A stretch of 64,000 nt of DNA, taken from NCBI RefSeq assembly GCF_947493125.1, contig NZ_CANLQB010000006.1:124001-188000 (forward strand), read 5' to 3'. The stretch is from an uncultured Roseobacter sp. (GTDB taxonomy: Bacteria; Pseudomonadota; Alphaproteobacteria; Rhodobacterales; Rhodobacteraceae). The first letter of the stretch is position 1, and each line of letters starts with the position of its first letter. Below the pieces are notes generated by a model. It searched no databases. It saw only the letters and a program-made list of their open reading frames with translations, and was not told the DNA's origin. The position numbers were made by a program, and so were the translations under genes. This document shows positions 1 to 64,000 of the stretch, in pieces.

Positions 1-745
1 GCTGCAACGCGCGCGCATCGACTTGCCCGAACGCAATCCCGGCGAGGCACCCCATGGGATGCAGGCCGGGCGCTGGCCGTAACCCGGGCGGTTGCTTCGT
101 CGTCGTTTCCCACTCCGCGGGCAGGCCCACACGCCGAACAGTCTGTGCCAACCGGCGTTCACCGTCGGTGCGACGCTGCAGAAACCAGGCGATCACCTCC
201 GAGATGGCGGAGACGAGACCATTGGGTCGCACCGACCGTCCGGCCTCTGCGCCATCCGCCCGCACACTCAGACCGGATGCCACACGCTCCACGCGGATGT
301 CTGCTGAGGCGTCCTGCAGCAGCGGTGCCGCGCCCGTATCGACCGCGAAGCCGAACTTCGCCGGGAGATCTGGAAGCTGTGCAAGTGCCGCCAACAGATC
401 ACCGGCGATCCGGTGGCTGATGTCGCCGGGTCTCCAGAAAGGGGTGATGAGGATGTTCCGCCGCGCTTCGGTCTGGGGGCTATCATCAAGCAGTCGCAGG
501 TCGCGCAGCGCCAGCAGAACCTGCTCGTGATCACCTTCGGCGACACCGCGGATCTGCAGATTTGCCCGGCTGGTCAGGTCGATAAACCCGTTGCCATAGT
601 TCAGCGCCGTGTCGCAGAGCCCGTGCACCTGGTCTGCCGTAAGACGCGCAAAAAAGGGGCGCACCCGGACCACCAGCCCATCGCCCGACATCATCGGACG
701 ATAGGCACCGGGACACCATCCCTTCACCGTCGGAGCCGGTGTCAT
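1..745 (-). CDS. cobG: CobG, precorrin-3B synthase (3' end outside window)
   Basis: My translation of the minus strand from the ATG at 745 stays open to the window edge, giving about 248 codons. The N-terminus has the CobG pattern KGWCPGAYRPM, then SGDGLVVRVRP and SRANLQIRG, as in the ferredoxin-like half of sulfite/nitrite-reductase-related enzymes. CobG makes precorrin-3B from precorrin-3A with oxygen in aerobic cobalamin synthesis. The iron-sulfur cysteines would lie in the missing C-terminal half. Its ATG overlaps the cobN stop by four bases, so it is translated last in the riboswitch-controlled operon. Confidence 0.9.
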   Translation of the reverse strand, partial: MTPAPTVKGWCPGAYRPMMSGDGLVVRVRPFFARLTADQVHGLCDTALNYGNGFIDLTSRANLQIRGVAEGDHEQVLLALRDLRLLDDSPQTEARRNILITPFWRPGDISHRIAGDLLAALAQLPDLPAKFGFAVDTGAAPLLQDASADIRVERVASGLSVRADGAEAGRSVRPNGLVSAISEVIAWFLQRRTDGERRLAQTVRRVGLPAEWETTTKQPPGLRPAPGLHPMGCLAGIAFGQVDARALQ

Positions 746-3700
746 TGCGCGGCCTCCAGCTGTGCCAGAATGGAATTGCGCCGCGTCGCCCAGAGCCCCG
801 CAGCGTGCAGTTCCGCAAAGCGTGCCTGCATCGCCGCATGAGCCTCCGGATTGGCGTCTCGCAGAAAGTGCTCGGTTTCCGAATGGCCCAGCGTCGCGTC
901 ATGATAGAGGTCGAAGAGATGCGGCGAGACGACACCAGCAAGGTGCGCGAAGGCTGCCATGTGATCCAGGGTGGCGGCAATTTCAGCCGCTCCGCGGAAC
1001 CCATGTGCGCGCATCCCGGCGATCCAGGCGGGGTTGGCAGCGCGTGCCTGCACCACCCGGGCCACCTCCTCTGACAGCGCCCGCGCTCGGGGTCTGTTGG
1101 GATCGGTGTTGTCCAGATGATAGAGCGCGGCGGCGCCGCCGGTGACGGCCTGCGCTGCGGCAAACCCGGCTTCGTGCGCGGCGTAGTCGGCGGCCAGAAG
1201 AAGGTCCGTCTCCGGCAGGTCCTGCGCGTGCACGAAGCTGTCTGCAGCCGCCACGCGGGCCCGGAGACCAGCCTCCCGGTGGGTCGCGTCCTCGCCGTCC
1301 AAGGCCCAGGCGCTGGCGTTGAGCCAAGCCTGCCCTGCTGCCACGCGCCCGGCCGGGCCATAGGTCTCGGCTGCATCCACCATGCCAACGCCGAAGCTGC
1401 CCGGTCGCGGGCCGTAGACCCGTGCGAGATCCTCGCGACCCACGTAGGGGTTCCAGTCCGCCGCTTCATCCCGCATCGCCAGAACACGGACCGCCTGTGA
1501 AAACAGCGCCGAGAGCGTCGGGAACACATCGCGGAAAAGGCCGGAGACGCGCAGGGTCACGTCAATGCGGGGGCGGTCGAGGTCGGTGATCGGCAGCACT
1601 TCGATGCCGGAGACGCGCTCGGATCCGCTGTCCCAGACCGGGCGCGTCCCAAGCAGATGCAGCGCCATGGCAAACTCCTCGCCAGCGGTGCGCATGGTGG
1701 CCGACCCCCAGAGGTCGACAATCAGACCCCGCGGCCAGTCGCCTGCCTCCTGCAGATGTCGGCGGATCAGTTCGTCGGCGAGCTTTATGCCTTGCGCATA
1801 GGCCGCGCGGGTCGGGACTGCGCGCGGATCGGTGGTGTAAAGATTGCGCCCCGTGGGCAGCACATCCATGCGACCCCGGTAGGGTGAGCCCGAAAGTCCC
1901 GCCGGGATCCGTCTGCCAGCCAGGGCATCGAGCAGCGCCTGACGTTCGGCGGCGACGGAGGCGCTGGTCTCGAAGGGAGCCGCGCCACGTGCCGACCGGC
2001 CCCAGATATGCAGCCCTTCACCAAACTGCATCTCTTTGATATCGCAAACAAAACGATCAATTCGCGTGATCGCCTCGGCATCGCATCCGGCGCGATCCAG
2101 ACCGAGGTCATCTTCGACACCAAGCGCTTGCGCCTCGTCGCGAATGTCGATCTGAAGACGGTCCCGGCGGCGCGGGTCCAGGCCATCGGCATTGGAGAAT
2201 TCATCCAGCAAGGCTTCCAGACGGACCAGCCGATCGGGCGTGCCGCTTTCCCGCAGGGGCGGTGGCACATGGCCGAGGGTGATCGCGCCGATGCGCCGTT
2301 TGGCCTGCGCCGCCTCGCCGGGGTCGTTCACGATAAAGGGGTAGATGATCGGCAGGCTGCCGGTCAGAACCTCCGGCCAACAGGCATTCGACAAAGCGAC
2401 GGATTTCCCCGGCAACCATTCCAGCGTGCCGTGCGCGCCGATGTGGATCAGCGCGTCGGTCTCCGACTGCAGCCAAAGATAGAAGGCGACGTAGCCATGG
2501 CGGGGCGTGCGGGAGAGGTCGTGGTAATCATCACGTCGTGTCTCGGGTTGGCCCCGCTCCGGCTGCAGAAGCACCATCGCCTTGCCAGCCTCGGTCACGG
2601 GGAACTGGAAGGCGCCATCCTGCACCAGCGGGTCATCCTCAGGGGCGCCCCATACCGTCATGAGGTCAGTGCACAGGGCCTCCGGCAGGCGCGCCAGCGC
2701 GGCGCGATAATCCGCCAGACTCCAACGTCGGTATAACGTCGGTATTACGTCGGTATTGCGTCGGTGCGCCGTCGGTATATCGTAACCTGCGGCCTGAAGG
2801 TCTGCGAGGATGGCCTCCGCGGAGGCCGGCGCATCGAGACCAACCGCATGGCCCCGGTTCCAGTCCTTGCCCGGATAGGTGGAAAGCACGAGCGCGACGC
2901 GCCGATCCTCAGCAGGCGTCCGCGCCAAGTTCACCCAACCGTGCACGCGGTCTGCGATGGCGTCGATGCGGTCTGCAACCGGCGCATGGGCGTAGCGGGC
3001 ATACTCCAGGTGCGGGTCCCGCACCCCGGGTTCCTTGAAGGAGGCGACCCCTCCCATGATCCGGCCATCGACTTCGGGCAGCACGACATGCATGGCCAGA
3101 TCGGCAGCGGAGAGGCCACGCTCGGCCTGTTCCCAGGCCTCGCGGGTCGAGGTCGCCAGCGCGACCTGGAAAACCGGCACATTGCCTGCATCCAGCGGCG
3201 AGGCACCATTCTCTCCCTTGCCGCTAAACGCGGTGGCATTCACGATGGCGGCAGGTCTGAGATATGCCACCTGACGGCGCAGCCAGCCTGCGGCTTCAGG
3301 CGCTTTCAGCGAAGGGGCGAAGAGGCCGAGCACCTCGTAGCCGCGTGCGCGGAAGGCGTCGAAGAGCGCCTCGATCGGGGCAAGGTCAGCGGCGACCAGA
3401 TAGGAGCGGTAAAAGGTGATCAGAAGCCGGGGCTTGTCAGACGCCGGTTGCGCGAGAAGCGGACAGGTCACACCATGCTCTGGTGTCCAGGCGCCGACCA
3501 GCGGCAAGGACTTGGCGCCGCGTACGGGCCCAGCATAGAGCCCGGCGGCCAGCGCCATCTGCGCCACTCCGGCCTGGGCGGCCACGACACCGCCGGTGTC
3601 GCAGAGATGTGCGAGCCGCCGCAGCGTTGAGACCGGCAGCGTCGCATAATCGTCGAGCCGGGTGTCGATGCGCCCGTCGGCGGGCAGCACCGCGAGCGCG

Positions 3701-4035
3701 ATGCCCTTGCGCATCGCAAGCGCGCGCACCTGCTGCAGCCCATAGGACCAGTAGGGTACGCCGCCGATCAGACGGATCAGGATGCCCTTGGCGCCCTCCA
3801 GCGTTTGCTCGACGTAGGTGTCAACGGAGAGCGGATGTTTGAGGGCCGCGAGATTGGCGAGCCGCAGTGTGGGCAGCCTGCCTTCCGGCCCGCCGCCACG
3901 CCGCCAGGCTTCCGCGAATGCGCCAAGATCGCTGTCGGAGAAGGACAGCACCACCAGATCTGCGGGCGTCTGCCCCAGATCGGTAGGCGTCTCGGTCTCC
4001 TCGAGCCCGTGGCTTTCGCGGAAGACGACGTGCAT
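742..4035 (-). CDS. cobN: CobN, large subunit of aerobic cobaltochelatase
   Basis: The 1097-residue protein starts MHVVFRESHGLEET and has the long CobN/magnesium-chelatase H architecture, including the GAHGTLEWLPGK and LWGSATMRTAGEEFA motifs. With CobS and CobT, not in this window, it inserts cobalt into hydrogenobyrinic acid a,c-diamide using ATP. It is shorter than the roughly 1250-1275 residues I recall for the Pseudomonas enzyme. Only 3 nt separate it from cobW, and it overlaps cobG. Five tandem 11-bp repeats at 2727-2781 lie inside the frame and encode a segment (IPTAHRRNTDVIPTLYRR) that does not look conserved. Confidence 0.95.
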   Translation of the reverse strand: MHVVFRESHGLEETETPTDLGQTPADLVVLSFSDSDLGAFAEAWRRGGGPEGRLPTLRLANLAALKHPLSVDTYVEQTLEGAKGILIRLIGGVPYWSYGLQQVRALAMRKGIALAVLPADGRIDTRLDDYATLPVSTLRRLAHLCDTGGVVAAQAGVAQMALAAGLYAGPVRGAKSLPLVGAWTPEHGVTCPLLAQPASDKPRLLITFYRSYLVAADLAPIEALFDAFRARGYEVLGLFAPSLKAPEAAGWLRRQVAYLRPAAIVNATAFSGKGENGASPLDAGNVPVFQVALATSTREAWEQAERGLSAADLAMHVVLPEVDGRIMGGVASFKEPGVRDPHLEYARYAHAPVADRIDAIADRVHGWVNLARTPAEDRRVALVLSTYPGKDWNRGHAVGLDAPASAEAILADLQAAGYDIPTAHRRNTDVIPTLYRRWSLADYRAALARLPEALCTDLMTVWGAPEDDPLVQDGAFQFPVTEAGKAMVLLQPERGQPETRRDDYHDLSRTPRHGYVAFYLWLQSETDALIHIGAHGTLEWLPGKSVALSNACWPEVLTGSLPIIYPFIVNDPGEAAQAKRRIGAITLGHVPPPLRESGTPDRLVRLEALLDEFSNADGLDPRRRDRLQIDIRDEAQALGVEDDLGLDRAGCDAEAITRIDRFVCDIKEMQFGEGLHIWGRSARGAAPFETSASVAAERQALLDALAGRRIPAGLSGSPYRGRMDVLPTGRNLYTTDPRAVPTRAAYAQGIKLADELIRRHLQEAGDWPRGLIVDLWGSATMRTAGEEFAMALHLLGTRPVWDSGSERVSGIEVLPITDLDRPRIDVTLRVSGLFRDVFPTLSALFSQAVRVLAMRDEAADWNPYVGREDLARVYGPRPGSFGVGMVDAAETYGPAGRVAAGQAWLNASAWALDGEDATHREAGLRARVAAADSFVHAQDLPETDLLLAADYAAHEAGFAAAQAVTGGAAALYHLDNTDPNRPRARALSEEVARVVQARAANPAWIAGMRAHGFRGAAEIAATLDHMAAFAHLAGVVSPHLFDLYHDATLGHSETEHFLRDANPEAHAAMQARFAELHAAGLWATRRNSILAQLEAAQ
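2727..2781. repeat. Five tandem 11-bp repeats inside cobN
   Basis: On the plus strand, units beginning GTCGGT start at 2727, 2738, 2749, 2760 and 2771. The first three are nearly identical (GTCGGTATAAC, GTCGGTATTAC, GTCGGTATTGC); the fourth (GTCGGTGCGCC) is more diverged and the fifth reads GTCGGTATATC. Eleven is not a multiple of three, so gain or loss of one unit would shift the cobN frame. The present copy number keeps the frame open. Confidence 0.9.
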
Positions 4036-4038
4036 CGG

Positions 4039-5097
4039 TTACTCGGCCGGTTCGGGGGTTTTCGCGCCCAGCACCGCTTCGATGGTGGCGCGGTGGATGT
4101 CGTCATGTTCGGCGATCACCACCAGGCGGCCCCGGCGCGCCTCGTCCGGTTGCCACGGGCGGTCGTACTGGTGCCGCACGCGCGCGCCCACCGCCTGGAC
4201 CAGCAGGCGCATCGGTTTGCCGGTGACGGCGGCGTAGCCTTTGACGCGCAGGATGTTGTGGTCGTTGGCGAGGGTCTGGACCGCACGGACGAGCTCCGCC
4301 GGATCGGCCAGCTCCGGAATGTCGACGACGATGCTGTCGAACTCCTCATGGTCGTGATCATGCGGCCCGTCATGGTGGCTGGGGCGCGCGTCCATGTCAT
4401 CTTCGGCGGCGGCCTCCAGCCCCAGGATCACGCGGGGATCGACCACGCCTTCGGCCACTTCGACCACGGGGAGGGGGCGCGGGGCTTCGGCGGCGATGAT
4501 CTCCTTAGCCTTCGCGACGCCGTCCGGACCGGCGAGGTCCGGCTTGGTGAGTAGAATGATGTCGGCGCAGGAGATCTGGTCTTCGAAAACCTCCGACAGC
4601 GGGGTTTCGTGGTCGATGCTCTCATCCGCTTCCCGCTGCGCGTCCACTGCGGCCACATCGGGCGCGAAGCGTCCTGCGGCCACGGCTTCGGCATCGGCCA
4701 GGGCGATCACGCCGTCCACGGTGATCCTGGAGCGGATGTCGGGCCAGTCGAAGGCCTTCAGCAACGGCTTGGGCAGCGCCAGGCCGGAGGTTTCGATCAG
4801 GATGTGATCAGGGCGCGGGTCGAGCGCCATGAGCGCTTCGATCGTGGGGATGAAGTCGTCGGCCACGGTGCAGCAGATGCAGCCATTGGCGAGTTCCATG
4901 ATGTTTTCCGCCGGGCAATCGGGGATTGCGCAGCTTTTCAGGATATCGCCATCCACGCCCACATCGCCGAACTCGTTGACGACGACTGCGAGGCGCTTGC
5001 CTCCGGGGTTCTGCATGAGTTGCGTGATCAGCGTCGTTTTGCCCGAGCCGAGGAAGCCGGTGATCACGGTCACGGGGAGTTTTGCAAGGTCAGTCAT
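4039..5097 (-). CDS. cobW: CobW-family GTP-binding metallochaperone
   Basis: 352 residues, G3E family of P-loop GTPases (COG0523). Walker A is GFLGSGKTT near the N-terminus. The metal-binding CxCC motif (NGCICC), the LIETSGLALP segment and the LLTKPDL guanine-specificity loop follow. A His-rich stretch (HHDGPHDHDHEEF) and the CobW C-terminal domain complete it. It is thought to deliver cobalt for the chelatase step. I chose the ATG at 5097 (MTDLAKLPVTVITG) because it overlaps the upstream stop as ATGA and sits directly before the first beta strand. A longer frame to 5166 lacks conserved sequence. Confidence 0.94.
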   Translation of the reverse strand: MTDLAKLPVTVITGFLGSGKTTLITQLMQNPGGKRLAVVVNEFGDVGVDGDILKSCAIPDCPAENIMELANGCICCTVADDFIPTIEALMALDPRPDHILIETSGLALPKPLLKAFDWPDIRSRITVDGVIALADAEAVAAGRFAPDVAAVDAQREADESIDHETPLSEVFEDQISCADIILLTKPDLAGPDGVAKAKEIIAAEAPRPLPVVEVAEGVVDPRVILGLEAAAEDDMDARPSHHDGPHDHDHEEFDSIVVDIPELADPAELVRAVQTLANDHNILRVKGYAAVTGKPMRLLVQAVGARVRHQYDRPWQPDEARRGRLVVIAEHDDIHRATIEAVLGAKTPEPAE

Positions 5098-5489
5098 TGG
5101 TCGGCCTCCAGCGGCGGGATGCGCGCGATGCAGTTGCGTTTGAAGTGGTCCGGGCGCTCGCGCCACGGGATGAGCCCATCCTCCGTGGCGTTGTAGCGGG
5201 CGGCCCCGTCGAGCAGCATGTCGGCATGCGACACTTCATCGACATTTCCGTAGATATACGTCCAGCGCGCGCCGCCTCTGAGCGCAATGGTGCAGCCGTG
5301 ATCGCAGTTCTGCAGGCATTCGACAGCGGTCACCCGAATGCCGTCCGGCAGCGTGTTGGCCGCGAGCGTGTCATAGAGGCGCTGGCCGGGGCGGCGGTCG
5401 TCCTCGGGGATTTCCTGCCCCCGGCGGCATTTGATGCAGACCAGCAGCTCGGTTGGAGGCGGATCAGGCTCGGTTGCCCTGGTTGTCAT
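5094..5489 (-). CDS. DUF1636 family (2Fe-2S ferredoxin-like) protein
   Basis: 131 residues from the ATG at 5489. Cysteines lie in CIKCRRG near the start and CLQNCDHGCT in the middle, the pattern of the DUF1636 thioredoxin-like ferredoxin family often found beside cobW/cobN in alphaproteobacteria. Its function is not established; a redox or metal role in cobalamin synthesis is inferred from context. It is the first gene after the cobalamin riboswitch, and its stop overlaps the cobW start. An in-frame ATG at 5510 is an alternative start. The 5489 start has a weak purine-rich stretch upstream. Confidence 0.82.
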   Translation of the reverse strand: MTTRATEPDPPPTELLVCIKCRRGQEIPEDDRRPGQRLYDTLAANTLPDGIRVTAVECLQNCDHGCTIALRGGARWTYIYGNVDEVSHADMLLDGAARYNATEDGLIPWRERPDHFKRNCIARIPPLEADQ

Positions 5490-5585
5490 GGTCCATGTCC
5501 CATCTGTCATGGGACGCGGGTCAGATGGCGAGAGAGGCCCAGCCTGGGTCGCGTCTCGACACCGGAGCACCCCGTCCGGTTTTCG

Positions 5586-5775
5586 CAGCGCACTGGCAGG
5601 TCTCCCGGCTCACGGATCCCGGCTGTCGCCTGCGGTCTGCCCACCTTCCCGAAGCGATGCTCCAGTGGCTTTGGCAGCCCATTTCCGTTCACGGTCGCGG
5701 GGGCGGCTGTACTTCACCGGTTGAGGCCGGCTGCACATTCCCTTTTCACTTGCCCGGAGGCAAGCACCAGCACGT
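5586..5775 (-). promoter_or_regulatory. Cobalamin riboswitch
   Basis: Read on the minus strand, the leader holds the hallmark segments in order: GGTGCTTGCC, AAGGGAATGTG, GCCGCCCCCGCGACCGTGA, the B12-box stretch AAGCCACTGG, then GGGAAGG and GAGCCGGGAGACCTGCC. This is the conserved core and B12 box of the cobalamin element. It ends about 100 nt before the DUF1636-cobW-cobN-cobG operon. High adenosylcobalamin is therefore expected to lower expression of the operon. Confidence 0.96.
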
Positions 5776-5946
5776 CAATCAGTTGCTTTGGATCGGGCAG
5801 GTTTGTCAAGCGGAACCGGCTGGATGGTCGCGGCTTGAATCATATGGGTGAGTCGATCTCGCTCCGACGCGGGCCACGCGACCGCCTGAATGGCGCGCAA
5901 GTCTCCGGCGTGGACCGGTCAATGCTGGCCTTGAGGCCTCAACGAC

Positions 5947-5971
5947 GGCCCCGACGCGATGTGCCGGGGCC
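5947..5971. terminator. GC-rich hairpin downstream of the chemoreceptor gene
   Basis: GGCCCCG at 5947-5953 pairs perfectly with CGGGGCC at 5965-5971 across an 11-nt loop, about 70 nt past the chemoreceptor stop. There is no T tract, so a termination role is only plausible. The rest of 5776-6041 shows no gene. Confidence 0.3.
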
Positions 5972-6041
5972 GGACACGGGATAAGATGAGGCGACGGGCA
6001 GGCTTCGGACCATCACGGAGGGGATGCCTGCCTGCCCTGGC

Positions 6042-7997
6042 CTAGGCCGCCGTCTTGGAGGCGGACGCCCCTGCATCGTCGCCCAGACGGAACCGTTCCA
6101 CGGCCGTGGCCAGCGCTTCCGTCTCCTGGGTCAAGGCATGGCTCGCCGCGGTGGTTTCCTCGAACATCGCGGCATTTTGCTGGGTCACGTGATCGAGCTC
6201 GTTCACGGCGGTATTGATCTCCTTGATGCCCTGCGCCTGCTCCTGGGCGGAGGTGGCGATGGTGTCGATCCGCTCCGCGATCTCGGAAATGGACGACAGA
6301 ATATCGTTGAGGGCCGTTCCGGTGTCGCCCACCAGATCAACGCCTTGCTGAACCTTCTGGCTCGAATCGGAGATCAGGACGTTGATTTCCCGGGCCGCTT
6401 CGGAGGAGCGTTGCGCAAGCGCGCGCACTTCGGTGGCAACCACGGCAAAACCGCGCCCCGCCTCGCCTGCCCGCGCGGCCTCGACACCGGCGTTGAGCGC
6501 CAGCAGATTGGTCTGGAAGGCGATGTCCTCGATCACCTGAATGATCTTGGAAATCTCGTCCGACGAGCTTTTGATGCCTTCCATGGCGTCCACCGCCTTG
6601 CGCGCCACGCGCCCACCCTTGTCTGCCGACTCCTTTGTGTCGGCGGACATGCGGGAGGCCTCGTTGGCACCGTCGGCTGCGGATTGCACGGAACTGGTCA
6701 ACTCATCGAGTGCCGCGGCAGTCTCCTCCAGCGTGGCGGCCTGTTTCTCGGTCCGCCGCGACAGATCATCCGCGGCTGATGTGATCTCGCCCGCTTCCAT
6801 GCGAATCGACCCCACATTGCGGGACACGGTCCCTACCACGTCCCGCAGGGACAGCAGCGCCGAGTTGAAGTCAGCTCGCAGCTTTTCGTATTCGGCGGGG
6901 AATGTCTCCGAGATCTCGCCAGTCAGGTCGCCGTTGGCGAGCCGCTGCAGACCCTTGCCAAGCGCATCGACCACCCGGCCCTGCTCGGCCGCGCGCGCTT
7001 CGCGGGCTTCCATCTCAACGCGCGTGCGCTCATCCTCTTCGGCCTGCATCTGTTTTTCGATCCGCCGCTTTTCTTCTTGCGCCTTCTGCTCTTCCGCGTG
7101 GCGCGCCTCTTCCTGTCTGCGCTCCTGCTCCACGGCCTCCTGCTGGCGCTCGTGCTCTTCGCGCTCGCGCCGCCGGGCGGCCTCCTGCATTTCGGCGCGC
7201 TCGATGAGGCCGCTGCGGAACACTTCCAAGGCGCGAGAAATCTCGCCAAACGCGGTGCGGTCCTTGCTGTAGGGCATCTCGGACGTGGTGTCGCCCTCGG
7301 ACAGCGCCGACATCCGGCTGGTCAGGCGACCGAGCGGACGTGTCACACTATAGGCGATCAGCGCTGCCATCGCCGCGAGGATTGCACCAAGCGTGAACAG
7401 CATCTGATAGAGATCGCGGTTCACCGCCGACTGCGCCGCCTCGATATTCAACAGGTATGCCCCGGTCCCGGCCACCCAGCGCCACGGTTCGAACTGCATC
7501 ACCACCGAGATTTTGTCGATGGGCGGATCCCCCTCCTGCGCGCCGGGCGCGGCCCACTGATACCACACGGTGCCGGGCGTCCCGTCGCGCACGCTGTCCA
7601 CGATATCGCGGAACAGCGGCACACCGTTCGGATCGGTGAAATCGGTGAAGTCTCGACCCGCCAGGCCCGGGTTCGCCCCATGCGCGACCATGACGTGATC
7701 CATGTCGGTAATGAAGTAGTAGTTCTCGCCCTCGTACCTCAACGCCTCGATGGCGGCGATCGCCCCCTGCTGGGCCTGCTCCCGCGTCATGTCGCCTGAT
7801 ACTTCCTGAGCGTGATAGGTGCGCAGGATGGACATCGCGACTTCGGTGAGATGCGTCAACTCCACCTCCTTCATGTCGATGGAGGCATCCTGGAAGGTTA
7901 AGACCGCCGTCTTCTGCATGGCGAAAAGCCCCGCAAAGGACAGCAAAACGAGGGCACACAAACGCCCTCCAACGCCAATTCGACCCAGGAAGTTCAT
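6042..7997 (-). CDS. Methyl-accepting chemotaxis protein with Cache-type sensor
   Basis: 651 residues. A transmembrane helix at about 13-35 is followed by a single-Cache-type periplasmic sensor ([15 protein letters not shown], then [11 protein letters not shown]), a second membrane helix near 205-225 and a HAMP domain. A long charged E/R/Q-rich coiled coil spans about 265-340. A second HAMP-like unit ([14 protein letters not shown]) and the signalling domain follow; the tip reads [20 protein letters not shown]. It relays ligand binding to CheA/CheW. The C-terminus (GASASKTAA) lacks the CheR-tethering pentapeptide. It is monocistronic here, with no other che genes nearby. Confidence 0.95.
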
Positions 7998-8212
7998 GTC
8001 GTACGCCCTCTTTGAATACTACGCGTCGAGGGATAAAATCAGCCCTTTAAAAATCTGCTAATGTCGGGCCGGTTTTCGGCACAAAACGTGCCGCATTTTT
8101 CAGGATCTCGCACCGGCGTCCATAACACAACGGACTCCGCACTTGTGGCCCGTCTGCGATCAGCTGCCACGCCGCCAAGACCCGTGGGCGGACCAGTCAG
8201 CTGTCTGGATGT

Positions 8213-9190
8213 TCAGCCGGCGATCCGCTTGCGACGCTCCTTGATTCGCGCGTTCGCCGCCTCTGTCCCATCATGGAACGACCCGAAGAGCTTGTCCCAC
8301 GGCAGTTCGAGCGAGCCGTAGTTGCACTCGAAATACCGGTGGTGCATCTGGTGGTGAAACGTGCCCAGCCGGAGCCCGTTTTCATCCTTCACCAGCAGCC
8401 CTTCGAAGCCGGTGTGCGTCGTCGCCGCGGTGAGCGCATAGTATTGCAGATGAAACAGGATATGGACCGGATTGGCCGGCACGATGAAGTGGATCAGCAC
8501 CGAGCCCAGAAAGATCAGATGCTCGACCGGGTGCATTGACATGCCCGACCACGGACCGACGTTGATGTTGCGGTGATGCAGCGCGTGCACATGTTTGTAG
8601 AAGAACGGAATGTGCAGAAACCGGTGGATCCAGTAGAAATAGAAGCTCTCCCAGATCGGAATGAGGAAGAAGAGCGCGATGAACCAGACGGGATGCGCCG
8701 CCCAGGTGAGCATCGGCGCATAGCCATTGGCAAGCGCCCAGATCATCAGCACCTCATAAGCCGTCCAGATGGTGACGCCGCTGGCGAGGGTCCAAAACAT
8801 GTTGTCGCGAATCTGACCGCCCAGCGTAAACTGCCTGCCGTTTTTCATCAGAGGGCGCGAATCGTACTTCAGCCTCTGGCCCTGTTTGGTGAATGTGTAG
8901 AAATAGAGGTGCAGCCCGCCCGCAACGAGCGTCATCAGCGCGAGGTTGCGCAGGAACATCTCGGCGATCCAGCCAAACGCGAAGGATGTCGCTTCTTCCA
9001 GCGGGGGCTGGAAAAACGTCACCGACATGAACGCGATACCGACGATGATCAGCCGTTCGGTCACGAGAAACCAGGACTTCCAGATCCAGGCCAGCATGCG
9101 CTGTGGGCGCAGCGGCCAGGTGAAGAACGGCGAGACCTGCAAGGGCACATCGGGGACGTGGTTCCAGCCTTTCAGGGGGGCGTCGGACAT
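8213..9190 (-). CDS. Sterol desaturase/fatty acid hydroxylase-family membrane protein
   Basis: 325 residues. It has several hydrophobic helices and the histidine clusters HRFLH, HALHH and HHQMHH that bind the di-iron centre of the fatty acid hydroxylase superfamily. The enzyme probably hydroxylates or desaturates a membrane lipid; the substrate cannot be read from sequence. I placed the start at the ATG at 9190 (MSDAPLKGW), which follows GAGG at good spacing. The frame runs on to 9244 without support. It is divergent from the LysR gene at 9292, which may regulate it. Confidence 0.88.
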   Translation of the reverse strand: MSDAPLKGWNHVPDVPLQVSPFFTWPLRPQRMLAWIWKSWFLVTERLIIVGIAFMSVTFFQPPLEEATSFAFGWIAEMFLRNLALMTLVAGGLHLYFYTFTKQGQRLKYDSRPLMKNGRQFTLGGQIRDNMFWTLASGVTIWTAYEVLMIWALANGYAPMLTWAAHPVWFIALFFLIPIWESFYFYWIHRFLHIPFFYKHVHALHHRNINVGPWSGMSMHPVEHLIFLGSVLIHFIVPANPVHILFHLQYYALTAATTHTGFEGLLVKDENGLRLGTFHHQMHHRYFECNYGSLELPWDKLFGSFHDGTEAANARIKERRKRIAG

Positions 9191-9291
9191 GATTGACCTC
9201 TTCAAAGCTGCAGTTTGAGCGGAGAGTGGCATATATCCATTCACAGGAAAAACAGTATAACTCGAAGAAGTTCATCTGAAATACAGAGGTT

Positions 9292-10260
9292 ATGATGGCG
9301 CTGACCCTGAAGGCCATGGACTACTTCACCACCGCCCTGCGGCACGGAAATATCGCGAAAGCGGCGGTGGAGTTGAACATCGCCGCCTCTGCGGTCTCGG
9401 CTGCGATTGATCAGGTCGAAGCCGCGTTTGACCTCACCCTGGTCACACGACACCGCGCGCGGGGCATTCAGGCGACCGCCAGCGGCCGGGTGGTTGCCCG
9501 GAAGTGTGAGCGGTTGCTGGACGACTATCGCAGTGTGCTGGCCGAAGGAGCGGATCTGAGGCAGGCGCTGAGCGGAACGTTTCGCGTCGGGTATTACGCG
9601 CCCATCGCGCCCGCGTTTCTGCCGCAGATCCTGGAGACTTTCCTGCCTGGGGACGGCGGCGTCGATCTGCAACTGGAAGAGTGTGACAACGATGCGGCGC
9701 AGGACGGGCTGCTGAGCGGTCGCTACGATGCGATCCTGTTCGTTTCGGAAGACGTGCGCCCGTCGATGGCGTTCGAGGTGCTGATCTCCGCCCCGCCCTA
9801 TTGTCTGCTGCCTGCCGCGCATCCGCTGGCGGCGCGGCCCGTGGTGTCGATGGCCGAGATCGCCCGGGAGCCGCTCGTCGTGCTGAACCGGCCCGTGGTT
9901 GCGGCCTATTACGCGCGGCTCTTCGACAGCCATGTCCGGCAGGCGCCCATTGTGGCCTATGCGAATTCGACCGAGATGGTGCGCAGCCTGGTGGCCGCCG
10001 GGCGGGGCTGTGCCCTTCTCAACATGCGGCCGCTGACGTCGGAGAGCTATAGTGGGTCGGAGGTTGTGGCGGTGCCGATTTCCGATCCCTTGCCGGTCTT
10101 GAGCCTTGCGGTAGGGTATGACAGCTCGCGCCCGCGGCGGATCACGCAATGCTTTGTCGACGCCTGCAAGGCCTATTTCGCGACCTCTGACGCAGCACGC
10201 TGTGTGGTTGCAGATACCGATACAGGGTCGGTCGTAGAGCGGGGAGGCTCCGGGGTCTAG
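9292..10260 (+). CDS. LysR-family transcriptional regulator
   Basis: 322 residues. The N-terminal winged helix (ALTLKAMDYFTTALRHGN, then KAAVELNIAASAVSAAIDQVEA) and a periplasmic-binding-like effector domain (GTFRVGYYAPIAPAFLPQIL, then GRGCALLNMRP) define the family. It is divergent from the hydroxylase gene with about 100 nt between them, the usual LysR arrangement. That hydroxylase is therefore the likeliest target. The start could be either of two adjacent ATGs (9292 or 9295). Its stop overlaps the convergent znuB stop by a few bases. Confidence 0.92.
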   Translation: MMALTLKAMDYFTTALRHGNIAKAAVELNIAASAVSAAIDQVEAAFDLTLVTRHRARGIQATASGRVVARKCERLLDDYRSVLAEGADLRQALSGTFRVGYYAPIAPAFLPQILETFLPGDGGVDLQLEECDNDAAQDGLLSGRYDAILFVSEDVRPSMAFEVLISAPPYCLLPAAHPLAARPVVSMAEIAREPLVVLNRPVVAAYYARLFDSHVRQAPIVAYANSTEMVRSLVAAGRGCALLNMRPLTSESYSGSEVVAVPISDPLPVLSLAVGYDSSRPRRITQCFVDACKAYFATSDAARCVVADTDTGSVVERGGSGV

Positions 10261-11054
10261 GCGCCACGCTGGCTGCGCCACCCGACGAGGTTGAGCGCCG
10301 CGAAGAGCACCGCGGCCACGCAGACGATGGAGGGCCCGGCGGGCGTGTCGAAGACATAGGCGGCGCGCAGCCCGGCGGCGGCGGAGACCGCGCCGATCAC
10401 CCCTGCGGTGACGGCCATCGCTTCGGGCGTGCGCGCGAGGCCACGGGCGGCGGCGGCGGGGATCACCAGCATGGCGGCGATCAGAAGCACACCGACCACC
10501 TTGATCGCAACAGCCACCGTGACGGCGAGAGACAGGGTCAGGATCAACTGCTCGCGCCGGGGGTCACGCCCACTGGCATAGGCCAGCTCATCGCTCAAGG
10601 TCGAGGTCAGCAGGGCCGACCACCGCCAGGCGATCAGCGCCACGACCAGCGCCGCACCGCCCCAGATCACCGCGAGATCCAGACGCGACACCGCAAGGAT
10701 GTCGCCGAAGAGATAGGCCATGAGGTCGATCCGGATGCCGGACAGGAAGGAGACCGCCACGAGACCGAAGGCGAGCGAGGAATGGGCGAGCACGCCCAGC
10801 AGCGTATCCATCGCATAGCCGCGTCCGGCCAGCAGGGTCACCGTCATCGCCATGATCAGGGCGACGGCCATGGCGCCGATGAATATCGACATCTGGAAGG
10901 CCAGCGACAGGGCCACGCCAAGGATCGCCGCATGGGCTGTGGCATCGCCGAAATAGGCCATGCGACGCCAGACGACAAAGCAGCCCAGTGGTGCCGCGGC
11001 AATCGCCACGCCGATGCCCGCTAGCGTCGCGCGCGTCATGAAATCATCGAGCAT
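10257..11054 (-). CDS. znuB: ZnuB, zinc ABC transporter permease
   Basis: 265 residues with about eight hydrophobic segments and the ABC-3 family signature (CFVVWRRMAYFGDATAHAAILG, then VKVVGVLLIAAMLVIPAAAA-like sequence). It forms the inner-membrane channel for Zn(II) taken from ZnuA. Its start is adjacent to the znuC stop (11054), so the two are translationally coupled. It ends the minus-strand zur-znuC-znuB operon. Confidence 0.95.
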   Translation of the reverse strand: MLDDFMTRATLAGIGVAIAAAPLGCFVVWRRMAYFGDATAHAAILGVALSLAFQMSIFIGAMAVALIMAMTVTLLAGRGYAMDTLLGVLAHSSLAFGLVAVSFLSGIRIDLMAYLFGDILAVSRLDLAVIWGGAALVVALIAWRWSALLTSTLSDELAYASGRDPRREQLILTLSLAVTVAVAIKVVGVLLIAAMLVIPAAAARGLARTPEAMAVTAGVIGAVSAAAGLRAAYVFDTPAGPSIVCVAAVLFAALNLVGWRSQRGA

Positions 11055-11806
11055 TACTCTGCCGCCTCATGCGCCGACGGCCCGTGGTCGTGATCATGGT
11101 CGTGGCTGTGGTCGTGATCGTGCCGGTAGAGTGCCAGCGCGCCGCCGGTGCCGGTGCCGAAGAGGGCGCGGTACTCCGGCGCGGACGCCACGACTGCGGG
11201 CGAGCCTTCGCAGCAGACGTGGCCGTTGAGGCAGATCACCCGGTCGGAGGCGCTCATCACCACGTGCAGCTCGTGGCTGATCATCAGCACCGCGCAACCG
11301 GTCTCGCGGCACACGGTCTCGATCTGACGGTAGAAGGCCGCGGAGCCCCGCTGATCGAGGCCCTGGGTGGCCTCGTCCAGCAATAGAATGTCAGGCTGGT
11401 TGATCAGCGCCCGGGCCAGCAGCACCCGCTGGAACTGCCCACCGGAGAGCTGCGACATCTGTCGTTTCAGGAGATCCGGCACACCGGCCCGGGCGAGCGC
11501 GGCATGGCAGGCGCCGCGCGGGACACGGTCGGTCAGCGTCATGAACCGCTCTACGGTGATCGGCAGCGTCGGGTCGATGTGCAGCTTCTGCGGCACGTAG
11601 CCGACGCGCAGGCCGGGTTTCAAGGTGATCTCACCGGCGGCCGGGCGGGTCGCTCCGATGATCGCGCGCAGCAGGCTGGTCTTGCCCGACCCGTTCGGTC
11701 CCACGATGGTCACGATCTCTCCGGGCTGGACGGCGAGCGCCACGTGACGCAGCACGGTATGCGCGCCGTATTTGACGCTGAGGTTCTTGACTGACACCAA
11801 GGTCAT
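11054..11806 (-). CDS. znuC: ZnuC, zinc ABC transporter ATPase
   Basis: 250 residues. Walker A is GPNGSGKTS, the signature is LSGGQFQRVLLARAL, Walker B is ILLLDEAT, and the switch His lies in MISHELH. A C-terminal His/Asp tail (HDHDHSHDHDHDHG) is typical of zinc-linked ZnuC proteins and may buffer metal. It powers ZnuB. The start overlaps the zur stop by four bases and the stop touches znuB. Confidence 0.96.
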   Translation of the reverse strand: MTLVSVKNLSVKYGAHTVLRHVALAVQPGEIVTIVGPNGSGKTSLLRAIIGATRPAAGEITLKPGLRVGYVPQKLHIDPTLPITVERFMTLTDRVPRGACHAALARAGVPDLLKRQMSQLSGGQFQRVLLARALINQPDILLLDEATQGLDQRGSAAFYRQIETVCRETGCAVLMISHELHVVMSASDRVICLNGHVCCEGSPAVVASAPEYRALFGTGTGGALALYRHDHDHSHDHDHDHGPSAHEAAE

Positions 11807-12321
11807 GGGGCGGCCTTGTCGACACAGGCCGGGCAGACGCCTTCGGCTTCGAGCACGGTGCGCTCAATCTGGAACCCGGCGGCGCGCGCCGCCGCCCCCA
11901 GGGCCCCGCGCGCAGGCGCGGACTGCGCCTCGGCCACGGCATCGCAGAGCCGACAGATCATGAAGGCCGGAGAATGGGTCTCTCCGGGATGGGTACAGGC
12001 GACAAAGGCATTCAGCCGCTCGATCTTGTGCACAAATCCGTGCTCGGCCAGAAAATCCAATGCGCGATAGGCCACGGGCGGCTGCGAGCCGAACCCGGCC
12101 TCGCGCAGCAGATCGAGGATCGCATAGGCCCCCAGCGCCTTGTGCTCCTGCAACAGCAGCTCAAGCACCTTGCGGCGGACCGGCGTCAGGCGCAGACCCT
12201 CCTCCGCACAGCGCGCCTCGACCGCCGAGAGGGCCTGCGCAACGCAGGTGTCATGGTCATGGATCGAGAACCCGACAGACGCCTTCGGATCATCCGGCCC
12301 CGGTTTTGTCTCACTTGTCAT
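11803..12321 (-). CDS. zur: Zur, zinc uptake regulator (Fur family)
   Basis: 172 residues. A winged helix (LRLTPVRRKVLELLLQEHKALGAYAILDLL) is followed by the Fur-family dimerisation domain with paired cysteines CRLC and, at the end, CPAC for the structural zinc. With zinc bound it should repress both its own operon and the divergent znuA. The near-palindrome at 12352-12368 lies just upstream, consistent with autoregulation. It is the first gene of zur-znuC-znuB. Confidence 0.94.
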   Translation of the reverse strand: MTSETKPGPDDPKASVGFSIHDHDTCVAQALSAVEARCAEEGLRLTPVRRKVLELLLQEHKALGAYAILDLLREAGFGSQPPVAYRALDFLAEHGFVHKIERLNAFVACTHPGETHSPAFMICRLCDAVAEAQSAPARGALGAAARAAGFQIERTVLEAEGVCPACVDKAAP

Positions 12322-12351
12322 GATCGTCCATATCGGGTACTCGAAAACGCA

Positions 12352-12368
12352 ATGTTATAAAATCACAT
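12352..12368. promoter_or_regulatory. Zur-type operator between zur and znuA
   Basis: ATGTTATAAAATCACAT is a near-palindrome with half-sites ATGTTAT and ATGTGAT (reverse complement of ATCACAT). It resembles the AT-rich Zur box. It lies in the 57-nt gap between the divergent zur and znuA starts, so one site could control both. It overlaps the upstream candidate ATG of znuA at 12367. Confidence 0.7.
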
Positions 12369-12378
12369 GAGTCCTCCA

Positions 12379-13464
12379 ATGTCCAGAAAGCTAATTTTTT
12401 CATCAGCCGCCGCCGTATTGATGGGCGGCACCGCCATCGCAGACGTCCCGACCGTGGCCGTTGACATCGCACCGGTCCATTCGCTTGTGGCCCGGGTCAT
12501 GGAGGGTATCGGGACACCGCAGCTGATCGTGCAACCGGGCGCCTCGCCGCATGAATACAGCCTGCGCCCCTCCGAAGCGGCAGCCTTGCAAGACGCGGAT
12601 CTGGTGGTGTGGATGGGCGAGGATCTCACACCCTGGATGGAAGAGGCGGTGGAGACCCTGGCCGCGGATGCAAGTGTCATCACGCTGTTGGAGGCGGATG
12701 GCACCGTGCTGCTGGACTTCCGGGAAGGCGCGCTCTTCGAGGCGCATGCCCATGGCGAGGACGAGCATCACGGTGACGAGAAAGACCATGCGCATGACGA
12801 TCATGCAGAAGACCACGCGCACGATCATGGCGAGACCGAAGAGCACGCACATGAGGAGCACGAGGAGGCACATGACCATGACGACCACGGTGCGGACACG
12901 CACGCCGAGGAGGCGCATGCGGGGCACGATCACGACGGACACGACCACGGCGCGCGTGATCCGCACGCGTGGCTCTCGCCGGAGAACGCCGCCACCTGGC
13001 TCAACCTGATCGCCGCACAGCTTTCTGGCGCGGATCCGGACAATGCGGGCACCTACTTTGCCAATGCGGCGGCTGCGCGCGAGGAGCTGGCCGGTCTGGC
13101 CGAGGACATCGACGCGCAGCTGGCAGCGGTGCGCGGGGGCAACTTCATCGCGTTCCACGATGCCTATCAGTACTTCGAGACAGCCTTTGACCTGCCCGCG
13201 TCGGGTGCCATTTCGCTGAGCGATGCCTCAGATCCCAGCCCGGCGCGCGTCGCCGAAATCCAGGCCCGTGTGAAAGACGAAAGCATCGCCTGCGTGCTCT
13301 CCGAACCGCAGTTCAACGCCGGCCTTGTCACCACGGTGATGGACGGAACCGCAGCCAAGACCGCGGTGCTCGACCCTCTGGGCTCCGACATCGCGCCGGG
13401 TGCGGAGCTTTACCCGCAGCTGCTGCGGAACCTGGCCGCCGCGCTGGTGGACTGTTTGTCGTAA
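12379..13464 (+). CDS. znuA: ZnuA, periplasmic zinc-binding protein
   Basis: 361 residues from the ATG at 12379. A signal peptide (MSRKLIFSSAAAVLMGGTAIA) is followed by the cluster A-I metal-binding fold. Likely zinc ligands lie in GASPHEYSLRPS, RDPHAWLSP and FIAFHDAYQYFE. A long His/Asp/Glu-rich loop at about residues 120-195 is the flexible metal-trapping loop typical of ZnuA. The ORF can start at 12367, but that ATG lies in the Zur operator and adds nothing to the signal peptide. I therefore prefer 12379, although neither has a strong ribosome site. Confidence 0.94.
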   Translation: MSRKLIFSSAAAVLMGGTAIADVPTVAVDIAPVHSLVARVMEGIGTPQLIVQPGASPHEYSLRPSEAAALQDADLVVWMGEDLTPWMEEAVETLAADASVITLLEADGTVLLDFREGALFEAHAHGEDEHHGDEKDHAHDDHAEDHAHDHGETEEHAHEEHEEAHDHDDHGADTHAEEAHAGHDHDGHDHGARDPHAWLSPENAATWLNLIAAQLSGADPDNAGTYFANAAAAREELAGLAEDIDAQLAAVRGGNFIAFHDAYQYFETAFDLPASGAISLSDASDPSPARVAEIQARVKDESIACVLSEPQFNAGLVTTVMDGTAAKTAVLDPLGSDIAPGAELYPQLLRNLAAALVDCLS

Positions 13465-13572
13465 CGGATGCGGCGCTCTCGCGTGGTCGCCGCGCGAAAC
13501 CAGGGCGTTTGGGGGCGGCGGAGGCTCGCAATTGCGGGCGTTCGCCCCCTCGTGAGCTTGCGGTAAGGACGG

Positions 13573-16005
13573 TCAGAACCAGTTGCGCATCTTCTGCAGC
13601 TCTTTCTCGATTTCCTTGCCCAGATGCACCAGCTTGTGCGCGATGTCTTTGAGCGAGATCGTGACCGTTGTGGATTTCGGGAGGAGCCCGTAGTGCGCCG
13701 TCGCCCCAACGGTGAACACGCCGGTTTTGGACGACATGGAGATATCCAGCGTGCTGAGCTTGAGCTTGCCAGTAAGCTTGATGGGCTTTTTTCCAAAATC
13801 GGCATGTGCGGAGATTGCCGCCGTGAAGCGACCGCGGCTGTCAGCGCCGAGACCGCACTTCAGCGTGATCGACTCTCCCTTGAAGTCGATCTTCGTCTTG
13901 AGCCAGAAGCCGCTGTTGGTCAGGGTCAGCGTGGTGGTGTCCGAGACCCCAAGGACGTTGACATAGTAATCGGCGAGCAGATGGGGTGAGCGATCTGTGT
14001 CGAAGGCGAATTGCGGCCCTTTGGCTTGGTCTTTCGCGTCGGCGATTGTGAAGATCCCGGGCACGGAGAGCGCCTTGCCCATTTGCAAGCTTCCGGACAT
14101 GCCCGCGGTTGTGACCTTCAGATCCGCATGGGCGGGGAACCTGAAGACCGTCGCATCGCCGGTGAACCTGAACCCGTCGCGATAGCAGACATCCTTGGAG
14201 ATCCGGCAGGTGCCCGACGGGTCGGTGCAGCTCCAGATCTCAAGGTTTCGGAAGCTGATCCCGCTTCTGAGTTCTTTGGGAAGCTTGGCCTCGTGGCACA
14301 GGGCCTTGAACATCGGAGCCAGGTCCAGATGGCTGTAGGTGGCGCTGACGAATGTGGGCGCAAGCTCTGGCAGCGCGAAGGCAAATCCGAAGGACGCATT
14401 CTCCTTGCCGATCCACATCGCGCCGTGCAGGCCCATGACGAAGGCTTCGGGTTCAACGGAAAAACTGGCGCCGATTTCGGTGAGCTTCACGCCCGACGCA
14501 TTCTTGGGCGGCGTGAGGCTTGTCGACGGATCCTTGGCGTTCCCGGAGAAGCTCAGCACGGGGCCTGCGGTGGTCTCCTCGACCCGGACCGCGCCGGAGA
14601 CCTCGACGTGCTGGCCCTGCGGAGCGGGAAACAGCACGTCGCCCACGACTTCGAAGCTGGGCTGCAGAGACAGGATCAGCCTCGCATTTCGGATTTCCAT
14701 CGTCGCCGGTTTGCGGGCGCCGGGGACGTCGAGGCTGAGATCCAGATTGCCCAGTGTGGCGGAAAACTCGGTGTCCTTGGCCGAGGGGCCCAGGGTGGCC
14801 TGGAGCAGAAGTTCGGGTGTGCCACCCAGAAGGCCGGAGACCGCCTTGCCGAGGAGCGACGTCTGCGACCGGTCCATCGCCAGATCCAACCCGACGTTCA
14901 GACCCTTTTCGAGCGTGAAGGCATGTTTGCCGAGTTTGGGAAAAATCTCGTTCGCGATGGAGACATGGCCGGTTGCGACGGCGAGAAAGGATTGGCGGAA
15001 GGTGAGCACCTCGTCGACCACCGCAAACTCGGGCGACAGATCGGCCATCTTCCAGCCCTTCTCCGTGGCCACGCCCAGCGCCAGATTGCGGCTTTCGGCA
15101 TCGCGTTCGAGATAGACGAAGGCATCTTCCTTGAGCGAGTTCTGCCCGGAGACCAGCAGCGTGTGGTTTGCGAAATCCAGCACCACCTGGCCTGCGGCAA
15201 TGTCGAGCCCCTTGGGAGCGGAGACCGTGGTCGCGCCTTTCGTCTGGGCCTTCAGACCAACGGCGCGGAGCATGTCCTCAAACACGATGGGCGCGCCGGC
15301 GTCGGTTTGCAGCGAGCCTTTCAGGACAGAGGTCGCAGCGGTTGGCTTGGCGGCGAAGTCGTAGCTCAGGGCGAGATGGCCGGTCTGGCCGATCCGGGTT
15401 TGCACGGCCAGTTCAAATGTCGTGCGCTTGAGCTTTTTCTGGCCCCGGTACTCCAGCATCAGCGCCGCATCGGTGGTGCCGCTTGCGAAGGGTAGAAACT
15501 CCGTCTGGCTCAACCGGGCCTTGGAGGAGAGCGTCCAGCCGGCTTTGCCGTCATAGGCGATGGACATGGCAATCAGGTCGATCAGCGTGGTTTTCATGTC
15601 GCTCGGTGCGGTGCGCGCGCCCAGCTTCTTGACAACGGATGCCAGCGAGACGGGTGCGCCGAGCTGCGAGGTCAGGCTGAAGGTTTCGACCTGCCGGGAC
15701 AGCGCGATGTCGACATCGAAGTCGATGCCGCCAAAGTCGAGATCCGCCCGGATCACCCCGGTCGCTGCCTTTTTCGGGCCGTTGAAGGTCAGGCTGACCG
15801 ATATGTCCGTGAGCGACAGCGCCTCGTTTCCGAAGAGCATATAGGGATAGGACTTTGGAGCGCCGGTTGCCGTCACGGTCCAGGTCTTTGCGTCATAGTC
15901 CGGGTCATTGGTGATGATGATGCTCATATCGCCAACGGATGTGGCGACCAGCGTTCCGCCAAATCTGTCCTTGATGAGCTGTCCGAGTGTTGTGCTCTGT
16001 CCCAT
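13573..16005 (-). CDS. Large beta-strand-rich protein of unknown function
   Basis: 810 residues from the ATG at 16005, which follows AGGAGC on the minus strand. I recognise no family. The sequence alternates short amphipathic strands and turns throughout, with many repeated patterns such as LTDISVSLTFNGPKK, FGGIDFDVDIALSRQ and GNLDLSLDVPGARK. It has no signal peptide or membrane segment and few cysteines (a cluster at about 655-690). It ends in a charged helix (EIEKELQKMRNWF). The architecture suggests stacked beta modules, perhaps a lipid-binding or scaffold protein. The frame remains open upstream to 16338 but that part looks non-coding. It stands alone between znuA and ycaQ. Confidence 0.8.
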   Translation of the reverse strand: MGQSTTLGQLIKDRFGGTLVATSVGDMSIIITNDPDYDAKTWTVTATGAPKSYPYMLFGNEALSLTDISVSLTFNGPKKAATGVIRADLDFGGIDFDVDIALSRQVETFSLTSQLGAPVSLASVVKKLGARTAPSDMKTTLIDLIAMSIAYDGKAGWTLSSKARLSQTEFLPFASGTTDAALMLEYRGQKKLKRTTFELAVQTRIGQTGHLALSYDFAAKPTAATSVLKGSLQTDAGAPIVFEDMLRAVGLKAQTKGATTVSAPKGLDIAAGQVVLDFANHTLLVSGQNSLKEDAFVYLERDAESRNLALGVATEKGWKMADLSPEFAVVDEVLTFRQSFLAVATGHVSIANEIFPKLGKHAFTLEKGLNVGLDLAMDRSQTSLLGKAVSGLLGGTPELLLQATLGPSAKDTEFSATLGNLDLSLDVPGARKPATMEIRNARLILSLQPSFEVVGDVLFPAPQGQHVEVSGAVRVEETTAGPVLSFSGNAKDPSTSLTPPKNASGVKLTEIGASFSVEPEAFVMGLHGAMWIGKENASFGFAFALPELAPTFVSATYSHLDLAPMFKALCHEAKLPKELRSGISFRNLEIWSCTDPSGTCRISKDVCYRDGFRFTGDATVFRFPAHADLKVTTAGMSGSLQMGKALSVPGIFTIADAKDQAKGPQFAFDTDRSPHLLADYYVNVLGVSDTTTLTLTNSGFWLKTKIDFKGESITLKCGLGADSRGRFTAAISAHADFGKKPIKLTGKLKLSTLDISMSSKTGVFTVGATAHYGLLPKSTTVTISLKDIAHKLVHLGKEIEKELQKMRNWF

Positions 16006-16356
16006 ATGCCGTGCTCCTATCGCTTTTTCAAAAATCCGAACGTCTATCAAATTGGGCAGGAGCGTCTCACGCGCGCCCTGCATCTGTCCAGTTAAGGTTT
16101 GGGCGGTGCGTTCGGCGGGGCCAAGCCCCCCCGGGCGGGACGGCGGGCGACGCGGCAGGGTTCGGATCATGTCTTTCGTGGCTGGAGCGCGCGCCCGTGA
16201 ACGGCCCTCGGCCATGACCGATGGGGAGGCGCACCGCTGGTCAGCGGGGCAAGCGGCGACGGTTCGGCGCGGTGGCGGCATGGCTTCAGAACGGGGCCGC
16301 GGCTTGGCTCTGGTGGCCGCATCGCCCTTGTTTTGCATCCACAGCCGCGGAGACAG
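16006..16356. other. Gene-free interval
   Basis: No supported gene. A minus-strand frame continuous with the downstream unknown protein crosses most of it, but it is Arg/Pro-rich with no conserved pattern. The interval probably carries the promoter of the unknown gene. Confidence 0.5.
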
Positions 16357-17577
16357 CTAGGCGCGTCGAGGCATCCTGAGCCAGCCGTCGTCAAAGCCGT
16401 AGGAGCTGACACCAGCCAGCCGGGTGAGGCGCCCAAGCTCGGCCTCGAAGGCGGCAACGCGGCCCTTGCCCCAGCGCACCTTGGGTTCGGGCCAAAGCGC
16501 GCGCACCTGCAGCCTGTCGCGGTCACGAAAGGCTTTCATGTCCACGCGGCCCACCAGCCGATCCCCTTCCAGGATCGGGAAGACGTAATAGCCGTAGGTG
16601 CGCTTGGCTTCGGGCACGAAAATCTCGATGCGGTAGTCGAACCCGAAGAGCCGCGCCGCGCGCTTGCGGTCGCGCAGCGCCGGGTCAAAGGGGCTGAGCA
16701 CCCGCAAGCGCGATGTCGGCTCGACCCTCAGGGCGGGGTCTGCCATCACGTCGGGGCGCGCGTAGCATTGGTGCGGTTTCCCATCGGCGCAGCTGATCGA
16801 CATGGGCTGCAGATCTCCGCGCGCGCGCGCATCGGCGCACCACGTCTTGGCCTCCTCGAGCGTCACGTGATCCCAGAACGCGGCAAGCTCGGCCGGGGTG
16901 GCAAAGCCCAAACGGTCCAGCGCGCCCGCGCAGCACCAGTCCACGATCTGCGCCCGCTCGTCCGGGTCCAGCGGATGACAGAGTGCGGCGTCGATGACTC
17001 GCTCGGTCAGATCATAGCGTTTGCGAAACCCGTCCCGCCCCACGACGCAGAGCGCGCCGCTGCGCCACAGGTACTCCAGCGCCGTCTTTGACGGGTGCCA
17101 GTCCCACCAGCCGCCGGAGCCGCGCTTTTCATCCAGTCCCACATCCGACGAACACAGCGGCCCCTCCTCGCGGATCTGGTCGAGCACGGGCTGGAACTGT
17201 GCCTCGAAGCCGTCGCGGCGCCACGCGCTCCACTTCTCGCGCAGCCGCGCGGCATCCCGCTCGCGCCGCAGTTGCCAGTGACGGTAGTAGCCCATGGGGA
17301 TCACGGCGGCATCATGGGTCCAATGTTCAAAGAGTGCCCGGTCACGCTCGTAAAGCAATTTCAGCGCCTTGGGGCGATAGGTCGGGCGGCGGGAAAACAG
17401 GATCAGATCATGCGCCCGCGCCAGCGTGTTGATGCTGTCCAGTTGCACGAAGCCCAGCCGTTCGATGAGGGCAAGAAGGTCCGCGCCTTTGGCAGGTCCC
17501 GCAGGGGGCTCGCTCAGCGCATGGCGGTCCAGAAACAGCCGCCGCGCGGCGATATTGTCGAGCTGGGCCGTCTTCAT
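16357..17577 (-). CDS. YcaQ/AlkX-family winged-helix DNA glycosylase
   Basis: 406 residues. The N-terminal motif FVQLDSINTLARAHDLILFSR carries the QxD element of the YcaQ (AlkX) branch of the HTH_42 glycosylases. These unhook interstrand crosslinks or remove bulky alkylated bases. The C-terminal segments DRLVGRVDMKAFRDRDRL and SPFDPALRDRKRAARLFGFDYRIEIF are typical. Its ATG overlaps the stop of the upstream LacI gene, so the two may be cotranscribed. No functional link between them is obvious. Confidence 0.9.
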   Translation of the reverse strand: MKTAQLDNIAARRLFLDRHALSEPPAGPAKGADLLALIERLGFVQLDSINTLARAHDLILFSRRPTYRPKALKLLYERDRALFEHWTHDAAVIPMGYYRHWQLRRERDAARLREKWSAWRRDGFEAQFQPVLDQIREEGPLCSSDVGLDEKRGSGGWWDWHPSKTALEYLWRSGALCVVGRDGFRKRYDLTERVIDAALCHPLDPDERAQIVDWCCAGALDRLGFATPAELAAFWDHVTLEEAKTWCADARARGDLQPMSISCADGKPHQCYARPDVMADPALRVEPTSRLRVLSPFDPALRDRKRAARLFGFDYRIEIFVPEAKRTYGYYVFPILEGDRLVGRVDMKAFRDRDRLQVRALWPEPKVRWGKGRVAAFEAELGRLTRLAGVSSYGFDDGWLRMPRRA

Positions 17578-18617
17578 CCGCGTTGATTGCGGCGCAGGGT
17601 GTCCCCATAGGTGATGGTGGGCGTCAGGGCGATACGCTCGGGCGCGCCGGGATCCGCGTCATCCGGGAGCGCGCTGCGGTCGAGGATGATCTGCGCCGCC
17701 GCGGCCCCGATCTCGGACCGGCAGGCATCCATGGTCGCCAGCTTGCGCGGCAGGCCCTGCAGCAGCTCCACCCCGTTGAAGCCCGCGAGACCGATCTGCC
17801 CGGGCACGTCGATCTTCTGATCGAGCAGGTAGAGCAGCCCGCCTGCCCCGATCATATCATTGGAATAATACAGAAAATCGAGATCCGGCGCGCGCTCAAG
17901 CATGGATTGCGTCATCTCGCGCCCCTTGGCGAGTGCGGAGCCACCGGAGTAGAAATCCCGGGCCTCGATCTCGATCCCGGCCTTTGTGAGACCTTCCGTG
18001 AACCCTTCGAACCGCTTCCGGGCGCGATGGTCCAGAGGCATCTTCGTGCCCATGAACCCGATGCGGGTGTAGCCTTCCTTGAGGATCGCGGCGGCCATCA
18101 TCCGCCCGGCGCGGCGGTGCGAAATGCCCACCATCGCATCGACGGGATTGCCGTCGGTATCCATGATCTCCACCACCGGGATGCCCGCGTTCTGCAGCAT
18201 GGCGCGCGTCGGGTCGGAGTGCTCGAGCCCCGCGATGATCACACCCGAGGGTCGCCAGGACAGCATCTCGTAGAGCACCTGCTCCTCTTTTTCGGGCAGG
18301 TAATCCGTGACGCCGACCACGGGTTGCAGGGGCGTGCCGTCGAAGGTGCGGTTGATCCCCGTCAGCACCTCGGGAAAGACCATGTTCGACAGCGAGGGAA
18401 TGATCACGGCGACGAGGTTGACCCGCTGCGAGGCAAGCGAGCCCGCGATCTGGTTCGGCACGTATCCAAGTGATTTCGCCGCCTCGAGGACCTTGGTGCG
18501 CGTCGCTTCGGAGACATCGCCACGGTTGCGCAGCACCCGGCTGACCGTCATCTCCGACACCCCGCAGGCTTCCGATACATCACGAAGGGTCAACGGGCGC
18601 TGCTTGGGTCGTGTCAC
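17574..18617 (-). CDS. LacI-family transcriptional regulator (GntR-like)
   Basis: 347 residues from a GTG at 18617 that follows AGGA. The helix-turn-helix reads LTLRDVSEACGVSEMTVSRVLRNRGDVSEATR, followed by the hinge helix (NQIAGSLASQRV) and a sugar-binding-type core. The closest pattern I recognise is the gluconate repressor GntR group, but no sugar genes are adjacent, so its target is unknown. The frame extends to 18719 without a better start. Its stop overlaps the ycaQ start. Confidence 0.9.
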   Translation of the reverse strand: MTRPKQRPLTLRDVSEACGVSEMTVSRVLRNRGDVSEATRTKVLEAAKSLGYVPNQIAGSLASQRVNLVAVIIPSLSNMVFPEVLTGINRTFDGTPLQPVVGVTDYLPEKEEQVLYEMLSWRPSGVIIAGLEHSDPTRAMLQNAGIPVVEIMDTDGNPVDAMVGISHRRAGRMMAAAILKEGYTRIGFMGTKMPLDHRARKRFEGFTEGLTKAGIEIEARDFYSGGSALAKGREMTQSMLERAPDLDFLYYSNDMIGAGGLLYLLDQKIDVPGQIGLAGFNGVELLQGLPRKLATMDACRSEIGAAAAQIILDRSALPDDADPGAPERIALTPTITYGDTLRRNQRG

Positions 18618-18739
18618 TGCATGTGTCCTGTATTGTTGCACCTTCGTACCGCAGGAGAAGCCCCTGCCGCAAGCGCGGTTGCGCGCGTGGTTTTCCGGCG
18701 ATGACAAAGGGGAAAACATGCTCTACACCCGGACGCGGT

Positions 18740-18816
18740 GGCCCCGTGGCTCAACTGGATAGAGCAGCCCCCTCCTAAGGGGCAGGTTGCAGGTTCGAAT
18801 CCTGCCGGGGTCGCCA
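18740..18816 (+). tRNA. tRNA-Arg(CCT)
   Basis: 77 nt form a full cloverleaf. The acceptor arm pairs GGCCCCG with CGGGGTC, followed by G and an encoded CCA. The D arm is GCTC/GAGC. The anticodon stem GCCCC/GGGGC encloses loop CTCCTAA, giving anticodon CCT. The T arm is GCAGG TTCGAAT CCTGC. Its last 15 bases are the left repeat of the adjacent element, which rebuilds an intact tRNA end on integration. Confidence 0.97.
18802..18816. repeat. Left attachment repeat (attL), in tRNA-Arg 3' end
   Basis: CTGCCGGGGTCGCCA, the last 15 bases of tRNA-Arg(CCT), recurs exactly at 28973-28987. Its location at a tRNA 3' end beside an integrase supports an attachment core. Confidence 0.88.
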
Positions 18817-18898
18817 CGTCTGCAAATCGTAGATTTTTCGCCTTTCAGATCAGACCTTTGCGTCAGCGTGTCCCGTTTTTGGGTTTGCGTGTCCCGTT

Positions 18899-19927
18899 TC
18901 ATGCGACCCCCACAAGAAGTTTGACCATGCGCTCCCGATCTGCAGCGCGCGTATAACGCTCCACTTCGGAAAGGCTCATATGACCTGCCATCGCGGCGAT
19001 CTGGTGTGTTGTCGCGTCGTTTTCGGCCCAGTAGATGCAGAATGCTTTGCGAAGACCGTGAAGGCGCGCGGACATTCCAGCTTCCCGTGCTGCCTCGCCA
19101 AACAGGTTGCCGAGACTTTCCTTTGCGAAAGGGCGGCCAAAACTGTTTGTAATGAAGGCCGGAGCGATGTCCGGGGTACGAGCAATCACCGCGCGCAGTT
19201 CGCGGGTCAATGGAACGCGGGCTTTCACCCTGCTTTTGTGGCGCTGATACACAAGCAGATCGCCCCTGATATTCTTGCGCCCCAGCTTGGCGAGGTCGCC
19301 ACGCGCAGCTCCCGTGTAGAGCGCAAGATCAAACACCAGCCTCTCAAGCGTTTCGACGGGCCATCGCTGCTGAAAAGCTGCAATATCCTCCGCATCTGCG
19401 ACCGGGAACCCTTGGATTTTCGGTCTGTCCAATTCGATTCCAGCCATCGGATTTTTGGCAATGAAGCCCAGGCGACGCAGGTGCTCAAAGACCGGCTTAA
19501 GCGCCTTGTACTCGTTTACGGCGGCGTGACCGCCCTTGGCATACAGCGCGCGTTCAATGGCATCGCTCGTGATCGTCTTGATCGGGCGTTCGCCCTGCGC
19601 TTTCCGGTAACGGGTGAAGATTGCCAGCCGGGACTTCTTAGTTTCTTCCGAGTATTTGGCCCACTTGTCATTGCCAGATATGTAAAGATCGAGCGCCCAG
19701 CTAAAGGTCTCTGCCTTTGGGGTTTCAATGCCCGGTGGCATGTCTTGCCAACGCGCATGTTCTGCAGCCCAAGCCGCCAGCACTCTCGGATCACTGGGGT
19801 GCAAACCATGAACACCGAGACTGATTTCAACCTCTTTGCCTTTCGCGCGATCTAAGCGCCGATAATAATGCGCCCACCGGCCCGTCTTGCGGCGGCGACG
19901 GCTCTTGAGATGAGGAACTTTCTTCAC
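18899..19927 (-). CDS. int: Tyrosine recombinase (site-specific integrase)
   Basis: 342 residues from a GTG at 19927 that overlaps the stop of the upstream small gene and follows GGGGATGGGG. The C-terminal catalytic domain shows TGAARGDLAKL with the first active-site Arg, then LHGLRKAF (H-x-x-R), and GHMSLSEVERYTRAADR with the His and the nucleophilic Tyr. An N-terminal SAM-like core-binding domain precedes it. It integrates the element at tRNA-Arg. An in-frame ATG at 19960 would add 11 residues. Confidence 0.95.
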   Translation of the reverse strand: MKKVPHLKSRRRRKTGRWAHYYRRLDRAKGKEVEISLGVHGLHPSDPRVLAAWAAEHARWQDMPPGIETPKAETFSWALDLYISGNDKWAKYSEETKKSRLAIFTRYRKAQGERPIKTITSDAIERALYAKGGHAAVNEYKALKPVFEHLRRLGFIAKNPMAGIELDRPKIQGFPVADAEDIAAFQQRWPVETLERLVFDLALYTGAARGDLAKLGRKNIRGDLLVYQRHKSRVKARVPLTRELRAVIARTPDIAPAFITNSFGRPFAKESLGNLFGEAAREAGMSARLHGLRKAFCIYWAENDATTHQIAAMAGHMSLSEVERYTRAADRERMVKLLVGVA

Positions 19928-20115
19928 GCCCCATCCCCGGAAAACGGACGATCTTGCCAACTCGACACAGCTTCAGACTGGTCAGGATAATCGAATTGAA
20001 CGCCATCGGGCCCCAAGCTCTTGATGCGCGCCTTGGGATGCAAAGCGGTCACCGTCTTGTGTGCCTCGATCACCTGGCGCTGGGTCGGCATTGAAGGGGC
20101 GGGATGCTTTGGCAA
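19924..20115 (-). CDS. Small hypothetical protein upstream of integrase
   Basis: 63 residues, starting MPKHPAPSMPTQRQVIEAHKTV. The stop overlaps the integrase GTG start by four bases and the start lies 3 nt after the previous stop, so coupling supports it as a real gene. No family recognised. A role with the integrase, for example as a directionality factor, is only a guess. Confidence 0.6.
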   Translation of the reverse strand: MPKHPAPSMPTQRQVIEAHKTVTALHPKARIKSLGPDGVQFDYPDQSEAVSSWQDRPFSGDGA

Positions 20116-20118
20116 AAC

Positions 20119-20586
20119 CTAGTCCTCTTCGCCCAGGATTTTTGCTTCTTCTGACATTCCGTGCCGTACAGCTTTCAAGATGTTACTAAGGTCAAAACAA
20201 ACGGTCGCAGCCAAAGCGCGGTGCTGATGCGCGCCGAAGTACGCGCCTTCTTCAGGCCTGCACAACATCGGAGTATCGTTGAAACCATCCACAGGAAAGT
20301 CGGCCCGAGTCTGATCGGGATACCTCTTCATCTCGCGGATGGATCTGATAACACCGCAAGCATACATGGCTGCAGTCTTCTTGCTGAAGCCGCGGTCACC
20401 AAACACGTCCATCAAATGCCGATAAACCAGCAAACCCGCAATGTCAGCTTCATCAAAGACCCGAGATACACCTGCGCGCGTTTCTGGTGCACAGTGATAC
20501 TCGCCCGAGGCAACATCTTCATTGAAGCGTTGAGGGTCAATTCTTGCAATCCGGCAGGCTGCTTTCGTACGAAACTTGAGATCCAC
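20119..20586 (-). CDS. MerR-like helix-turn-helix protein of the element
   Basis: 155 residues from a GTG at 20586 that follows AGGAG at good spacing. A TTG at 20607 is possible but less likely. The N-terminal half (FRTKAACRIARIDPQRFNEDVASGEY, then RVFDEADIAGLLVYRHLM) looks like a MerR/excisionase-type DNA-binding fold. It may play the part AlpA plays in other satellites: excisionase or activator. Two inverted repeats with CCTATTG half-sites lie directly upstream (20597-20650), plausible autoregulatory operators. The DNA here is visibly more AT-rich than the capsid operon. Confidence 0.7.
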   Translation of the reverse strand: MDLKFRTKAACRIARIDPQRFNEDVASGEYHCAPETRAGVSRVFDEADIAGLLVYRHLMDVFGDRGFSKKTAAMYACGVIRSIREMKRYPDQTRADFPVDGFNDTPMLCRPEEGAYFGAHQHRALAATVCFDLSNILKAVRHGMSEEAKILGEED

Positions 20587-20596
20587 CGCACGTTCT

Positions 20597-20650
20597 CCTA
20601 TTGGCAATTGCCATAGGTAATAACCTTAGCCTATTGGGAGTGTCAATAGG
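20597..20650. promoter_or_regulatory. Two CCTATTG inverted repeats
   Basis: Site 1: CCTATTG at 20597 faces CATAGG at 20612-20617 around a perfect GGCAATTGCC core. Site 2: CCTATTG at 20630-20636 and CAATAGG at 20644-20650 with a 7-nt spacer. The centres are about 33 bp apart, near three helical turns, so dimers would sit on one face. They precede the MerR-like gene, and site 1 lies within its leader. Confidence 0.6.
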
Positions 20651-20651
20651 T

Positions 20652-21101
20652 TTATCGATCTCTTTCGATACGCCCAGGGTTTTGAAGAAGGTCTGATATT
20701 AGATCGAGCTGAGTTGACATCTTCCAAGCCGCCATTGCTACCCGATCCGCCATATAGAGAGCAGCGTCTCTAACGGGACCTTCTTCGTCGATATGTCCAT
20801 TTTGGATCATGGCTTCGAGAGCAACCGAAAAATGCAACACTTCTTCAGCGCCCTCAGGATAGCCCAGCCCGCCACCGTTCATTAAACCGAGTGCAGCACG
20901 GATCGCGTCGGAAGGTTCGGCGGGTAGACTATCGAGGTAGTTGGCTTGCTGAGAGCGAAGACGCTCGGCTTTCTCGATATTCTCTCGAAAGATGTAGTCG
21001 GCGCAGAGCGCTTGGCCTTGGACGCTCGCGTTCTCGCGGCGAGTGACTGGCTTGGGCCGAGTTCTATTATTCGCGCAGGCGCGTTCATTGGTCATTGTCA
21101 T
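20652..21101 (-). CDS. Hypothetical protein of the element
   Basis: 149 residues from the ATG at 21101, which follows GGAG; an ATG at 21110 has no ribosome site. No family recognised. The middle and C-terminal parts look alpha-helical (YIFRENIEKAERLRSQQANYL, then DRVAMAAWKMSTQLDLISDLL). It is divergent from the XRE repressor gene across a strong palindromic operator pair, so it is probably the first gene under that repressor's control. Confidence 0.65.
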   Translation of the reverse strand: MTMTNERACANNRTRPKPVTRRENASVQGQALCADYIFRENIEKAERLRSQQANYLDSLPAEPSDAIRAALGLMNGGGLGYPEGAEEVLHFSVALEAMIQNGHIDEEGPVRDAALYMADRVAMAAWKMSTQLDLISDLLQNPGRIERDR

Positions 21102-21118
21102 GGTCTCCATTTGTGATA

Positions 21119-21160
21119 TGATCCCTAAGGATCAGTAAGCAAATTGATCCTTAGGGATCA
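21119..21160. promoter_or_regulatory. Paired palindromic operators of the XRE regulator
   Basis: TGATCCCTAAGGATCA at 21119-21134 and TGATCCTTAGGGATCA at 21145-21160 are reverse complements of each other, and each is itself nearly palindromic. They fill the gap between divergent genes starting at 21101 and 21168. This is the usual geometry for a phage-type repressor switch. Confidence 0.75.
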
Positions 21161-21167
21161 AGGGAAA

Positions 21168-21395
21168 ATGACAGGCAATCAACTTAAAGCCGCGAGATCT
21201 CTCAAGGGTTGGACCCAAAGACAGCTGGCAGATGCAGCATCGCTTTCCGTGCCAACCATCAAAAGGGCTGAGGGATCAGCGGTAGCAACTGCATCGGAGC
21301 AAGCTGTTAGATCAATGCGTGAAGCGCTCGAAAGAGCAGGAATCGAGTTCATAGAAGAGAACGGCGGCGGTGCGGGTGTGAGATTGAAAAAATGA
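21168..21395 (+). CDS. XRE-family repressor of the element
   Basis: 75 residues from the ATG at 21168, after AGGGAAA. It is essentially one helix-turn-helix domain: QLKAARSLKGWTQRQLADAASLSVPTIKRAEG. Proteins of this size act as dimeric repressors in phages and islands. The operator pair at 21119-21160 lies immediately upstream. Its stop overlaps the next start as ATGA. Confidence 0.88.
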   Translation: MTGNQLKAARSLKGWTQRQLADAASLSVPTIKRAEGSAVATASEQAVRSMREALERAGIEFIEENGGGAGVRLKK

Positions 21396-21634
21396 GCGAA
21401 TACTCTTTTCAAGAACAGTGCTTTCTCTGTGGTTCAACCTTCCAATTCGGCCCCCATCGATATGACGGAAAAATGGTTCACGGTTACCAAGTGATGGCGT
21501 GTAAAAGCTGCTACGATGGCAACTGGGATGGTTGGTCGCCGATGTTCGAAGGCAAACTGCTGGAGCATCTGCGCCAAAACCAAATTCAGATACCAGCGAG
21601 GAACAGCGAAGGCTATCTCCCTAGATCATTCTAG
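21392..21634 (+). CDS. Small zinc-ribbon-like protein
   Basis: 80 residues. Two cysteine pairs, CFLCG and CKSC, about 24 residues apart, suggest a zinc ribbon. It overlaps the XRE gene by four bases, so both are made together; an antirepressor or regulatory partner role is inferred only from that. It converges on the end of the capsid operon. Confidence 0.7.
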   Translation: MSEYSFQEQCFLCGSTFQFGPHRYDGKMVHGYQVMACKSCYDGNWDGWSPMFEGKLLEHLRQNQIQIPARNSEGYLPRSF

Positions 21635-21657
21635 GCCTCGCATGTCGCTATGATGGC

Positions 21658-21987
21658 TTAGCTGACTGCTCTTGGGCGCATGGGAATGGACTTTCCAATC
21701 TGCTCTGCGTCGGTGCCGCCAAGGGCGCGATAGGCCTCGCGGGCATGCATCATCATCCCATGTCGCAATGAATCGTCTGCGATCCTTACGGCGCGCCGGT
21801 TGTCAGCAGTCTCAAGATTTGGAGGCCATGCCACGAGCCCCTTTGCCTTTGTGCGCACGAGGGCGCAGCCTTTAAGCTCCACGCCTCGCACGGTGCAATC
21901 GAAATAGGCGATGATGATTGATCCACCTCGGTTCGGTTTTGGATTGGCTACACGGCTCAATCCGGTGATTGCTACAAACTCTGTCAT
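21658..21987 (-). CDS. Hypothetical protein at end of the capsid operon
   Basis: 109 residues from the ATG at 21987, after AAGGA. The start is just inside the end of the portal gene region (portal stop at 21990). Beta-rich N-terminal half (SIIIAYFDCTVRGVELKGCALVRTKAKGLVAWPP), then a helix (HAREAYRALGG). I do not recognise a family. As the last gene of the head operon it may be a head or packaging accessory. Confidence 0.6.
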   Translation of the reverse strand: MTEFVAITGLSRVANPKPNRGGSIIIAYFDCTVRGVELKGCALVRTKAKGLVAWPPNLETADNRRAVRIADDSLRHGMMMHAREAYRALGGTDAEQIGKSIPMRPRAVS

Positions 21988-21989
21988 TT

Positions 21990-23054
21990 CTATTCCTTCC
22001 AATCCACCATGCGCATTGCGCCGGACAGGTCGGCCGGCGGGATATCCGCCTCTTTTGCCTCGGCCATCGCCTTGATGATCGCTGATAGCGCTCTGGCACG
22101 CCCACCAGCGTCGAAGGCCTGTAGAGGTCGGATCGTGTCGATCTCGATTTCAGCTCCCAGCTTATTTGACGCCTCGTCGGCCAACAGTGTAGCGATGGGT
22201 TGAAGGGTCCAGATTGCAAGCTGGCGCTGTGCCTCTCGTACGACCGGCCCGGTCGCGGCCCTGTTCAAAAGCGATGGCAGCACTCCGTAGGCCATCGCGA
22301 CAGCCTCTCGCGCCGCCGAAAGGGTCTCGGCAGTCATGCTCTTCGAGAGGTCGGGCGACAATTGATCCGGTTTCTGGCCGATCTGAGGGTTCATGCCCGC
22401 TGCCGTCGCCTGGGCTACGCCTTCGATCACCAGCGTCTTGCCGCGCCGTCCAGAGAATGCATGCCTCATGCTTTCCATATCCTCTGCACCGGCGTCAGGC
22501 AGGGGGACAATCTGGCTTCCCAGCGGTGCGTTCTCGAAGGTTTCGCTCAGAGCGGCCTCGACCGCGTGCAGCATGGCCCCGGTAAGACTGGATCGCCGCA
22601 GGGGCGCGGTTCCGATCCACGGCGTTTGGTTGTCCGATCCGATCCGCAGATGCAGCACCTCAGCCGCAAGCGCGGTGATCGTGCGCCCCCCGCCGGCCTC
22701 GGGAAGAGACAGGCGGTATGCGCTTGGTCGGCCACTGCGGGTGGTCACGTCCCAGTCTGTCGCCGGGACGAGGCCCATGTCGGTGATGAGGTAGACCGCC
22801 TCGCCGTTCAGTGCGACTGCGCGGGCAATCATCGCCATGGTCTGGCGGGTCAGCAAGTCCGTGCCTGAGACGTCCGCCATTGCGAAGCCACCTTCCCAAA
22901 GACTGACGCAGCTTTGCACCGTCGCCGTCAGCTCGGCCACTCCGCGCCGCCCGCTGATGTAGCTGTCCCGCGCCGCCATCACCTGGGCGGTGTAACCTGA
23001 TCCGCTGGACCGTTGTTCGATCGGGCGCAGCTTGTTCATGATCCATTCGAGCAT
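21990..23054 (-). CDS. Phage portal protein, HK97 family
   Basis: 354 residues from the ATG at 23054, with GGAGGTGACG just before it. The family pattern is visible in LTRQTMAMIARAVALNGEAVYLI, DVTTRSGRPSAYRLSLP and AAREAVAMAYGVLPSLL. Portals form the dodecameric ring for DNA entry. It is somewhat shorter than the 390-420 residues usual for the family, mainly at the N-terminus. It lies 2 nt after the protease stop. Confidence 0.9.
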   Translation of the reverse strand: MLEWIMNKLRPIEQRSSGSGYTAQVMAARDSYISGRRGVAELTATVQSCVSLWEGGFAMADVSGTDLLTRQTMAMIARAVALNGEAVYLITDMGLVPATDWDVTTRSGRPSAYRLSLPEAGGGRTITALAAEVLHLRIGSDNQTPWIGTAPLRRSSLTGAMLHAVEAALSETFENAPLGSQIVPLPDAGAEDMESMRHAFSGRRGKTLVIEGVAQATAAGMNPQIGQKPDQLSPDLSKSMTAETLSAAREAVAMAYGVLPSLLNRAATGPVVREAQRQLAIWTLQPIATLLADEASNKLGAEIEIDTIRPLQAFDAGGRARALSAIIKAMAEAKEADIPPADLSGAMRMVDWKE

Positions 23055-23056
23055 CG

Positions 23057-23668
23057 TCACCTCCAACGGTTTGAGGCATGGCGCTGCGTGATCCGCTTTG
23101 CCAAATTGCCAACGGTTTGCCAATTCCGGGCCTCGATCTGTGCTTCTGGATAAGCTGGCCGGGTCACCGCAGACAGCTCGTAGAGAAGCGCATCATTGAC
23201 CGTCCGAATGAGCGCCATGCCTTCGCGCGGATCTTCCTCTTCAACCGTCTCGGCCTTCGGTGAGACCCGTTCTGGCGGTATCCTGAAACCTGGCGAAAGG
23301 CCCAAGATCAGCCCCGCCGCGACACCCGACAGGAAGTCCGCCACGTAGGACGCTCTCTGCAACTCTGGCGAGATCGAGGCGGTGAAGGACAGCGCATCGT
23401 CGCTGTCTTCGAGGGTGAGACTCCCTGCCCCTCGCGATGCGATGGGGCGGTCATAGTCGTGGCCAACCAAAAAGTGAATGTCTTCCTCGGGCCGCTCGAC
23501 ACGGTAGCCGAAGGCCCGAGCTGCGATCTTTTCCTTGCGAGGCCGACCACGCCGGCCGCCATCGGTCAGGACAGCGGGCCGGTTATATGGAAAGCGGCCT
23601 GCGATGGTGACGTTGCCGTCACCATCATTGCGCAATTCCAAGCGCCCGCTGTGCGCGCCCCAGAGCAT
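23057..23668 (-). CDS. HK97-type prohead protease
   Basis: 203 residues from the ATG at 23668, whose A is shared with the capsid gene stop (TGATG). The U35-like fold appears as RLELRNDGDGNVTIAGRFPYN, then HFLVGHDYDRPIASR with the catalytic-type His. SYVADFLSGVAAGLILGLSPGF and LYELSAVTRPAYPEAQIEAR follow, the latter a family hallmark. It processes the capsid protein or scaffold during head maturation. A longer frame to 23803 overlaps the capsid gene and is not used. Confidence 0.9.
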   Translation of the reverse strand: MLWGAHSGRLELRNDGDGNVTIAGRFPYNRPAVLTDGGRRGRPRKEKIAARAFGYRVERPEEDIHFLVGHDYDRPIASRGAGSLTLEDSDDALSFTASISPELQRASYVADFLSGVAAGLILGLSPGFRIPPERVSPKAETVEEEDPREGMALIRTVNDALLYELSAVTRPAYPEAQIEARNWQTVGNLAKRITQRHASNRWR

Positions 23669-24921
23669 CACTGGATGCCTGTCAGGATGTGTGTCTGCAC
23701 CGAGCGCGAGACCGTCACATCCATCGTCGCCAGAGCCGTCAGGCGCAGCCCGCCGGATGCCGCGTCCGAGTAAGGGTCGCGGATCAGATCCACGGCACCC
23801 CATGTCCCGACCATGAACGGCGGCACCCCGCGGGCCGTGGTGGTCATCAGCGCGGTGGTCTCGGCAGGATCGCCGCTCGGGGCTGCCAGCGCGTTGGTCG
23901 CGATCTGCACGCTACCCATGCGCTTGGTGAGCAAGTCCCAGTGGGTTTCAGCGGTACCGCCGAAGAACTGGTCATCCATGGACGCCCAGACTTCCGAGCG
24001 CAGCATGAGATTGACCGAACCGGGACCTGCGGCGGCGTTGGCGTTGATGAATTCCGTCACCACCGGAACAAACCTCGAATAGTTCGCCTCGGCGTCAATC
24101 GGTGTACTCGCAATGCCAAATCCGGCAGCGCCTGGGATGATGCCGGTGGGCTCGCCGGATGCCCCTGACCCAAGGAACACTGCCCGGTCGATCTCGACCG
24201 ACATGGCCCCGTTCATGTCGCGCCGCACCGCTTGCTCAAGGGCCGCACCGGTCTGCTTCAGAGCTTTCCGGCTGATCTTCATCTGTACGCCCAAGGTGTG
24301 ATCCGGCTCCAGCATCCGTTCGATGGTGGTGAAAGGGATCGGATCGGCCACGTTGCCGGTTTCGCTCTGCGCCCAGCCCGCCGTCACGTTGGAGTTTGTC
24401 ACCGGGATTTCCCGGTCACCAATGCCCACGTTGATCATCCGGCCTCCCATCCGCATCGCCATGCCATCGGCAAAAAGGCGGTCGATGATCGGGGCCTGTT
24501 GGGTCGGGTTCGCGAGATTGGCGGAGACGGTTTCACCGGCGCGAACCTCCAGCGCTTCCCAAGGAACCGGGACGCCACGGTAACCGCCCTGCTCTCGCAG
24601 CTCGTTCACGATCTCGGCGGTCTGGCCATCCAGTTGCCGCCCTTCATCGAGGGCCAGCGCGACCTGGCGCAACTCGAACCCGGCCATCATCTCGGTCCAT
24701 TCCTGGTCGGAACGGGTCTCCAGCTCACTCCCCGCATCCCGGCGCTCGGTGTCTTCTGCGATCAGAGCCGCACGATAACGGGTTTCGTTCGACCGATACT
24801 CGCGATCCAATTCGTCCATGTTGCGGACTTCGTCCTCGGTCGGGGTTTCTTTTCCGGCCAGCTCGGCCAGAGCTTGGCGGATCTCACTTTGCCGCCGGGA
24901 GATTTTCACACTGTCGAGCAT
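23668..24921 (-). CDS. Major capsid protein, HK97 fold
   Basis: 417 residues. The N-terminal about 110 residues are a charged helical delta-domain (QSEIRQALAELAGKE, then ELDREYRSNETRYRAAL) that acts as built-in scaffold and is cut off by the protease. The rest has HK97-type features: GWAQSETGNVADPIPFTTIE, KISRKALKQTG and FLGSGASGEPTGIIPG. It builds the icosahedral shell. It precedes protease and portal in transcription, the reverse of the usual portal-protease-capsid order. Confidence 0.94.
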   Translation of the reverse strand: MLDSVKISRRQSEIRQALAELAGKETPTEDEVRNMDELDREYRSNETRYRAALIAEDTERRDAGSELETRSDQEWTEMMAGFELRQVALALDEGRQLDGQTAEIVNELREQGGYRGVPVPWEALEVRAGETVSANLANPTQQAPIIDRLFADGMAMRMGGRMINVGIGDREIPVTNSNVTAGWAQSETGNVADPIPFTTIERMLEPDHTLGVQMKISRKALKQTGAALEQAVRRDMNGAMSVEIDRAVFLGSGASGEPTGIIPGAAGFGIASTPIDAEANYSRFVPVVTEFINANAAAGPGSVNLMLRSEVWASMDDQFFGGTAETHWDLLTKRMGSVQIATNALAAPSGDPAETTALMTTTARGVPPFMVGTWGAVDLIRDPYSDAASGGLRLTALATMDVTVSRSVQTHILTGIQ

Positions 24922-24924
24922 GAT

Positions 24925-25263
24925 TTATCCTTTCTGCTCAATAGGGGTTTTGCCGGGCCGCTCAAGCGACTCGACTGCGTTCCGCCAGTCCAGGCGGTCT
25001 TGTCGGGGCGGGGGGTGCCCGCACTCGATCCGGGTTTTTCGGGAGTGGCAGCCTGGGCAGAGCGCCTGCAGGTTGCCGGAGGCATATGACAGCTCGGGGT
25101 GCGTTCTGACCGGCTTGATGTGATCGACTTCGAGACGGCCACCGCAACCGCAGGACCGGCAGCGATATCCGTCCCGTTCGAGGATTTCGGCGCGCAGGAC
25201 CTTCCATCGCTTGGTGCGCGTGACCGTCCGGGAATGCCGATGATGTTCCTTGCGTATGCTCAC
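24925..25263 (-). CDS. HNH endonuclease
   Basis: 112 residues. The HNH/zinc motif is plain: CRSCGCGGRLEVDHIKPV, then NLQALCPGCHSRKT. Such small HNH proteins sit beside terminase genes in HK97-like phages and are needed for terminase cleavage of DNA. Start and stop are tightly coupled to neighbours (four-base overlap with head closure; 3 nt to the capsid gene). Confidence 0.93.
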   Translation of the reverse strand: MSIRKEHHRHSRTVTRTKRWKVLRAEILERDGYRCRSCGCGGRLEVDHIKPVRTHPELSYASGNLQALCPGCHSRKTRIECGHPPPRQDRLDWRNAVESLERPGKTPIEQKG

Positions 25264-25601
25264 GGCGTTTCCTCTGTCTCTGCGGTGATTTCGAGAAAAG
25301 CGCGGCTGTCAGGGACTTCCTTGATCCCATCGATTTCGAAGATGATCCCTTCGTGCACCAGCCGATCAGTGCGGCGGATGCTGCGTCCGAAGGCAGTCGC
25401 CCGGATGACGAACCGAGAGACCAGCTTGTTCTCCCACCGCCCGGCGCTCAGTCGTTCCGAGTCGGATATGTCTCGCCTCCGCGCGAAGATCGGCTGGCCG
25501 AGGTCCGTCCAGGCGTATTCGACAACTCCGCTTGCAGTGTCGGTCATCAATGCGCGCTGTATTTGAATGCGCCTGGTGAGGCTTCCGGCGTTCAGAACCA
25601 T
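25260..25601 (-). CDS. Phage head closure (head-tail adaptor) protein
   Basis: 113 residues. The start AGSLTRRIQIQRALMTDTASGVVEYAWTDLG is characteristic of the SPP1 gp16/HK97 gp10-like head closure family (phage_H_T_join), and the ending FEIDGIKEVPDSRAFLEIT agrees. It seals the filled head and provides the docking surface for a tail. Keeping this gene while lacking tail genes is notable. It overlaps the terminase stop by 10 bases. Confidence 0.88.
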   Translation of the reverse strand: MVLNAGSLTRRIQIQRALMTDTASGVVEYAWTDLGQPIFARRRDISDSERLSAGRWENKLVSRFVIRATAFGRSIRRTDRLVHEGIIFEIDGIKEVPDSRAFLEITAETEETP

Positions 25602-27295
25602 GCCATCCTCGCTTTCGACTTTGGTTGAGCTGCGATCCGGGCGCCTTGGGCGACAGCCAGAACCGATGCCGCCGCCGCGTCGATCCGACCGGTGGAGCGC
25701 GCCTTGGCGATCTTGATATTGTTGGCGGGGTCTCGCAGGCAGACCGTGTCAGCAAAGGCGGATCGCAGCAGCAGGGACGGTTTGGCTTTCACCAGCCCAT
25801 CGAAGGCCGCGCGCCGGAACCGCTCCGCATCCTCGCCGCCGTCGCGGAAGCCCTGACCGCGCCAGACCAGCGGCGCGCGAATGCCCGCCCTGCTGATGGC
25901 CTCGCCCAGCTCGGCCTGCTTGTAGCGGTCCATGGTGATCGCGATGACGGGCTGATCCTCGACCTGCCGCATCACCTCGACGAGCCAGGGCGCGACCGGC
26001 ACCGTCTTGTCGCCCAGGACCGTCAGCTCGCCTCGGTCCTGCATCTCCACGTAACGCCCGGCCACGCCATCAGACTGACCGCGATCCAGAAGGCTGGGCA
26101 TTGAGGGGAAGGTGCCGAGGCATTCGAGTCTGCCGGTCTCGGGCCAGTAGAATGCCGCCGCCGTCATCGAGGCCGAGCCGCCCAGGTCGATCCCGATCAC
26201 CACCCCGCCCTGACGCGGTGGCAGGGCGTCGGTTTCGCAGCTCAACCACTCATCCAGCGTGATCAGCAGATCGCGGGCCTCACCGGACACGCGTTCGTTT
26301 CGATTGTAGAGACGGAAGCTTGTGAGGCTCGATCCGCCACGTGCTATCGCCCGCTTCGCTTGGGCTTCGAGCCATTCGAGTGAGCTGCCGATGCCGTGCG
26401 GCGCGCCTGGGTTCGCGATCAACAGGCTTTCGGAGTCATCGGCGGGCAAGCCCGGTGCTGGGCGATGTTCCTGCACGTAGCAGCCTGGGGCCGGGTCATC
26501 GATCCATTGTGAAAACGGGTGCGTGTCGTCGCTGGCCGAGGTGCTGATTAGGAAGGCTCGGCCACCTCGCTTGCCGAGACCGGATAACAAGGCGTGCTCC
26601 AGCTCATCGCCCCGGTCCAATGCCCAGTGCCCTCGCTCATCGAGGATGGCCATCGTCGGTGCGCCACCCAGGGCCGACTTACCGTCCGCTGCGATCACCC
26701 GCAGCACATGCCCGCCGCCGTCACCGCCAAATTCGATTTCTAGCCGAGGGGCGCGCCGGTAGATCAGGTGGCGCTGCACTTCCAGAGGCAGCGTGGCGGC
26801 GAACCCGGCCACGAAATCCCAGATGATACGGCCCTGATCGCGCGTCCGGGCGGCTGCGATGATTTCCCGCCTGGGCTGGCGGTCCCAGATCCCGACGAGA
26901 CCACCGAGCGCCAGACCTGCAGTGATCGCCGACTTGCCGTTGCCACGTCCGATGCTCAACACGGCGTTGGCCGTATCTTCGGCCATGGCACCTTCGATGA
27001 ATTGGCGCTGAAACGGGGCAAGCTCGACCGGCTTTCCGGCGTTTGGGCCCTCTGGGATAGCTAGCCCATGCATGAAGCGCATAGCTCTTTCTGCGGGCGT
27101 CGAATTTTCCATCTCACCGCCGGGCGCGAAAATTGAAAACTCAAGAGCGCGGTTACCACCACCAGCCAAAGTCGCGGCATTGGGACCATTCCCAAAGAGG
27201 TCATCCTGATGATCGACGGCGCGCACGGGTTCGGGCTTCGGTTCGAGCTTCGAGCCGTCCGCCTTTCTCCACCGTCTCGCCTGCTTCTTCGTCAT
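25592..27295 (-). CDS. terL: Large terminase subunit (TerL)
   Basis: 567 residues. ATPase: Walker A SIGRGNGKS near residue 115; Walker B APTMAILDERGHW. The nuclease domain has VVIGIDLGGSASMTAAAFYW with a metal-binding Asp, and the C-terminal block IDAAAASVLAVAQGA. It translocates DNA into heads and cuts it. The first about 60 residues are polar and probably flexible. A small terminase would be expected just upstream, but no convincing one is found in 27296-27683. Confidence 0.95.
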   Translation of the reverse strand: MTKKQARRWRKADGSKLEPKPEPVRAVDHQDDLFGNGPNAATLAGGGNRALEFSIFAPGGEMENSTPAERAMRFMHGLAIPEGPNAGKPVELAPFQRQFIEGAMAEDTANAVLSIGRGNGKSAITAGLALGGLVGIWDRQPRREIIAAARTRDQGRIIWDFVAGFAATLPLEVQRHLIYRRAPRLEIEFGGDGGGHVLRVIAADGKSALGGAPTMAILDERGHWALDRGDELEHALLSGLGKRGGRAFLISTSASDDTHPFSQWIDDPAPGCYVQEHRPAPGLPADDSESLLIANPGAPHGIGSSLEWLEAQAKRAIARGGSSLTSFRLYNRNERVSGEARDLLITLDEWLSCETDALPPRQGGVVIGIDLGGSASMTAAAFYWPETGRLECLGTFPSMPSLLDRGQSDGVAGRYVEMQDRGELTVLGDKTVPVAPWLVEVMRQVEDQPVIAITMDRYKQAELGEAISRAGIRAPLVWRGQGFRDGGEDAERFRRAAFDGLVKAKPSLLLRSAFADTVCLRDPANNIKIAKARSTGRIDAAAASVLAVAQGARIAAQPKSKARMAWF

Positions 27296-27547
27296 CGTCT
27301 TGCCTATCTCTCTGCTCAGCCGTTGTTCTTCATGCTATTGCCAACCGGTTCAGACCCTCGAAGAGGTCGGAAAGCGGGTTACCGTGGCGTGGGATCAAAC
27401 CCGCCTCCCGCCCCGACCTCAGCGATGTTGCTTGCCAACTCGGACGAGCCCCCGCTTGCGGCCAGACCTGCCTTTCCCTCGGCTCGGTCCGCTCTCCCAT
27501 GTTCACCGCCTTAGAGGGTGGCAGTGGGGCCTTCGGGCGTGGAGAGA

Positions 27548-27680
27548 CCGCGTGACGCGGAATAGCTGCCCTTGTGCTGTGGCCCGTTTCCCGGTAGCAC
27601 TGTGATGCGTCAGCCCCGGCTAACCCGTGAAAGCCAGCAGACGCATAGGCCCGCCGCTGCAACGGCGGGCTTTGCTTTTC
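27548..27680 (+). ncRNA. Candidate structured RNA (or packaging site) upstream of terL
   Basis: Four consecutive hairpins: CCGCG/CGCGG at 27548-27560; GTGCT/AGCAC at 27574-27600; ATGCGTC (27605-27611) with GACGCAT (27640-27646), enclosing GGCT/AGCC; and the terminator hairpin at 27649-27670 with its T-rich tail. No convincing gene lies in 27296-27683, where a small terminase or cos site would be expected. The T tail points to plus-strand transcription, antisense to the operon. A cos or leader function on the minus strand is the alternative. Confidence 0.45.
27649..27680 (+). terminator. Rho-independent terminator
   Basis: A perfect 8-bp stem, GCCCGCCG/CGGCGGGC, with loop CTGCAA is followed by TTTGCTTTTC. 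On the plus strand this is a good intrinsic terminator, yet no plus-strand gene lies upstream within the element's head operon. Confidence 0.7.
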
Positions 27681-27683
27681 CTC

Positions 27684-27914
27684 TCACCTCTCAATCAGTT
27701 CCCCAATGCACGGGGCGGTGGCGCCCAGCTCAGACACCAGACGTCGCATGATCTGCGCCTGCTTCACCGTGGGGTGCCAAGATGAACGCTTGCCCTGGCG
27801 CGCGATGGATTTGACAAAGCCCTTGATCCAGTCGTCTGACCCATCGGCCATGACGCGGCGCATGACGAGCAGCCACCGCGTGGTCAGGATCTCATCCAGT
27901 TCGAGGTCGGTCAT
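27684..27914 (-). CDS. Small conserved-looking phage protein
   Basis: 76 residues, helical, with WLLVMRRVMADGSDDWIKGFVKSIARQGKRSSW in the first half. Its start overlaps the connector stop as ATGA, which supports translation. No family recognised. It is one of two candidates, with the 28456-28806 gene, for an unrecognised small terminase, but there is no direct evidence. Confidence 0.65.
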   Translation of the reverse strand: MTDLELDEILTTRWLLVMRRVMADGSDDWIKGFVKSIARQGKRSSWHPTVKQAQIMRRLVSELGATAPCIGELIER

Positions 27915-28459
27915 GCCTGCACCCCGCGATACCGCGCCCCTACCCGCGCCATGTGCGGCGAGGTGGTCAGCGACTTGGCGTCCATCGGAGATCTACCATC
28001 GTAATGAAGTGCGGCCTGATCCAAGAGGGCTTGGGAAAGATCGGGAGGCACGCTGGACTCGGCCAAGCCGAACCCCGCCTGGTACTCGATGTTGATACGG
28101 TCCGGCGTCAAATCGTGATAGCTGGCCAGCCATCTGATGTAGGGTCGATTTCCGCCGTCAAAATCGAAGCCCGTGAATGCCGCGCCATCAATGGCTACGG
28201 TCGGTACATGGTCGAAAGCCACCGGCCCAATGGGAAGCCGCAATCCGTACTCTTTGGTAGGACTGAAGATCGTGACCCGGATCGTCTGCGTGATCAAAGC
28301 AATCTGGGCAAACTGCTCAAGTTCTGCCGCCGCCGTCAGTCCGATGGTCTGGATTGCAGCGTCTTCAGCGTCATCGGAAATACGCAAATGCAACTTGAGC
28401 TGCTCAAGATCAAACGGAAGTGCAGCGCTTTCCTCTATCCGGTGAACAAGCATCTTCAT
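27911..28459 (-). CDS. Head-tail connector, gp6-like
   Basis: 182 residues from the ATG at 28459, which overlaps the previous stop as ATGA. The start ALPFDLEQLKLHLRISDDAEDAAIQ, then AAAELEQFAQIALITQTI, and the ending IEYQAGFGLAESSVPPDLSQALLDQAALHYD are typical of the phage gp6-like connector family (phiE125 gp8 group). It binds below the portal ring. A longer frame to 28582 overlaps the upstream gene. Confidence 0.9.
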   Translation of the reverse strand: MKMLVHRIEESAALPFDLEQLKLHLRISDDAEDAAIQTIGLTAAAELEQFAQIALITQTIRVTIFSPTKEYGLRLPIGPVAFDHVPTVAIDGAAFTGFDFDGGNRPYIRWLASYHDLTPDRINIEYQAGFGLAESSVPPDLSQALLDQAALHYDGRSPMDAKSLTTSPHMARVGARYRGVQA

Positions 28460-28806
28460 GCCGAAATCTCCACTTCGCTGATGTGATTGCGGAAGGCCAT
28501 CTGCTCTGCGGGCGAAAGAGCTTCGTAGGCCGCGAGGGCGTACGCCTTGCATTCGGCCCGGCTGGCAATGCTGGCCCACCAACGCGCGTCGTTCATCGGT
28601 GTCAGGAGCGGAGGCAGCGGGTAGCCCGCCGCCGTCAAAGCTGTCTCGGCGACTGCTCGGGCATCTTCGTCGGAGAGCGTAGACAGTGCAGCGTACGCCA
28701 ACCCAGCCCGCTCTCGCGCGTCCAGTCGAATTGCAGCAATTCGGGAGAGTTTAAGCCAGGCTTCAGAACTGCCCACAGCCAGCGCATAGCCGACAGCGCG
28801 CGCCAT
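28456..28806 (-). CDS. Hypothetical protein, first gene of capsid operon
   Basis: 116 residues from the ATG at 28806. Helical and Ala-rich (EAWLKLSRIAAIRLDARERAGLAYAALSTLSDEDARAVAETAL). No family recognised. It is coupled by ATGA to the connector gene. The frame stays open to a TTG at 28929 (157 residues), but that part looks non-coding; neither start has a clear ribosome site. It could be a DNA-binding packaging factor by position only. Confidence 0.6.
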   Translation of the reverse strand: MARAVGYALAVGSSEAWLKLSRIAAIRLDARERAGLAYAALSTLSDEDARAVAETALTAAGYPLPPLLTPMNDARWWASIASRAECKAYALAAYEALSPAEQMAFRNHISEVEISA

Positions 28807-28972
28807 GCGTTTGTGCTGGGGCTTTATGTACTTGGATAAGGTCGAGGGTCTTGCAGGATTCGCGTGTCCCGCTCGCTTTCCTAACCTATTGACCTCTAAC
28901 GCTCCGCAAACACTGTGTGTGTCCCGCAAGGCAGCGTTGCTTTTATTGGCCTTTTTGGTAGTTCGGGCAGTT

Positions 28973-28987
28973 CTGCCGGGGTCGCCA
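28973..28987. repeat. Right attachment repeat (attR)
   Basis: CTGCCGGGGTCGCCA, identical to the last 15 bases of tRNA-Arg at 18802-18816 and in the same orientation. It marks the far end of the element, about 170 bp beyond the first capsid-operon gene. Confidence 0.85.
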
Positions 28988-29501
28988 AAAACGCCTGAAA
29001 AATATGGCTTATCTTCAGCCTGTTGCGCAGAAGCGCGCGGACAGTCTCGAGAGTTTTAACGCGGAACTCGCCTGAAAAGGGCGAAATTTCCTACAAAACC
29101 TGTGCAAAATTCGAGCGTCCATGCGGCGTTTGGGACCCTCCGGTGAGCTGGCGGGTGGCCAATGCGTGTGCGGAGCGGGAGTGCGGCGCGCAAGCGGATC
29201 ATTATGTTTCTGGCGGACAACCTATCGCCAACGGCGGGTTTGCTCCACTCCGTCGATCTTGGCGTAAGGCGCAGTGACGGTCCGGTCTAGGTTAGAGATT
29301 CTTGACGTTTGGGTCAGTACTGCGACACGCCGCTCGTTGATCGGATTCAGAAGTTGCGACGCATTGGGTCAAAGGTCTGCGAGGTTCCACACCGACCCGG
29401 GCGGTGCGGGCGCCGATCAACAGATGCGGGAAGGCGCCCGGCCAAAGCGGCGATGCCGTTTCAGGGGGCGCGCAGACGCCGTTCTGGTCACCCTCGAACC
29501 G
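28988..29501. other. Gene-free interval after the element
   Basis: No supported gene. The only structure noted is a perfect 8-bp hairpin, CGGGCGCC (29407-29414) with GGCGCCCG (29433-29440) and an 18-nt loop. It lies downstream of the minus-strand AKR-RidA gene and may help end its transcript; there is no T tract. Confidence 0.5.
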
Positions 29502-30977
29502 CTATGACACGTCCTCACCCAAACGGGCCTCTGCTTCGATCTCGACCCGGTAACCGCCAATCAGGCCCGCCACGACGACCAGGGTGTTTGCAGGTTTCAC
29601 CGACCCGAAAACCCGCCCGTGGGCGCGGGAGACGGCGTCGACGTCTGTCTCGTCGGTGATGTAGATCCGGGTGCGGACCACGTCTTCGGCGGCACCACCG
29701 AAGGCGGCCAGAGCGGCAAGGATCTTGTCGATGACGAAGGTTGTTTGCGCGCCTGCGTCAGCGGGGGCGACGATCCTGTCCTCGCCAGCAGTCGCCGTGG
29801 TGCCTGAGACCAGGATGCGCCGGCCTGTCTGTTGTGCGCGGGCATAGCCGGCAATGTCTTCCCATCTCGATCCGCTCATCACGCGGGACCCGCCTGCGCG
29901 GACCGGGTTGGGCTCGGCCTCGAATGGCAACGGCATCGTATCGAGGTGGTGGCTCAGATCTCCCGACGCCGTCAGAAAGGGCGGTTTGCGGTATTCATCG
30001 CCACAGTCGCCGGGGACGGGCTGCGCCCCGGAGAAGGCGTCGGCGAGGCGCGCGCGGTCCTCGGTGTCCAACGCGAAGGAGAAGAGCTTCAGATTGTCGT
30101 CCGTATGCACCCGCTCGCCCAGACGGGCCCCGACGATCACGCCCGCCACGGCCTCATGCTCAAGCACCCAGCGCGTCGCGACATTGGCGATGGACACAGC
30201 GTTTTTGCGCGCAATCTCGTCCGCCGCCCCGAGGATGCGATGAAACGCGTCCCAGCCACCGGCCGTATCAATGAACCGCTTGTATTTCATCTTGGACCAG
30301 TCGGCGATCTCGACGGGCTCGGGCTGTCCCAGCCAGCGCTCCGACAGAAACCCGCCGCACAGGGTGCCGTAGGCCAGCAGCTTCATCCCGGTCTGACCGC
30401 ACAGCGCCGAGAGCGCGCCCCCCGCCCGCCGGTCAACGAGAGAAAAGGACACCTGATTGGTCAGGAGCGGCACCCCATCGGCATGGGCCAGGGCCAAATG
30501 TGCCGCGTCGAAGTTCGTGACGCCGATCTCGGCGATCAGCCCCTCATCACGCAGGGCTGAGAGTTCGTGCAGCGCGTCGAGCCAGGCGGAGTGCTGGAAG
30601 GCCCACCAGTGGAACTGCAGAAGGTCCACCCGGTCGACGCCCAGCCGGTCCAGTCTCTCCTGCACGCCTGCGCGCACGACCTCACGGGTCATGGGGCCGG
30701 GGGGCGGGCACCATTTGGTAAAGGCCAGCGGGCGGGGGCTCGGGGAGCGCGCCAGGAGCTGGCCGGTGATGATCTCGGCGGTGCCGTAGTGGTCAGCCAT
30801 GTCAAAGGTATCGAACCCCTGCTCGGCATAGGCGGCAAGCCATCCGGCCCCGGTCTCCGGGTCGATCACGTCACCGTCTTTCTCGATGTCCGCGACCTGC
30901 CAAAGCCCGGTGAGCACACGTGAAATCTCCAGTCTGTCAGACAATCGCATACGGTCGGGGCGGTCGGGGATCGGCAT
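29502..30977 (-). CDS. Aldo/keto reductase fused to a RidA-like domain
   Basis: 491 residues from the ATG at 30977. Residues about 1-340 are an aldo/keto reductase with a full-looking tetrad: FDTFDMADHYGTAE (Asp, Tyr), AFTKW (Lys) and LLQFHWW (His). From about 375 the chain is RidA/YjgF-like (RILVSGTTATAG, VVRTRIYITDETDVDAVSRAHG, KPANTLVVVAGL). That domain carries the Arg used by RidA to hydrolyse enamine/imine intermediates. A fusion suggests successive action on one nitrogen-containing substrate. It is divergent from the transport operon starting at 31086. Confidence 0.88.
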   Translation of the reverse strand: MPIPDRPDRMRLSDRLEISRVLTGLWQVADIEKDGDVIDPETGAGWLAAYAEQGFDTFDMADHYGTAEIITGQLLARSPSPRPLAFTKWCPPPGPMTREVVRAGVQERLDRLGVDRVDLLQFHWWAFQHSAWLDALHELSALRDEGLIAEIGVTNFDAAHLALAHADGVPLLTNQVSFSLVDRRAGGALSALCGQTGMKLLAYGTLCGGFLSERWLGQPEPVEIADWSKMKYKRFIDTAGGWDAFHRILGAADEIARKNAVSIANVATRWVLEHEAVAGVIVGARLGERVHTDDNLKLFSFALDTEDRARLADAFSGAQPVPGDCGDEYRKPPFLTASGDLSHHLDTMPLPFEAEPNPVRAGGSRVMSGSRWEDIAGYARAQQTGRRILVSGTTATAGEDRIVAPADAGAQTTFVIDKILAALAAFGGAAEDVVRTRIYITDETDVDAVSRAHGRVFGSVKPANTLVVVAGLIGGYRVEIEAEARLGEDVS

Positions 30978-31085
30978 CGCGGGGCATCCTTCATTGCGCG
31001 CGATAGTCCTTGAGGGCCGCGCCACTTTGGGTAACATGCGTATCGTTACGCTGGACGACCAATGCCGTCCAGCAGAAGGGGTGGG

Positions 31086-31469
31086 ATGCGGAACGACGGC
31101 GGCGAGAGGGGCTTCTGGCTCTATGATCTGAGGGTCGAGACGGTTCTCGACGGCCGCACGCCTGTCTGCCGCCATATCGAGGGCGAGAGCTTCACGGTCG
31201 AGGGGGAGACCCTTGTTTTCGACGCCGGAACGCGTGTGTCCATGTATGCGATAGCCGCTCTGCTGCCGCTGCTGCCGGCAAAGCAGCGCATGACCGACCC
31301 GGACGACTGGATAAGCACCGACGCGGAGATTGCCTGCCCGGATCCGCACTGTGGCGGCCGCTTCCGGATCACGCGATTGCCGGACAGGCGCTGGTTCTCT
31401 CACGCGTCGACCACTGGCCTGCCGGATGCGCGCGGGGCACCTTACTGGCAGGACGGAGACAGCACATGA
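31086..31469 (+). CDS. TIGR04076-like small protein
   Basis: 127 residues from the ATG at 31086, after GAAGGGG. The layout (YDLRVETVLDGRTPVCRHIEGESFTVEGETLVFDAG, later CPDPHCGGRFRITRL) resembles TIGR04076-type proteins with paired cysteines. I assign this by pattern only. Biochemical function is unknown. It is the first gene of the operon and overlaps the next start as ATGA. Confidence 0.65.
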   Translation: MRNDGGERGFWLYDLRVETVLDGRTPVCRHIEGESFTVEGETLVFDAGTRVSMYAIAALLPLLPAKQRMTDPDDWISTDAEIACPDPHCGGRFRITRLPDRRWFSHASTTGLPDARGAPYWQDGDST

Positions 31470-32548
31470 GCGTTGAAACCACGGCGCTGCGCCCCGGCTA
31501 TGACATGTCGCGCGTGATCAAGGGGGGCTGGCAGTTGGCCGGTGATCACGGACCCGTCGACCGCGCCACGTCCATCCGCGATATGGAGGTCTTTCTGGAC
31601 GCGGGCATCACGACCTTCGACTGCGCCGACATCTACACAGGTGTCGAGGAGATGATCGGCGCGTTCATAGCGGATGTGCGGCAGCGGCGCGGGACCGAGG
31701 TGGCAGGACGCGTGAAGGTGCATACGAAGCTAGTGCCGGATCTGGGGCTGCTTGCGCATATCGAGGCTGCGGATGTGGAGGCGATCATCGACCGCTCGCT
31801 GAAGCGGCTTCAGATCGAGCAACTGCATCTGGTGCAATTCTACTGGTGGGACCTGTCGCAAGGCAACGCGCAGGAGGGGTTCGAGGTGCTCAAAGACTGT
31901 CAGCAGAAAGGCAAGATCGCCTACCTCGGCACCACGAACTGGGATGTGGCCGAGACCCGTCCCTTTGTCGACGCGGGCTTTGATCTTGTGTCGACGCAGG
32001 TCCAGTATTCGGTGCTGGACCGGCGCCCCGCAGCCGGGCTGGCGGGCTGGGCCGGGGCCAACGACATGCAGCTTCTGTGCTATGGCACGCTGGCGGGCGG
32101 GTTCCTGACGAAGGCGTGGCTGGGCGAGCCTGATCCAGGCTTTGCTTTCGAGAACCGCAGCCTTGTCAAATACCGGCTGATCATCGACGAATTCGGACCG
32201 TGGGAGCGGTTTCAGGAATTGCTGCGCACCCTGCAAGAGATTGGAGACAAGCACGGCGTCTCGCTCTCGTCCGTGGCGACGCGCTGGGTGCTGGACCAGC
32301 CGCAGGTCGGGGCCGCCATCGTAGGCGCGCGCACGGCGCGCCATCTGCCGATGACGCTGGAGGTGTTCCGCTTCGCGCTCGACCAGGAAGACCGGGCTGC
32401 GATCCACGGCATTCTCGACGGTTCACCCGGGCCGCAGGGGCCTGTCTTCGGACTGGAACGGGACCGCACCGGGCGGCATGGGCGCATTATGAAGTACAAT
32501 CTCAATACCCGGCCCGACGACACGGTGTTGGGCGACGCCAATGGCTGA
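31466..32548 (+). CDS. Aldo/keto reductase-family protein, catalytic His replaced
   Basis: 360 residues. The Asp/Tyr (TTFDCADIYTG) and Lys (KVHTKLVP) of the family are present. Where the first AKR in this locus has QFHWW, this one reads QFYWW, so the usual active-site His is Tyr. It may have altered activity or a different reaction. It overlaps both neighbours (ATGA upstream, 8 bases with livG), so it is part of the transport operon. Confidence 0.88.
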   Translation: MSVETTALRPGYDMSRVIKGGWQLAGDHGPVDRATSIRDMEVFLDAGITTFDCADIYTGVEEMIGAFIADVRQRRGTEVAGRVKVHTKLVPDLGLLAHIEAADVEAIIDRSLKRLQIEQLHLVQFYWWDLSQGNAQEGFEVLKDCQQKGKIAYLGTTNWDVAETRPFVDAGFDLVSTQVQYSVLDRRPAAGLAGWAGANDMQLLCYGTLAGGFLTKAWLGEPDPGFAFENRSLVKYRLIIDEFGPWERFQELLRTLQEIGDKHGVSLSSVATRWVLDQPQVGAAIVGARTARHLPMTLEVFRFALDQEDRAAIHGILDGSPGPQGPVFGLERDRTGRHGRIMKYNLNTRPDDTVLGDANG

Positions 32549-33314
32549 GACGCTGCTGTCCACCGAAGGGCTGAGCCGCAGCTTCGGTCCGTTCAAGGCG
32601 GTGGACGGCGTGTCACTGGAGATTGCACACGGCACGATCACGGGGCTCATTGGTCCCAATGGGGCGGGCAAATCCACGTTTTTCAACCTGCTGACCGGCG
32701 CGCTGGCACCGGATGCGGGCACGGTCACACTCGGTGGCAAGGACATCACGGGGCTGCCTCCGTCGCGGCTCTTCGAGCTTGGTATGGGCCGCACCTTCCA
32801 GATCCCGCGCCCCTTCGCGCGCATGAGCGTGCTGGAAAACGTCATGCTGGCGCCGACGGGTCAGGTGGGAGAGACGGTCCGCGGGCCATTCCTGTCGCGC
32901 AGAAAGATGCGGGATCAGGAGCGGCGGATCAGAGACAAGGCGATGGAGGTGCTGGACTTCGTGACCCTTGGTGCGCTGGCCGATCACCCAGCGGGCAAGA
33001 TATCGGGCGGGCAGATGAAGCTTCTGGAACTGGCCCGCGTCCTGATGGGGGATCCGGAGCTCATTCTGCTAGATGAACCGGCAGCGGGAGTGAACCCGGT
33101 GCTGACCGAGACGCTGATCGGCAAGATCGAAGAGCTGAACCGCCAGGGCACGACCTTTGTCATCATCGAGCACGACATGGACCTGGTGATGCGCCATTGC
33201 GCGCCCATCATTGCGCTGGCCGAGGGCCGCATTGTCTTCCAGGGGACCGCAGAGGAGGCGATGAACGACGCCGAGCTGCTCGATGCCTATCTGGGCGCAC
33301 CGGTCGATGCCTGA
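32541..33314 (+). CDS. Liv-type ABC transporter ATPase (LivG-like)
   Basis: 257 residues. Walker A GPNGAGKST, signature ISGGQMKLLELARVL, Walker B LILLDEPAAGVNP, switch His in IIEHDMD. The GMGRTFQIPRPF segment is typical of LivG. With LivF, LivH, LivM and the binding protein downstream it forms a complete branched-chain-amino-acid-type importer. The real substrate is likely something else, given the neighbouring reductases. Confidence 0.93.
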   Translation: MAETLLSTEGLSRSFGPFKAVDGVSLEIAHGTITGLIGPNGAGKSTFFNLLTGALAPDAGTVTLGGKDITGLPPSRLFELGMGRTFQIPRPFARMSVLENVMLAPTGQVGETVRGPFLSRRKMRDQERRIRDKAMEVLDFVTLGALADHPAGKISGGQMKLLELARVLMGDPELILLDEPAAGVNPVLTETLIGKIEELNRQGTTFVIIEHDMDLVMRHCAPIIALAEGRIVFQGTAEEAMNDAELLDAYLGAPVDA

Positions 33315-34038
33315 TCCGCTGCTGCAGGTCACGGGTGTTACGGCGGGCTACGTGCCGGATCTGCCGATCCTGCACGGTGTGTCACTGACCGCGGAACGGG
33401 GGCAGATCACGCTTATCATTGGCCCGAATGGTGCCGGAAAGTCGACGCTCATCAAGGCGATTGCCGGCCTCATACCGGTGAGCGCCGGTCGCATCGCGCT
33501 GGAGCAACAGGACGTTACGCACATTCGTCCGGATCAGCTTGCGGCCCATGGCATCGCCTACGTGCCGCAGAACGACAACATCTTTCGCAGCCTGACGATC
33601 CGCCAGAACCTCGATCTGGCGCTGCGCCGGGCGGGTGGGGATGCGACGGCTCGACGCGACCGCCTGCTCGCGCAGTTCCCGGCGTTGGATGAAAAGCAGC
33701 GCGACAAGGCCGGCACATTGTCCGGCGGGCAGCGCCAATTCCTCGCTATTGCCATGGCGCTGGCCACGGCACCGCGGCTTATCCTGATGGATGAACCCTC
33801 CGCCGGGCTGTCGCCCAAGGCGACGGCGGAAGTGCTGGACCACGCGCGCAGGCTCACCGCCGATGGGGTGTCGATTCTGCTGGTCGAGCAGAACGTGAGC
33901 CAGGCGATGAAGCTGGCTGATCACTGTTACATCCTCGCCGAAGGGCGCAACCAGGTGGACGGCCCGGCGGCTGAGCTGATGGGCGACAAGGTGGTGGGCG
34001 AGATCTACCTTGGCGGGCGGCGCATGGGGGCCGCATGA
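33307..34038 (+). CDS. Liv-type ABC transporter ATPase (LivF-like)
   Basis: 243 residues from the ATG at 33307, overlapping the upstream stop by 8 bases. Walker A GPNGAGKST, FVPQ-like segment AYVPQNDNIFRSLT, signature LSGGQRQFLAIAMAL, Walker B LILMDEPSAGLSP. It pairs with the LivG-like ATPase. Its stop overlaps the permease start as ATGA. Confidence 0.93.
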   Translation: MPDPLLQVTGVTAGYVPDLPILHGVSLTAERGQITLIIGPNGAGKSTLIKAIAGLIPVSAGRIALEQQDVTHIRPDQLAAHGIAYVPQNDNIFRSLTIRQNLDLALRRAGGDATARRDRLLAQFPALDEKQRDKAGTLSGGQRQFLAIAMALATAPRLILMDEPSAGLSPKATAEVLDHARRLTADGVSILLVEQNVSQAMKLADHCYILAEGRNQVDGPAAELMGDKVVGEIYLGGRRMGAA

Positions 34039-34949
34039 TCCAGAACCTGATCGACGGGGTGCTGACGGGGTCCTACCTGTCGCTGGGGGCGATTGGCCTC
34101 ACCCTGGTCATGCACATCCTGCGCTTTGCCAATTTCTCACATGCGGAGTTGCTGTCGCTCGGCGCTTACGCGGCACTGGTGTTCGATGCGCTGGTCACCG
34201 CGCTGGTGCCTGTGCTGGCCGCGAAGCTGGGGCCGCTTTCCCTGACCTATGCGCTCCTGATCGCCATCCTCATCTCCATGGTGCTGACGGGGATTTCCGC
34301 CGTGCTCATCGACCGGCTGGTCTTCAAGAGGGTGCGCGAGAAAGGATGGGAGCTGTCGATGGTCTTCGCCAGCTTCGGCATGGCGCTGATCATTCGGAAT
34401 GTGATCGGGCTGATCTTCGGCCTCTCGCCTGAGCTTTATTCCAAGGACATCGCTTTCGCGATGATCCTGAGCCGCGATCCGCTGATCCTCGTGAAGCCAG
34501 ATCAGGTGTTCGTGCTGATCGCAGCCCTTGCGCTGATGTTCGTCCTGCACCTGATCCTGTCGCGGACCACCTTCGGTTACGCCCTGCGCGCGGTGGCGGA
34601 AAACCCGTCGCTGGCGCAGGTCAACGGCGTGAACCTCGCCCGCACCGTCACGGCGGTCTGGCTGATCGGCGGCGGGCTGGCAGCCGTGGCGGGCGTCTTC
34701 TACGGGCTCAGCCATCAGGTGATCCCGGTCATGGGGCGCGACCTTGTCCTGCCCATCTTTGCGGCAACCATCGTCGGCGGCATCGGCAGCGTCTATGGCG
34801 CGGTGCTGGGGGGGTTCATCGTTGGCATCGCGGGCAATCTGGCGCTGGTGGTGCTGCCCTCGGGGTATACACCCTCGATCCCCTTCATGCTGATCCTGAT
34901 CGTGCTGATGATCCGCCCGCATGGGCTTTTCGGGGAAGCGCGGGCATGA
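34035..34949 (+). CDS. Liv-type ABC permease (LivH-like)
   Basis: 304 residues, eight or so membrane helices. The N-terminus IDGVLTGSYLSLGAIGLTLVM and the loops RAVAENPSLAQVNGVN and GGIGSVYGAVLGGFIVG are LivH hallmarks. Couples by ATGA to both neighbours. Confidence 0.93.
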   Translation: MIQNLIDGVLTGSYLSLGAIGLTLVMHILRFANFSHAELLSLGAYAALVFDALVTALVPVLAAKLGPLSLTYALLIAILISMVLTGISAVLIDRLVFKRVREKGWELSMVFASFGMALIIRNVIGLIFGLSPELYSKDIAFAMILSRDPLILVKPDQVFVLIAALALMFVLHLILSRTTFGYALRAVAENPSLAQVNGVNLARTVTAVWLIGGGLAAVAGVFYGLSHQVIPVMGRDLVLPIFAATIVGGIGSVYGAVLGGFIVGIAGNLALVVLPSGYTPSIPFMLILIVLMIRPHGLFGEARA

Positions 34950-35896
34950 TCGGCACGATCTCCTATCTGGTGTTCTTCGCGACCACTGCGTCGATCCTCG
35001 CCATCGCGGTGCTGGGGCTGAACCTGCAATGGGGCAACACCGGGCTTTTCAACGGAGGTGTCGTGGCCTTCTTCGGCGCAGGCGCCTACGGCACGCTGAT
35101 CCTGGGCGGCACGCCGCAAGACGGACATCTGGGCGGTTACGGGCTGTTCTACCCGCTCGCACTGCTGGGCGGGATGATCGCCGCCGGCCTCATGGCCTGG
35201 GTCGTCGGGTTGCTGACGCTTCGGTTGAGGCATGACTATCTGGCCATCGCCACCTTTGGTGTTGCCGTGGCCTTCGAGAACCTGATGCGCAACGCCGAAT
35301 GGCTCGCAGGCGGTGCGAAGGGCGTGCGCGGGTTCGAGCGACCCTTGCGCGACGCGTTGGGTGACGGGTTCCTCTACAACATCGCCTTTTTCTTCACCGT
35401 CCTGATCATCCTGATTGCCGTCTATCTCTTCCTCGAGCGCCTCGTCGCGTCGCCCTTTGGCCGCCTGCTGCGCGCGATACGCGAAGACGAGGAGGCCGCC
35501 GCATCGCTTGGGAAAACCCCCAGCCGGATCCGGCTGACGGCCTTCATCACCGGCTCGGTTATTCTCGGCCTCGCTGGCGGGCTTTACGGCACCTTCTATG
35601 CCTTCGTCAGCCCGCAGGATGTGCTGCCGACGCTCACCTTTCAGATCTGGGCGATGCTCATTGTCGGTGGTGCAGGCAACAATCGCGGCGCGGTCTTCGG
35701 GGCCTTCCTGATCTGGGGCGCCTGGACGGCGTCCGGCTGGGCACTGTCGCGGTTCGCGCCTATCGAAGCGCAGCTCTACACCGGGTCGATGCAGTTTGTG
35801 TTGATCGGTGTGGTGATCGTCGGCATGCTGATGTGGCGCCCTCAGGGGCTGCTGCCGGAACGGCTGGTGGTCTCGCAGCGGGGATCAAAAGAATAA
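34946..35896 (+). CDS. Liv-type ABC permease (LivM-like)
   Basis: 316 residues, multiple membrane helices. LNLQWGNTGLFNGGVVAFFGAGAY near the start and LLRAIREDEEAAASLGKTPSRIRLTAF in the cytoplasmic coupling loop define LivM-type permeases. It ends 11 nt before the binding-protein start. Confidence 0.93.
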   Translation: MIGTISYLVFFATTASILAIAVLGLNLQWGNTGLFNGGVVAFFGAGAYGTLILGGTPQDGHLGGYGLFYPLALLGGMIAAGLMAWVVGLLTLRLRHDYLAIATFGVAVAFENLMRNAEWLAGGAKGVRGFERPLRDALGDGFLYNIAFFFTVLIILIAVYLFLERLVASPFGRLLRAIREDEEAAASLGKTPSRIRLTAFITGSVILGLAGGLYGTFYAFVSPQDVLPTLTFQIWAMLIVGGAGNNRGAVFGAFLIWGAWTASGWALSRFAPIEAQLYTGSMQFVLIGVVIVGMLMWRPQGLLPERLVVSQRGSKE

Positions 35897-35907
35897 GGAC
35901 AGGGAGT

Positions 35908-37176
35908 ATGAATATGACATTGCAGAGACATCTTGTGCGCGGGATCGGCGCGGTCTTTGGGCTGATGGTGATTGCGGGTGCAGCGCATGCGCAGGAGTGC
36001 ACCACAAAGATCGGCACGGTGCTGCCCACCTCGGTTGACTGGGGGCGCCCGATTGCCGAGACGGCGCAATTCGCCGTTGATCAGGTCAATGCGGCGGGCG
36101 GGGCGGCAGGCTGCACCATCGAGATGGTGCTGCGCGACACCCAGGTGGACCCGAAAGTCGGTGTCGATGCTGCCAAGGCGCTGGTCGATCTCGAAGGCGT
36201 GAAGGTGCTCTTGGGTGCCGTGTCCTCCGGTGTGTCCATGCCGATCCTCACCTCCGTCACCGTGCCCGGTGGTGTGATGCAGATGTCGTGCTGCTCCTCC
36301 TCGACCGCCTTCACGAACCTGGCCGAAGAGGGCAAGACCGAGGGCCTGTGGTTCCGCACCTTCGCCACCACGGCCGTGCAGTCCGCCATGGGCGCCAAGG
36401 TCGCGCAGGACAAGGGCTATGGCTCCGTGGCGATCCTCTACAAGAACGATGACTGGGGCCAGGACATGGCGCGCCTGATCGCGGCTGACTTCGAGGCTGT
36501 GGGCGTCGCCGTCACGGCCTCCGTTGCCATCAACGACGGCCAGCCCTCCTATCGCGCCGAGGTGACCGAGGCACTCGGCACACAGCCCGATGCGCTCTAT
36601 CTCGCGCTTTATCCGGCTGAGGGCACAGCCGCCGTCCGCGAGTGGATTTCACTGGGCGGGACGCAGAAGATGATCCTGGCCAATTCGCTCAAATCCGACG
36701 AGTTCCGCGAAAATGTCGGCCTGCAGTACCTCGGCGAGACCGTCGGAACCGACACCGCGTCGCCGCGCTCCGAGAGCGCTGATGCCTTCCGCACGGCCTA
36801 TGTCGAGCGATTCGAGAGCGAGCCCAACGGCCCCGGCCTTGGAAACAGCTATGACGCCACCATGATCGCGCTGCTGGCGATGGAAGCGGCGGGCAAGGAC
36901 GCCACGGGCGCTGATATCGCCGCCGCCGTGAGCAAGGTCACCGACCCCAACGGCACGGCGGTGACTGCGGATACGGCAGGCTTCACAAAGGCGAAGGACA
37001 TCCTCGCAGGCGGTGGGACGGTGATGTATCAGGGCGCGACAGGCAATGTGCGCTTCGATGCAAATGGCGATGTCTCCGCCCCCGCGGTGATCTGGGCCTT
37101 TACCGAGAGCGGCACCGAAGAGGTCGAATATCTGTCTCTCGAAGACGTTGACAGTTTCATTGCGTCGCTGAACTGA
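35908..37176 (+). CDS. Periplasmic substrate-binding protein of the Liv-type transporter
   Basis: 422 residues from the ATG at 35908, after AGGGAGT. The signal peptide ends near AGAAHAQ. The mature domain (KIGTVLPTSVDWGRPIAETAQFAVDQVNAAGG) is the LivK/AmiC-type fold. The specificity is not readable, but genes for imine-handling (RidA) and aldo/keto reduction in the locus suggest an amino- or keto-compound rather than leucine. It is the last gene of the operon. Confidence 0.92.
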   Translation: MNMTLQRHLVRGIGAVFGLMVIAGAAHAQECTTKIGTVLPTSVDWGRPIAETAQFAVDQVNAAGGAAGCTIEMVLRDTQVDPKVGVDAAKALVDLEGVKVLLGAVSSGVSMPILTSVTVPGGVMQMSCCSSSTAFTNLAEEGKTEGLWFRTFATTAVQSAMGAKVAQDKGYGSVAILYKNDDWGQDMARLIAADFEAVGVAVTASVAINDGQPSYRAEVTEALGTQPDALYLALYPAEGTAAVREWISLGGTQKMILANSLKSDEFRENVGLQYLGETVGTDTASPRSESADAFRTAYVERFESEPNGPGLGNSYDATMIALLAMEAAGKDATGADIAAAVSKVTDPNGTAVTADTAGFTKAKDILAGGGTVMYQGATGNVRFDANGDVSAPAVIWAFTESGTEEVEYLSLEDVDSFIASLN

Positions 37177-37750
37177 GCGGTGATCAGCAGCAGCCCAACG
37201 GCCTGTCCCTTCGGGTCGGTGGGCCGCTGCGGCACGTCTGGTTGTGTGGCTCGAGGGGAGTGTCGGCCAATGAGGTTCTGCCTCACCCCGGGAGACATAC
37301 CCGTTGCCGCCTTGGCCTCAGTGTTTCTGAAAAGGGCGGCACAGGTTCTGGTGCTTAACGTTGGCCAATCTCCGGCAGGGTCGTTCCTCCGGATACTGCG
37401 CGTCGTCTTTGCTGCGTTTTGGCGTGATCGGCGTACGCAGAAATATATTGATCGTCATGGCAATGCCTTGAACGATGGATCAGAGGCCTGTCCAGGGCGG
37501 CGTCCGCAAATACTCACTGGCTTTGCCATATTATCGCGCACTCGACGGTGGTCTCTCAAAGCATTCGCTTCCAAGTCGCACACAGCGTCGTCCGTTTCAG
37601 TTTCCGGAGCAGATGACTGGCACGGCGGGGTTTTCACTGTGCCGTCCTTAGATGAGGTGTCTTCGGCACTTCCCTGCCGCTCGGACGCGGCGGTGCGGGT
37701 CCATGGCCAACGCATGCTCCCGGATCAAGCCGTTCACTGCCTCGCGAAGA
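37177..37750. other. Gene-free interval with one hairpin
   Basis: No supported gene. A hairpin with one mismatch, GCAGCAGCCCA (37187-37197) against TGGGCCGCTGC (37220-37230), lies just past the transporter operon and may terminate it, though there is no T tract. Beyond that I see nothing. Confidence 0.45.
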
Positions 37751-38266
37751 TCAGTAGGTCGTCGCTGCGCGCGCCGCCTGATCGTATTGCCCCGACATCA
37801 GGCGCAGGAGCGAGGCGGCGTGGCTCACCTGCTCGGGCTCCAGCCCCAGCTCGCCCACAGCGCGCAGCAGCAAGCCTTCGCGGATCTCGCGATACCGCAC
37901 ACAGGTCTGCGCGCCCTTTTCGGTGGCTGCGACGGTCTTTTCCTTGCCTTGCCGGCCATCCTTGACCAGACCCGCCTTGATCAGCTTTTTCACCGCATAG
38001 TTGACCGTATGCGTGTCCTCGACGTTTAAGACGAGGCAGATGTCGGCGAGCTTTTTGGGCCGATCCCGGTGATAGACCGAATGCAGCACCAGCACGTCGA
38101 GCGCGCCGAGTTCGGGATAGCCTGCCATGGCGATCGCGCGCACCATCCAGCGGTGAAAGGCGTTGTTGGCCAGCGTCAGACCGAACTCCAATTCGGAGAT
38201 TTCGGCAAACGACCCGGCAGCAAGATGCGCGGAGGAGACGACGGGGCCCAGAAATCCATCAGACAT
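37751..38266 (-). CDS. MarR-type winged-helix regulator
   Basis: 171 residues. The winged helix is seen in GYPELGALDVLVLHSVYHRDRPKKLADICLVLNVEDTHTVNYAVKKLIKAGLVKD, with the wing GRQGKEKTVAATEKG. It is divergent from the TRAP-pxp operon. A perfect inverted repeat at 38296-38312 lies between them, so it probably controls that operon in response to the substrate. Confidence 0.88.
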   Translation of the reverse strand: MSDGFLGPVVSSAHLAAGSFAEISELEFGLTLANNAFHRWMVRAIAMAGYPELGALDVLVLHSVYHRDRPKKLADICLVLNVEDTHTVNYAVKKLIKAGLVKDGRQGKEKTVAATEKGAQTCVRYREIREGLLLRAVGELGLEPEQVSHAASLLRLMSGQYDQAARAATTY

Positions 38267-38295
38267 ATCCGAATTCTCCGCAACGCAGACATTTT

Positions 38296-38312
38296 GTCAA
38301 CATTTTGTTGAC
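38296..38312. promoter_or_regulatory. Perfect inverted repeat, probable MarR-type operator
   Basis: GTCAACATTTTGTTGAC: two perfect 7-bp arms around TTT. It lies 30 nt upstream of the regulator start and about 140 nt before the TRAP binding-protein gene. Confidence 0.65.
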
Positions 38313-38449
38313 GTGTTGTAAAAGTTTGTCAGTATTGACGCTAGGGAATCATCGCGCAACGGTGCTGGCTGTCCGCGAGATGGATTGCCCGTGTGACAGA
38401 GGCCAACCTCTGCGCGCGGAACAACAGACGACCAACAAGGGAAAATCAC

Positions 38450-39430
38450 ATGACATTCACAAGAGCACTGATGGCCGGGACGGCCACGCTGGCACTGAGC
38501 GCAGGCGCGGGCCTGGCGGCGGAGAAATGGGACATGCCGATGGCGTATTCGGCGTCGAACTTCCATTCGGAGAACGGCGTCGCCTTTGCCGAATGTGTCG
38601 GCGCAGGGACCAACGGCGAGATCACCATCGAAGTGCACCCGGGCGGCTCGCTTTTCGCAGGCGCGGATATCAAGCGCGCGATCCAGACCGGCCAAGTGCA
38701 GATCGGCGAGCGGTTGCTCTCCGGCCACCAGAACGAAAGCGCGGTCTTCGGGTTTGACTCCGTCCCTTTCCTCGCGCCCTCTTTTGAGGACAGCGAGAAG
38801 CTTTATGAAGCGGCGAAACCGCAGATCGAGGCACTGCTTGATGAGCAGAATCTCGAGCTGCTCTATGCCGTGCCATGGCCGCCGCAGGGCCTCTACTTCA
38901 AGAAAGAAGTGAACAGCGTGGCGGATATGGCGGGCATCAAGTTCCGCTCCTACAACAACACCACGAGCCGTCTGGCGGAGCTGACGGGCATGTTGCCGGT
39001 GACCGTGGAGGCGGCTGAGATCAGCCAGGCCTTTGCGACGGGCGTGGCGGAGTCGATGGTGTCCTCAGGGGCGACCGGCTATGACCGCAAGGTCTGGGAG
39101 AGCCTCACGCATTTCTACGAAGTCGACGCCTGGCTGCCGCGCAACTATGTGATGGTCAATCAGCACGTCTGGGCGGATGTGTCGGACGCCAACAAGGAGG
39201 CGATCCGCACCTGTGCCGCCGAGGCTGAGGCGCGCGGACTGCAGGCCTCCAAGGACTACACACAGTTCACCATGGACGGGCTGGCCGAGGGCGGCATGAC
39301 CGTGCAACCGGCGGGTGACACCCTGATGGGCGAGCTGCGCGAGATCGGGGCCACCATGACCGCCGAGTGGCTGGAAGCGGCAGGTGAAGAGGGTGCGGCC
39401 CTCGTCGATGCCTTCAAAGCCGCGCAGTAA
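38450..39430 (+). CDS. TRAP transporter solute-binding protein (DctP family)
   Basis: 326 residues from the ATG at 38450, after AAGGGA. Signal peptide to about LSAGAGLAAEK. DctP features include GADIKRAIQTGQVQIGE and GIKFRSYNNTTSRLAELTGMLPVTVEAAEISQAFATGVAE, with the Arg that clamps carboxylate ligands. With the pxp genes downstream I infer 5-oxoproline (pyroglutamate) or a related carboxylate as ligand. Confidence 0.92.
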   Translation: MTFTRALMAGTATLALSAGAGLAAEKWDMPMAYSASNFHSENGVAFAECVGAGTNGEITIEVHPGGSLFAGADIKRAIQTGQVQIGERLLSGHQNESAVFGFDSVPFLAPSFEDSEKLYEAAKPQIEALLDEQNLELLYAVPWPPQGLYFKKEVNSVADMAGIKFRSYNNTTSRLAELTGMLPVTVEAAEISQAFATGVAESMVSSGATGYDRKVWESLTHFYEVDAWLPRNYVMVNQHVWADVSDANKEAIRTCAAEAEARGLQASKDYTQFTMDGLAEGGMTVQPAGDTLMGELREIGATMTAEWLEAAGEEGAALVDAFKAAQ

Positions 39431-39439
39431 GCGATCTTC

Positions 39440-39462
39440 GGGCGGTGCATGACGCACCGCCC
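39440..39462 (+). terminator. Intercistronic hairpin after dctP
   Basis: A perfect 9-bp stem, GGGCGGTGC/GCACCGCCC with loop ATGAC, then GTCTTTCT. It lies between dctP and dctQ. Such hairpins often raise binding-protein mRNA over the membrane subunits by partial termination or 3' protection. Confidence 0.6.
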
Positions 39463-39492
39463 GTCTTTCTGACAGCGTGAGAGGGTGGGCCC

Positions 39493-40017
39493 GTGACTGC
39501 GATCCGCAAGACGCTTGATTTTCTGTATCTGGCCTCCGGGGTGGCGGCGGCGCTCTGCCTGATCGCCATTCTGGGGCTGATCGTGGCGCAGATGGTGGCG
39601 CGCTGGACCGGTGAGATTTTCCCCGGCGCGCCGGATTACGCAGGCTACGCCATGGCGGCAGCGAGTTTTCTTGCCTTCGCCAATGCGCTGAACCGCGGGG
39701 CGCATATTCGCGTGTCGATCCTGCTGAATGCGGTTACTTCGAAAACCCGTCGGGTGCTGGAGATCTGGTGCTTCGCCATCGCCGCGGCGGTGGCGTGGTA
39801 CTTCACCTACTACGCCTATTGGTTCGTTTATTGGTCGTGGAAGTTCAACGAGGTGAGCCAGGGGCAGGACGCCACGGCGTTGTGGATTCCCCAGTCGGTC
39901 ATGGTGATCGGCGGCGGGTTGATGGCGATTGCGCTCACGGACAACCTGTTTGCCGTGATCTTCAAGGGCGAGCACCGGATCGTCCGCGAGACGGTCGACG
40001 AGAGCTTCGAGGCCTGA
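39493..40017 (+). CDS. TRAP transporter small permease (DctQ family)
   Basis: 174 residues from a GTG start (39493). Four hydrophobic helices with the DctQ pattern YAGYAMAAASFLAFANALNRGAHIRVSILLN. It partners with the DctM subunit, which begins 5 nt after its stop. Confidence 0.9.
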   Translation: MTAIRKTLDFLYLASGVAAALCLIAILGLIVAQMVARWTGEIFPGAPDYAGYAMAAASFLAFANALNRGAHIRVSILLNAVTSKTRRVLEIWCFAIAAAVAWYFTYYAYWFVYWSWKFNEVSQGQDATALWIPQSVMVIGGGLMAIALTDNLFAVIFKGEHRIVRETVDESFEA

Positions 40018-40021
40018 TGTC

Positions 40022-41329
40022 ATGACCGAGCTCTACGCGATTATTCTCTTTCTCGTTGTTCTCTTCCTGCTGCTGGGCACCGGCGTCTGGGTCGGCCTTG
40101 CGTTGATGGGCGTGGCCTGGGTGGGGATGGAGCTGTTCACCACGCGGCCTGTAGGCGACACGATGATCACCACGATCTGGGCGTCCTCGTCGAGCTGGAC
40201 GCTCACCGCGCTGCCGCTGTTCATCTGGATGGGGGAAATTCTCTATCGCACACGGCTCTCTGAGGACATGTTCAAGGGCCTGTCACCCTGGCTTGCGCGG
40301 ATGCCCGGTGGTCTGGTGCATACGAATATCGTCTCCTGCACGATCTTTGCCGCTGTCTCGGGGTCGTCCGCGGCGACGCTGACCACGGTGGGCAAGATGG
40401 CCATCCCGGAGCTGCGGGCGCGGGAGTATCCCGAGAAGATGGTGATCGGCACGCTGGCCGGCGCCGCGACGCTGGGGCTGATGATCCCGCCGTCGATTGC
40501 GCTGATTGTCTATGGCGTGACAGTGAATGAATCGATCACCAAACTCTTCTTTGCCGGAGTCTTTCCGGGGTTGATCCTCGCGGCGATGTTCATGGCCTAT
40601 GTGGCCATCGTCTCCAAGGTTTCGCCCTCTTGGAACCCGAAGATGGATACGGGGCTGAACTTCGGCGAGAAGCTGCGAAACTCGCGGTTCCTGTTGCCGG
40701 TGTTGGTGCTGATCACGGTGGTGATCGGGTCTATGTACGGCGGCTATGCCACGGCGACCGAGGCGGCGGCGATTGGGGTGATCGGCGCGCTGGCGCTGGC
40801 AGCAGCGCAGGGGTCCCTGACGCCCACGTCGTTCCGCGCGAGCCTGATGGGAGCCATGCGCACCTCCGCCATGATCGCGCTGATCCTCGCGGGCGCGGCC
40901 TTCCTGAAGCTGTCGATGGGCTTCACCGGCCTGCCCCGCGCGCTGGCCGACAATATCGCGGCGATGGAGCTGGGGCGGTTCGAGCTGCTGATGGCGCTGC
41001 TGGTCTTCTACATCATCCTCGGCATGTTCCTCGACGGGATTTCAGCGGTGGTTCTGACCATGGCCATTGTGGAGCCGATGGTGCGCGAGGCGGGTATCGA
41101 CCTCATCTGGTTCGGCATCTTCGTCGTGGTCGTGGTCGAGATGGCGCAGATCACCCCGCCCATCGGCTTCAACCTCTTCGTCCTGCAGGGCATGACCCGG
41201 CACGAGATGGGCTACATCACCCGCGCTGCGCTGCCGATGTTCCTGATCATGGTGCTCATGGTCTTCGTGCTGATCTGGTTCCCGGGGATTGCCACATGGC
41301 TGCCGGACAATATCCGAAACACACCGTAG
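40022..41329 (+). CDS. TRAP transporter large permease (DctM family)
   Basis: 435 residues with about twelve membrane segments. Typical DctM segments: TALPLFIWMGEILYRTRLSEDMFKGLSPWLARMPGGLVHTNI, GSSAATLTTVGKMAIPEL and the PPIGFNLFVLQG motif. It is the sodium-coupled channel subunit. Its stop is directly followed by the ATG of the next gene. Confidence 0.94.
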   Translation: MTELYAIILFLVVLFLLLGTGVWVGLALMGVAWVGMELFTTRPVGDTMITTIWASSSSWTLTALPLFIWMGEILYRTRLSEDMFKGLSPWLARMPGGLVHTNIVSCTIFAAVSGSSAATLTTVGKMAIPELRAREYPEKMVIGTLAGAATLGLMIPPSIALIVYGVTVNESITKLFFAGVFPGLILAAMFMAYVAIVSKVSPSWNPKMDTGLNFGEKLRNSRFLLPVLVLITVVIGSMYGGYATATEAAAIGVIGALALAAAQGSLTPTSFRASLMGAMRTSAMIALILAGAAFLKLSMGFTGLPRALADNIAAMELGRFELLMALLVFYIILGMFLDGISAVVLTMAIVEPMVREAGIDLIWFGIFVVVVVEMAQITPPIGFNLFVLQGMTRHEMGYITRAALPMFLIMVLMVFVLIWFPGIATWLPDNIRNTP

Positions 41330-42256
41330 ATGATCTGGGCCTTAAGCCTATGCGCAACTTACTCTCGTACCCTCTTGATCCTTGGCCTGTTGGCCGGAGT
41401 GGGCCTGCCAGGGCTTGCTGCGGGTATGGCGCCGTGGCTGCCCGAGATGGTCGCCATCCTGCTGGTGATCACCGCCTTCAGGATCGGGCATCGCGCGGCT
41501 TTTGGCGCGCTGAGCGATCTGCGGTGGAGCCTTCCTGCCGTGTTGGTCCTGCAGCTCTTGGTGCCGCTGGCCGTTGCCGGGCTCGGGCATCTGGCGGGGC
41601 TTGGCGGCACACCGCTGGCCTTGGCGCTGGTGCTGGCCTGCGCCGCACCGACGATCGCGGGCGGGGCATCGCTGGCGATCATCCTGCGGCAGGATCCGGG
41701 GCGGATGATGCAGTTTCTGGTGCTGGGGACAGCACTCTTTCCGCTAACGCTCCTGCCAGTGCTGGTGGCGGTGCCCGTGGTGGTCGACGTGCCTGTCCTG
41801 CTCGGCGTCGGCCTGCGCGCGCTGTTTATCATCCTGGGTGCGGCGGGTCTCGGGTTCGTGTTGCGGCGCTGGCTCCTACCGGTGGCAGCCCCAGAGCAGA
41901 TCAAAGCGATGGATGGGGCGTCGGTGTTGTTCTTTGCGGTGATCGTCGTGGGGCTGATGTCTGCCCTCGGCCCCGTGCTGCGGAGCGATCCTATGTCCGC
42001 GATGCTCTGGGCGGCCGCGGCGTTCGGGCTCTCGTTCGGGCTGCAACTGGTGGCGCTGTTGATCCTGCGGGGCACGGGCCTGGCGCATGTGAGCGGGCCC
42101 CTGGCGCTTGCGGCCGGCAATCGCAACATCGCGCTGTTTCTCGTCACGCTGCCGCCCGAGGTCATGGCGCCGGTGATGATCTTCGTCGCGTGCTGGCAGC
42201 TGCCCATGTATCTCACGCCGATCCTGCTGCCGCCGCTCTATCGACTGGCACCTTGA
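41330..42256 (+). CDS. SBF/bile acid:sodium symporter-like membrane protein
   Basis: 308 residues, about nine to ten hydrophobic helices. The core resembles the SBF-like/BART superfamily (LLVITAFRIGHRAAFGAL, CAAPTIAGGASLAIILRQDPGRMMQFLVLGTALFPLT, GPLALAAGNRNIALFLVTLP). It starts on the base after the dctM stop and lies 1 nt before pxpB. It may be a second uptake or export route for the same compound; the substrate is not known. Confidence 0.78.
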   Translation: MIWALSLCATYSRTLLILGLLAGVGLPGLAAGMAPWLPEMVAILLVITAFRIGHRAAFGALSDLRWSLPAVLVLQLLVPLAVAGLGHLAGLGGTPLALALVLACAAPTIAGGASLAIILRQDPGRMMQFLVLGTALFPLTLLPVLVAVPVVVDVPVLLGVGLRALFIILGAAGLGFVLRRWLLPVAAPEQIKAMDGASVLFFAVIVVGLMSALGPVLRSDPMSAMLWAAAAFGLSFGLQLVALLILRGTGLAHVSGPLALAAGNRNIALFLVTLPPEVMAPVMIFVACWQLPMYLTPILLPPLYRLAP

Positions 42257-42257
42257 G

Positions 42258-42989
42258 ATGAGCGGCGCCCCCACCATCGCCCGAGTGGGCCTGACCGGTC
42301 TGCTGGTCAGCTTCGGCAGCGCCATGAGCGAGCCTGCCAACCGCGCCGCCCTCGCCTTCCGCACCGCTGTCGAGGCCGAAGACTGGCCGGAGGTCAGCGA
42401 AACGATGATGACGCTCGTCTCGGTCTTCGTGGCCGTCGATCTGGTCACCGTGCCCACCGAAGATATCGAGACGCGGCTGCAGGATCTGCTCGGACGACAG
42501 GACTGGTACGCAGCCCCCCTGCCCGGCGGGCGCACCCTCTGGCATGTGCCGACGGTCTACGGAACGGACCTCGCGCCGCAACTGGAGGAGGCGGCAGAGG
42601 TCGCGGGCCTCGACCCAGATGAGGCGATCCGGCAGCTGTCCAACGCGCGGGTGCGTGTACTGACGCTGGGCTTCGCGCCGGGCCAGCCGTACCTGGGTGA
42701 ACTGCCCGAGGTCTGGGATATTCCACGCCAGCAGGGGTTGACCAAGAGCGTGCCGGGCGGCGCGCTGGTGACCGCGATCCGACAGCTCATCATCTTCACC
42801 GGGCCGACACCGACGGGGTGGCGGCATGTGGGTCAGACGGCATTTCGCAATTTCAATCAACAGGCGGAGGCCCCTTTTGCGCTTTCGCCCGGGGATGAGC
42901 TGGTCTTTCCAGCCATCGGGCGGGCCGAGTTCGACCAACTTTCGGCCAGCGAGAGCTATGGCGCCGCAGACCGCGAGGCTCTGCCATGA
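42258..42989 (+). CDS. pxpB: PxpB, 5-oxoprolinase subunit B (KipI-like)
   Basis: 243 residues. Carboxyltransferase-domain-1 pattern (LGFAPGQPYLGELPEVWDIPRQ) as in PxpB/KipI and allophanate hydrolase subunit 1. With PxpC and PxpA it forms the prokaryotic ATP-dependent 5-oxoprolinase that converts 5-oxoproline to glutamate. The usual GFAPGFAYL is changed to GFAPGQPYL and the VPAGSVGIAG region is diverged, so a related cyclic substrate is possible. Overlaps pxpC as ATGA. Confidence 0.88.
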   Translation: MSGAPTIARVGLTGLLVSFGSAMSEPANRAALAFRTAVEAEDWPEVSETMMTLVSVFVAVDLVTVPTEDIETRLQDLLGRQDWYAAPLPGGRTLWHVPTVYGTDLAPQLEEAAEVAGLDPDEAIRQLSNARVRVLTLGFAPGQPYLGELPEVWDIPRQQGLTKSVPGGALVTAIRQLIIFTGPTPTGWRHVGQTAFRNFNQQAEAPFALSPGDELVFPAIGRAEFDQLSASESYGAADREALP

Positions 42990-44020
42990 GCGGCACGATG
43001 AACATCCTGAGCGCCGGGCCCGCGCTGAGCCTGCAGGACCTCGGACGCAGCGGTTATCTGGCCAAGGGGCTGACGCGCGGCGGGGCAGCGGACCTGCGCG
43101 CCCTGCATGAAGGTGCGGCGCTGCTGGGGCAAACTGCCGACCGTACAGCTGTCGAGATGATGGGTTTCGGCGGTACCTTCGAGACAGACGCCGATACGGT
43201 GGTTGCGCTCACCGGCGCCGAGATGATGGCAACGCTGGATGGCGCGCCGCTGATCTGGAATGCGAGCCATGCGCTGCCCGCGGGTGCCAAACTGGTCATC
43301 GGTGGGGTCCGCACGGGCACCTACGGGTATCTGCATGTGGCGGGCGGTTTTGACACGCCGATCAATATGTGCGGACGGTCGGCGCATCTGACCGCCGGCA
43401 TTGGCGCGTTGCTGCAGGCCGGTGACAGCCTGCCCATCACTGCCGGTCATGCTCGCCCCGGTCTGCTGCTCGTACCAGAGACCCGTTTGGCCGGAGGGGA
43501 TATCCGCATGGTCCCGTCTTTCCAGTCCGCTCTCTTTTCTGAAGAGACGCGGGCCCGCTTCTGCGACACGCGCTTCCGGCGAGATCCACGGGCCAACCGT
43601 CAGGGCGTCCGGCTGGACATGGAAGGCGACGGCTTTCACGCCGACGGCGGCCTCAGCATTGTGTCCGAGGTCATCACACCCGGCGACATACAGGTCACCG
43701 GGGACGGTGCGCCTTATGTGCTCATGTGTGAAAGCCAGACCACCGGCGGCTATCCTCGTATCGGGACAGTGATCCCCTCCGATCTGCCGAAAGTGGCACA
43801 GGCGCCCGTGGGGGCGGAGCTGCGCTTCGAGCTCATCTCGCTGGAGGACGCCATCGCGATCGAGACCCGTGCCCGCGCGGAGATCAAATCCCTGCCCTCC
43901 CGCGTCACACCCCTGGTGCGCGACCCGCATGACATCGCCGATTTGCTCAGCTACCAACTGGTGAGCGGCGTCATATCCGCCACCGCCGACCCCTTTGACA
44001 CTATGGGAGACACCACATGA
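42986..44020 (+). CDS. pxpC: PxpC, 5-oxoprolinase subunit C (KipA-like)
   Basis: 344 residues. The carboxyltransferase domain 2 pattern is clear: SLQDLGRSGYLAKGLTRGGAAD at the start and ESQTTGGYPRIGTVIPSDLPKVAQ near the end. Forms a complex with PxpB. Coupled by ATGA overlaps to both pxpB and pxpA. Confidence 0.93.
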   Translation: MSGTMNILSAGPALSLQDLGRSGYLAKGLTRGGAADLRALHEGAALLGQTADRTAVEMMGFGGTFETDADTVVALTGAEMMATLDGAPLIWNASHALPAGAKLVIGGVRTGTYGYLHVAGGFDTPINMCGRSAHLTAGIGALLQAGDSLPITAGHARPGLLLVPETRLAGGDIRMVPSFQSALFSEETRARFCDTRFRRDPRANRQGVRLDMEGDGFHADGGLSIVSEVITPGDIQVTGDGAPYVLMCESQTTGGYPRIGTVIPSDLPKVAQAPVGAELRFELISLEDAIAIETRARAEIKSLPSRVTPLVRDPHDIADLLSYQLVSGVISATADPFDTMGDTT

Positions 44021-44787
44021 CCCGCGTCGATCTGAACGCCGATATGGGCGAGAGCTTTGGCCCCTGGACCATGGGCGACGATGCGGCGCTGCTGCAGACC
44101 GTCACCTCAGCCAACATCGCCTGCGGAGCCCATGCGGGCGACCCCAGTGTCATGGCGCAGACCATGCGCATCGCGCTTGAGAACGGCGTGGGGATCGGCG
44201 CGCATCCGGGCTTTGCCGACCTACAAGGGTTCGGGCGGCGACGGCTGACGCTGCCGCGTGCTGAACTGCAGGATCTGATCCGCTTTCAGGTCGCCGCGTC
44301 GGTCGGTGTCGCCCGATCAATGGGGGCCAAGGCGCGGCACGTCAAGCTGCACGGCGCGCTGGGGAACATGACGTCCGAGGATGAAACGCTCGCGCGCGAC
44401 TGCTATGAGGCGGCGCTGTCGGTCGATCCCGACCTGATCGTCATGGTGCTCTGCGCCACCGCGCAGGAACAGGCCGTCCGCGCGCTGGGATGCGCTTATG
44501 CCGGCGAGATCTTTGCCGACCGTGCCTATAACAACGACGCCACGCTGGTCGATCGCAGCCTCGAGGGTGCGGTGATCCATGACCCGGACGTTGCGGGGAC
44601 ACGTATGGTCGAGATGGTACAGGCGGGCGCGATCATCACCGCCTCGGGCAAACGCATCAAGACGGATATCGACACCATCTGCCTGCATGGAGACACACCG
44701 ACAGCCGTCCAGATCGCCGGCTCGGTCAGGGGGGCGCTGGAAGCCGCAGGCGTGACGGTGACGCAGTTCGATGGACGGTCATTCTGA
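44017..44787 (+). CDS. pxpA: PxpA, 5-oxoprolinase subunit A (LamB/YcsF family)
   Basis: 256 residues. Starts RVDLNADMGESFGPWTMGDDAALL, then SANIACGAHAGDPSVM, GIGAHPGFADLQGFGRR and VKLHGALGNM, all family signatures of the TIM-barrel subunit. Last gene of the operon. Confidence 0.95.
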   Translation: MTRVDLNADMGESFGPWTMGDDAALLQTVTSANIACGAHAGDPSVMAQTMRIALENGVGIGAHPGFADLQGFGRRRLTLPRAELQDLIRFQVAASVGVARSMGAKARHVKLHGALGNMTSEDETLARDCYEAALSVDPDLIVMVLCATAQEQAVRALGCAYAGEIFADRAYNNDATLVDRSLEGAVIHDPDVAGTRMVEMVQAGAIITASGKRIKTDIDTICLHGDTPTAVQIAGSVRGALEAAGVTVTQFDGRSF

Positions 44788-44809
44788 CGCGTTCGGTTTC
44801 ATGTCGAAA

Positions 44810-44848
44810 CGCAATGCGCCGCCAGCCTGTTCCGGGCGGCGCATTGCG
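44810..44848. terminator. Strong hairpin between convergent genes
   Basis: CGCAATGCGCCGCC (44810-44823) pairs perfectly with GGCGGCGCATTGCG (44835-44848), a 14-bp stem with an 11-nt loop. It lies between pxpA (plus) and the ankyrin gene (minus) and would act in both directions, though no T run follows. Confidence 0.6.
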
Positions 44849-44880
44849 TCGGCCAGGTCTGATGCAGCGGGCGACACAGC

Positions 44881-46422
44881 CTAGATCGGGCCGCCGTCGA
44901 CCACTTGTTCCGGATGTCGCTCGGCCCAATCGGCCAGCAGATCGCTCAGCTCGGCTCTCCCGGCCAGCTCCGCCGCGCGGCGTGGCAGCGGCACTCCCGC
45001 CTCCAGAGCCCGGCGCAGGCAAGCCGCGTGATCGCGCTCAGCCCGCTGCGGGCAGTTCTCAGAGCCATGAAGGATGGTCGAGAGCAAGGTGCCGCCATAG
45101 CCGTTTTGGTGCTCCAGATCCGCCCCCAACTCCATGAAATAGCCCATGACGTCCGGCAACCCTTCCCAGCCTGCGACTTGCAAGGGCGTGAGCCCCTCGG
45201 CATCCGGCTGATCGAAGGGAATGCCGAGTGCGACCAGCCGCCGAATGTGATCCAGCTTGCCGGGCAGATGCAGGATCATGCGGATGATGTTGCGATACGC
45301 CTCGGGGATCTCGTCGGGCGCAATCCGGGCGTCCCCCGTGCTACGGCCCGCGGCGGCTTCGGCCAGCAGCTCTTCCACCCGGCTGAGCGCGGGCGGCGCT
45401 GTCCGGGCCTCGATGGCCCGCGTCAGCGCCTCATTGCCGAAGATCTGCGCATAGGCATAGGCGGAACTGCCCTCGAAGACCTCTGAAGGGTCGGCGCCAC
45501 TCTCCAGCAGAACCTCGATCATCTCGCGGCCGCACATGCGCCGCGCCGCCTGGTGCAGCGCCGGGATCACCCAAGGCCGCTCACCGCCCACATGAGTGCC
45601 GTCGAACTCGCTCGGCTTTGCGCCCGCCGCAATCAGCATCCTGACCCCGGTGACATCATCGAAATCCATCGCGCGCAAAAGGGCATTGGTGCCCGCCGGG
45701 TCGGCCCCGTGCTCCAGCAGCATGCGCAGCCCCTCGTGATGCCCCAACTCCGTCGCATGGTAAAGCGACTCGCCATCGTTCGGATCCGCGCCGTGCTCCA
45801 GCAGCCAGCGCCCCAGCTGCATATTGTTCGCATGGCCAATCGCGCCGTAGAGCACGGAAAGCTGGTGATCATTGTCCGGCGCCACGGGCATCGACTCGTT
45901 CACTCCGGCGCCATGGGCCAGCAGCAAGTCGGCGATCGCGATCATCTGCGGGGCAAGGTCGGGGCGGTGGTGGATGTAGCGGGAAAAGGCCAAATGGCAC
46001 ATCGGCGTGCGTGGCCCCAAGCGCGCCGTGGCTGCATCCGCGTCCCGCGCCAGCGCCGCTTCGACCGCCGCCTGATCATAAAGCGCGATCTGCAGGCCGA
46101 GCAGCCCGTCCGCAAGGTCTGGCGTATCCGACAGCAGCCGGTCGATCACGTGAAACTGCCCCTGGAAGACGGCGATCTTCAGCCGCTGCTGCCGGGCTGC
46201 GCGGTCGAGCCCCTGAAGCTCGGCGGCCAGTTTCAGAGCGGGCCAGCTTTCGAAACGCGCCTCGCGCGCGATCACATGCAGAAAATCGCCGTGTTTGAGC
46301 GGCACACCATCAGGGCGCGGCGGGTGGTTGGCCACGCGCTGGCGGGCATAGGTCTCACCGGCCTCATAGGCCTTGCGGAGCGCCTTGGCATCACGGCGCA
46401 GCTGATCGAGAGATGTCATCAT
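44881..46422 (-). CDS. Ankyrin-repeat protein
   Basis: 513 residues from the ATG at 46422, after GAGGAAACC. The N-terminal about 90 residues are helical (SLDQLRRDAKALRKAYEAGE). Then come several ankyrin repeats with consensus-like pieces: LLLAHGAGVNES, LLEHGADPNDGES, LLEHGADPAGTN and LIAAGAKPSEFD. A helical segment follows, and at least two further repeats (GLTPLQVAGWEGLPDVMGYFMELGADLEHQNGYG). No signal peptide or membrane segment, so a cytoplasmic protein-binding role is likely. Partner unknown. It converges on pxpA. Confidence 0.88.
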   Translation of the reverse strand: MMTSLDQLRRDAKALRKAYEAGETYARQRVANHPPRPDGVPLKHGDFLHVIAREARFESWPALKLAAELQGLDRAARQQRLKIAVFQGQFHVIDRLLSDTPDLADGLLGLQIALYDQAAVEAALARDADAATARLGPRTPMCHLAFSRYIHHRPDLAPQMIAIADLLLAHGAGVNESMPVAPDNDHQLSVLYGAIGHANNMQLGRWLLEHGADPNDGESLYHATELGHHEGLRMLLEHGADPAGTNALLRAMDFDDVTGVRMLIAAGAKPSEFDGTHVGGERPWVIPALHQAARRMCGREMIEVLLESGADPSEVFEGSSAYAYAQIFGNEALTRAIEARTAPPALSRVEELLAEAAAGRSTGDARIAPDEIPEAYRNIIRMILHLPGKLDHIRRLVALGIPFDQPDAEGLTPLQVAGWEGLPDVMGYFMELGADLEHQNGYGGTLLSTILHGSENCPQRAERDHAACLRRALEAGVPLPRRAAELAGRAELSDLLADWAERHPEQVVDGGPI

Positions 46423-46693
46423 GGTTTCCTCATATCTGGCCCTCTGATCCGCTTGGTCGGGCATGAGAAACACCAAAGTGTCGGTCTTCATCTGTGAAAG
46501 GGGTGCCGGTCACGGCTGTCCGCGGATCTGGGTGCCGCCCCTTACGGCTGGACTTAGGTTATCCAATTGCGCAGCACTTTGCCAAGCACGAATAGCCTGC
46601 GTGCGAGGCGTGACAGGCTACCACCTTGTGGCCGCCTCAACCTGCAGTTACACACCGATCCGTGACTGGCCGATGCGCAAAGGACATGGCGAA

Positions 46694-47062
46694 ATGAGCC
46701 GAATCCCACCCCATCTGTGCGCCGATATGGCGATGCTGCGCCTCCAGATCGATGAGATCGATGCCGCCCTGATCGATTTGCTGGCTGAGCGCAGCGGCTA
46801 CATCGATCGCGCAGCCAAGATCAAGAAGCACGCGGGCCTACCCGCCCGCATCGCGGATCGGGTGGAAGAGGTCGTTGGAAATGTCCGAGCACATGCGGAG
46901 GCTGCAAGCCTCGACCCGGAGCTGGCCGAGCGGCTCTGGCGCCAGCTCATCGAATGGTCAATTGCCCGTGAGGAGACCGAGCTCGGTGCACAACCTGCTC
47001 AGGTGAGCGGCGCGCAGCCCGCAAGCCCTGCAGGCAAGACGACAAGGGCGCCCGCGCGATAG
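46694..47062 (+). CDS. Chorismate mutase, AroQ class (PchB-like)
   Basis: 122 residues from the ATG at 46694; AGGA lies 9 nt upstream. The helical AroQ fold shows LRLQIDEIDAALIDLLAERSGYIDRAAKIKKHAG, then RIADRVEEVVGNVRAHA and LWRQLIEWSIAREE. It converts chorismate to prephenate or, if PchB-like, acts as isochorismate-pyruvate lyase. The last about 25 residues are a low-complexity tail. Its 3' end overlaps the convergent small gene by 64 bases. It stands apart from aromatic amino-acid genes. Confidence 0.85.
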   Translation: MSRIPPHLCADMAMLRLQIDEIDAALIDLLAERSGYIDRAAKIKKHAGLPARIADRVEEVVGNVRAHAEAASLDPELAERLWRQLIEWSIAREETELGAQPAQVSGAQPASPAGKTTRAPAR

Positions 47063-47280
47063 AGCTGGCCGACGAGGTCCGCACCCTCTCCTGCCAGTAC
47101 GGTGCCGAGCGCCGTCTGTTCCACGATAGAGATTTGGGCTGGCAGCGCCTCGGCGAACCCCGGCAAGGCCAAGGGCACGAGTGCGGCCGGAGCCGATTGC
47201 GGCACAAGCATCACGGCGGCGAGCAAAGCGATCCAGGCTCCGAAGAGGCAACCAAGACCCAGGAGTGTCCTAGTAATCAT
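46999..47280 (-). CDS. Small membrane protein at the end of the FAD-oxidoreductase cluster
   Basis: 93 residues from the ATG at 47280, with GGAG upstream. An N-terminal hydrophobic helix (LLGLGCLFGAWIALLAAVMLVP) is followed by an Ala/Leu-rich region, with a second hydrophobic stretch near the end. It overlaps the upstream gene by 11 bases in another frame and the chorismate mutase gene convergently. No family recognised. Coupling makes it credible but not certain. Confidence 0.55.
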   Translation of the reverse strand: MITRTLLGLGCLFGAWIALLAAVMLVPQSAPAALVPLALPGFAEALPAQISIVEQTALGTVLAGEGADLVGQLYRAGALVVLPAGLAGCAPLT

Positions 47281-48316
47281 GGATATGCTCCACACGGGTT
47301 CCGTCGCTGCGATAATCGCGCAACCGCGCGCCAAGATCACGAACCTTGAGACCGACGAGGTGGCGGTAGTCGTCATACCCTTGCCGGCGCATCGAGCTGC
47401 GCGCGCCGTCGAATATGGGGTCATCGCTGATCACGGTGAGCATGATATCATCATTCCCGGCAATTTCGACAAATTCGACGCCGCGTGCGGCGAGGTCCTG
47501 CAGCAGGTGTGTGAGCGCGCGGTAGCGGACCGTCTCGAGCTCCAGGCCAGCCTCGCGGGGTGCGACGATTTTGAGCCCGTCCTCGCCTTGCTCCGCATAG
47601 CCGGTGACAATCATCCGCAGGGTCAGCGCATCCGCCCCGACACTCTCGACCGCCGCGGCGATAACCTGCGCATAGGCTGCCTTGGCGCGGTACTCCAGCC
47701 CAAGGGCGAGACGCCGCTCCTGATCACGCAGCCTATCGGTTGCAGCGGTGTCGAGCGCATCCGCGTCAGCGCCAAAATCCCACTGATACCAAGGCACTTG
47801 CTGCAGGAACGTGGCGTATTGGCGCGCCTGCGTGGCGGAGAGATCATCCAGCGGTGTGCGGTCGGGTCCACGCAATACGGCCACCAGGCGACCCAGTGTT
47901 TCTTCATAGGCCGCCTTCATCAGCAGTTCGGCCGTGAAGCTGACGCCGATCACATAGACCATCTGTTTCGTCTCTCCCGGTACGCCACCATGAGCGCCAG
48001 CGACGCGCGTGACGTCGCAGAGGGTCGACCAGAAACCGGCGATGCTGCGCAGAAACCCGAAGGCGTGCGGATCTTCCGTTGCGATGACCTGCGCGTAGTC
48101 GTCGTAGGCGTGCACGATGTGCCATTCGGGATACGTTAGGTACGTCCGGCTTTCCGCACGGTGATGTTCGGGCGGGAGGATGGCGTCATAGGGGTCCGCC
48201 ATAACTTCGCCTTGGCAGGCCAACTCTGTGTAGGCGACGGGCGCCAGCAGACCGGCGATGCAGAGGAGAAGCACGAGGAGGATGCGCCCGAGCCAGCGCC
48301 CGAACGTCCGGATCAC
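47270..48316 (-). CDS. Membrane-anchored protein of unknown function
   Basis: 348 residues. An N-terminal membrane anchor or uncleaved signal (WLGRILLVLLLCIAGLLAPVAYTEL) is followed by a globular extracytoplasmic region. Recognisable but unassigned motifs: ESRTYLTYPEWHIVHAYDDYAQV and YEETLGRLVAVLRG. The gene overlaps the DUF4383-like gene start by four bases, so all four minus-strand genes form one operon with the FAD oxidoreductase. It may be a partner of that enzyme. Confidence 0.78.
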   Translation of the reverse strand: MIRTFGRWLGRILLVLLLCIAGLLAPVAYTELACQGEVMADPYDAILPPEHHRAESRTYLTYPEWHIVHAYDDYAQVIATEDPHAFGFLRSIAGFWSTLCDVTRVAGAHGGVPGETKQMVYVIGVSFTAELLMKAAYEETLGRLVAVLRGPDRTPLDDLSATQARQYATFLQQVPWYQWDFGADADALDTAATDRLRDQERRLALGLEYRAKAAYAQVIAAAVESVGADALTLRMIVTGYAEQGEDGLKIVAPREAGLELETVRYRALTHLLQDLAARGVEFVEIAGNDDIMLTVISDDPIFDGARSSMRRQGYDDYRHLVGLKVRDLGARLRDYRSDGTRVEHIHDY

Positions 48317-48711
48317 GCGCGCCTCAGGCCCGCCCAGAGCGCGAAGGCCCCCAGCGCAAGATGCGGCAGGTTGGCAGCCAGCCGAAGAAACGTGAACGAC
48401 AGACCCGCAGAGCCGTTGGTGAAGATACCAAGATCGAGGTAGCCGTAACCGGTGAAGAACCCGAAGACACCATCGCCGAGGTAGAGCGCGCCGAAGACGA
48501 CCAGGAAAAACCGTGCGGTCGCGTGCGAGCGCAGCCCGGCGTAGAGCGCCCAGAGCGCGGACGCCACATGCAGCGCGTCGTCGAAGATGTCGAGCGCGAA
48601 GATGCCGAAGGCCAGCCCCGCCTCATCGGTGAGACCGGGGATGTAGTTCAGTGACGCCGCAGCCATCAGAACCACGAAATAGCCCAGGCAGATCTTTTGC
48701 AGGTGGCTCAC
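48313..48711 (-). CDS. DUF4383-like four-helix membrane protein
   Basis: 132 residues, four hydrophobic helices. The pattern DDALHVASALWALYAGLRSHATARFFLVVFGALYLGDGVFGFFTG fits DUF4383-type proteins, assigned by eye. Overlaps genes on both sides by four bases. It could anchor or connect the oxidoreductase to the membrane. Confidence 0.78.
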   Translation of the reverse strand: MSHLQKICLGYFVVLMAAASLNYIPGLTDEAGLAFGIFALDIFDDALHVASALWALYAGLRSHATARFFLVVFGALYLGDGVFGFFTGYGYLDLGIFTNGSAGLSFTFLRLAANLPHLALGAFALWAGLRRA

Positions 48712-50195
48712 AGGCGCTCCAGATAGGTCTCCCAGAGATTACTACGGAAAAGCAGGCCGGGGTCCAGCCTGCGCTTGGCCTGAGCAAACTCGCGCGCGCG
48801 CGGATAGGCGGCGCGCAGCTGCGCGACCGTCGGATGCGGACGGTAGGGCAGGTAGTAGCTGCCGCCGATCTCGGTGATCGCACCCACGAGCGCGCGGGTC
48901 ATCCGCTGCATATCCGCCTCACCCCGAGTGGTTTTCTCTTGGCTGAACGACATCACAGCGGCGATGCGCGGCTCGGTCGCGTAGCTCAGCCAGCTTTCGA
49001 CGTCGGTGTCGATGTAGCGCAGCGTGACGTTCAGGAACTCCTGGTAGGAGGCCGGGATGATGTCACGGCAGATCTGCAGGAACTCCGGGAAGCGCGCGGG
49101 CGAGACGAAATATTCGTGCAGAATGTCCACCCGCTGGGGGGTCCGGTCGTCCAGTGTCACCACCGGTTCATTGATCAGAGAATTCCGCGTGCTGGCGCCG
49201 CCCCCGACCATCGGGCCGAGGTCGGTCTCGAAAGTCCAGCGCAGCTTGCGGCCTGCCTCGCTCCCCAGCTGGGTCCGGTATACTCGGCTGGCGAGTTTCG
49301 ACACCCAGCCGGAACCGGACGCAGGGGGCAGGTCGGATTGGTCGACACTGGGGCGGTAAGTGACGAGGAACGCTTCTTCGAAGAAGGTGTCATGATCGAC
49401 GTTGAGCCGCCCATAAGCCATGTTGACGGCCGGATCATAGACTGCCTTGGCGAAGGCCGCGCCGAAATCCTCGGCGGCCATGGTCTCGAAGGATGGATCC
49501 AGCCGCAGGTTCGGTTCGGCGGCGACCTCCATGGCGATGATCGCGCCAGTGAGCCCGTAGCCGCCCATGCTCATCGCAAAGAGCTCGGTGTTTTCGGTGC
49601 GGCTGCAGCGGACCAGCTCACCATCCGGTAACAGAAGCTCGATGGCGCGGACAGTCGCACCCATCGGGCCAAAAGGCACGGCCCAGCCATGGGCGTTCAC
49701 GCAGAAGGTGGCGGCGACGCCGAAGTCGTGGTTCGACTGCATCACCTGCGGCGAGAGGCCCGCTGGATCGAGCGCTGTGATCACCTGGGACCATCGGGCC
49801 CCCGCATGGGTGCGGTAGGTTTGTGCGGCGCTGTCGATCTCGACCAAGCCGTTGTCGAAGGTGATGGCATGACCGTCGCGCGGGATTGCCTGCCCGCCCA
49901 TCGAATGACGCGCGGCTCCGATGTTTACCGGGCGCCGCTCAGCCCGTGCCTCGGCCATCTCCGCGCGCAACCGGTCGACCAAAGCGGCTGTCGGATCCTC
50001 TTTGATGACAATATGCTTGTGCACCGGCGTGGCGCTCAACTCACTGGCATCGTTCAGGGTGGTCTCGCCGGTGGGGGTCTCGGAGAGGATGCGCGGCGCA
50101 ATGCGGGGCAAGTTATTGTCGATCATCCGGGTGGCGAGCACGCCCATCATTGCGCCGCTGCCCAAGAGCACGGCGCGTCTGCCAAATGTCTTCAT
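48708..50195 (-). CDS. FAD-binding (PCMH/VAO-type) oxidoreductase
   Basis: 495 residues. The N-terminus RRAVLLGSGAMMGVLATRMI looks like a membrane anchor or export signal. The FAD domain has RRPVNIGAARHSMGGQAI and YRTHAGARWSQVITALDPAGLSPQVMQSNHDFGVAATFCVNAHGW, typical of the VAO family. The C-terminal half resembles sugar-lactone or alcohol oxidases (YRPHPTVAQLRAAYPRAREFAQAKRRLDPGLLFRSNLWETYL). It heads the four-gene operon. Substrate unknown. Confidence 0.88.
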   Translation of the reverse strand: MKTFGRRAVLLGSGAMMGVLATRMIDNNLPRIAPRILSETPTGETTLNDASELSATPVHKHIVIKEDPTAALVDRLRAEMAEARAERRPVNIGAARHSMGGQAIPRDGHAITFDNGLVEIDSAAQTYRTHAGARWSQVITALDPAGLSPQVMQSNHDFGVAATFCVNAHGWAVPFGPMGATVRAIELLLPDGELVRCSRTENTELFAMSMGGYGLTGAIIAMEVAAEPNLRLDPSFETMAAEDFGAAFAKAVYDPAVNMAYGRLNVDHDTFFEEAFLVTYRPSVDQSDLPPASGSGWVSKLASRVYRTQLGSEAGRKLRWTFETDLGPMVGGGASTRNSLINEPVVTLDDRTPQRVDILHEYFVSPARFPEFLQICRDIIPASYQEFLNVTLRYIDTDVESWLSYATEPRIAAVMSFSQEKTTRGEADMQRMTRALVGAITEIGGSYYLPYRPHPTVAQLRAAYPRAREFAQAKRRLDPGLLFRSNLWETYLERL

Positions 50196-50464
50196 ATCGA
50201 AACTCTTTCTTCGGGCAATCGTACCAACATATATCCGTTAGAATACCGCTGAAATCGCTTGGGGTCTAAGAAGATTGGATGGCGTTGCCATAAAATCTCA
50301 ATGGGTCTGGCCCCGGCTTGAGGCCTGCCCGGCTCCGGAGCCGGGCGCGGATTACTCACCAAGGGGAGATGCATTGCCCAGATTTTCGACTTTGCGGATC
50401 GGGCGCAGGCGGTATTTTGTGGACGTCTGTCATCAGATAAAACCGGTGTAGGAGGAGCGCAGCA

Positions 50465-50854
50465 ATGGCAAAACCCCGCGTCTATGAAGGCGGCTGCCTC
50501 TGCGGCGCGATCCGATTTGAGGCGACGGGTCCCATCCCCAAGCCGCACAGCTGTTCCTGCCGTATGTGTCAGAGGCACAGCGGGGCGCTGACTGCTATCT
50601 GGGTCGAGCTGCCCGCTGACCGCGTGCGCTGGACGGGCAGCGGCGGAGAACCCGCCTCCTATCGGTCGTCCAAGGTTTCATCTCGCGTATTTTGTCCGGC
50701 CTGCGGCAGCAGCCTTGGTGCAATTGACGATGACCCGGTAGTGGCGCTGCTGCTGGGAGCCTTCGACAAGGCACACTACAAGGAATTTGCGCCGGGATCA
50801 CATTCCTATGTCACACCCCGCCCGAAGTGGTGGAAGGTGCATATCGCGATATAG
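50465..50854 (+). CDS. GFA-family (Gfa-like/DUF636) zinc protein
   Basis: 129 residues. Zinc-binding cysteines lie in GGCLCGAIRFE, HSCSCRMCQRHSGA and FCPACGSSLG, the pattern of the glutathione-dependent formaldehyde-activating (GFA/CENP-V) fold. The physiological substrate of most members is unknown. The gene appears to be transcribed alone. Confidence 0.92.
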   Translation: MAKPRVYEGGCLCGAIRFEATGPIPKPHSCSCRMCQRHSGALTAIWVELPADRVRWTGSGGEPASYRSSKVSSRVFCPACGSSLGAIDDDPVVALLLGAFDKAHYKEFAPGSHSYVTPRPKWWKVHIAI

Positions 50855-50989
50855 AGAGCGCGACCAATTGAGGACTCAACATAATGCAGGGCGCCTCATA
50901 TACTTGGCAACAGGATAAGAAAGACACACGGGTGGGGTCGCCCTTTTCAGCAAATGTGCCCCACACGCGTCGCGCGGGAGGACACCACG

Positions 50990-51283
50990 ATGTGCAAGAT
51001 TTTTGCCAGCCAAGACCCGAGCCGGTACCAGTTGGAAACCCGACGGTTGCGGATCAACGGGCAAAGCACCAGCATTCGGCTTGAAAACAGCTTCTGGAGC
51101 ATTCTCGACGAGATCGCCGAGATGAACGAGATGTCGACGCCCGCGTTTATCTCGACCCTGCACAGCGAGGTGCTGGAAGAGCATGGCGAGCCCAAGAACT
51201 TCTCCTCACTGCTGCGCTGCGCTTGCCTGGTCTTTCTGGACCGCAAGGCAGATCGGGACGTGACCCACCTCGCCGCCGAATAG
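50990..51283 (+). CDS. Ribbon-helix-helix regulator
   Basis: 97 residues from the ATG at 50990, after GGGAGG. A RHH_4-type domain: YQLETRRLRINGQSTSIRLENSFWSILDEIAEMNEMSTPAFISTLHSEVLEE. Such small proteins bind DNA as dimers. It is followed by a perfect 7-bp hairpin, GTAGTAG/CTACTAC (51305-51322), of unknown role. Confidence 0.82.
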   Translation: MCKIFASQDPSRYQLETRRLRINGQSTSIRLENSFWSILDEIAEMNEMSTPAFISTLHSEVLEEHGEPKNFSSLLRCACLVFLDRKADRDVTHLAAE

Positions 51284-51380
51284 TCGCGCTCGAAATAAGG
51301 CGACGTAGTAGCCCGCTACTACCCGCGCGCCGCACCCGGTGCTTTGCTGAGACATACAGCAGAACATCAGGGAGGTCGCC

Positions 51381-51776
51381 TTGGCCAAAGCCATCCATAC
51401 CATGATCCGTGTGATCGACGAGGAAAAGTCGGTCGCCTTTTACCGCGAGGCCTTTGGGCTGGAGATCGCGGACCGGCTCGATTTCACCGATTTCACGCTT
51501 GTGTATCTGTCGAACAGCGAGATCCCGTTCGAGGTGGAACTGACGGTGAACAAGGGCCGTACGGAGCCGTATGATCTGGGGGATGGCTACGGGCATCTGG
51601 CGGTCTCGGTCGAGAACCTTGAGGCCGAACATGCCCGCTTTGAGGCCGCGGGCCTCGCCCCCCGCAAGATTGTCGAATTTGCCCCTGATGGAAAACTGGT
51701 GGGCAAGTTCTTTTTCGTCGCCGACCCGGACGGCTACCAGATCGAGGTTCTGGAGCGCAGCGGTCGGTTTCTCTGA
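51381..51776 (+). CDS. VOC-family (glyoxalase I-like) protein
   Basis: 131 residues from a TTG at 51381 that follows GGGAGG at good spacing; an ATG at 51402 would cut the first strand. Metal ligands of the glyoxalase fold are seen in HTMIRV (His), FEVELTVNKG (Glu), GHLAVSV (His) and GYQIEVLER (Glu). That full H/E/H/E set fits lactoylglutathione lyase. Confidence 0.85.
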   Translation: MAKAIHTMIRVIDEEKSVAFYREAFGLEIADRLDFTDFTLVYLSNSEIPFEVELTVNKGRTEPYDLGDGYGHLAVSVENLEAEHARFEAAGLAPRKIVEFAPDGKLVGKFFFVADPDGYQIEVLERSGRFL

Positions 51777-51823
51777 GCGCCTAGGGCGCTCGCATATGTT
51801 CAGGATTTGAGGGAGGAGACTCA

Positions 51824-52348
51824 ATGAACAGATCAAGCAAGCCAAAGGGCATGACCCGGCGCCAGCTGCTGAAAAACAGCGCGGCGGCGGGCAGCACCTT
51901 TGTGGTGGGCGCGGGCTATCTCGCCGGTGCCGATGCCGCATGGGCCACGGAAACCAGCGCGCTGGAGCCGCGCACCATGGCCACGCTGGTGCAGATGGCA
52001 CGGGACATCTATCCGCACGACAAGGTAAGCGATGAATATTACGTTGTGGCCGTGAAAGGCTATGACACGCCCGAGACGGCGGAGGAGGTCGAGGTCGGCA
52101 TTGCCATGCTGGACGGCGTGGCACAGGGCAAAGGCTACGGCAGCTATCTCGACATAGGTTGGGAGCGTGACCGTGTTGATCTGCTGCGCCAGATCGAAGC
52201 CAGCCCCTTCTTTCAGAAGGTGCGCGGCGGGCTGGTGACCGGCCTCTACAACCAGAAAGCGGTCTGGCCGATCTTTGGCTACGAGGGCGAGTCCTTCAGC
52301 CACGGCGGTTATCTGGACCGTGGGTTTGACGACATCACCTGGCTTTGA
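51824..52348 (+). CDS. Tat-exported small subunit of a GMC-type dehydrogenase
   Basis: 174 residues. A twin-arginine signal (MTRRQLLKNSAAAGSTFVVGAG) is followed by the gluconate 2-dehydrogenase subunit 3-like domain (RTMATLVQMARDIYPHDKVSDEYY, GLYNQKAVWPIFGYEGESFSHGGYLDRGFDDITWL). In this family the small subunit is needed to export and stabilise the FAD subunit, encoded 25 nt downstream. No cytochrome subunit is next to the pair. Confidence 0.88.
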   Translation: MNRSSKPKGMTRRQLLKNSAAAGSTFVVGAGYLAGADAAWATETSALEPRTMATLVQMARDIYPHDKVSDEYYVVAVKGYDTPETAEEVEVGIAMLDGVAQGKGYGSYLDIGWERDRVDLLRQIEASPFFQKVRGGLVTGLYNQKAVWPIFGYEGESFSHGGYLDRGFDDITWL

Positions 52349-52373
52349 GCCATAGCCTTGGAGGAGAGAGATT

Positions 52374-53942
52374 ATGGCTGCACCTTTTGAATTGAGTGAC
52401 GATACAGTCGTCGTGGTGATCGGCACGGGCGCGGGCGGCGGCGTGCTGGCAAATGAACTGGCCCAGAAGGGCGTGAGCGTCGTCGCGCTGGAAGCGGGCG
52501 GGCGTTATTTGCCCGAAGACTATGTGAACGATGAGTGGGAGGCCTTTGGTCAACTGTCCTGGCTGGACGCGCGCACCACATCCGGAGACTGGCGCGTGGC
52601 GAAAGACTTCTCAGGCCTGCCTGCGTGGATCGTCAAGGCGGTGGGCGGCACCACCACCCACTGGGCGGGCGCCTCGCTGCGCTTTCAGCCGCATGAGTGG
52701 AAGGCCAAGACAAACTATGGCGACGTGCAGGGCGCGAGCCTGCTCGACTGGCCAATTGACGCCGAGGAGATGGACCCGTGGTATGATCTTGCGGAGAAGA
52801 AGCTGAACGTCACACGGACAAACGGCAACGCGGGCCTGCCCGGCAACAACAACTACAAAGTGTTCGAGGCGGGGGCAAAGGCCTTGGGCTACGAGCAGGT
52901 GCACACCGGCCGCATGGCGATCAACAGCGCTGACGGGGATCGGCAGGCCTGCCAACAGACGGGATTTTGCTTTCAGGGTTGCAAGTGGGGCGCCAAATGG
53001 TCGGCAGCCTATACGGACATCCCGCAGGGCGAGGCGACCGGCAATCTGGAGGTGCGCGAGCGCGCCCATGTGCTGCGCATCGAGCATGGCGACGATGGCC
53101 TCGTGAACGGCGTCGTCTATGCAGATGCGGATGGCAATGAGCAGACGCAAATGGCACGGGTGGTCTGCGTGGCGGGGAACTCCTTCGAAAGCCCTCGGCT
53201 GCTGCTCAACTCGGCCACCTCGATGTATCCTGATGGGCTGGCCAACAGCTCCGGTCAGGTGGGGCGCAACTACATGCGCCACCTCACCGGCTCGGTCTAT
53301 GCGGTCTTCGACAAGCCGGTGAAGATGTGGCGCGGCACGACCATGGCGGGGATCATCCAGGACGAGTCCCGGCATGACCCCTCACGCGGGTTTGTCGGCG
53401 GGTACGAGCTGGAGACGCTCAGCTTGGGGCTGCCCTTCATGGCCGCCTTCCTCGATCCCGGCGCCTGGGGACGCGAATTCACCTCGGCGCTCGATCAGTA
53501 CGAGAACATGGCGGGCATGTGGATCGTGGGCGAGGACATGCCGCAGGAGACCAACCGCGTCACGCTCAACCACGATGTGACAGACCAGTACGGCATGCCG
53601 GTGGCCAATGTGCATTACAGCGACCATCCAAATGATCGGGCAATGCGGGATCATGCCTTCGAGAAGGGGCAGGCGGTCTATGATGCGGTTGGCGCCACGC
53701 GCACCTTCCCGACGCCGCCTTACCCGTCGACGCACAACCTTGGGACCAACCGGATGTCCGAGAATGCGCGCGACGGGGTGGTGAACAAATGGGGTCAGAC
53801 CCATGACATCAAGAACCTGTTCATCTCGGATGGCTCGCAGTTCACCACCGGCGCGGCGGAGAACCCAACGCTGACCATCGTGGCGCTGGCGATCCGGCAA
53901 GCGGACCATCTGGCGCGGGAGCTGTCGGCCCAAGCGCTTTGA
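52374..53942 (+). CDS. GMC oxidoreductase, FAD-dependent dehydrogenase large subunit
   Basis: 522 residues. FAD-binding start VVVIGTGAGGGVLANELAQKGVSVVALEAGGRY; VGGTTTHWAGASLRFQPHEW. The cysteine-rich FCFQGCKWGAKWS is typical of gluconate/sorbitol-type enzymes. The C-terminal active-site region STHNLGTNRMSENARDGVVN and LFISDGSQFTTGAAENPTLTIVALAIRQADHLA completes it. It probably oxidises a sugar or polyol in the periplasm after co-export with the Tat-signal subunit. Confidence 0.92.
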   Translation: MAAPFELSDDTVVVVIGTGAGGGVLANELAQKGVSVVALEAGGRYLPEDYVNDEWEAFGQLSWLDARTTSGDWRVAKDFSGLPAWIVKAVGGTTTHWAGASLRFQPHEWKAKTNYGDVQGASLLDWPIDAEEMDPWYDLAEKKLNVTRTNGNAGLPGNNNYKVFEAGAKALGYEQVHTGRMAINSADGDRQACQQTGFCFQGCKWGAKWSAAYTDIPQGEATGNLEVRERAHVLRIEHGDDGLVNGVVYADADGNEQTQMARVVCVAGNSFESPRLLLNSATSMYPDGLANSSGQVGRNYMRHLTGSVYAVFDKPVKMWRGTTMAGIIQDESRHDPSRGFVGGYELETLSLGLPFMAAFLDPGAWGREFTSALDQYENMAGMWIVGEDMPQETNRVTLNHDVTDQYGMPVANVHYSDHPNDRAMRDHAFEKGQAVYDAVGATRTFPTPPYPSTHNLGTNRMSENARDGVVNKWGQTHDIKNLFISDGSQFTTGAAENPTLTIVALAIRQADHLARELSAQAL

Positions 53943-53965
53943 GACGGTCAAACAAAGTCAGGAGG

Positions 53966-53998
53966 CGGGCGCCCGTATCGGGCGCCCGTTTTCTTTTT
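53966..53998 (+). terminator. Rho-independent terminator after the GMC gene
   Basis: A perfect 10-bp stem, CGGGCGCCCG (53966-53975) with CGGGCGCCCG (53979-53988), loop TAT, followed by TTTTCTTTTT. It ends the dehydrogenase operon. Confidence 0.92.
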
Positions 53999-54107
53999 GC
54001 CCTTTCATTCTGGCTGCTGTGCCACCTACTCCCCGTTGCCATAGCTCGAAGGCTTTCGCTTTGCGCCCGGGTTGGGCAGATTGACCGGCGATGGGAGATT
54101 GGACGGC

Positions 54108-54848
54108 ATGACGCACTCCGAAGAGCATGGGGACCCCGAACGCCTGGCGGTGTTACAGCACCACCCAAGCCTGTGGATCCACGGCGCGGGACTGTCAGGC
54201 AGCACTTGGCGGGAGATGACCCGCGATCTGCCGAACGCGCAGACCCCCGATTTGCCCGGACACGGTGCTGCCGCCCCGCTCAGCCCGCCGCGGGTGGAGG
54301 CATTTGCCGAAGCTCTGTTGCGCGAGACGCCACGGGGCTGCATTCTGATCGGCCATTCGCTGGGCGGGATGGTGGCTCTGGAAATGGCGACCCGGGCGCC
54401 GAGCCGCATCGCGGCGTTGATCCTTGTCGAGGCGGTACCGACGGTGCGCGACAGCCTGTTGAAAAGATGGTCCGCATCGGTTGCTGCGTGGATGCTCTCC
54501 AACCTGCCGCTGAAGGCGGTGGCTTGGCTGTCGGGGATCGGTCAACCAGCCGCGACCCGCGAGGAAGTGCGGGCCCAGCTGATGCGTCATTCAAGAGTGA
54601 GCCTCTCTGCTGCTCTCGATGCGGCACTGCACTATGATGACCGCACCCGACTTGCCCGCATCACCGTACCGACCTTGGTCATAACCGGTCGCGACAACCG
54701 CGCCACCCACCGTGGTGCCGCTCTGATCGCAGAGCAGGTACCGAATGCGACCGCCGTTATGTTGCCAGGCGGACACATGCTGCATTGGGACAATCCTGTG
54801 GCCCTGCGGCGTGAAATCGACGGGTTTCTTCAACAGCGATTGCGCTAG
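54108..54848 (+). CDS. Alpha/beta hydrolase
   Basis: 246 residues from the ATG at 54108. The fold shows LWIHGAGLSGSTW (oxyanion region), IGHSLGGMVALEM (nucleophile Ser), ITGRDNRATH (acid Asp) and GGHMLHWDNP (His). It is an esterase/lipase-like enzyme of unknown substrate. It converges on the LacI gene, 16 nt between their stops. Confidence 0.88.
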   Translation: MTHSEEHGDPERLAVLQHHPSLWIHGAGLSGSTWREMTRDLPNAQTPDLPGHGAAAPLSPPRVEAFAEALLRETPRGCILIGHSLGGMVALEMATRAPSRIAALILVEAVPTVRDSLLKRWSASVAAWMLSNLPLKAVAWLSGIGQPAATREEVRAQLMRHSRVSLSAALDAALHYDDRTRLARITVPTLVITGRDNRATHRGAALIAEQVPNATAVMLPGGHMLHWDNPVALRREIDGFLQQRLR

Positions 54849-54864
54849 CAACCAGTGGGCCGCG

Positions 54865-55869
54865 TCAGATCGGGCCGGTGGTTGCACGCAGGACCAGTTC
54901 CGCCGAGACCTCGGACACCGAGGCAGGCCCGGTGGGTTCCGACAGCCGTTCCAGCATCACTCGTGCAAGGCGCCGACCCAGCTGATAAGGCGAGACCGCC
55001 ATCGTCGTCAGCGGCGGGGTCGCCACCGCAGCATCGGGGATATCATCAAACCCGACCACAGAGATCTCCTTGCCCGGCTGTAGCCCCATCCGGCGGATAC
55101 CGTGGCAAGCGCCGAGGGCAACGATATCACCATTGCAGACGACCGCCGTGGTTTCGGGGTGAGCCGCACGCAGCGCCATCATCGCCTGCATGCCCGCCAG
55201 CTTGATGTCGTTTGAATCCCAGATCACGGGGGTGCCAAGCGTGCGTTCCGCCATGACGGTCTGGTAGCCTGCGATCCGCTCGCGCCGCACGGCGGTGAGC
55301 TCTTCACCACCGAGATAGGCAATGTGCCGGTGCCCCAGATCAGCCAGATGATTCGTCGCTTGCGCGGTTGCTTCGGCATTGCGGATGCCCACGTGGTCAA
55401 ATCCGCTCGCCTGGGGACGGCGCAGAAATGTGACCGTCGGAATGCGATGGGCCGCGAGAAGCTCAAACGTCTTTTGCGGCGTCTGTTCCGCTGGCACCCA
55501 GAGCAGACCGCCGCGTCCGTTGCGAATGAAGGCGTCGATATGGCGGCCCTGGCGTTCAGGATCGTCACGCGCGTCGAGCACGGAGACCAGATAGCCATCC
55601 GCCTCCAGCAGGTCACTCACGCCGCTGATCACCTCGGCATTGAAAGGATTTGAGATCTTGTTGATCACAAAGCCGATTTCGCGGTTCTGGCCCGAGCGCA
55701 TTGAGGCCGCGCGGTTATCCGGCACATAGTGCAGCTTCTGTGCGGCCTTGAGGACCTTGGTGCGCGTTTTGTCCGAGATTCGCCCCGCGCCGCGCATCAC
55801 CTGGCTGGCCGTCGCAATGGACACACCGGCCTCCCGCGCAACGGTTTCGAGTTTCGGTTTGCCTGCCAT
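54865..55869 (-). CDS. LacI-family regulator of the sugar ABC cassette
   Basis: 334 residues. Helix-turn-helix KLETVAREAGVSIATASQVMRGAGRISDKTR, hinge helix NRAASMRSGQNREIGFV, and a periplasmic-binding-type effector domain. It is divergent from the sugar ABC operon. Two matching palindromes (55883-55900 and 56001-56018) lie between them, so it probably represses both genes until the sugar binds. Confidence 0.92.
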   Translation of the reverse strand: MAGKPKLETVAREAGVSIATASQVMRGAGRISDKTRTKVLKAAQKLHYVPDNRAASMRSGQNREIGFVINKISNPFNAEVISGVSDLLEADGYLVSVLDARDDPERQGRHIDAFIRNGRGGLLWVPAEQTPQKTFELLAAHRIPTVTFLRRPQASGFDHVGIRNAEATAQATNHLADLGHRHIAYLGGEELTAVRRERIAGYQTVMAERTLGTPVIWDSNDIKLAGMQAMMALRAAHPETTAVVCNGDIVALGACHGIRRMGLQPGKEISVVGFDDIPDAAVATPPLTTMAVSPYQLGRRLARVMLERLSEPTGPASVSEVSAELVLRATTGPI

Positions 55870-55882
55870 CCTACGCTCAGAT

Positions 55883-55900
55883 GATTAAACGATATATCGA
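55883..55900. promoter_or_regulatory. LacI-type operator, near its own gene
   Basis: TGATTAAACGATATATCG matches the second site TGATATAACGTTATATCA at 14 of 18 positions and contains the palindrome CGATATATCG. It lies 14 nt upstream of the LacI start. Confidence 0.68.
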
Positions 55901-56000
55901 AACTCTCCCATCAAAAGAGCGATACATCAACGGTTTTCAGCTATTTTTTGAAAGAGACTTCTGCCCATGCTCGGCATACGAGCAGAAAATCGTTGACAGA

Positions 56001-56018
56001 TGATATAACGTTATATCA
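56001..56018. promoter_or_regulatory. LacI-type operator at the ABC operon promoter
   Basis: TGATATAACGTTATATCA is a perfect 18-bp palindrome with the central CG typical of LacI-family sites. A TTGACA -35-like element lies at 55993-55998 just upstream, so binding would block the promoter. Its centre is 118 bp from the other site, which would allow looping. Confidence 0.82.
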
Positions 56019-56164
56019 CCATTGGCCATCAGATGGCGGTGCGGTGCTTCGGGCACGCCGCCGGAGATTGCGGGAGGATGACGCCGGCGTGCGCCCATGC
56101 GTCCCGCGTATGCGCCCCGCGTCGGATCGCGGAGCAGGGAGAGACAACAAAAGGGGGAGGAAAA

Positions 56165-57433
56165 ATGACCCTTCGAATGAAGATTGCGTGTGCCGTGTCC
56201 GGCCTCGCCGTTCTGGTGGGCGTCACCGGGGCGCAGGCCGATGTGCTGTTCTGGTCGACACAGGCCAAGCCAGTGGAAGAAGCGCAGGCGATGCGCGAGC
56301 AGGTTCTGGCGGGCGCTGGCGACGAGATTGATTATCAGCCCAACGATGGTGGCCCTTGGCTGACCCGCCTGAACGCGGAACTGCAGGCGGGGTCTGGCGC
56401 GATTGGCGTGTTGGGGGCCCTGCATGGAGATTTCTCGGCGATGGACCCGGAGAACCTCGTCGATCTGGACGCGCTTGGTGTGAGTGCCGCAAGCGACACG
56501 TTCAACAGCCTGGCGCAGCTTGGCACCGACAAGCCGCAGTACATCCCTTGGATGCAGGCCAGCTATATCATGGCTGCGAACAAGGAAGCGTTGCCCTACC
56601 TGCCCGAGGGCGCGGATATCGACGCGCTGACCTATGACCAGCTTATCGAGTGGGCCGCAAACGTGCATGAGGGCACCGGCTCTCCCAAGTTTGGCTTCCC
56701 GGCGGGCCCGAAGGGGCTGAAGCATCGGTTCTTCCAAGGCTATCTCTATCCCTCATACACCAACGGCGTTGTGCGCACTTTTGCCTCGCCTGAGGCGGTG
56801 ACCGCCTGGGAGAAATTTGCGGAGTTGTGGGAGCATACGAATCCGGCCTCAACCAACTTCTCTTTCCTGCAGGAGCAACTCTTGTCGGGTGATGCGTGGA
56901 TCGTCTTCGACCACACCTCGCGTCTGGCACAGGCATTCAACGAGCGTCCGGATGACTTCGTCGCCTTCCCGGCCCCGGCAGGTCCGGCGGGCCGCGGCTT
57001 CATGCCGGTGATCGCGGGCATCGCGATCCCGAAAACCGCGCCCGACATGGATGCGGCGAAGGATCTGGTGAAATACATGCTGTCGCCCGAGACGCAGATT
57101 GCCACGCTGCGCGCCACCAGCTTCTTCCCGGTGGTCGACGTTGACCTGCCGGATGATCTGCCACCCTCCGTGCAGGCGGCCGGTGCAGCTGTCGCAAAGA
57201 TGAGCGGCGCGCCGGATGCAAACCCGGGGCTGCTGCCTGCAGGGCTCGGGGACAAGGGCGGTGATTTCAACCGTATCTATGTCGATACTTTCGAGCGGAT
57301 CATTCTGGCGCGCCAACCCATTGAGGCGGTGCTGGACGACCAGAAGAAGCGCCTCGCGGCGATCATGGAAGAGACCGGAGCGCCCTGCTGGGCGCCAGAT
57401 GCGCCTTCGGACGGCGCTTGCCCGGTCGAGTAA
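56165..57433 (+). CDS. Sugar ABC transporter substrate-binding protein
   Basis: 422 residues from the ATG at 56165, after GGGGGAGGAAAA. Signal peptide MTLRMKIACAVSGLAVLVGVTGAQA. The mature chain is an extracellular solute-binding protein of the family 1 (MalE-like) type (WLTRLNAELQAGSGAIGVLGALHGDF, PKYGF-like GSPKFGFPAGPKG, DAAKDLVKYMLSPETQIATLRAT). With the downstream hydrolase and isomerase I infer a glycoside such as mannosylglycerate or glucosylglycerate as ligand. Confidence 0.9.
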   Translation: MTLRMKIACAVSGLAVLVGVTGAQADVLFWSTQAKPVEEAQAMREQVLAGAGDEIDYQPNDGGPWLTRLNAELQAGSGAIGVLGALHGDFSAMDPENLVDLDALGVSAASDTFNSLAQLGTDKPQYIPWMQASYIMAANKEALPYLPEGADIDALTYDQLIEWAANVHEGTGSPKFGFPAGPKGLKHRFFQGYLYPSYTNGVVRTFASPEAVTAWEKFAELWEHTNPASTNFSFLQEQLLSGDAWIVFDHTSRLAQAFNERPDDFVAFPAPAGPAGRGFMPVIAGIAIPKTAPDMDAAKDLVKYMLSPETQIATLRATSFFPVVDVDLPDDLPPSVQAAGAAVAKMSGAPDANPGLLPAGLGDKGGDFNRIYVDTFERIILARQPIEAVLDDQKKRLAAIMEETGAPCWAPDAPSDGACPVE

Positions 57434-57451
57434 CCGCTCAAGGCCCCCGTT

Positions 57452-57473
57452 CGGGCCTGCCCTCCCAGGCCCG
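57452..57473 (+). terminator. Intercistronic hairpin after the binding-protein gene
   Basis: A perfect 8-bp stem CGGGCCTG/CAGGCCCG with a 6-nt loop, between the binding-protein and first permease genes. It probably limits read-through or protects upstream mRNA; no T run. Confidence 0.5.
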
Positions 57474-57535
57474 GACACGTTCCCCCGACCCAATCCACAT
57501 TTTGCGGCGCCGATGCGCCAGTCAGGAGTGCCGTG

Positions 57536-58381
57536 ATGAACGCTCGGATCCTTCCGTACGTCCTGATTTTGCCGGTCACGCTCTTTTTATGCCTGTTTTT
57601 CCTCTATCCCTTCGTCTTGGTATCGAAACAGGCTTTCAGCACCGGCGCAGGCTTCACTCTCGATAACTTCCGTGAGGTCGTATCTTACTGGAAGTTTCCG
57701 ATCTCGATGCAAAACACCCTGCTGCTCGCCGCAGCCGTCGTGCCCGTCCAGCTGGCCTTGGCGCTTCTGATGGCCACGATGGTCAACAAGATGCAGAAGG
57801 GCCGGGACATCGTGCTCTACATCTGGACGATCCCGCTGGGCATTTCGGATCTCGCCGCGGGCATTATATGGCTTGCGATCTTCGAACAGTCCGGGTTCCT
57901 CAATTCAATGATGAACGGGCTGGGGGTTGTCGATCAACCGGTGAACTTCCTGTCGTACCAGCACCCCGGTATCGTCTTCCTCGCCATTGCACTGGCCGAA
58001 ATCTGGCGCGCGACAGCGATCATGCTGGTGATCCTCGTGGCGGGTATCGGGCTCATTCCCAAGGAGTATTACGAGGCGGCGGAGGTCTTTGGCGCCTCCC
58101 CGTGGAAGCGCTTCACCCGCATTACCCTGCCCATGCTGCGGCCCTCGTTGCAAACGGCGCTGGTCCTGCGCGTGATCCTCGCCTTCGAGATCTTTGCGGT
58201 GGTGGCCGCCCTTGGCGGCACGCTCTTCCCCGTCCTCATGGGTGAAACCTATGCTTATCAGTTCGACCTGCTCGACAGTGGGGCGGCGGCAGCGATGGCG
58301 CTGATCATCCTGGGCATCTCCATCGCCTTCACACTTGTCATCCTGCGCGTGCTGCGCGTCCCGAAAGGAGCCACGATATGA
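57536..58381 (+). CDS. Sugar ABC transporter permease 1 (MalF-like)
   Basis: 281 residues from the ATG at 57536 (a GTG at 57533 is also possible; AGGAG lies upstream). Six membrane helices, with the coupling loop EYYEAAEVFGASPWKRFTRITLPMLRPSL (EAA motif). Overlaps the next start as ATGA. Confidence 0.92.
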   Translation: MNARILPYVLILPVTLFLCLFFLYPFVLVSKQAFSTGAGFTLDNFREVVSYWKFPISMQNTLLLAAAVVPVQLALALLMATMVNKMQKGRDIVLYIWTIPLGISDLAAGIIWLAIFEQSGFLNSMMNGLGVVDQPVNFLSYQHPGIVFLAIALAEIWRATAIMLVILVAGIGLIPKEYYEAAEVFGASPWKRFTRITLPMLRPSLQTALVLRVILAFEIFAVVAALGGTLFPVLMGETYAYQFDLLDSGAAAAMALIILGISIAFTLVILRVLRVPKGATI

Positions 58382-59217
58382 CCGATGCAACAGCTGACGC
58401 CGTGGCCCCGGACACCCGGGCGACCGGGCGATATCTCTATATCGCCTCCATCGCCCTCCTCTGCGCCTGGGTGATCGTGCCGATCTACTTTTTGTTGATC
58501 AACACGCTGTCGTCGCCCGAGACGGTCAACAGCTTCCCCAAGCCGTTCTGGCCGGAGTTCGACCTTGGCAGCCTGACCTTCTTTGCGGGCTTTGCGGGGA
58601 TGCTGACGGCGCTGAAGAACTCGGTGATCGTGGCGGCGATGACGATGGTGATGTCCATCGTCATAGGAGCCCCGGCAGGCTATGCGCTCTCGCGCTTCGA
58701 GTTTCCGGGCAAGGGGTTGTTTCGCCTGCTGATCCTGCTGACACGGGCCTTCCCGCTGCCGCTTCTGGCGCTGCCGCTCGCGGTGATGTTCATCCAGACG
58801 GGGCTCGATGACACGGCCTTTGGCCTGGCGCTGGTGCATACCACGCTGGCCATTCCCTTCGCGGTGCTCATCACCTTCTCGCTCTTCTCAGGGATTCCCC
58901 TTGAGCTGGAAGAGGCGGCTTGGACGTTGGGATGCACGCGGCTCACAGCCTTCACCAAGGTGGTGCTGCCCCTCATCCTGCCCGGGATCACCGCGTCAGC
59001 CATCTTTGCCTTCGTGATCTCGTGGAACGAGGTTTTCGCGGCGGCCGTGCTGACCATCGAGAACCGGACACTGACCGCGTTCCTGCTGCAGAACCTCGAC
59101 ACCTCGCCGCTGCATCTGAAATTCGCCGGTGGCTTCATCCTCGTTGTGCCCGCGCTGATCTTCATCTTCGCGGTGCGCAAGTACCTCTTTGCCATGTGGG
59201 GCATCGCCAACCGCTAA
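58378..59217 (+). CDS. Sugar ABC transporter permease 2 (MalG-like)
   Basis: 279 residues. Six membrane helices; coupling loop LEEAAWTLGCTRLTAFTKVVLPLILPGI (EAA motif). Pairs with permease 1. Confidence 0.93.
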   Translation: MTDATADAVAPDTRATGRYLYIASIALLCAWVIVPIYFLLINTLSSPETVNSFPKPFWPEFDLGSLTFFAGFAGMLTALKNSVIVAAMTMVMSIVIGAPAGYALSRFEFPGKGLFRLLILLTRAFPLPLLALPLAVMFIQTGLDDTAFGLALVHTTLAIPFAVLITFSLFSGIPLELEEAAWTLGCTRLTAFTKVVLPLILPGITASAIFAFVISWNEVFAAAVLTIENRTLTAFLLQNLDTSPLHLKFAGGFILVVPALIFIFAVRKYLFAMWGIANR

Positions 59218-59250
59218 GGGCGGACGGCGACCAGAAAAGGAACCAGAGAT

Positions 59251-60294
59251 ATGGCTCAAATCGAAATCAAGAACGTCGCAAAGACCTTTGGCGCGTATCA
59301 GGCGCTACATGACATCAACCTGACCATCGAGGATCAGGAGTTCATGGTACTGCTGGGCGCCTCGGGCTGTGGGAAATCCACCTTACTGCGTATCATCGCA
59401 GGGCTGGAGACCGCCACAACCGGCGAGGTCTGGATCGGCGGGCGGCGGATCGACAATCTGTCGCCCAAGGATAGGGGCATTTCCATGGTGTTCCAGAACT
59501 ACGCTGTCTTCCCGCATTTGACCGTGTTCGAGAACATCGGCTTTGGGCTGCGGATGCAGAAGCTGCCAAATGACGAGGTCACCCGCCGGGTGGAACGGAC
59601 CGCGGAGCTGATGCACATTGAGCAACTGCTCAAGCGTTATTCCGGAGAGCTTTCGGGTGGGCAACGCCAGCGGGTCGCTGTGGCGCGGGCGCTGGCGATG
59701 GAGCCGGACGTGATCCTGATGGATGAGCCGCTCTCGAACCTGGACGCCCTTCTGCGGATGGAGATGCGGGCGGAATTGAAAGGCGTGTTGGCAGAGAGCA
59801 AAACCACTGCGATCTATGTGACCCATGACCAGGTGGAGGCCATGAGCATGGCCGACCGGATCAGCGTCATGCACGAGGGCAAAATTGTGCAGGCGGCCTC
59901 GCCCATCGAGGTCTATCGCAACCCCTCTGCCGAATTCGTCGCAGGCTTCATCGGCAACCCGCCCATGAATTTCCTGCCCGCCAAGCCTGCCGACAGCGGC
60001 AAGTGGACTGTCGCGGGTCAGATGATGGACGGCCCCGGCGGCGGCTCTGCATCTTTGAAATTCGCGATCCGGCCCGAGGATCTGCGCGTTGCCGATGATG
60101 GCTTCAAGGCGGTGGCCAAAGTGGTCGAGCCCTTGGGCGCACATCTTTTGGTGACCTGTGAGGTCGATGGCCAGCTTTTCCGCGCGGTGCTCGACAGTGA
60201 CTTCAAGGTCAAGCCGGGCGAAATCCTGAGCCTGACACCGCAACCCGACCGGGTCCGCTGGTTCGACCCGCAGACCACACTGGCCGTTGCGTAA
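59251..60294 (+). CDS. Sugar ABC transporter ATPase (MalK/UgpC-like)
   Basis: 347 residues. Walker A GASGCGKST, Q-loop VFQNYAVFPHLTV, signature LSGGQRQRVAVARAL, Walker B VILMDEPLSNLDALLR, switch His in YVTHDQVEAM. The C-terminal TOBE/OB domain is as in MalK-type proteins (RPEDLRVADDGF). Coupled to the transport operon, 33 nt after permease 2. Confidence 0.95.
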   Translation: MAQIEIKNVAKTFGAYQALHDINLTIEDQEFMVLLGASGCGKSTLLRIIAGLETATTGEVWIGGRRIDNLSPKDRGISMVFQNYAVFPHLTVFENIGFGLRMQKLPNDEVTRRVERTAELMHIEQLLKRYSGELSGGQRQRVAVARALAMEPDVILMDEPLSNLDALLRMEMRAELKGVLAESKTTAIYVTHDQVEAMSMADRISVMHEGKIVQAASPIEVYRNPSAEFVAGFIGNPPMNFLPAKPADSGKWTVAGQMMDGPGGGSASLKFAIRPEDLRVADDGFKAVAKVVEPLGAHLLVTCEVDGQLFRAVLDSDFKVKPGEILSLTPQPDRVRWFDPQTTLAVA

Positions 60295-60303
60295 GGAGAC
60301 ATC

Positions 60304-61581
60304 ATGACAGAGGACCTGATCAAGCAGGCCAAAGCGATCCTGCGGCGCAACGACAGGGGGAGCTATACCGTACCGACCCACGGGCTCTACCCGTTTCAAT
60401 GGAACTGGGACAGTTGCCTGAGTGCGCTGGGGTTCTCGCATTTCGACGAAGAGCGGGCGTGGACGGAGATTGACACGCTTTTCGCCAATCAATGGCCCGA
60501 CGGGATGGTCCCGCACATCGTTTTCCACGAGGAGGATGACGGCTACTTTCCGGGGCCGGATGTCTGGCGCACCGGGCGGCCCGTGCCCACTTCAGGCATC
60601 ACGCAGCCGGCCGTGGCCGGGTTCGCGGTGCGTCGCCTGGTGGATCGGGCGCGCGACCGCGAGTTGGCGGCTACGCGGGCGCGGGCCCTGCTGCCGCGGA
60701 TCCACGCCTGGCATGAGTGGTTTTATCGCTGCCGCGACCCGCAGGGCACCGGGCTGGTGGCGATCATCCACCCATGGGAGTCGGGCCGCGACAACTCCGT
60801 TGATTGGGATGATGTCTTCGACCGCGTGCCGACCGACGGCGTCGAGCCTTTCAACCGCCGCGATACGCAGCATGCCAATCCCTCTCATCGTCCGACACAA
60901 GCGCAATATGAGCGTTACATCTGGCTGGTGCAGCGTTTCCGAAGCCTGGGCTGGGACAACACCAAGCTGCACGATGCCTCGCCCTTCCAGGTCGTCGACC
61001 CCGGTTTCAATGCCATTCTGATCCGGTCGTCCAGCGATCTGGCAGATCTGGCGGAGCAGCTTGATGTGCCGGAGATCGCTGCACAGTCGCGCGGCCATGC
61101 CGCGCGTGGCGTTGCTGCGATGGAGACGCTGTGGAGCGACGGGATTGGGCAATACCTCTGTCAGGACCGGACAACGGGAACCTTGATCAAGAGCCCTTCG
61201 ATTGCTGGTCTTCTGGCGGGTTTTGCACCGATACCCGCGCCACGTGCCAAAGCGATTGCTGAACGTCTCACGACGCTGGGGGGACAGGTGGATCACCTTG
61301 TGCCCAGCCACGATCCCGGCGCGCGGGAATTCGATAGCTTGCGTTACTGGCGGGGGCCGGTCTGGCTGATCGTGAATTACATGATTGCGGATGGGCTGAT
61401 GCGCAGCGGTGAGGCGGCGATCGCTCAGCGGATCATCAACGACAGCTTGCGCCTGATTGAACGCAGCGGCTTTGCCGAGTATTACGACCCGCACACGGCG
61501 GAACCCTGCGGTGGCGACCAGTTCACCTGGACAGCAGCCATCGTGATCGAATTGCTCAGTCAGGAACTTACCCCCGCATGA
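60304..61581 (+). CDS. GH63-like glycoside hydrolase (mannosyl/glucosylglycerate hydrolase type)
   Basis: 425 residues, no signal peptide, so cytoplasmic. The (alpha/alpha)6 pattern FQWNWDSCLSALGF, WPDGMVPHIVF, IIHPWESGRDNSVDW and the C-terminal GFAEYYDPHTAEPCGGDQFTWTAA fit the GH63/trehalase-like group that includes mannosylglycerate and glucosylglycerate hydrolases. The two subgroups cannot be separated by eye. The mannose-isomerase gene next to it favours mannosylglycerate. Overlaps that gene as ATGA. Confidence 0.82.
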   Translation: MTEDLIKQAKAILRRNDRGSYTVPTHGLYPFQWNWDSCLSALGFSHFDEERAWTEIDTLFANQWPDGMVPHIVFHEEDDGYFPGPDVWRTGRPVPTSGITQPAVAGFAVRRLVDRARDRELAATRARALLPRIHAWHEWFYRCRDPQGTGLVAIIHPWESGRDNSVDWDDVFDRVPTDGVEPFNRRDTQHANPSHRPTQAQYERYIWLVQRFRSLGWDNTKLHDASPFQVVDPGFNAILIRSSSDLADLAEQLDVPEIAAQSRGHAARGVAAMETLWSDGIGQYLCQDRTTGTLIKSPSIAGLLAGFAPIPAPRAKAIAERLTTLGGQVDHLVPSHDPGAREFDSLRYWRGPVWLIVNYMIADGLMRSGEAAIAQRIINDSLRLIERSGFAEYYDPHTAEPCGGDQFTWTAAIVIELLSQELTPA

Positions 61582-62264
61582 AACGCTCGCGCATCAATGG
61601 CATCATGGCCGAGGCGGATGAGATGATCCGCTCCTTCGGCTTTGTGCTGCCGCCGTTTGCCTACTGGACGCCTGATGAGTTTAAAGGGCGTCGCGACAAG
61701 GCTGCTGCGGTGATCGACGCGCGTTGTGGCTGGGATATCACTGACTATGGTGCCGGGCGATATGATGAGATGGGGCTCTTTCTTTTCACTCTCCGTAACG
61801 GGCGGCTGGCCGACCTGCAGCGCGGCGGCGGCATGTGTTATGCGGAAAAACTACTGATCTCGAAACAGGATCAACTCAGCCCTATGCACACCCATGTGAT
61901 CAAGGCCGAGGACATCATCAACCGAGGCGGGGCGACACTGGTCATCGAGCTCTATGGCTCCGATGACGACGGACAGTTTGCCGAAGATCGCGGTGGCACC
62001 GTTTGGTGTGACGGGTTGCGGCGCGATTTTGCGCCGGGTGAGAAGCTGAAACTGGCGCCGGGCGAGAGTGTCACGCTGATGCCCGGCGACTGGCATGCCT
62101 TCTGGGGCGAAGGCGGCGATGTGCTGATCGGCGAGGTCTCGACCGTGAACGATGATGAGACCGACAACATCTTCCGCGAGCCCATCGGGCGCTTTGCAGA
62201 GATAGAAGAGGATGTCGCCCCGACACATCTGCTGGTGAGCGATTACAGAGGCTGGCTGATGTAG
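61578..62264 (+). CDS. D-lyxose/D-mannose isomerase family protein
   Basis: 228 residues. The cupin pattern with metal ligands in SPMHTHVIKAEDIINRGG and GDWHAFWGEGGDVLIGEVSTVNDDETDN matches D-lyxose ketol-isomerase (EC 5.3.1.15 family), which also converts D-mannose to D-fructose. It would take mannose released by the hydrolase into fructose metabolism. Last gene of the cassette. Confidence 0.88.
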   Translation: MKRSRINGIMAEADEMIRSFGFVLPPFAYWTPDEFKGRRDKAAAVIDARCGWDITDYGAGRYDEMGLFLFTLRNGRLADLQRGGGMCYAEKLLISKQDQLSPMHTHVIKAEDIINRGGATLVIELYGSDDDGQFAEDRGGTVWCDGLRRDFAPGEKLKLAPGESVTLMPGDWHAFWGEGGDVLIGEVSTVNDDETDNIFREPIGRFAEIEEDVAPTHLLVSDYRGWLM

Positions 62265-62436
62265 TCCACAGAACCTGCGTCACTTCTACAGCGCATCCGC
62301 GTCCTTAAAAAGGATGGGACAGGCAAAGCACCGCCGATGCCAGGCCATGCTCGCAAAACGGGAGGCTGGCGTGGCCTTGCAGGCCGGGTACACTCACCGG
62401 CGAGTCAGCTCCGACCCATGAACCAAAGGACCCGCC

Positions 62437-64000
62437 ATGTCGATGTCTCTCAACCGCCGCGGTTTTCTTGCAAGCACCGCAGGCTTCATTGCGCTGCACC
62501 CGTTCTCGGCCAACGCCACCACCAATCAGGCGCATCTGCGTATCATGGAAACGACCGACCTGCATGTGCATGTGTTTCCCTACGACTACTATAGTGACAA
62601 GCCGGTCGACACGGTTGGGCTGGCGCGGACGGCGTCGCTCATCCAGAGCATTCGCGATGAGGCCTCGAACGCGCTGTTGATCGACAATGGCGACTTCCTG
62701 CAAGGCAATCCGATGGGCGACTACATCGCCTATGAGCGCGGGATGAAGGAAGGCGACATGCACCCCGTCATCCAGGCGATGAACTCTCTGGGCTTCGATG
62801 CGTCAACGCTGGGCAATCACGAGTTCAACTATGGGCTGGACTTCCTGATGAAGGCACTGGCACGCGCAGATTTCCCGGTGGTCAGCGCGAATGTGGCGCT
62901 GGAGCTTGGCAGCGATCCGACCAAGGACAAAACGCTCATACCGCCCTATGTGATCTTGGATCACGCCGTCACGGATGGTGCCGGGGCGGAGCACCCTATC
63001 AAGGTCGGCCTGATCGGTTTCGTACCGCCACAGATCATGACGTGGGATCGCCGCCATCTGGAAGGCAAAGTGCAGGCGCGCGACATTCTGGAGACCGCGC
63101 AGGCCTACCTGCCGCAGATGAAGGAAGAGGGGGCGGATATCATCGTTGCGCTTTCGCATTCCGGGATCGGGTCACCCAACGCGACAGAGGGCATGGAAAA
63201 CGCTGCGGTACCGCTGGCCGGGCTCGACGGTGTCGACGCCATTCTGACCGGGCACAGTCACCTCGTCTTCCCGTCGTCAGAATATGATGGTTTTTCGGGC
63301 GTGGATGTGGGGGCCGGGACCGTCATGGGTACCCCTGCTACCATGGGCGGCTTCTGGGGTAGCCATATGGGGCTGATCGACCTGCTCATCGAAAAGGAGG
63401 GTGGCGAATGGCGCGTGGTCTCAGCCGCCTCCGAGGCACGGCCGATCTCGAAGCGCAACGAAGACCGCAGCGTGACCGCGCTGGTCGACAGCGACCCGAA
63501 GGTGCTCGCCTCCGTCCAGACCGAGCATGACGCGACCCTGGCCTATGTGCGCCGCGCGGTGGGCAAAACGGATGCGCCGTTGCACAGCTATTTCGCGCTG
63601 GTGGCAGACGATCCGTCCGTGCAGATCGTCTCCATCGCACAGATGTGGTATATCGAACAGATGCTGAAGGGGACCAAGCACGAAGGCCTGCCCCTCCTCT
63701 CGGCGGCGGCTCCCTTCAAGGCCGGTGGCCGCGGCGGGCCAGAGTATTTCACGGATGTGCCCGCGGGGGACGTGGCGATCAAGAATGTCGCGGATCTTTA
63801 TCTCTATCCCAATACCGCGCGGGCCGTCCGGGTCACGGGGCAGCAGGTGAAAGACTGGCTGGAACGATCCGCCGGTATTTTCAACCGAGTTGAGCCGGGC
63901 GCACAGGACGCGCCGCTGATCAACACATCTTTCCCGAGCTACAATTTCGACATAATCGACGGAGTGTCTTACCAGATCGACCTGTCGCAACCTTCGAAAT
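62437..64000 (+). CDS. cpdB: CpdB-like 2',3'-cyclic nucleotide phosphodiesterase/3'-nucleotidase (runs off window)
   Basis: Open from the ATG at 62437, after AAGGA, through the window end; about 521 codons visible. MSMSLNRRGFLASTAGFIALHPFSANA looks like an export signal (NRRGFLAS is twin-arginine-like). Metallophosphatase motifs are METTDLHVHVFPYDYY, LIDNGDFLQGNP, LGNHEFNYGLDF, ALSHSGIG and GHSHLVFP. A nucleotidase C-terminal domain begins near residue 350. It is periplasmic, for scavenging nucleotide phosphate. The end and any stop are outside the window. Confidence 0.9.
   Translation, partial: MSMSLNRRGFLASTAGFIALHPFSANATTNQAHLRIMETTDLHVHVFPYDYYSDKPVDTVGLARTASLIQSIRDEASNALLIDNGDFLQGNPMGDYIAYERGMKEGDMHPVIQAMNSLGFDASTLGNHEFNYGLDFLMKALARADFPVVSANVALELGSDPTKDKTLIPPYVILDHAVTDGAGAEHPIKVGLIGFVPPQIMTWDRRHLEGKVQARDILETAQAYLPQMKEEGADIIVALSHSGIGSPNATEGMENAAVPLAGLDGVDAILTGHSHLVFPSSEYDGFSGVDVGAGTVMGTPATMGGFWGSHMGLIDLLIEKEGGEWRVVSAASEARPISKRNEDRSVTALVDSDPKVLASVQTEHDATLAYVRRAVGKTDAPLHSYFALVADDPSVQIVSIAQMWYIEQMLKGTKHEGLPLLSAAAPFKAGGRGGPEYFTDVPAGDVAIKNVADLYLYPNTARAVRVTGQQVKDWLERSAGIFNRVEPGAQDAPLINTSFPSYNFDIIDGVSYQIDLSQPSK

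Follow-up and report, generated by a model that had tools for sequence, protein, structure and literature searches.

The described systems closest to the element reported here are the capsid-forming phage-inducible chromosomal islands (cf-PICIs), whose definition we follow as given in the available text of PMC10690885 and whose use of diverse tails is described in the accessible part of PMC13345588. The Streptomyces satellites MulchRoom and MiniFlayer, compared here by their description, also combine capsid and packaging genes with small heads, and the MulchRoom tail has the length of that of its helper (PMC10690885, available text); they differ from the element in having direct terminal repeats and virulent helpers. 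The HK97-type siphophages of Rhodobacteraceae (Paracoccus phages Shpa and vB_PthS_Pthi1, and the congener prophage L128) have a related head-closure protein, Hc1, but bear full tails, and the capsid, portal and large terminase subunit (TerL) of the element are only distantly related to theirs or unmatched. The gene transfer agent (GTA) of Rhodobacter capsulatus is equipped with a tail of its own and packages DNA of its host; GTAs are defined by tail genes of their own and by the lack of an integrase and att sites. The published name Charybdis was considered for the element and rejected: according to the available text of PMC12324425, Charybdis elements measure 4.6 kb and are without capsid or terminase.

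Within the stretch of 64,000 nucleotides that was analysed (the window), on a contig of an uncultured Roseobacter sp., an insertion of 10.17 kb occupies positions 18817–28987. Judged by its sequence, this element is quite probably a tailed-phage satellite that makes a small HK97-type head of its own and uses the tails of siphophages. Its integration target is a tRNA-Arg (CCT) gene (18740–18816, forward strand). Both copies of the identical 15-bp repeat that an earlier, sequence-only reading had placed next to tRNA-Arg were found: the left copy, which forms the 3′ terminus of the tRNA, constitutes the attL core (18802–18816), and the attR core (28973–28987) is identical to it at 15 of 15 positions. 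The insertion is clean, since in five of 13 other congeners the site is empty and the tRNA runs directly into the right flank of the window; in the remaining eight the site is occupied by other DNA, is without the tRNA or was unreadable. A search of the whole element against plasmids in near mode yielded no match. The tyrosine integrase (353 aa; 18899–19960, reverse strand; PF00589, 1.5e-13) is 85% identical to that of the element L036, which likewise sits at a tRNA-Arg. With an integrase, att sites and no tail genes found, the element departs from the definition of a GTA. A head cluster domesticated by the host, either as a compartment or as a new GTA, would agree with the strong conservation of the head genes, but the integrase, the att sites, the empty sites in congeners, a patchy spread and the use of ten tRNA targets are the marks of a mobile element, and we consider domestication extremely improbable.

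The integrase and the HK97-type head and packaging genes recognised in the first reading were confirmed: integrase, portal, S78 protease, capsid, HNH, head-completion protein, TerL and a gp6-like connector all scored above the Pfam cut-offs, and the same set also matched PHROGs. The head operon lies on the reverse strand and comprises TerL (25592–27295; PF20441 and PF03354; phrog_9, 6.7e-58), the head-closure protein or stopper Hc1 in a variable slot between HNH and TerL (25260–25601; PF05521, 3.5e-12; phrog_25, 7.2e-13), the HNH endonuclease (24925–25263; PF01844, 2.6e-09), an HK97-type major capsid protein of 417 aa (23668–24921; PF05065, 3.3e-13; phrog_617, 4e-20), the S78 prohead protease (23057–23803; PF04586, 1.3e-14) and the portal (21990–23123; PF04860, 1.3e-15). 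It ends with an ORF of 114 aa (21658–22002) without family match, a relative of which in L061 is 77% identical. Also on the reverse strand, a conserved structured RNA upstream of TerL (27345–27670; modelled core 27459–27613) is accompanied by the head–tail adaptor Ad1 (27911–28459; PF05135, 2.7e-05; phrog_442, 6.3e-17) between two small genes that we term chassis genes: orf27684 (76 aa; 27684–27914; predicted three-helix), which is common to the lambda-head elements L085 and L090, and orf28456 (about 127 aa; 28456–28839; predicted all-helical), for which the ORF opens at 28929 and the start was picked by alignment. The connectors of the first reading could be refined to Ad1 and Hc1. Fold searches with models of orf28456 and orf27684 returned nothing below E 2.

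Like a cf-PICI, the element has its own capsid, protease, portal and head–tail connectors together with TerL, HNH, integrase and att sites, and no tail genes were found in it. It differs in its order TerL-Hc1-HNH-capsid-protease-portal, which agrees with the earlier remark that a capsid-protease-portal order after TerL sets it apart; in its structured RNA; and in its small flanking genes, which also occur with a lambda-type head. It differs further in that AlpA (no match), Pri-Rep and the small terminase subunit (TerS) were not found in the window element, in agreement with the suspected lack of a clear TerS or primase. No TerS-like ORF was recognised among the 17 scanned, although a diverged TerS may have escaped recognition; the HNH protein matches one PHROG named TerS (phrog_4581), inside its HNH part. 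Assignment of orf28456 or orf27684 as TerS was rejected because lambda-head elements with both genes have their own Nu1-like TerS. Among 46 capsid-family loci, an AlpA-like family occurs in eight, its representative falling just under the Pfam cut-off, and an AAA_25 RepA-like family in 13; primase genes are present in some relatives. The failure to find AlpA, Pri-Rep or TerS keeps us from filing the element as a cf-PICI, although it would work alike. The sequence-only reading had allowed either a cf-PICI or an independent alphaproteobacterial version; with cf-PICIs compared by their described content, the sequence fits the independent version better than membership among cf-PICIs.

No tail, lysis or replication family was matched among the 17 element ORFs scanned (Pfam and PHROGs), as had been claimed at the outset. 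Nor were recognised tail genes found within the stretches read around 45 mapped capsid loci. The 25 commonest of the 104 PHROGs matched by 146 interior ORFs (of 181 listed, 35 were set aside: homologues of orf28456, ORFs lying opposite head genes, and others) included no tail tube, tape measure or fibre, and nine reference tail and neck proteins gave no match in 99 IMG/VR loci at E 1e-8. In relatives, two interior ORFs have matches to HK97-gp10/Neck1 families, termed putative tail component by Pfam. A gene of about 180 aa that recurs in 21 of 45 loci was without family match. The element's own head, terminase and integrase, and the RepA-like and primase genes of some relatives, might suggest a complete miniature virus able to do without a helper; such a virus is highly unlikely here, as no lysis, tail or receptor-binding gene was found and the tail connectors Ad1 and Hc1, needless for a tail-less virus, are retained.

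Of the 394 genomes searched in the host family, for which the nearest named record is Rhodobacteraceae, 40 carry a capsid at least 50% identical to that of the window; a few of these matches are partial. The same head set was seen in 45 mapped loci (three of the 40 genomes, G110, G262 and G325, were not taken in, and G252 and G381 were added later). Elements with both att sites (n = 27, window included; 18 of the 45 mapped loci, without att pair owing to a contig end, no tRNA found or no repeat, are omitted) sit at ten tRNA types and measure 9,340–11,200 bp (mean 10,388, SD 453). Comparison of the portal with five relatives gave a dN of 0.09–0.12 and a dS of 1.0–1.5, and dN/dS was 0.07–0.31 for portal, TerL and capsid, values that are rough because dS is high. 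The head genes are under purifying selection. In a scan of viral contigs with the capsid (E 1e-3), the best 80 of 558 related stretches were 62–68% identical. The 99 IMG/VR loci (98 contigs, six in part) are mostly 4–13 kb long; excised forms, sought among them as direct terminal repeats, were not found, and many of the loci are integrated copies.

These relatives bear directly on the reading of the element as a decaying prophage stripped of its tail, replication and lysis genes. Such remnants do exist, as exemplified by a fragment in G395 (L127) with integrase pieces, Ad1 and orf28456. In the element and its relatives, however, the reading frames are intact and dN/dS is low, 27 att-bounded elements at ten tRNA types share one size, no tail match was obtained around the 45 capsid loci or in the 99 viral loci, and the TerL of nine satellites forms a clade separate from the tailed prophages compared. 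Among the loci covered, neither relatives combining these head genes with a tail nor decaying frames came to light. We therefore consider a decaying prophage very unlikely and rejected it on dN/dS, constant size and tail-less relatives. The outcomes named beforehand as speaking against a satellite, tails in homologues or a failure to find intact relatives, were looked for and did not turn up in the stretches covered; the proposed search for a tail-less family of the same order in the host family instead returned many intact relatives. Intact tail-less relatives with head genes under purifying selection support the original proposal of a capsid-forming satellite.

Between HNH and TerL, the Hc1 position is a slot for a single gene that is empty or filled, depending on the element, and where filled it holds two different Hc1 families in two sets of elements. 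It is filled in 13 and empty in 29 of 42 loci; in IMG/VR it is filled in 50 and empty in 40 of 92 loci, after four of 96 without HNH or TerL had been dropped. Because the slot is empty in most mapped loci, those members must close the head otherwise. When TerL, capsid, portal, orf28456, Ad1 and Hc1 were compared with phage records, only Hc1 had Rhodobacteraceae siphophages as its best matches. The window Hc1 is up to 45% identical to that of prophage L179, 41% to that of Pthi1 and 39% to that of Shpa; the Hc1 of satellite L044 is 62% identical to that of prophage L176. In a tree of 115 columns, with two of 26 inner branches starred and hence weak, the Hc1 proteins of nine satellites are intermixed with siphophage Hc1, and a single satellite clade was rejected (p-AU 0.035). 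The TerL proteins of the same nine satellites form one clade (100/100) apart from the tailed prophages compared, in a control tree with 26 of 29 rows. The window Hc1 groups with those of satellites L045 and L052 (83/97), so that L044, L054 and L070, and not the window, show recent exchange. Hc1 occurs in 21 non-satellite places in 394 genomes; in the 15 places read (14 of the 21, with seven left out, plus L128) a tail-terminator gene always adjoins Hc1, and 14 also gave a tape-measure match.

Docking of these heads onto the tails of the host GTA, and not onto phage tails, was considered because, of the PDB chains, the Ad1 family profile matches only the GTA adaptor Rcc01688 of R. capsulatus (6.2e-18), which is weak evidence since the PDB holds few adaptors. 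The Hc1 profile, moreover, reaches the PDB GTA stopper (0.012) as well as loci of congeners presumed to be GTAs (best 1.4e-6), the Hc1 of satellite L070 shares 31.5% identity with the GTA stopper in genome G000 (1.3e-7), and G000 has a GTA cluster and no PF10145 tape measure. Yet Hc1, the piece that would meet the tail, is nearer to siphophage Hc1 (profile 2.4e-36 on prophage L128 versus 1.45e-3 on the G000 stopper). The window Hc1 matches 15 prophage Hc1 proteins (2e-7 to 2e-27) and gave no match to the GTA stopper, from which it is distant. Hc1 thus disfavours GTA tails, a reading that we regard as very improbable.

For a satellite using siphophage tails, we propose that infection or induction by a siphophage would lead the integrase to excise the element, and that the head operon would be expressed behind the structured leader RNA. 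HNH and TerL would cut and package one unit of roughly 10 kb into the element's own small head, Ad1 and Hc1 would close the head and offer a docking surface to the tail of the helper siphophage, and the helper would supply lysis. An exchangeable Hc1 would act as the key that fits satellite heads to a given tail. A PF10145 tape measure, the one family searched, was absent from G000 and six other carriers, the only other PF04860 portal in G000 belongs to the GTA, and no resident helper was seen. If the proposal holds, the helper of a capsid-forming satellite becomes predictable from its Hc1, and this prediction, as well as how satellites switch helpers, becomes directly testable. The element would bring capsid-building satellites into Rhodobacteraceae, for which none was named in the literature found, and most of the 99 IMG/VR loci could pass for broken prophages.

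New here, besides the exchangeable Hc1 in the HNH/TerL slot, are lambda-type heads on shared flanking genes and a covarying RNA. Elements sharing the small flanking genes bear a lambda-type head at similar size, and the structured RNA, a strongly covarying family, lies upstream of the terminase in some HK97-type and some lambda-type elements. It matched no Rfam family at its cut-off and no phage record, and a scan of 11 siphophage prophages did not find it. The region 27345–27670 was rejected as an ORF (110 aa), as the frame is broken by one-base indels and the covariation is that of an RNA. It was next read as a cos site; its occurrence with two different terminases (L085 and L091) argues against a terminase-specific site, but a cos site may still lie inside or beside it. 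It is perhaps a little short of an even chance that a chassis nearly constant in size, at about 10.3 kb, takes whole HK97 or lambda head modules and an Hc1 tail key repeatedly exchanged with siphophages, with the RNA controlling the head operon. Such a chassis would combine the integrase with two small helical proteins, joined in some elements by a dedicated structured leader RNA, which would act, for example, by processive antitermination or helper sensing and would not be a terminase-specific packaging RNA.

The remaining genes lie between the integrase and the head operon. Three are on the reverse strand: a small ORF beside the integrase (63 aa; 19924–20115), without family match and with a relative in L036, which at a guess encodes an excision factor; an ORF of 162 aa (20119–20607) without Pfam or PHROGs match and with a distant relative in L060; and an ORF of 152 aa (20652–21110) without family match. 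On the forward strand, a small ORF of 80 aa (21392–21634; nothing above cut-off) accompanies a helix-turn-helix regulator of 83 aa (21144–21395; PF13560, 6.6e-07), which is divergent from the head operon and whose family is present in 15 of the 45 mapped loci.

The 15-bp repeat CTGCCGGGGTCGCCA occurs at positions 18802-18816 and 28973-28987 of the window, and its left copy forms the 3' end of a tRNA-Arg(CCT) gene, the sole tRNA of the window. The left flank of the insertion was present in all 14 genus genomes searched, the window's own included; the site was empty in five of the remaining 13 (L197, L200, L201, L203/L209 and L206), with the tRNA directly abutting the window's right flank. The repeats and the empty sites in the genus therefore delimit an insert of 10,171 bp (18817-28987), which has a G+C content of 60.3% compared with 65.0% and 63.4% for the flanks. 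Just within attL, beside the integrase gene, lies a tandem pair of 21-bp repeats (18857-18898), possibly arm-type integrase sites.

Pfam and PHROGs named an integrase, a divergent HTH regulator, portal, S78 protease, HK97 capsid, HNH and TerL families, and together assigned the head-closure gene Hc1 (PF05521, phrog_25) and the head-tail adaptor Ad1 (PF05135, phrog_442). Seven small ORFs (19924, 20119, 20652, 21392, 21658, 27684 and 28456) had no match above cut-off in these collections, and the scan of 17 element ORFs revealed no tail, lysis, replication, AlpA or TerS protein. The minus-strand operon runs orf28456, Ad1, orf27684, a structured RNA, TerL, Hc1, HNH, capsid, protease, portal and orf21658. 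The portal, TerL and capsid genes are maintained, with dN/dS values (NG86; each gene compared with five or six type-A relatives) of 0.07-0.11, 0.07-0.21 and 0.17-0.31, respectively, which are rough because dS often exceeds 1.

A capsid match at E<=1e-10 was found in 49 of the 394 host-family genomes; in 40, the window's own included, it was at least 50% identical, a few matches being partial. The nearest named record to carry the window's capsid comes from a Rhodobacteraceae MAG. Sequence of up to 20 kb was taken around each of 40 capsid matches (three with capsids just 28-31% identical), and these stretches, the window and loci from IMG/VR and MAGs gave 45 mapped loci. TerL, portal, protease, HNH and an integrase recurred across them, as did RepA-like and AlpA-like genes, Hc1 and host genes; one further recurrent family (f6, ∼180 aa, 21 loci, in the portal/protease interval) had no family match. 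In 27 loci, window included, the element was bounded by a tRNA-anchored direct repeat. These elements measure 9,340-11,200 bp (mean 10,388, SD 453) and occupy tRNAs for Arg, Phe, Asn, Ser, Glu, Thr, Cys, Leu, Lys and Pro. L074, L075 and L076 represent a second, distant clade with capsids 28-31% identical and the same layout; the two with att found are 10.4-10.9 kb long.

Apart from the five core families, no selected ORF exceeded 554 aa in 26 of the 27 bounded elements, and the longest in L071 has 726 aa; the reference tape measures of prophage L128 and of Pthi1, Shpa and Rivra are at least 650 aa long. When 146 of the 181 interior ORFs listed for these elements were scanned, the commonest PHROG matches (among the 25 listed of 104 matched families) were replication, primase, excisionase and Hc1/Neck1, and two ORFs matched HK97-gp10, a neck protein named putative tail component by Pfam. 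A capsid-alignment search of IMG/VR at E 1e-3 returned at least 558 related stretches, the best 80 with capsids 62-68% identical. Among 99 IMG/VR loci checked, two of which share one contig and six of which are covered in part, we found capsid in 99, HNH in 96, protease in 94, TerL in 93 and portal in 86, and no match to a reference tail or neck protein. At class level, capsid matches at 1e-20 were found in 4 of 352 genomes, namely the window's own and three outside the host family, of which G683 matches very closely.

Both HNH and TerL were found in 42 loci. The two genes abut or overlap in 29 (one with a 33-nt gap); in the other 13 they are spaced by 323-347 nt, an interval that contains a single gene. 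In seven loci, window included, this gene is related to the Hc1 of the window (phrog_25); in six it belongs to a second family, f18, the tested member being a phrog_161 Hc1. In 92 IMG/VR loci the slot held Hc1 in 31, another gene of that size in 19, was empty in 40 and odd in two. Hc1 matched 11 phage records, each across at least 80% of its length, with Paracoccus phages Pthi1 (41%) and Shpa (39%) as best matches. The portal and Ad1 had no match in these records; the capsid matched 19 over at most 59% of its length, orf28456 matched one weakly, and TerL matched 174, all below 60% (∼27% in the best rows).

Across the 394 genomes, Hc1 occurs in 30 places: nine satellites and 21 non-satellites. 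We read the neighbourhoods of 14 of the latter and of L128, a siphophage prophage of a congener. A tail-terminator gene adjoins Hc1 in all 15, and a tape-measure match was found in 14, that of L128 itself coming from PHROGs. At L044, TerL is 87% identical to the window's TerL, and Hc1 shows 62% identity with that of prophage L176 and 48% with that of the window. The TerL tree places the nine satellites in one clade (100/100). The Hc1 tree is a short, weak one, with 2 of 26 inner branches starred; in it the same nine satellites require four changes, and their monophyly is rejected (p-AU 0.035). Our reading of these observations is that the tail-docking gene Hc1 has been repeatedly exchanged between satellites and tailed phages. 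The window's Hc1 groups with satellites L045 and L052, and thus recent exchange is not seen for the window itself.

Sequence conservation and covariation point to a structured RNA of ∼330 nt on the minus strand at 27345-27670. DNA identity over this interval is 80-89% in seven loci (the figures for L033 and L036 are the same), and single-base indels disrupt its reading frame across relatives. RNAalifold gave 95 pairs, 14 of them changed on both sides; the single-sequence fold is only modestly stable (z -2.0; other strand, z -0.8). Of 64 loci from satellites or islands, 11 (the eight training rows plus L033, L086 and L091) scored E 1e-11 or better against a model of a 154-nt core built from eight of the conserved loci. 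The RNA was found in none of 11 siphophage prophages scanned alongside and in 16 of 50 IMG/VR loci scanned; most mapped satellites have no recognisable copy. Both-side changes affected 15 of 36 pairs in 10 sequences (99.2% of cells paired) and likewise 15 of 36 in 15 distinct IMG/VR sequences outside the model (99.4%). Such alignments are biased towards the model they are fitted to; the values drop to 33-45% in slid controls. No Rfam family reached its own cut-off. The RNA lies on the head-operon strand upstream of terminase (∼1 kb upstream in L040); because of this orientation and position, we guess that it may be a leader or antitermination element.

Two carriers, L085 and L091, are lambda-type, and the RNA occurs in some members of either head type. 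L085 (9111-19338, G065), an element of 10,200 bp at tRNA-Cys, encodes a Nu1-like TerS, GpA terminase, lambda-family portal and S78-capsid_4 fusion, and also carries a phrog_2545 Ad1, homologues of orf28456 and orf27684, and the RNA. A profile of orf28456 (A4) matched 57 of the 394 genomes at 1e-4, many without the window-type capsid. Among 20 such loci read in addition to L085, six have a protease-capsid fusion related to that of L085, five of these also with its portal and TerL; four lambda-type elements bounded by a repeat are 9,680-11,086 bp long. The remaining orf28456 loci are islands in which integrase, AlpA-like and RepA-like genes occur and no head genes were recognised. In the integrated islands L093, L095, L096 and L099-L101, an orf28456 homologue accompanies an integrase or genes of AlpA-like/RepA-like type; no head genes were recognised in them, and several have long ORFs of no named family.

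The closest known kind of element is the cf-PICI. In contrast to cf-PICIs, as characterized in PMC10690885, PMC10448857, PMC10803314, PMC13345588 and PMC11389934, AlpA, Pri-Rep and TerS were not found in the window element, and we therefore do not file it as one. The border is blurred, since other family members carry AlpA-like, RepA-like and primase genes. None of the papers listed in literature searches dealt with capsid-forming satellites of Rhodobacteraceae, a weak negative given the poor coverage of subscription journals. The large satellite surveys of Moura de Sousa 2023 and Eppley 2022 may already include some such elements, unnamed.

The window's genome, G000, has two PF04860 portals, that of the satellite and that of an RcGTA-like gene transfer agent cluster (L126, G000:C4), whose adaptor is of the same family as the satellite Ad1. 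The PF10145 tape measure was not found in G000; among eight genomes examined it occurs only in the congener G395. By this single family, therefore, no resident siphophage helper was seen; an incoming phage is the likelier helper. G395 carries both the full siphophage prophage L128 and a fragment of a related element (L127, 9101-10585) consisting of integrase pieces, Ad1 and orf28456.
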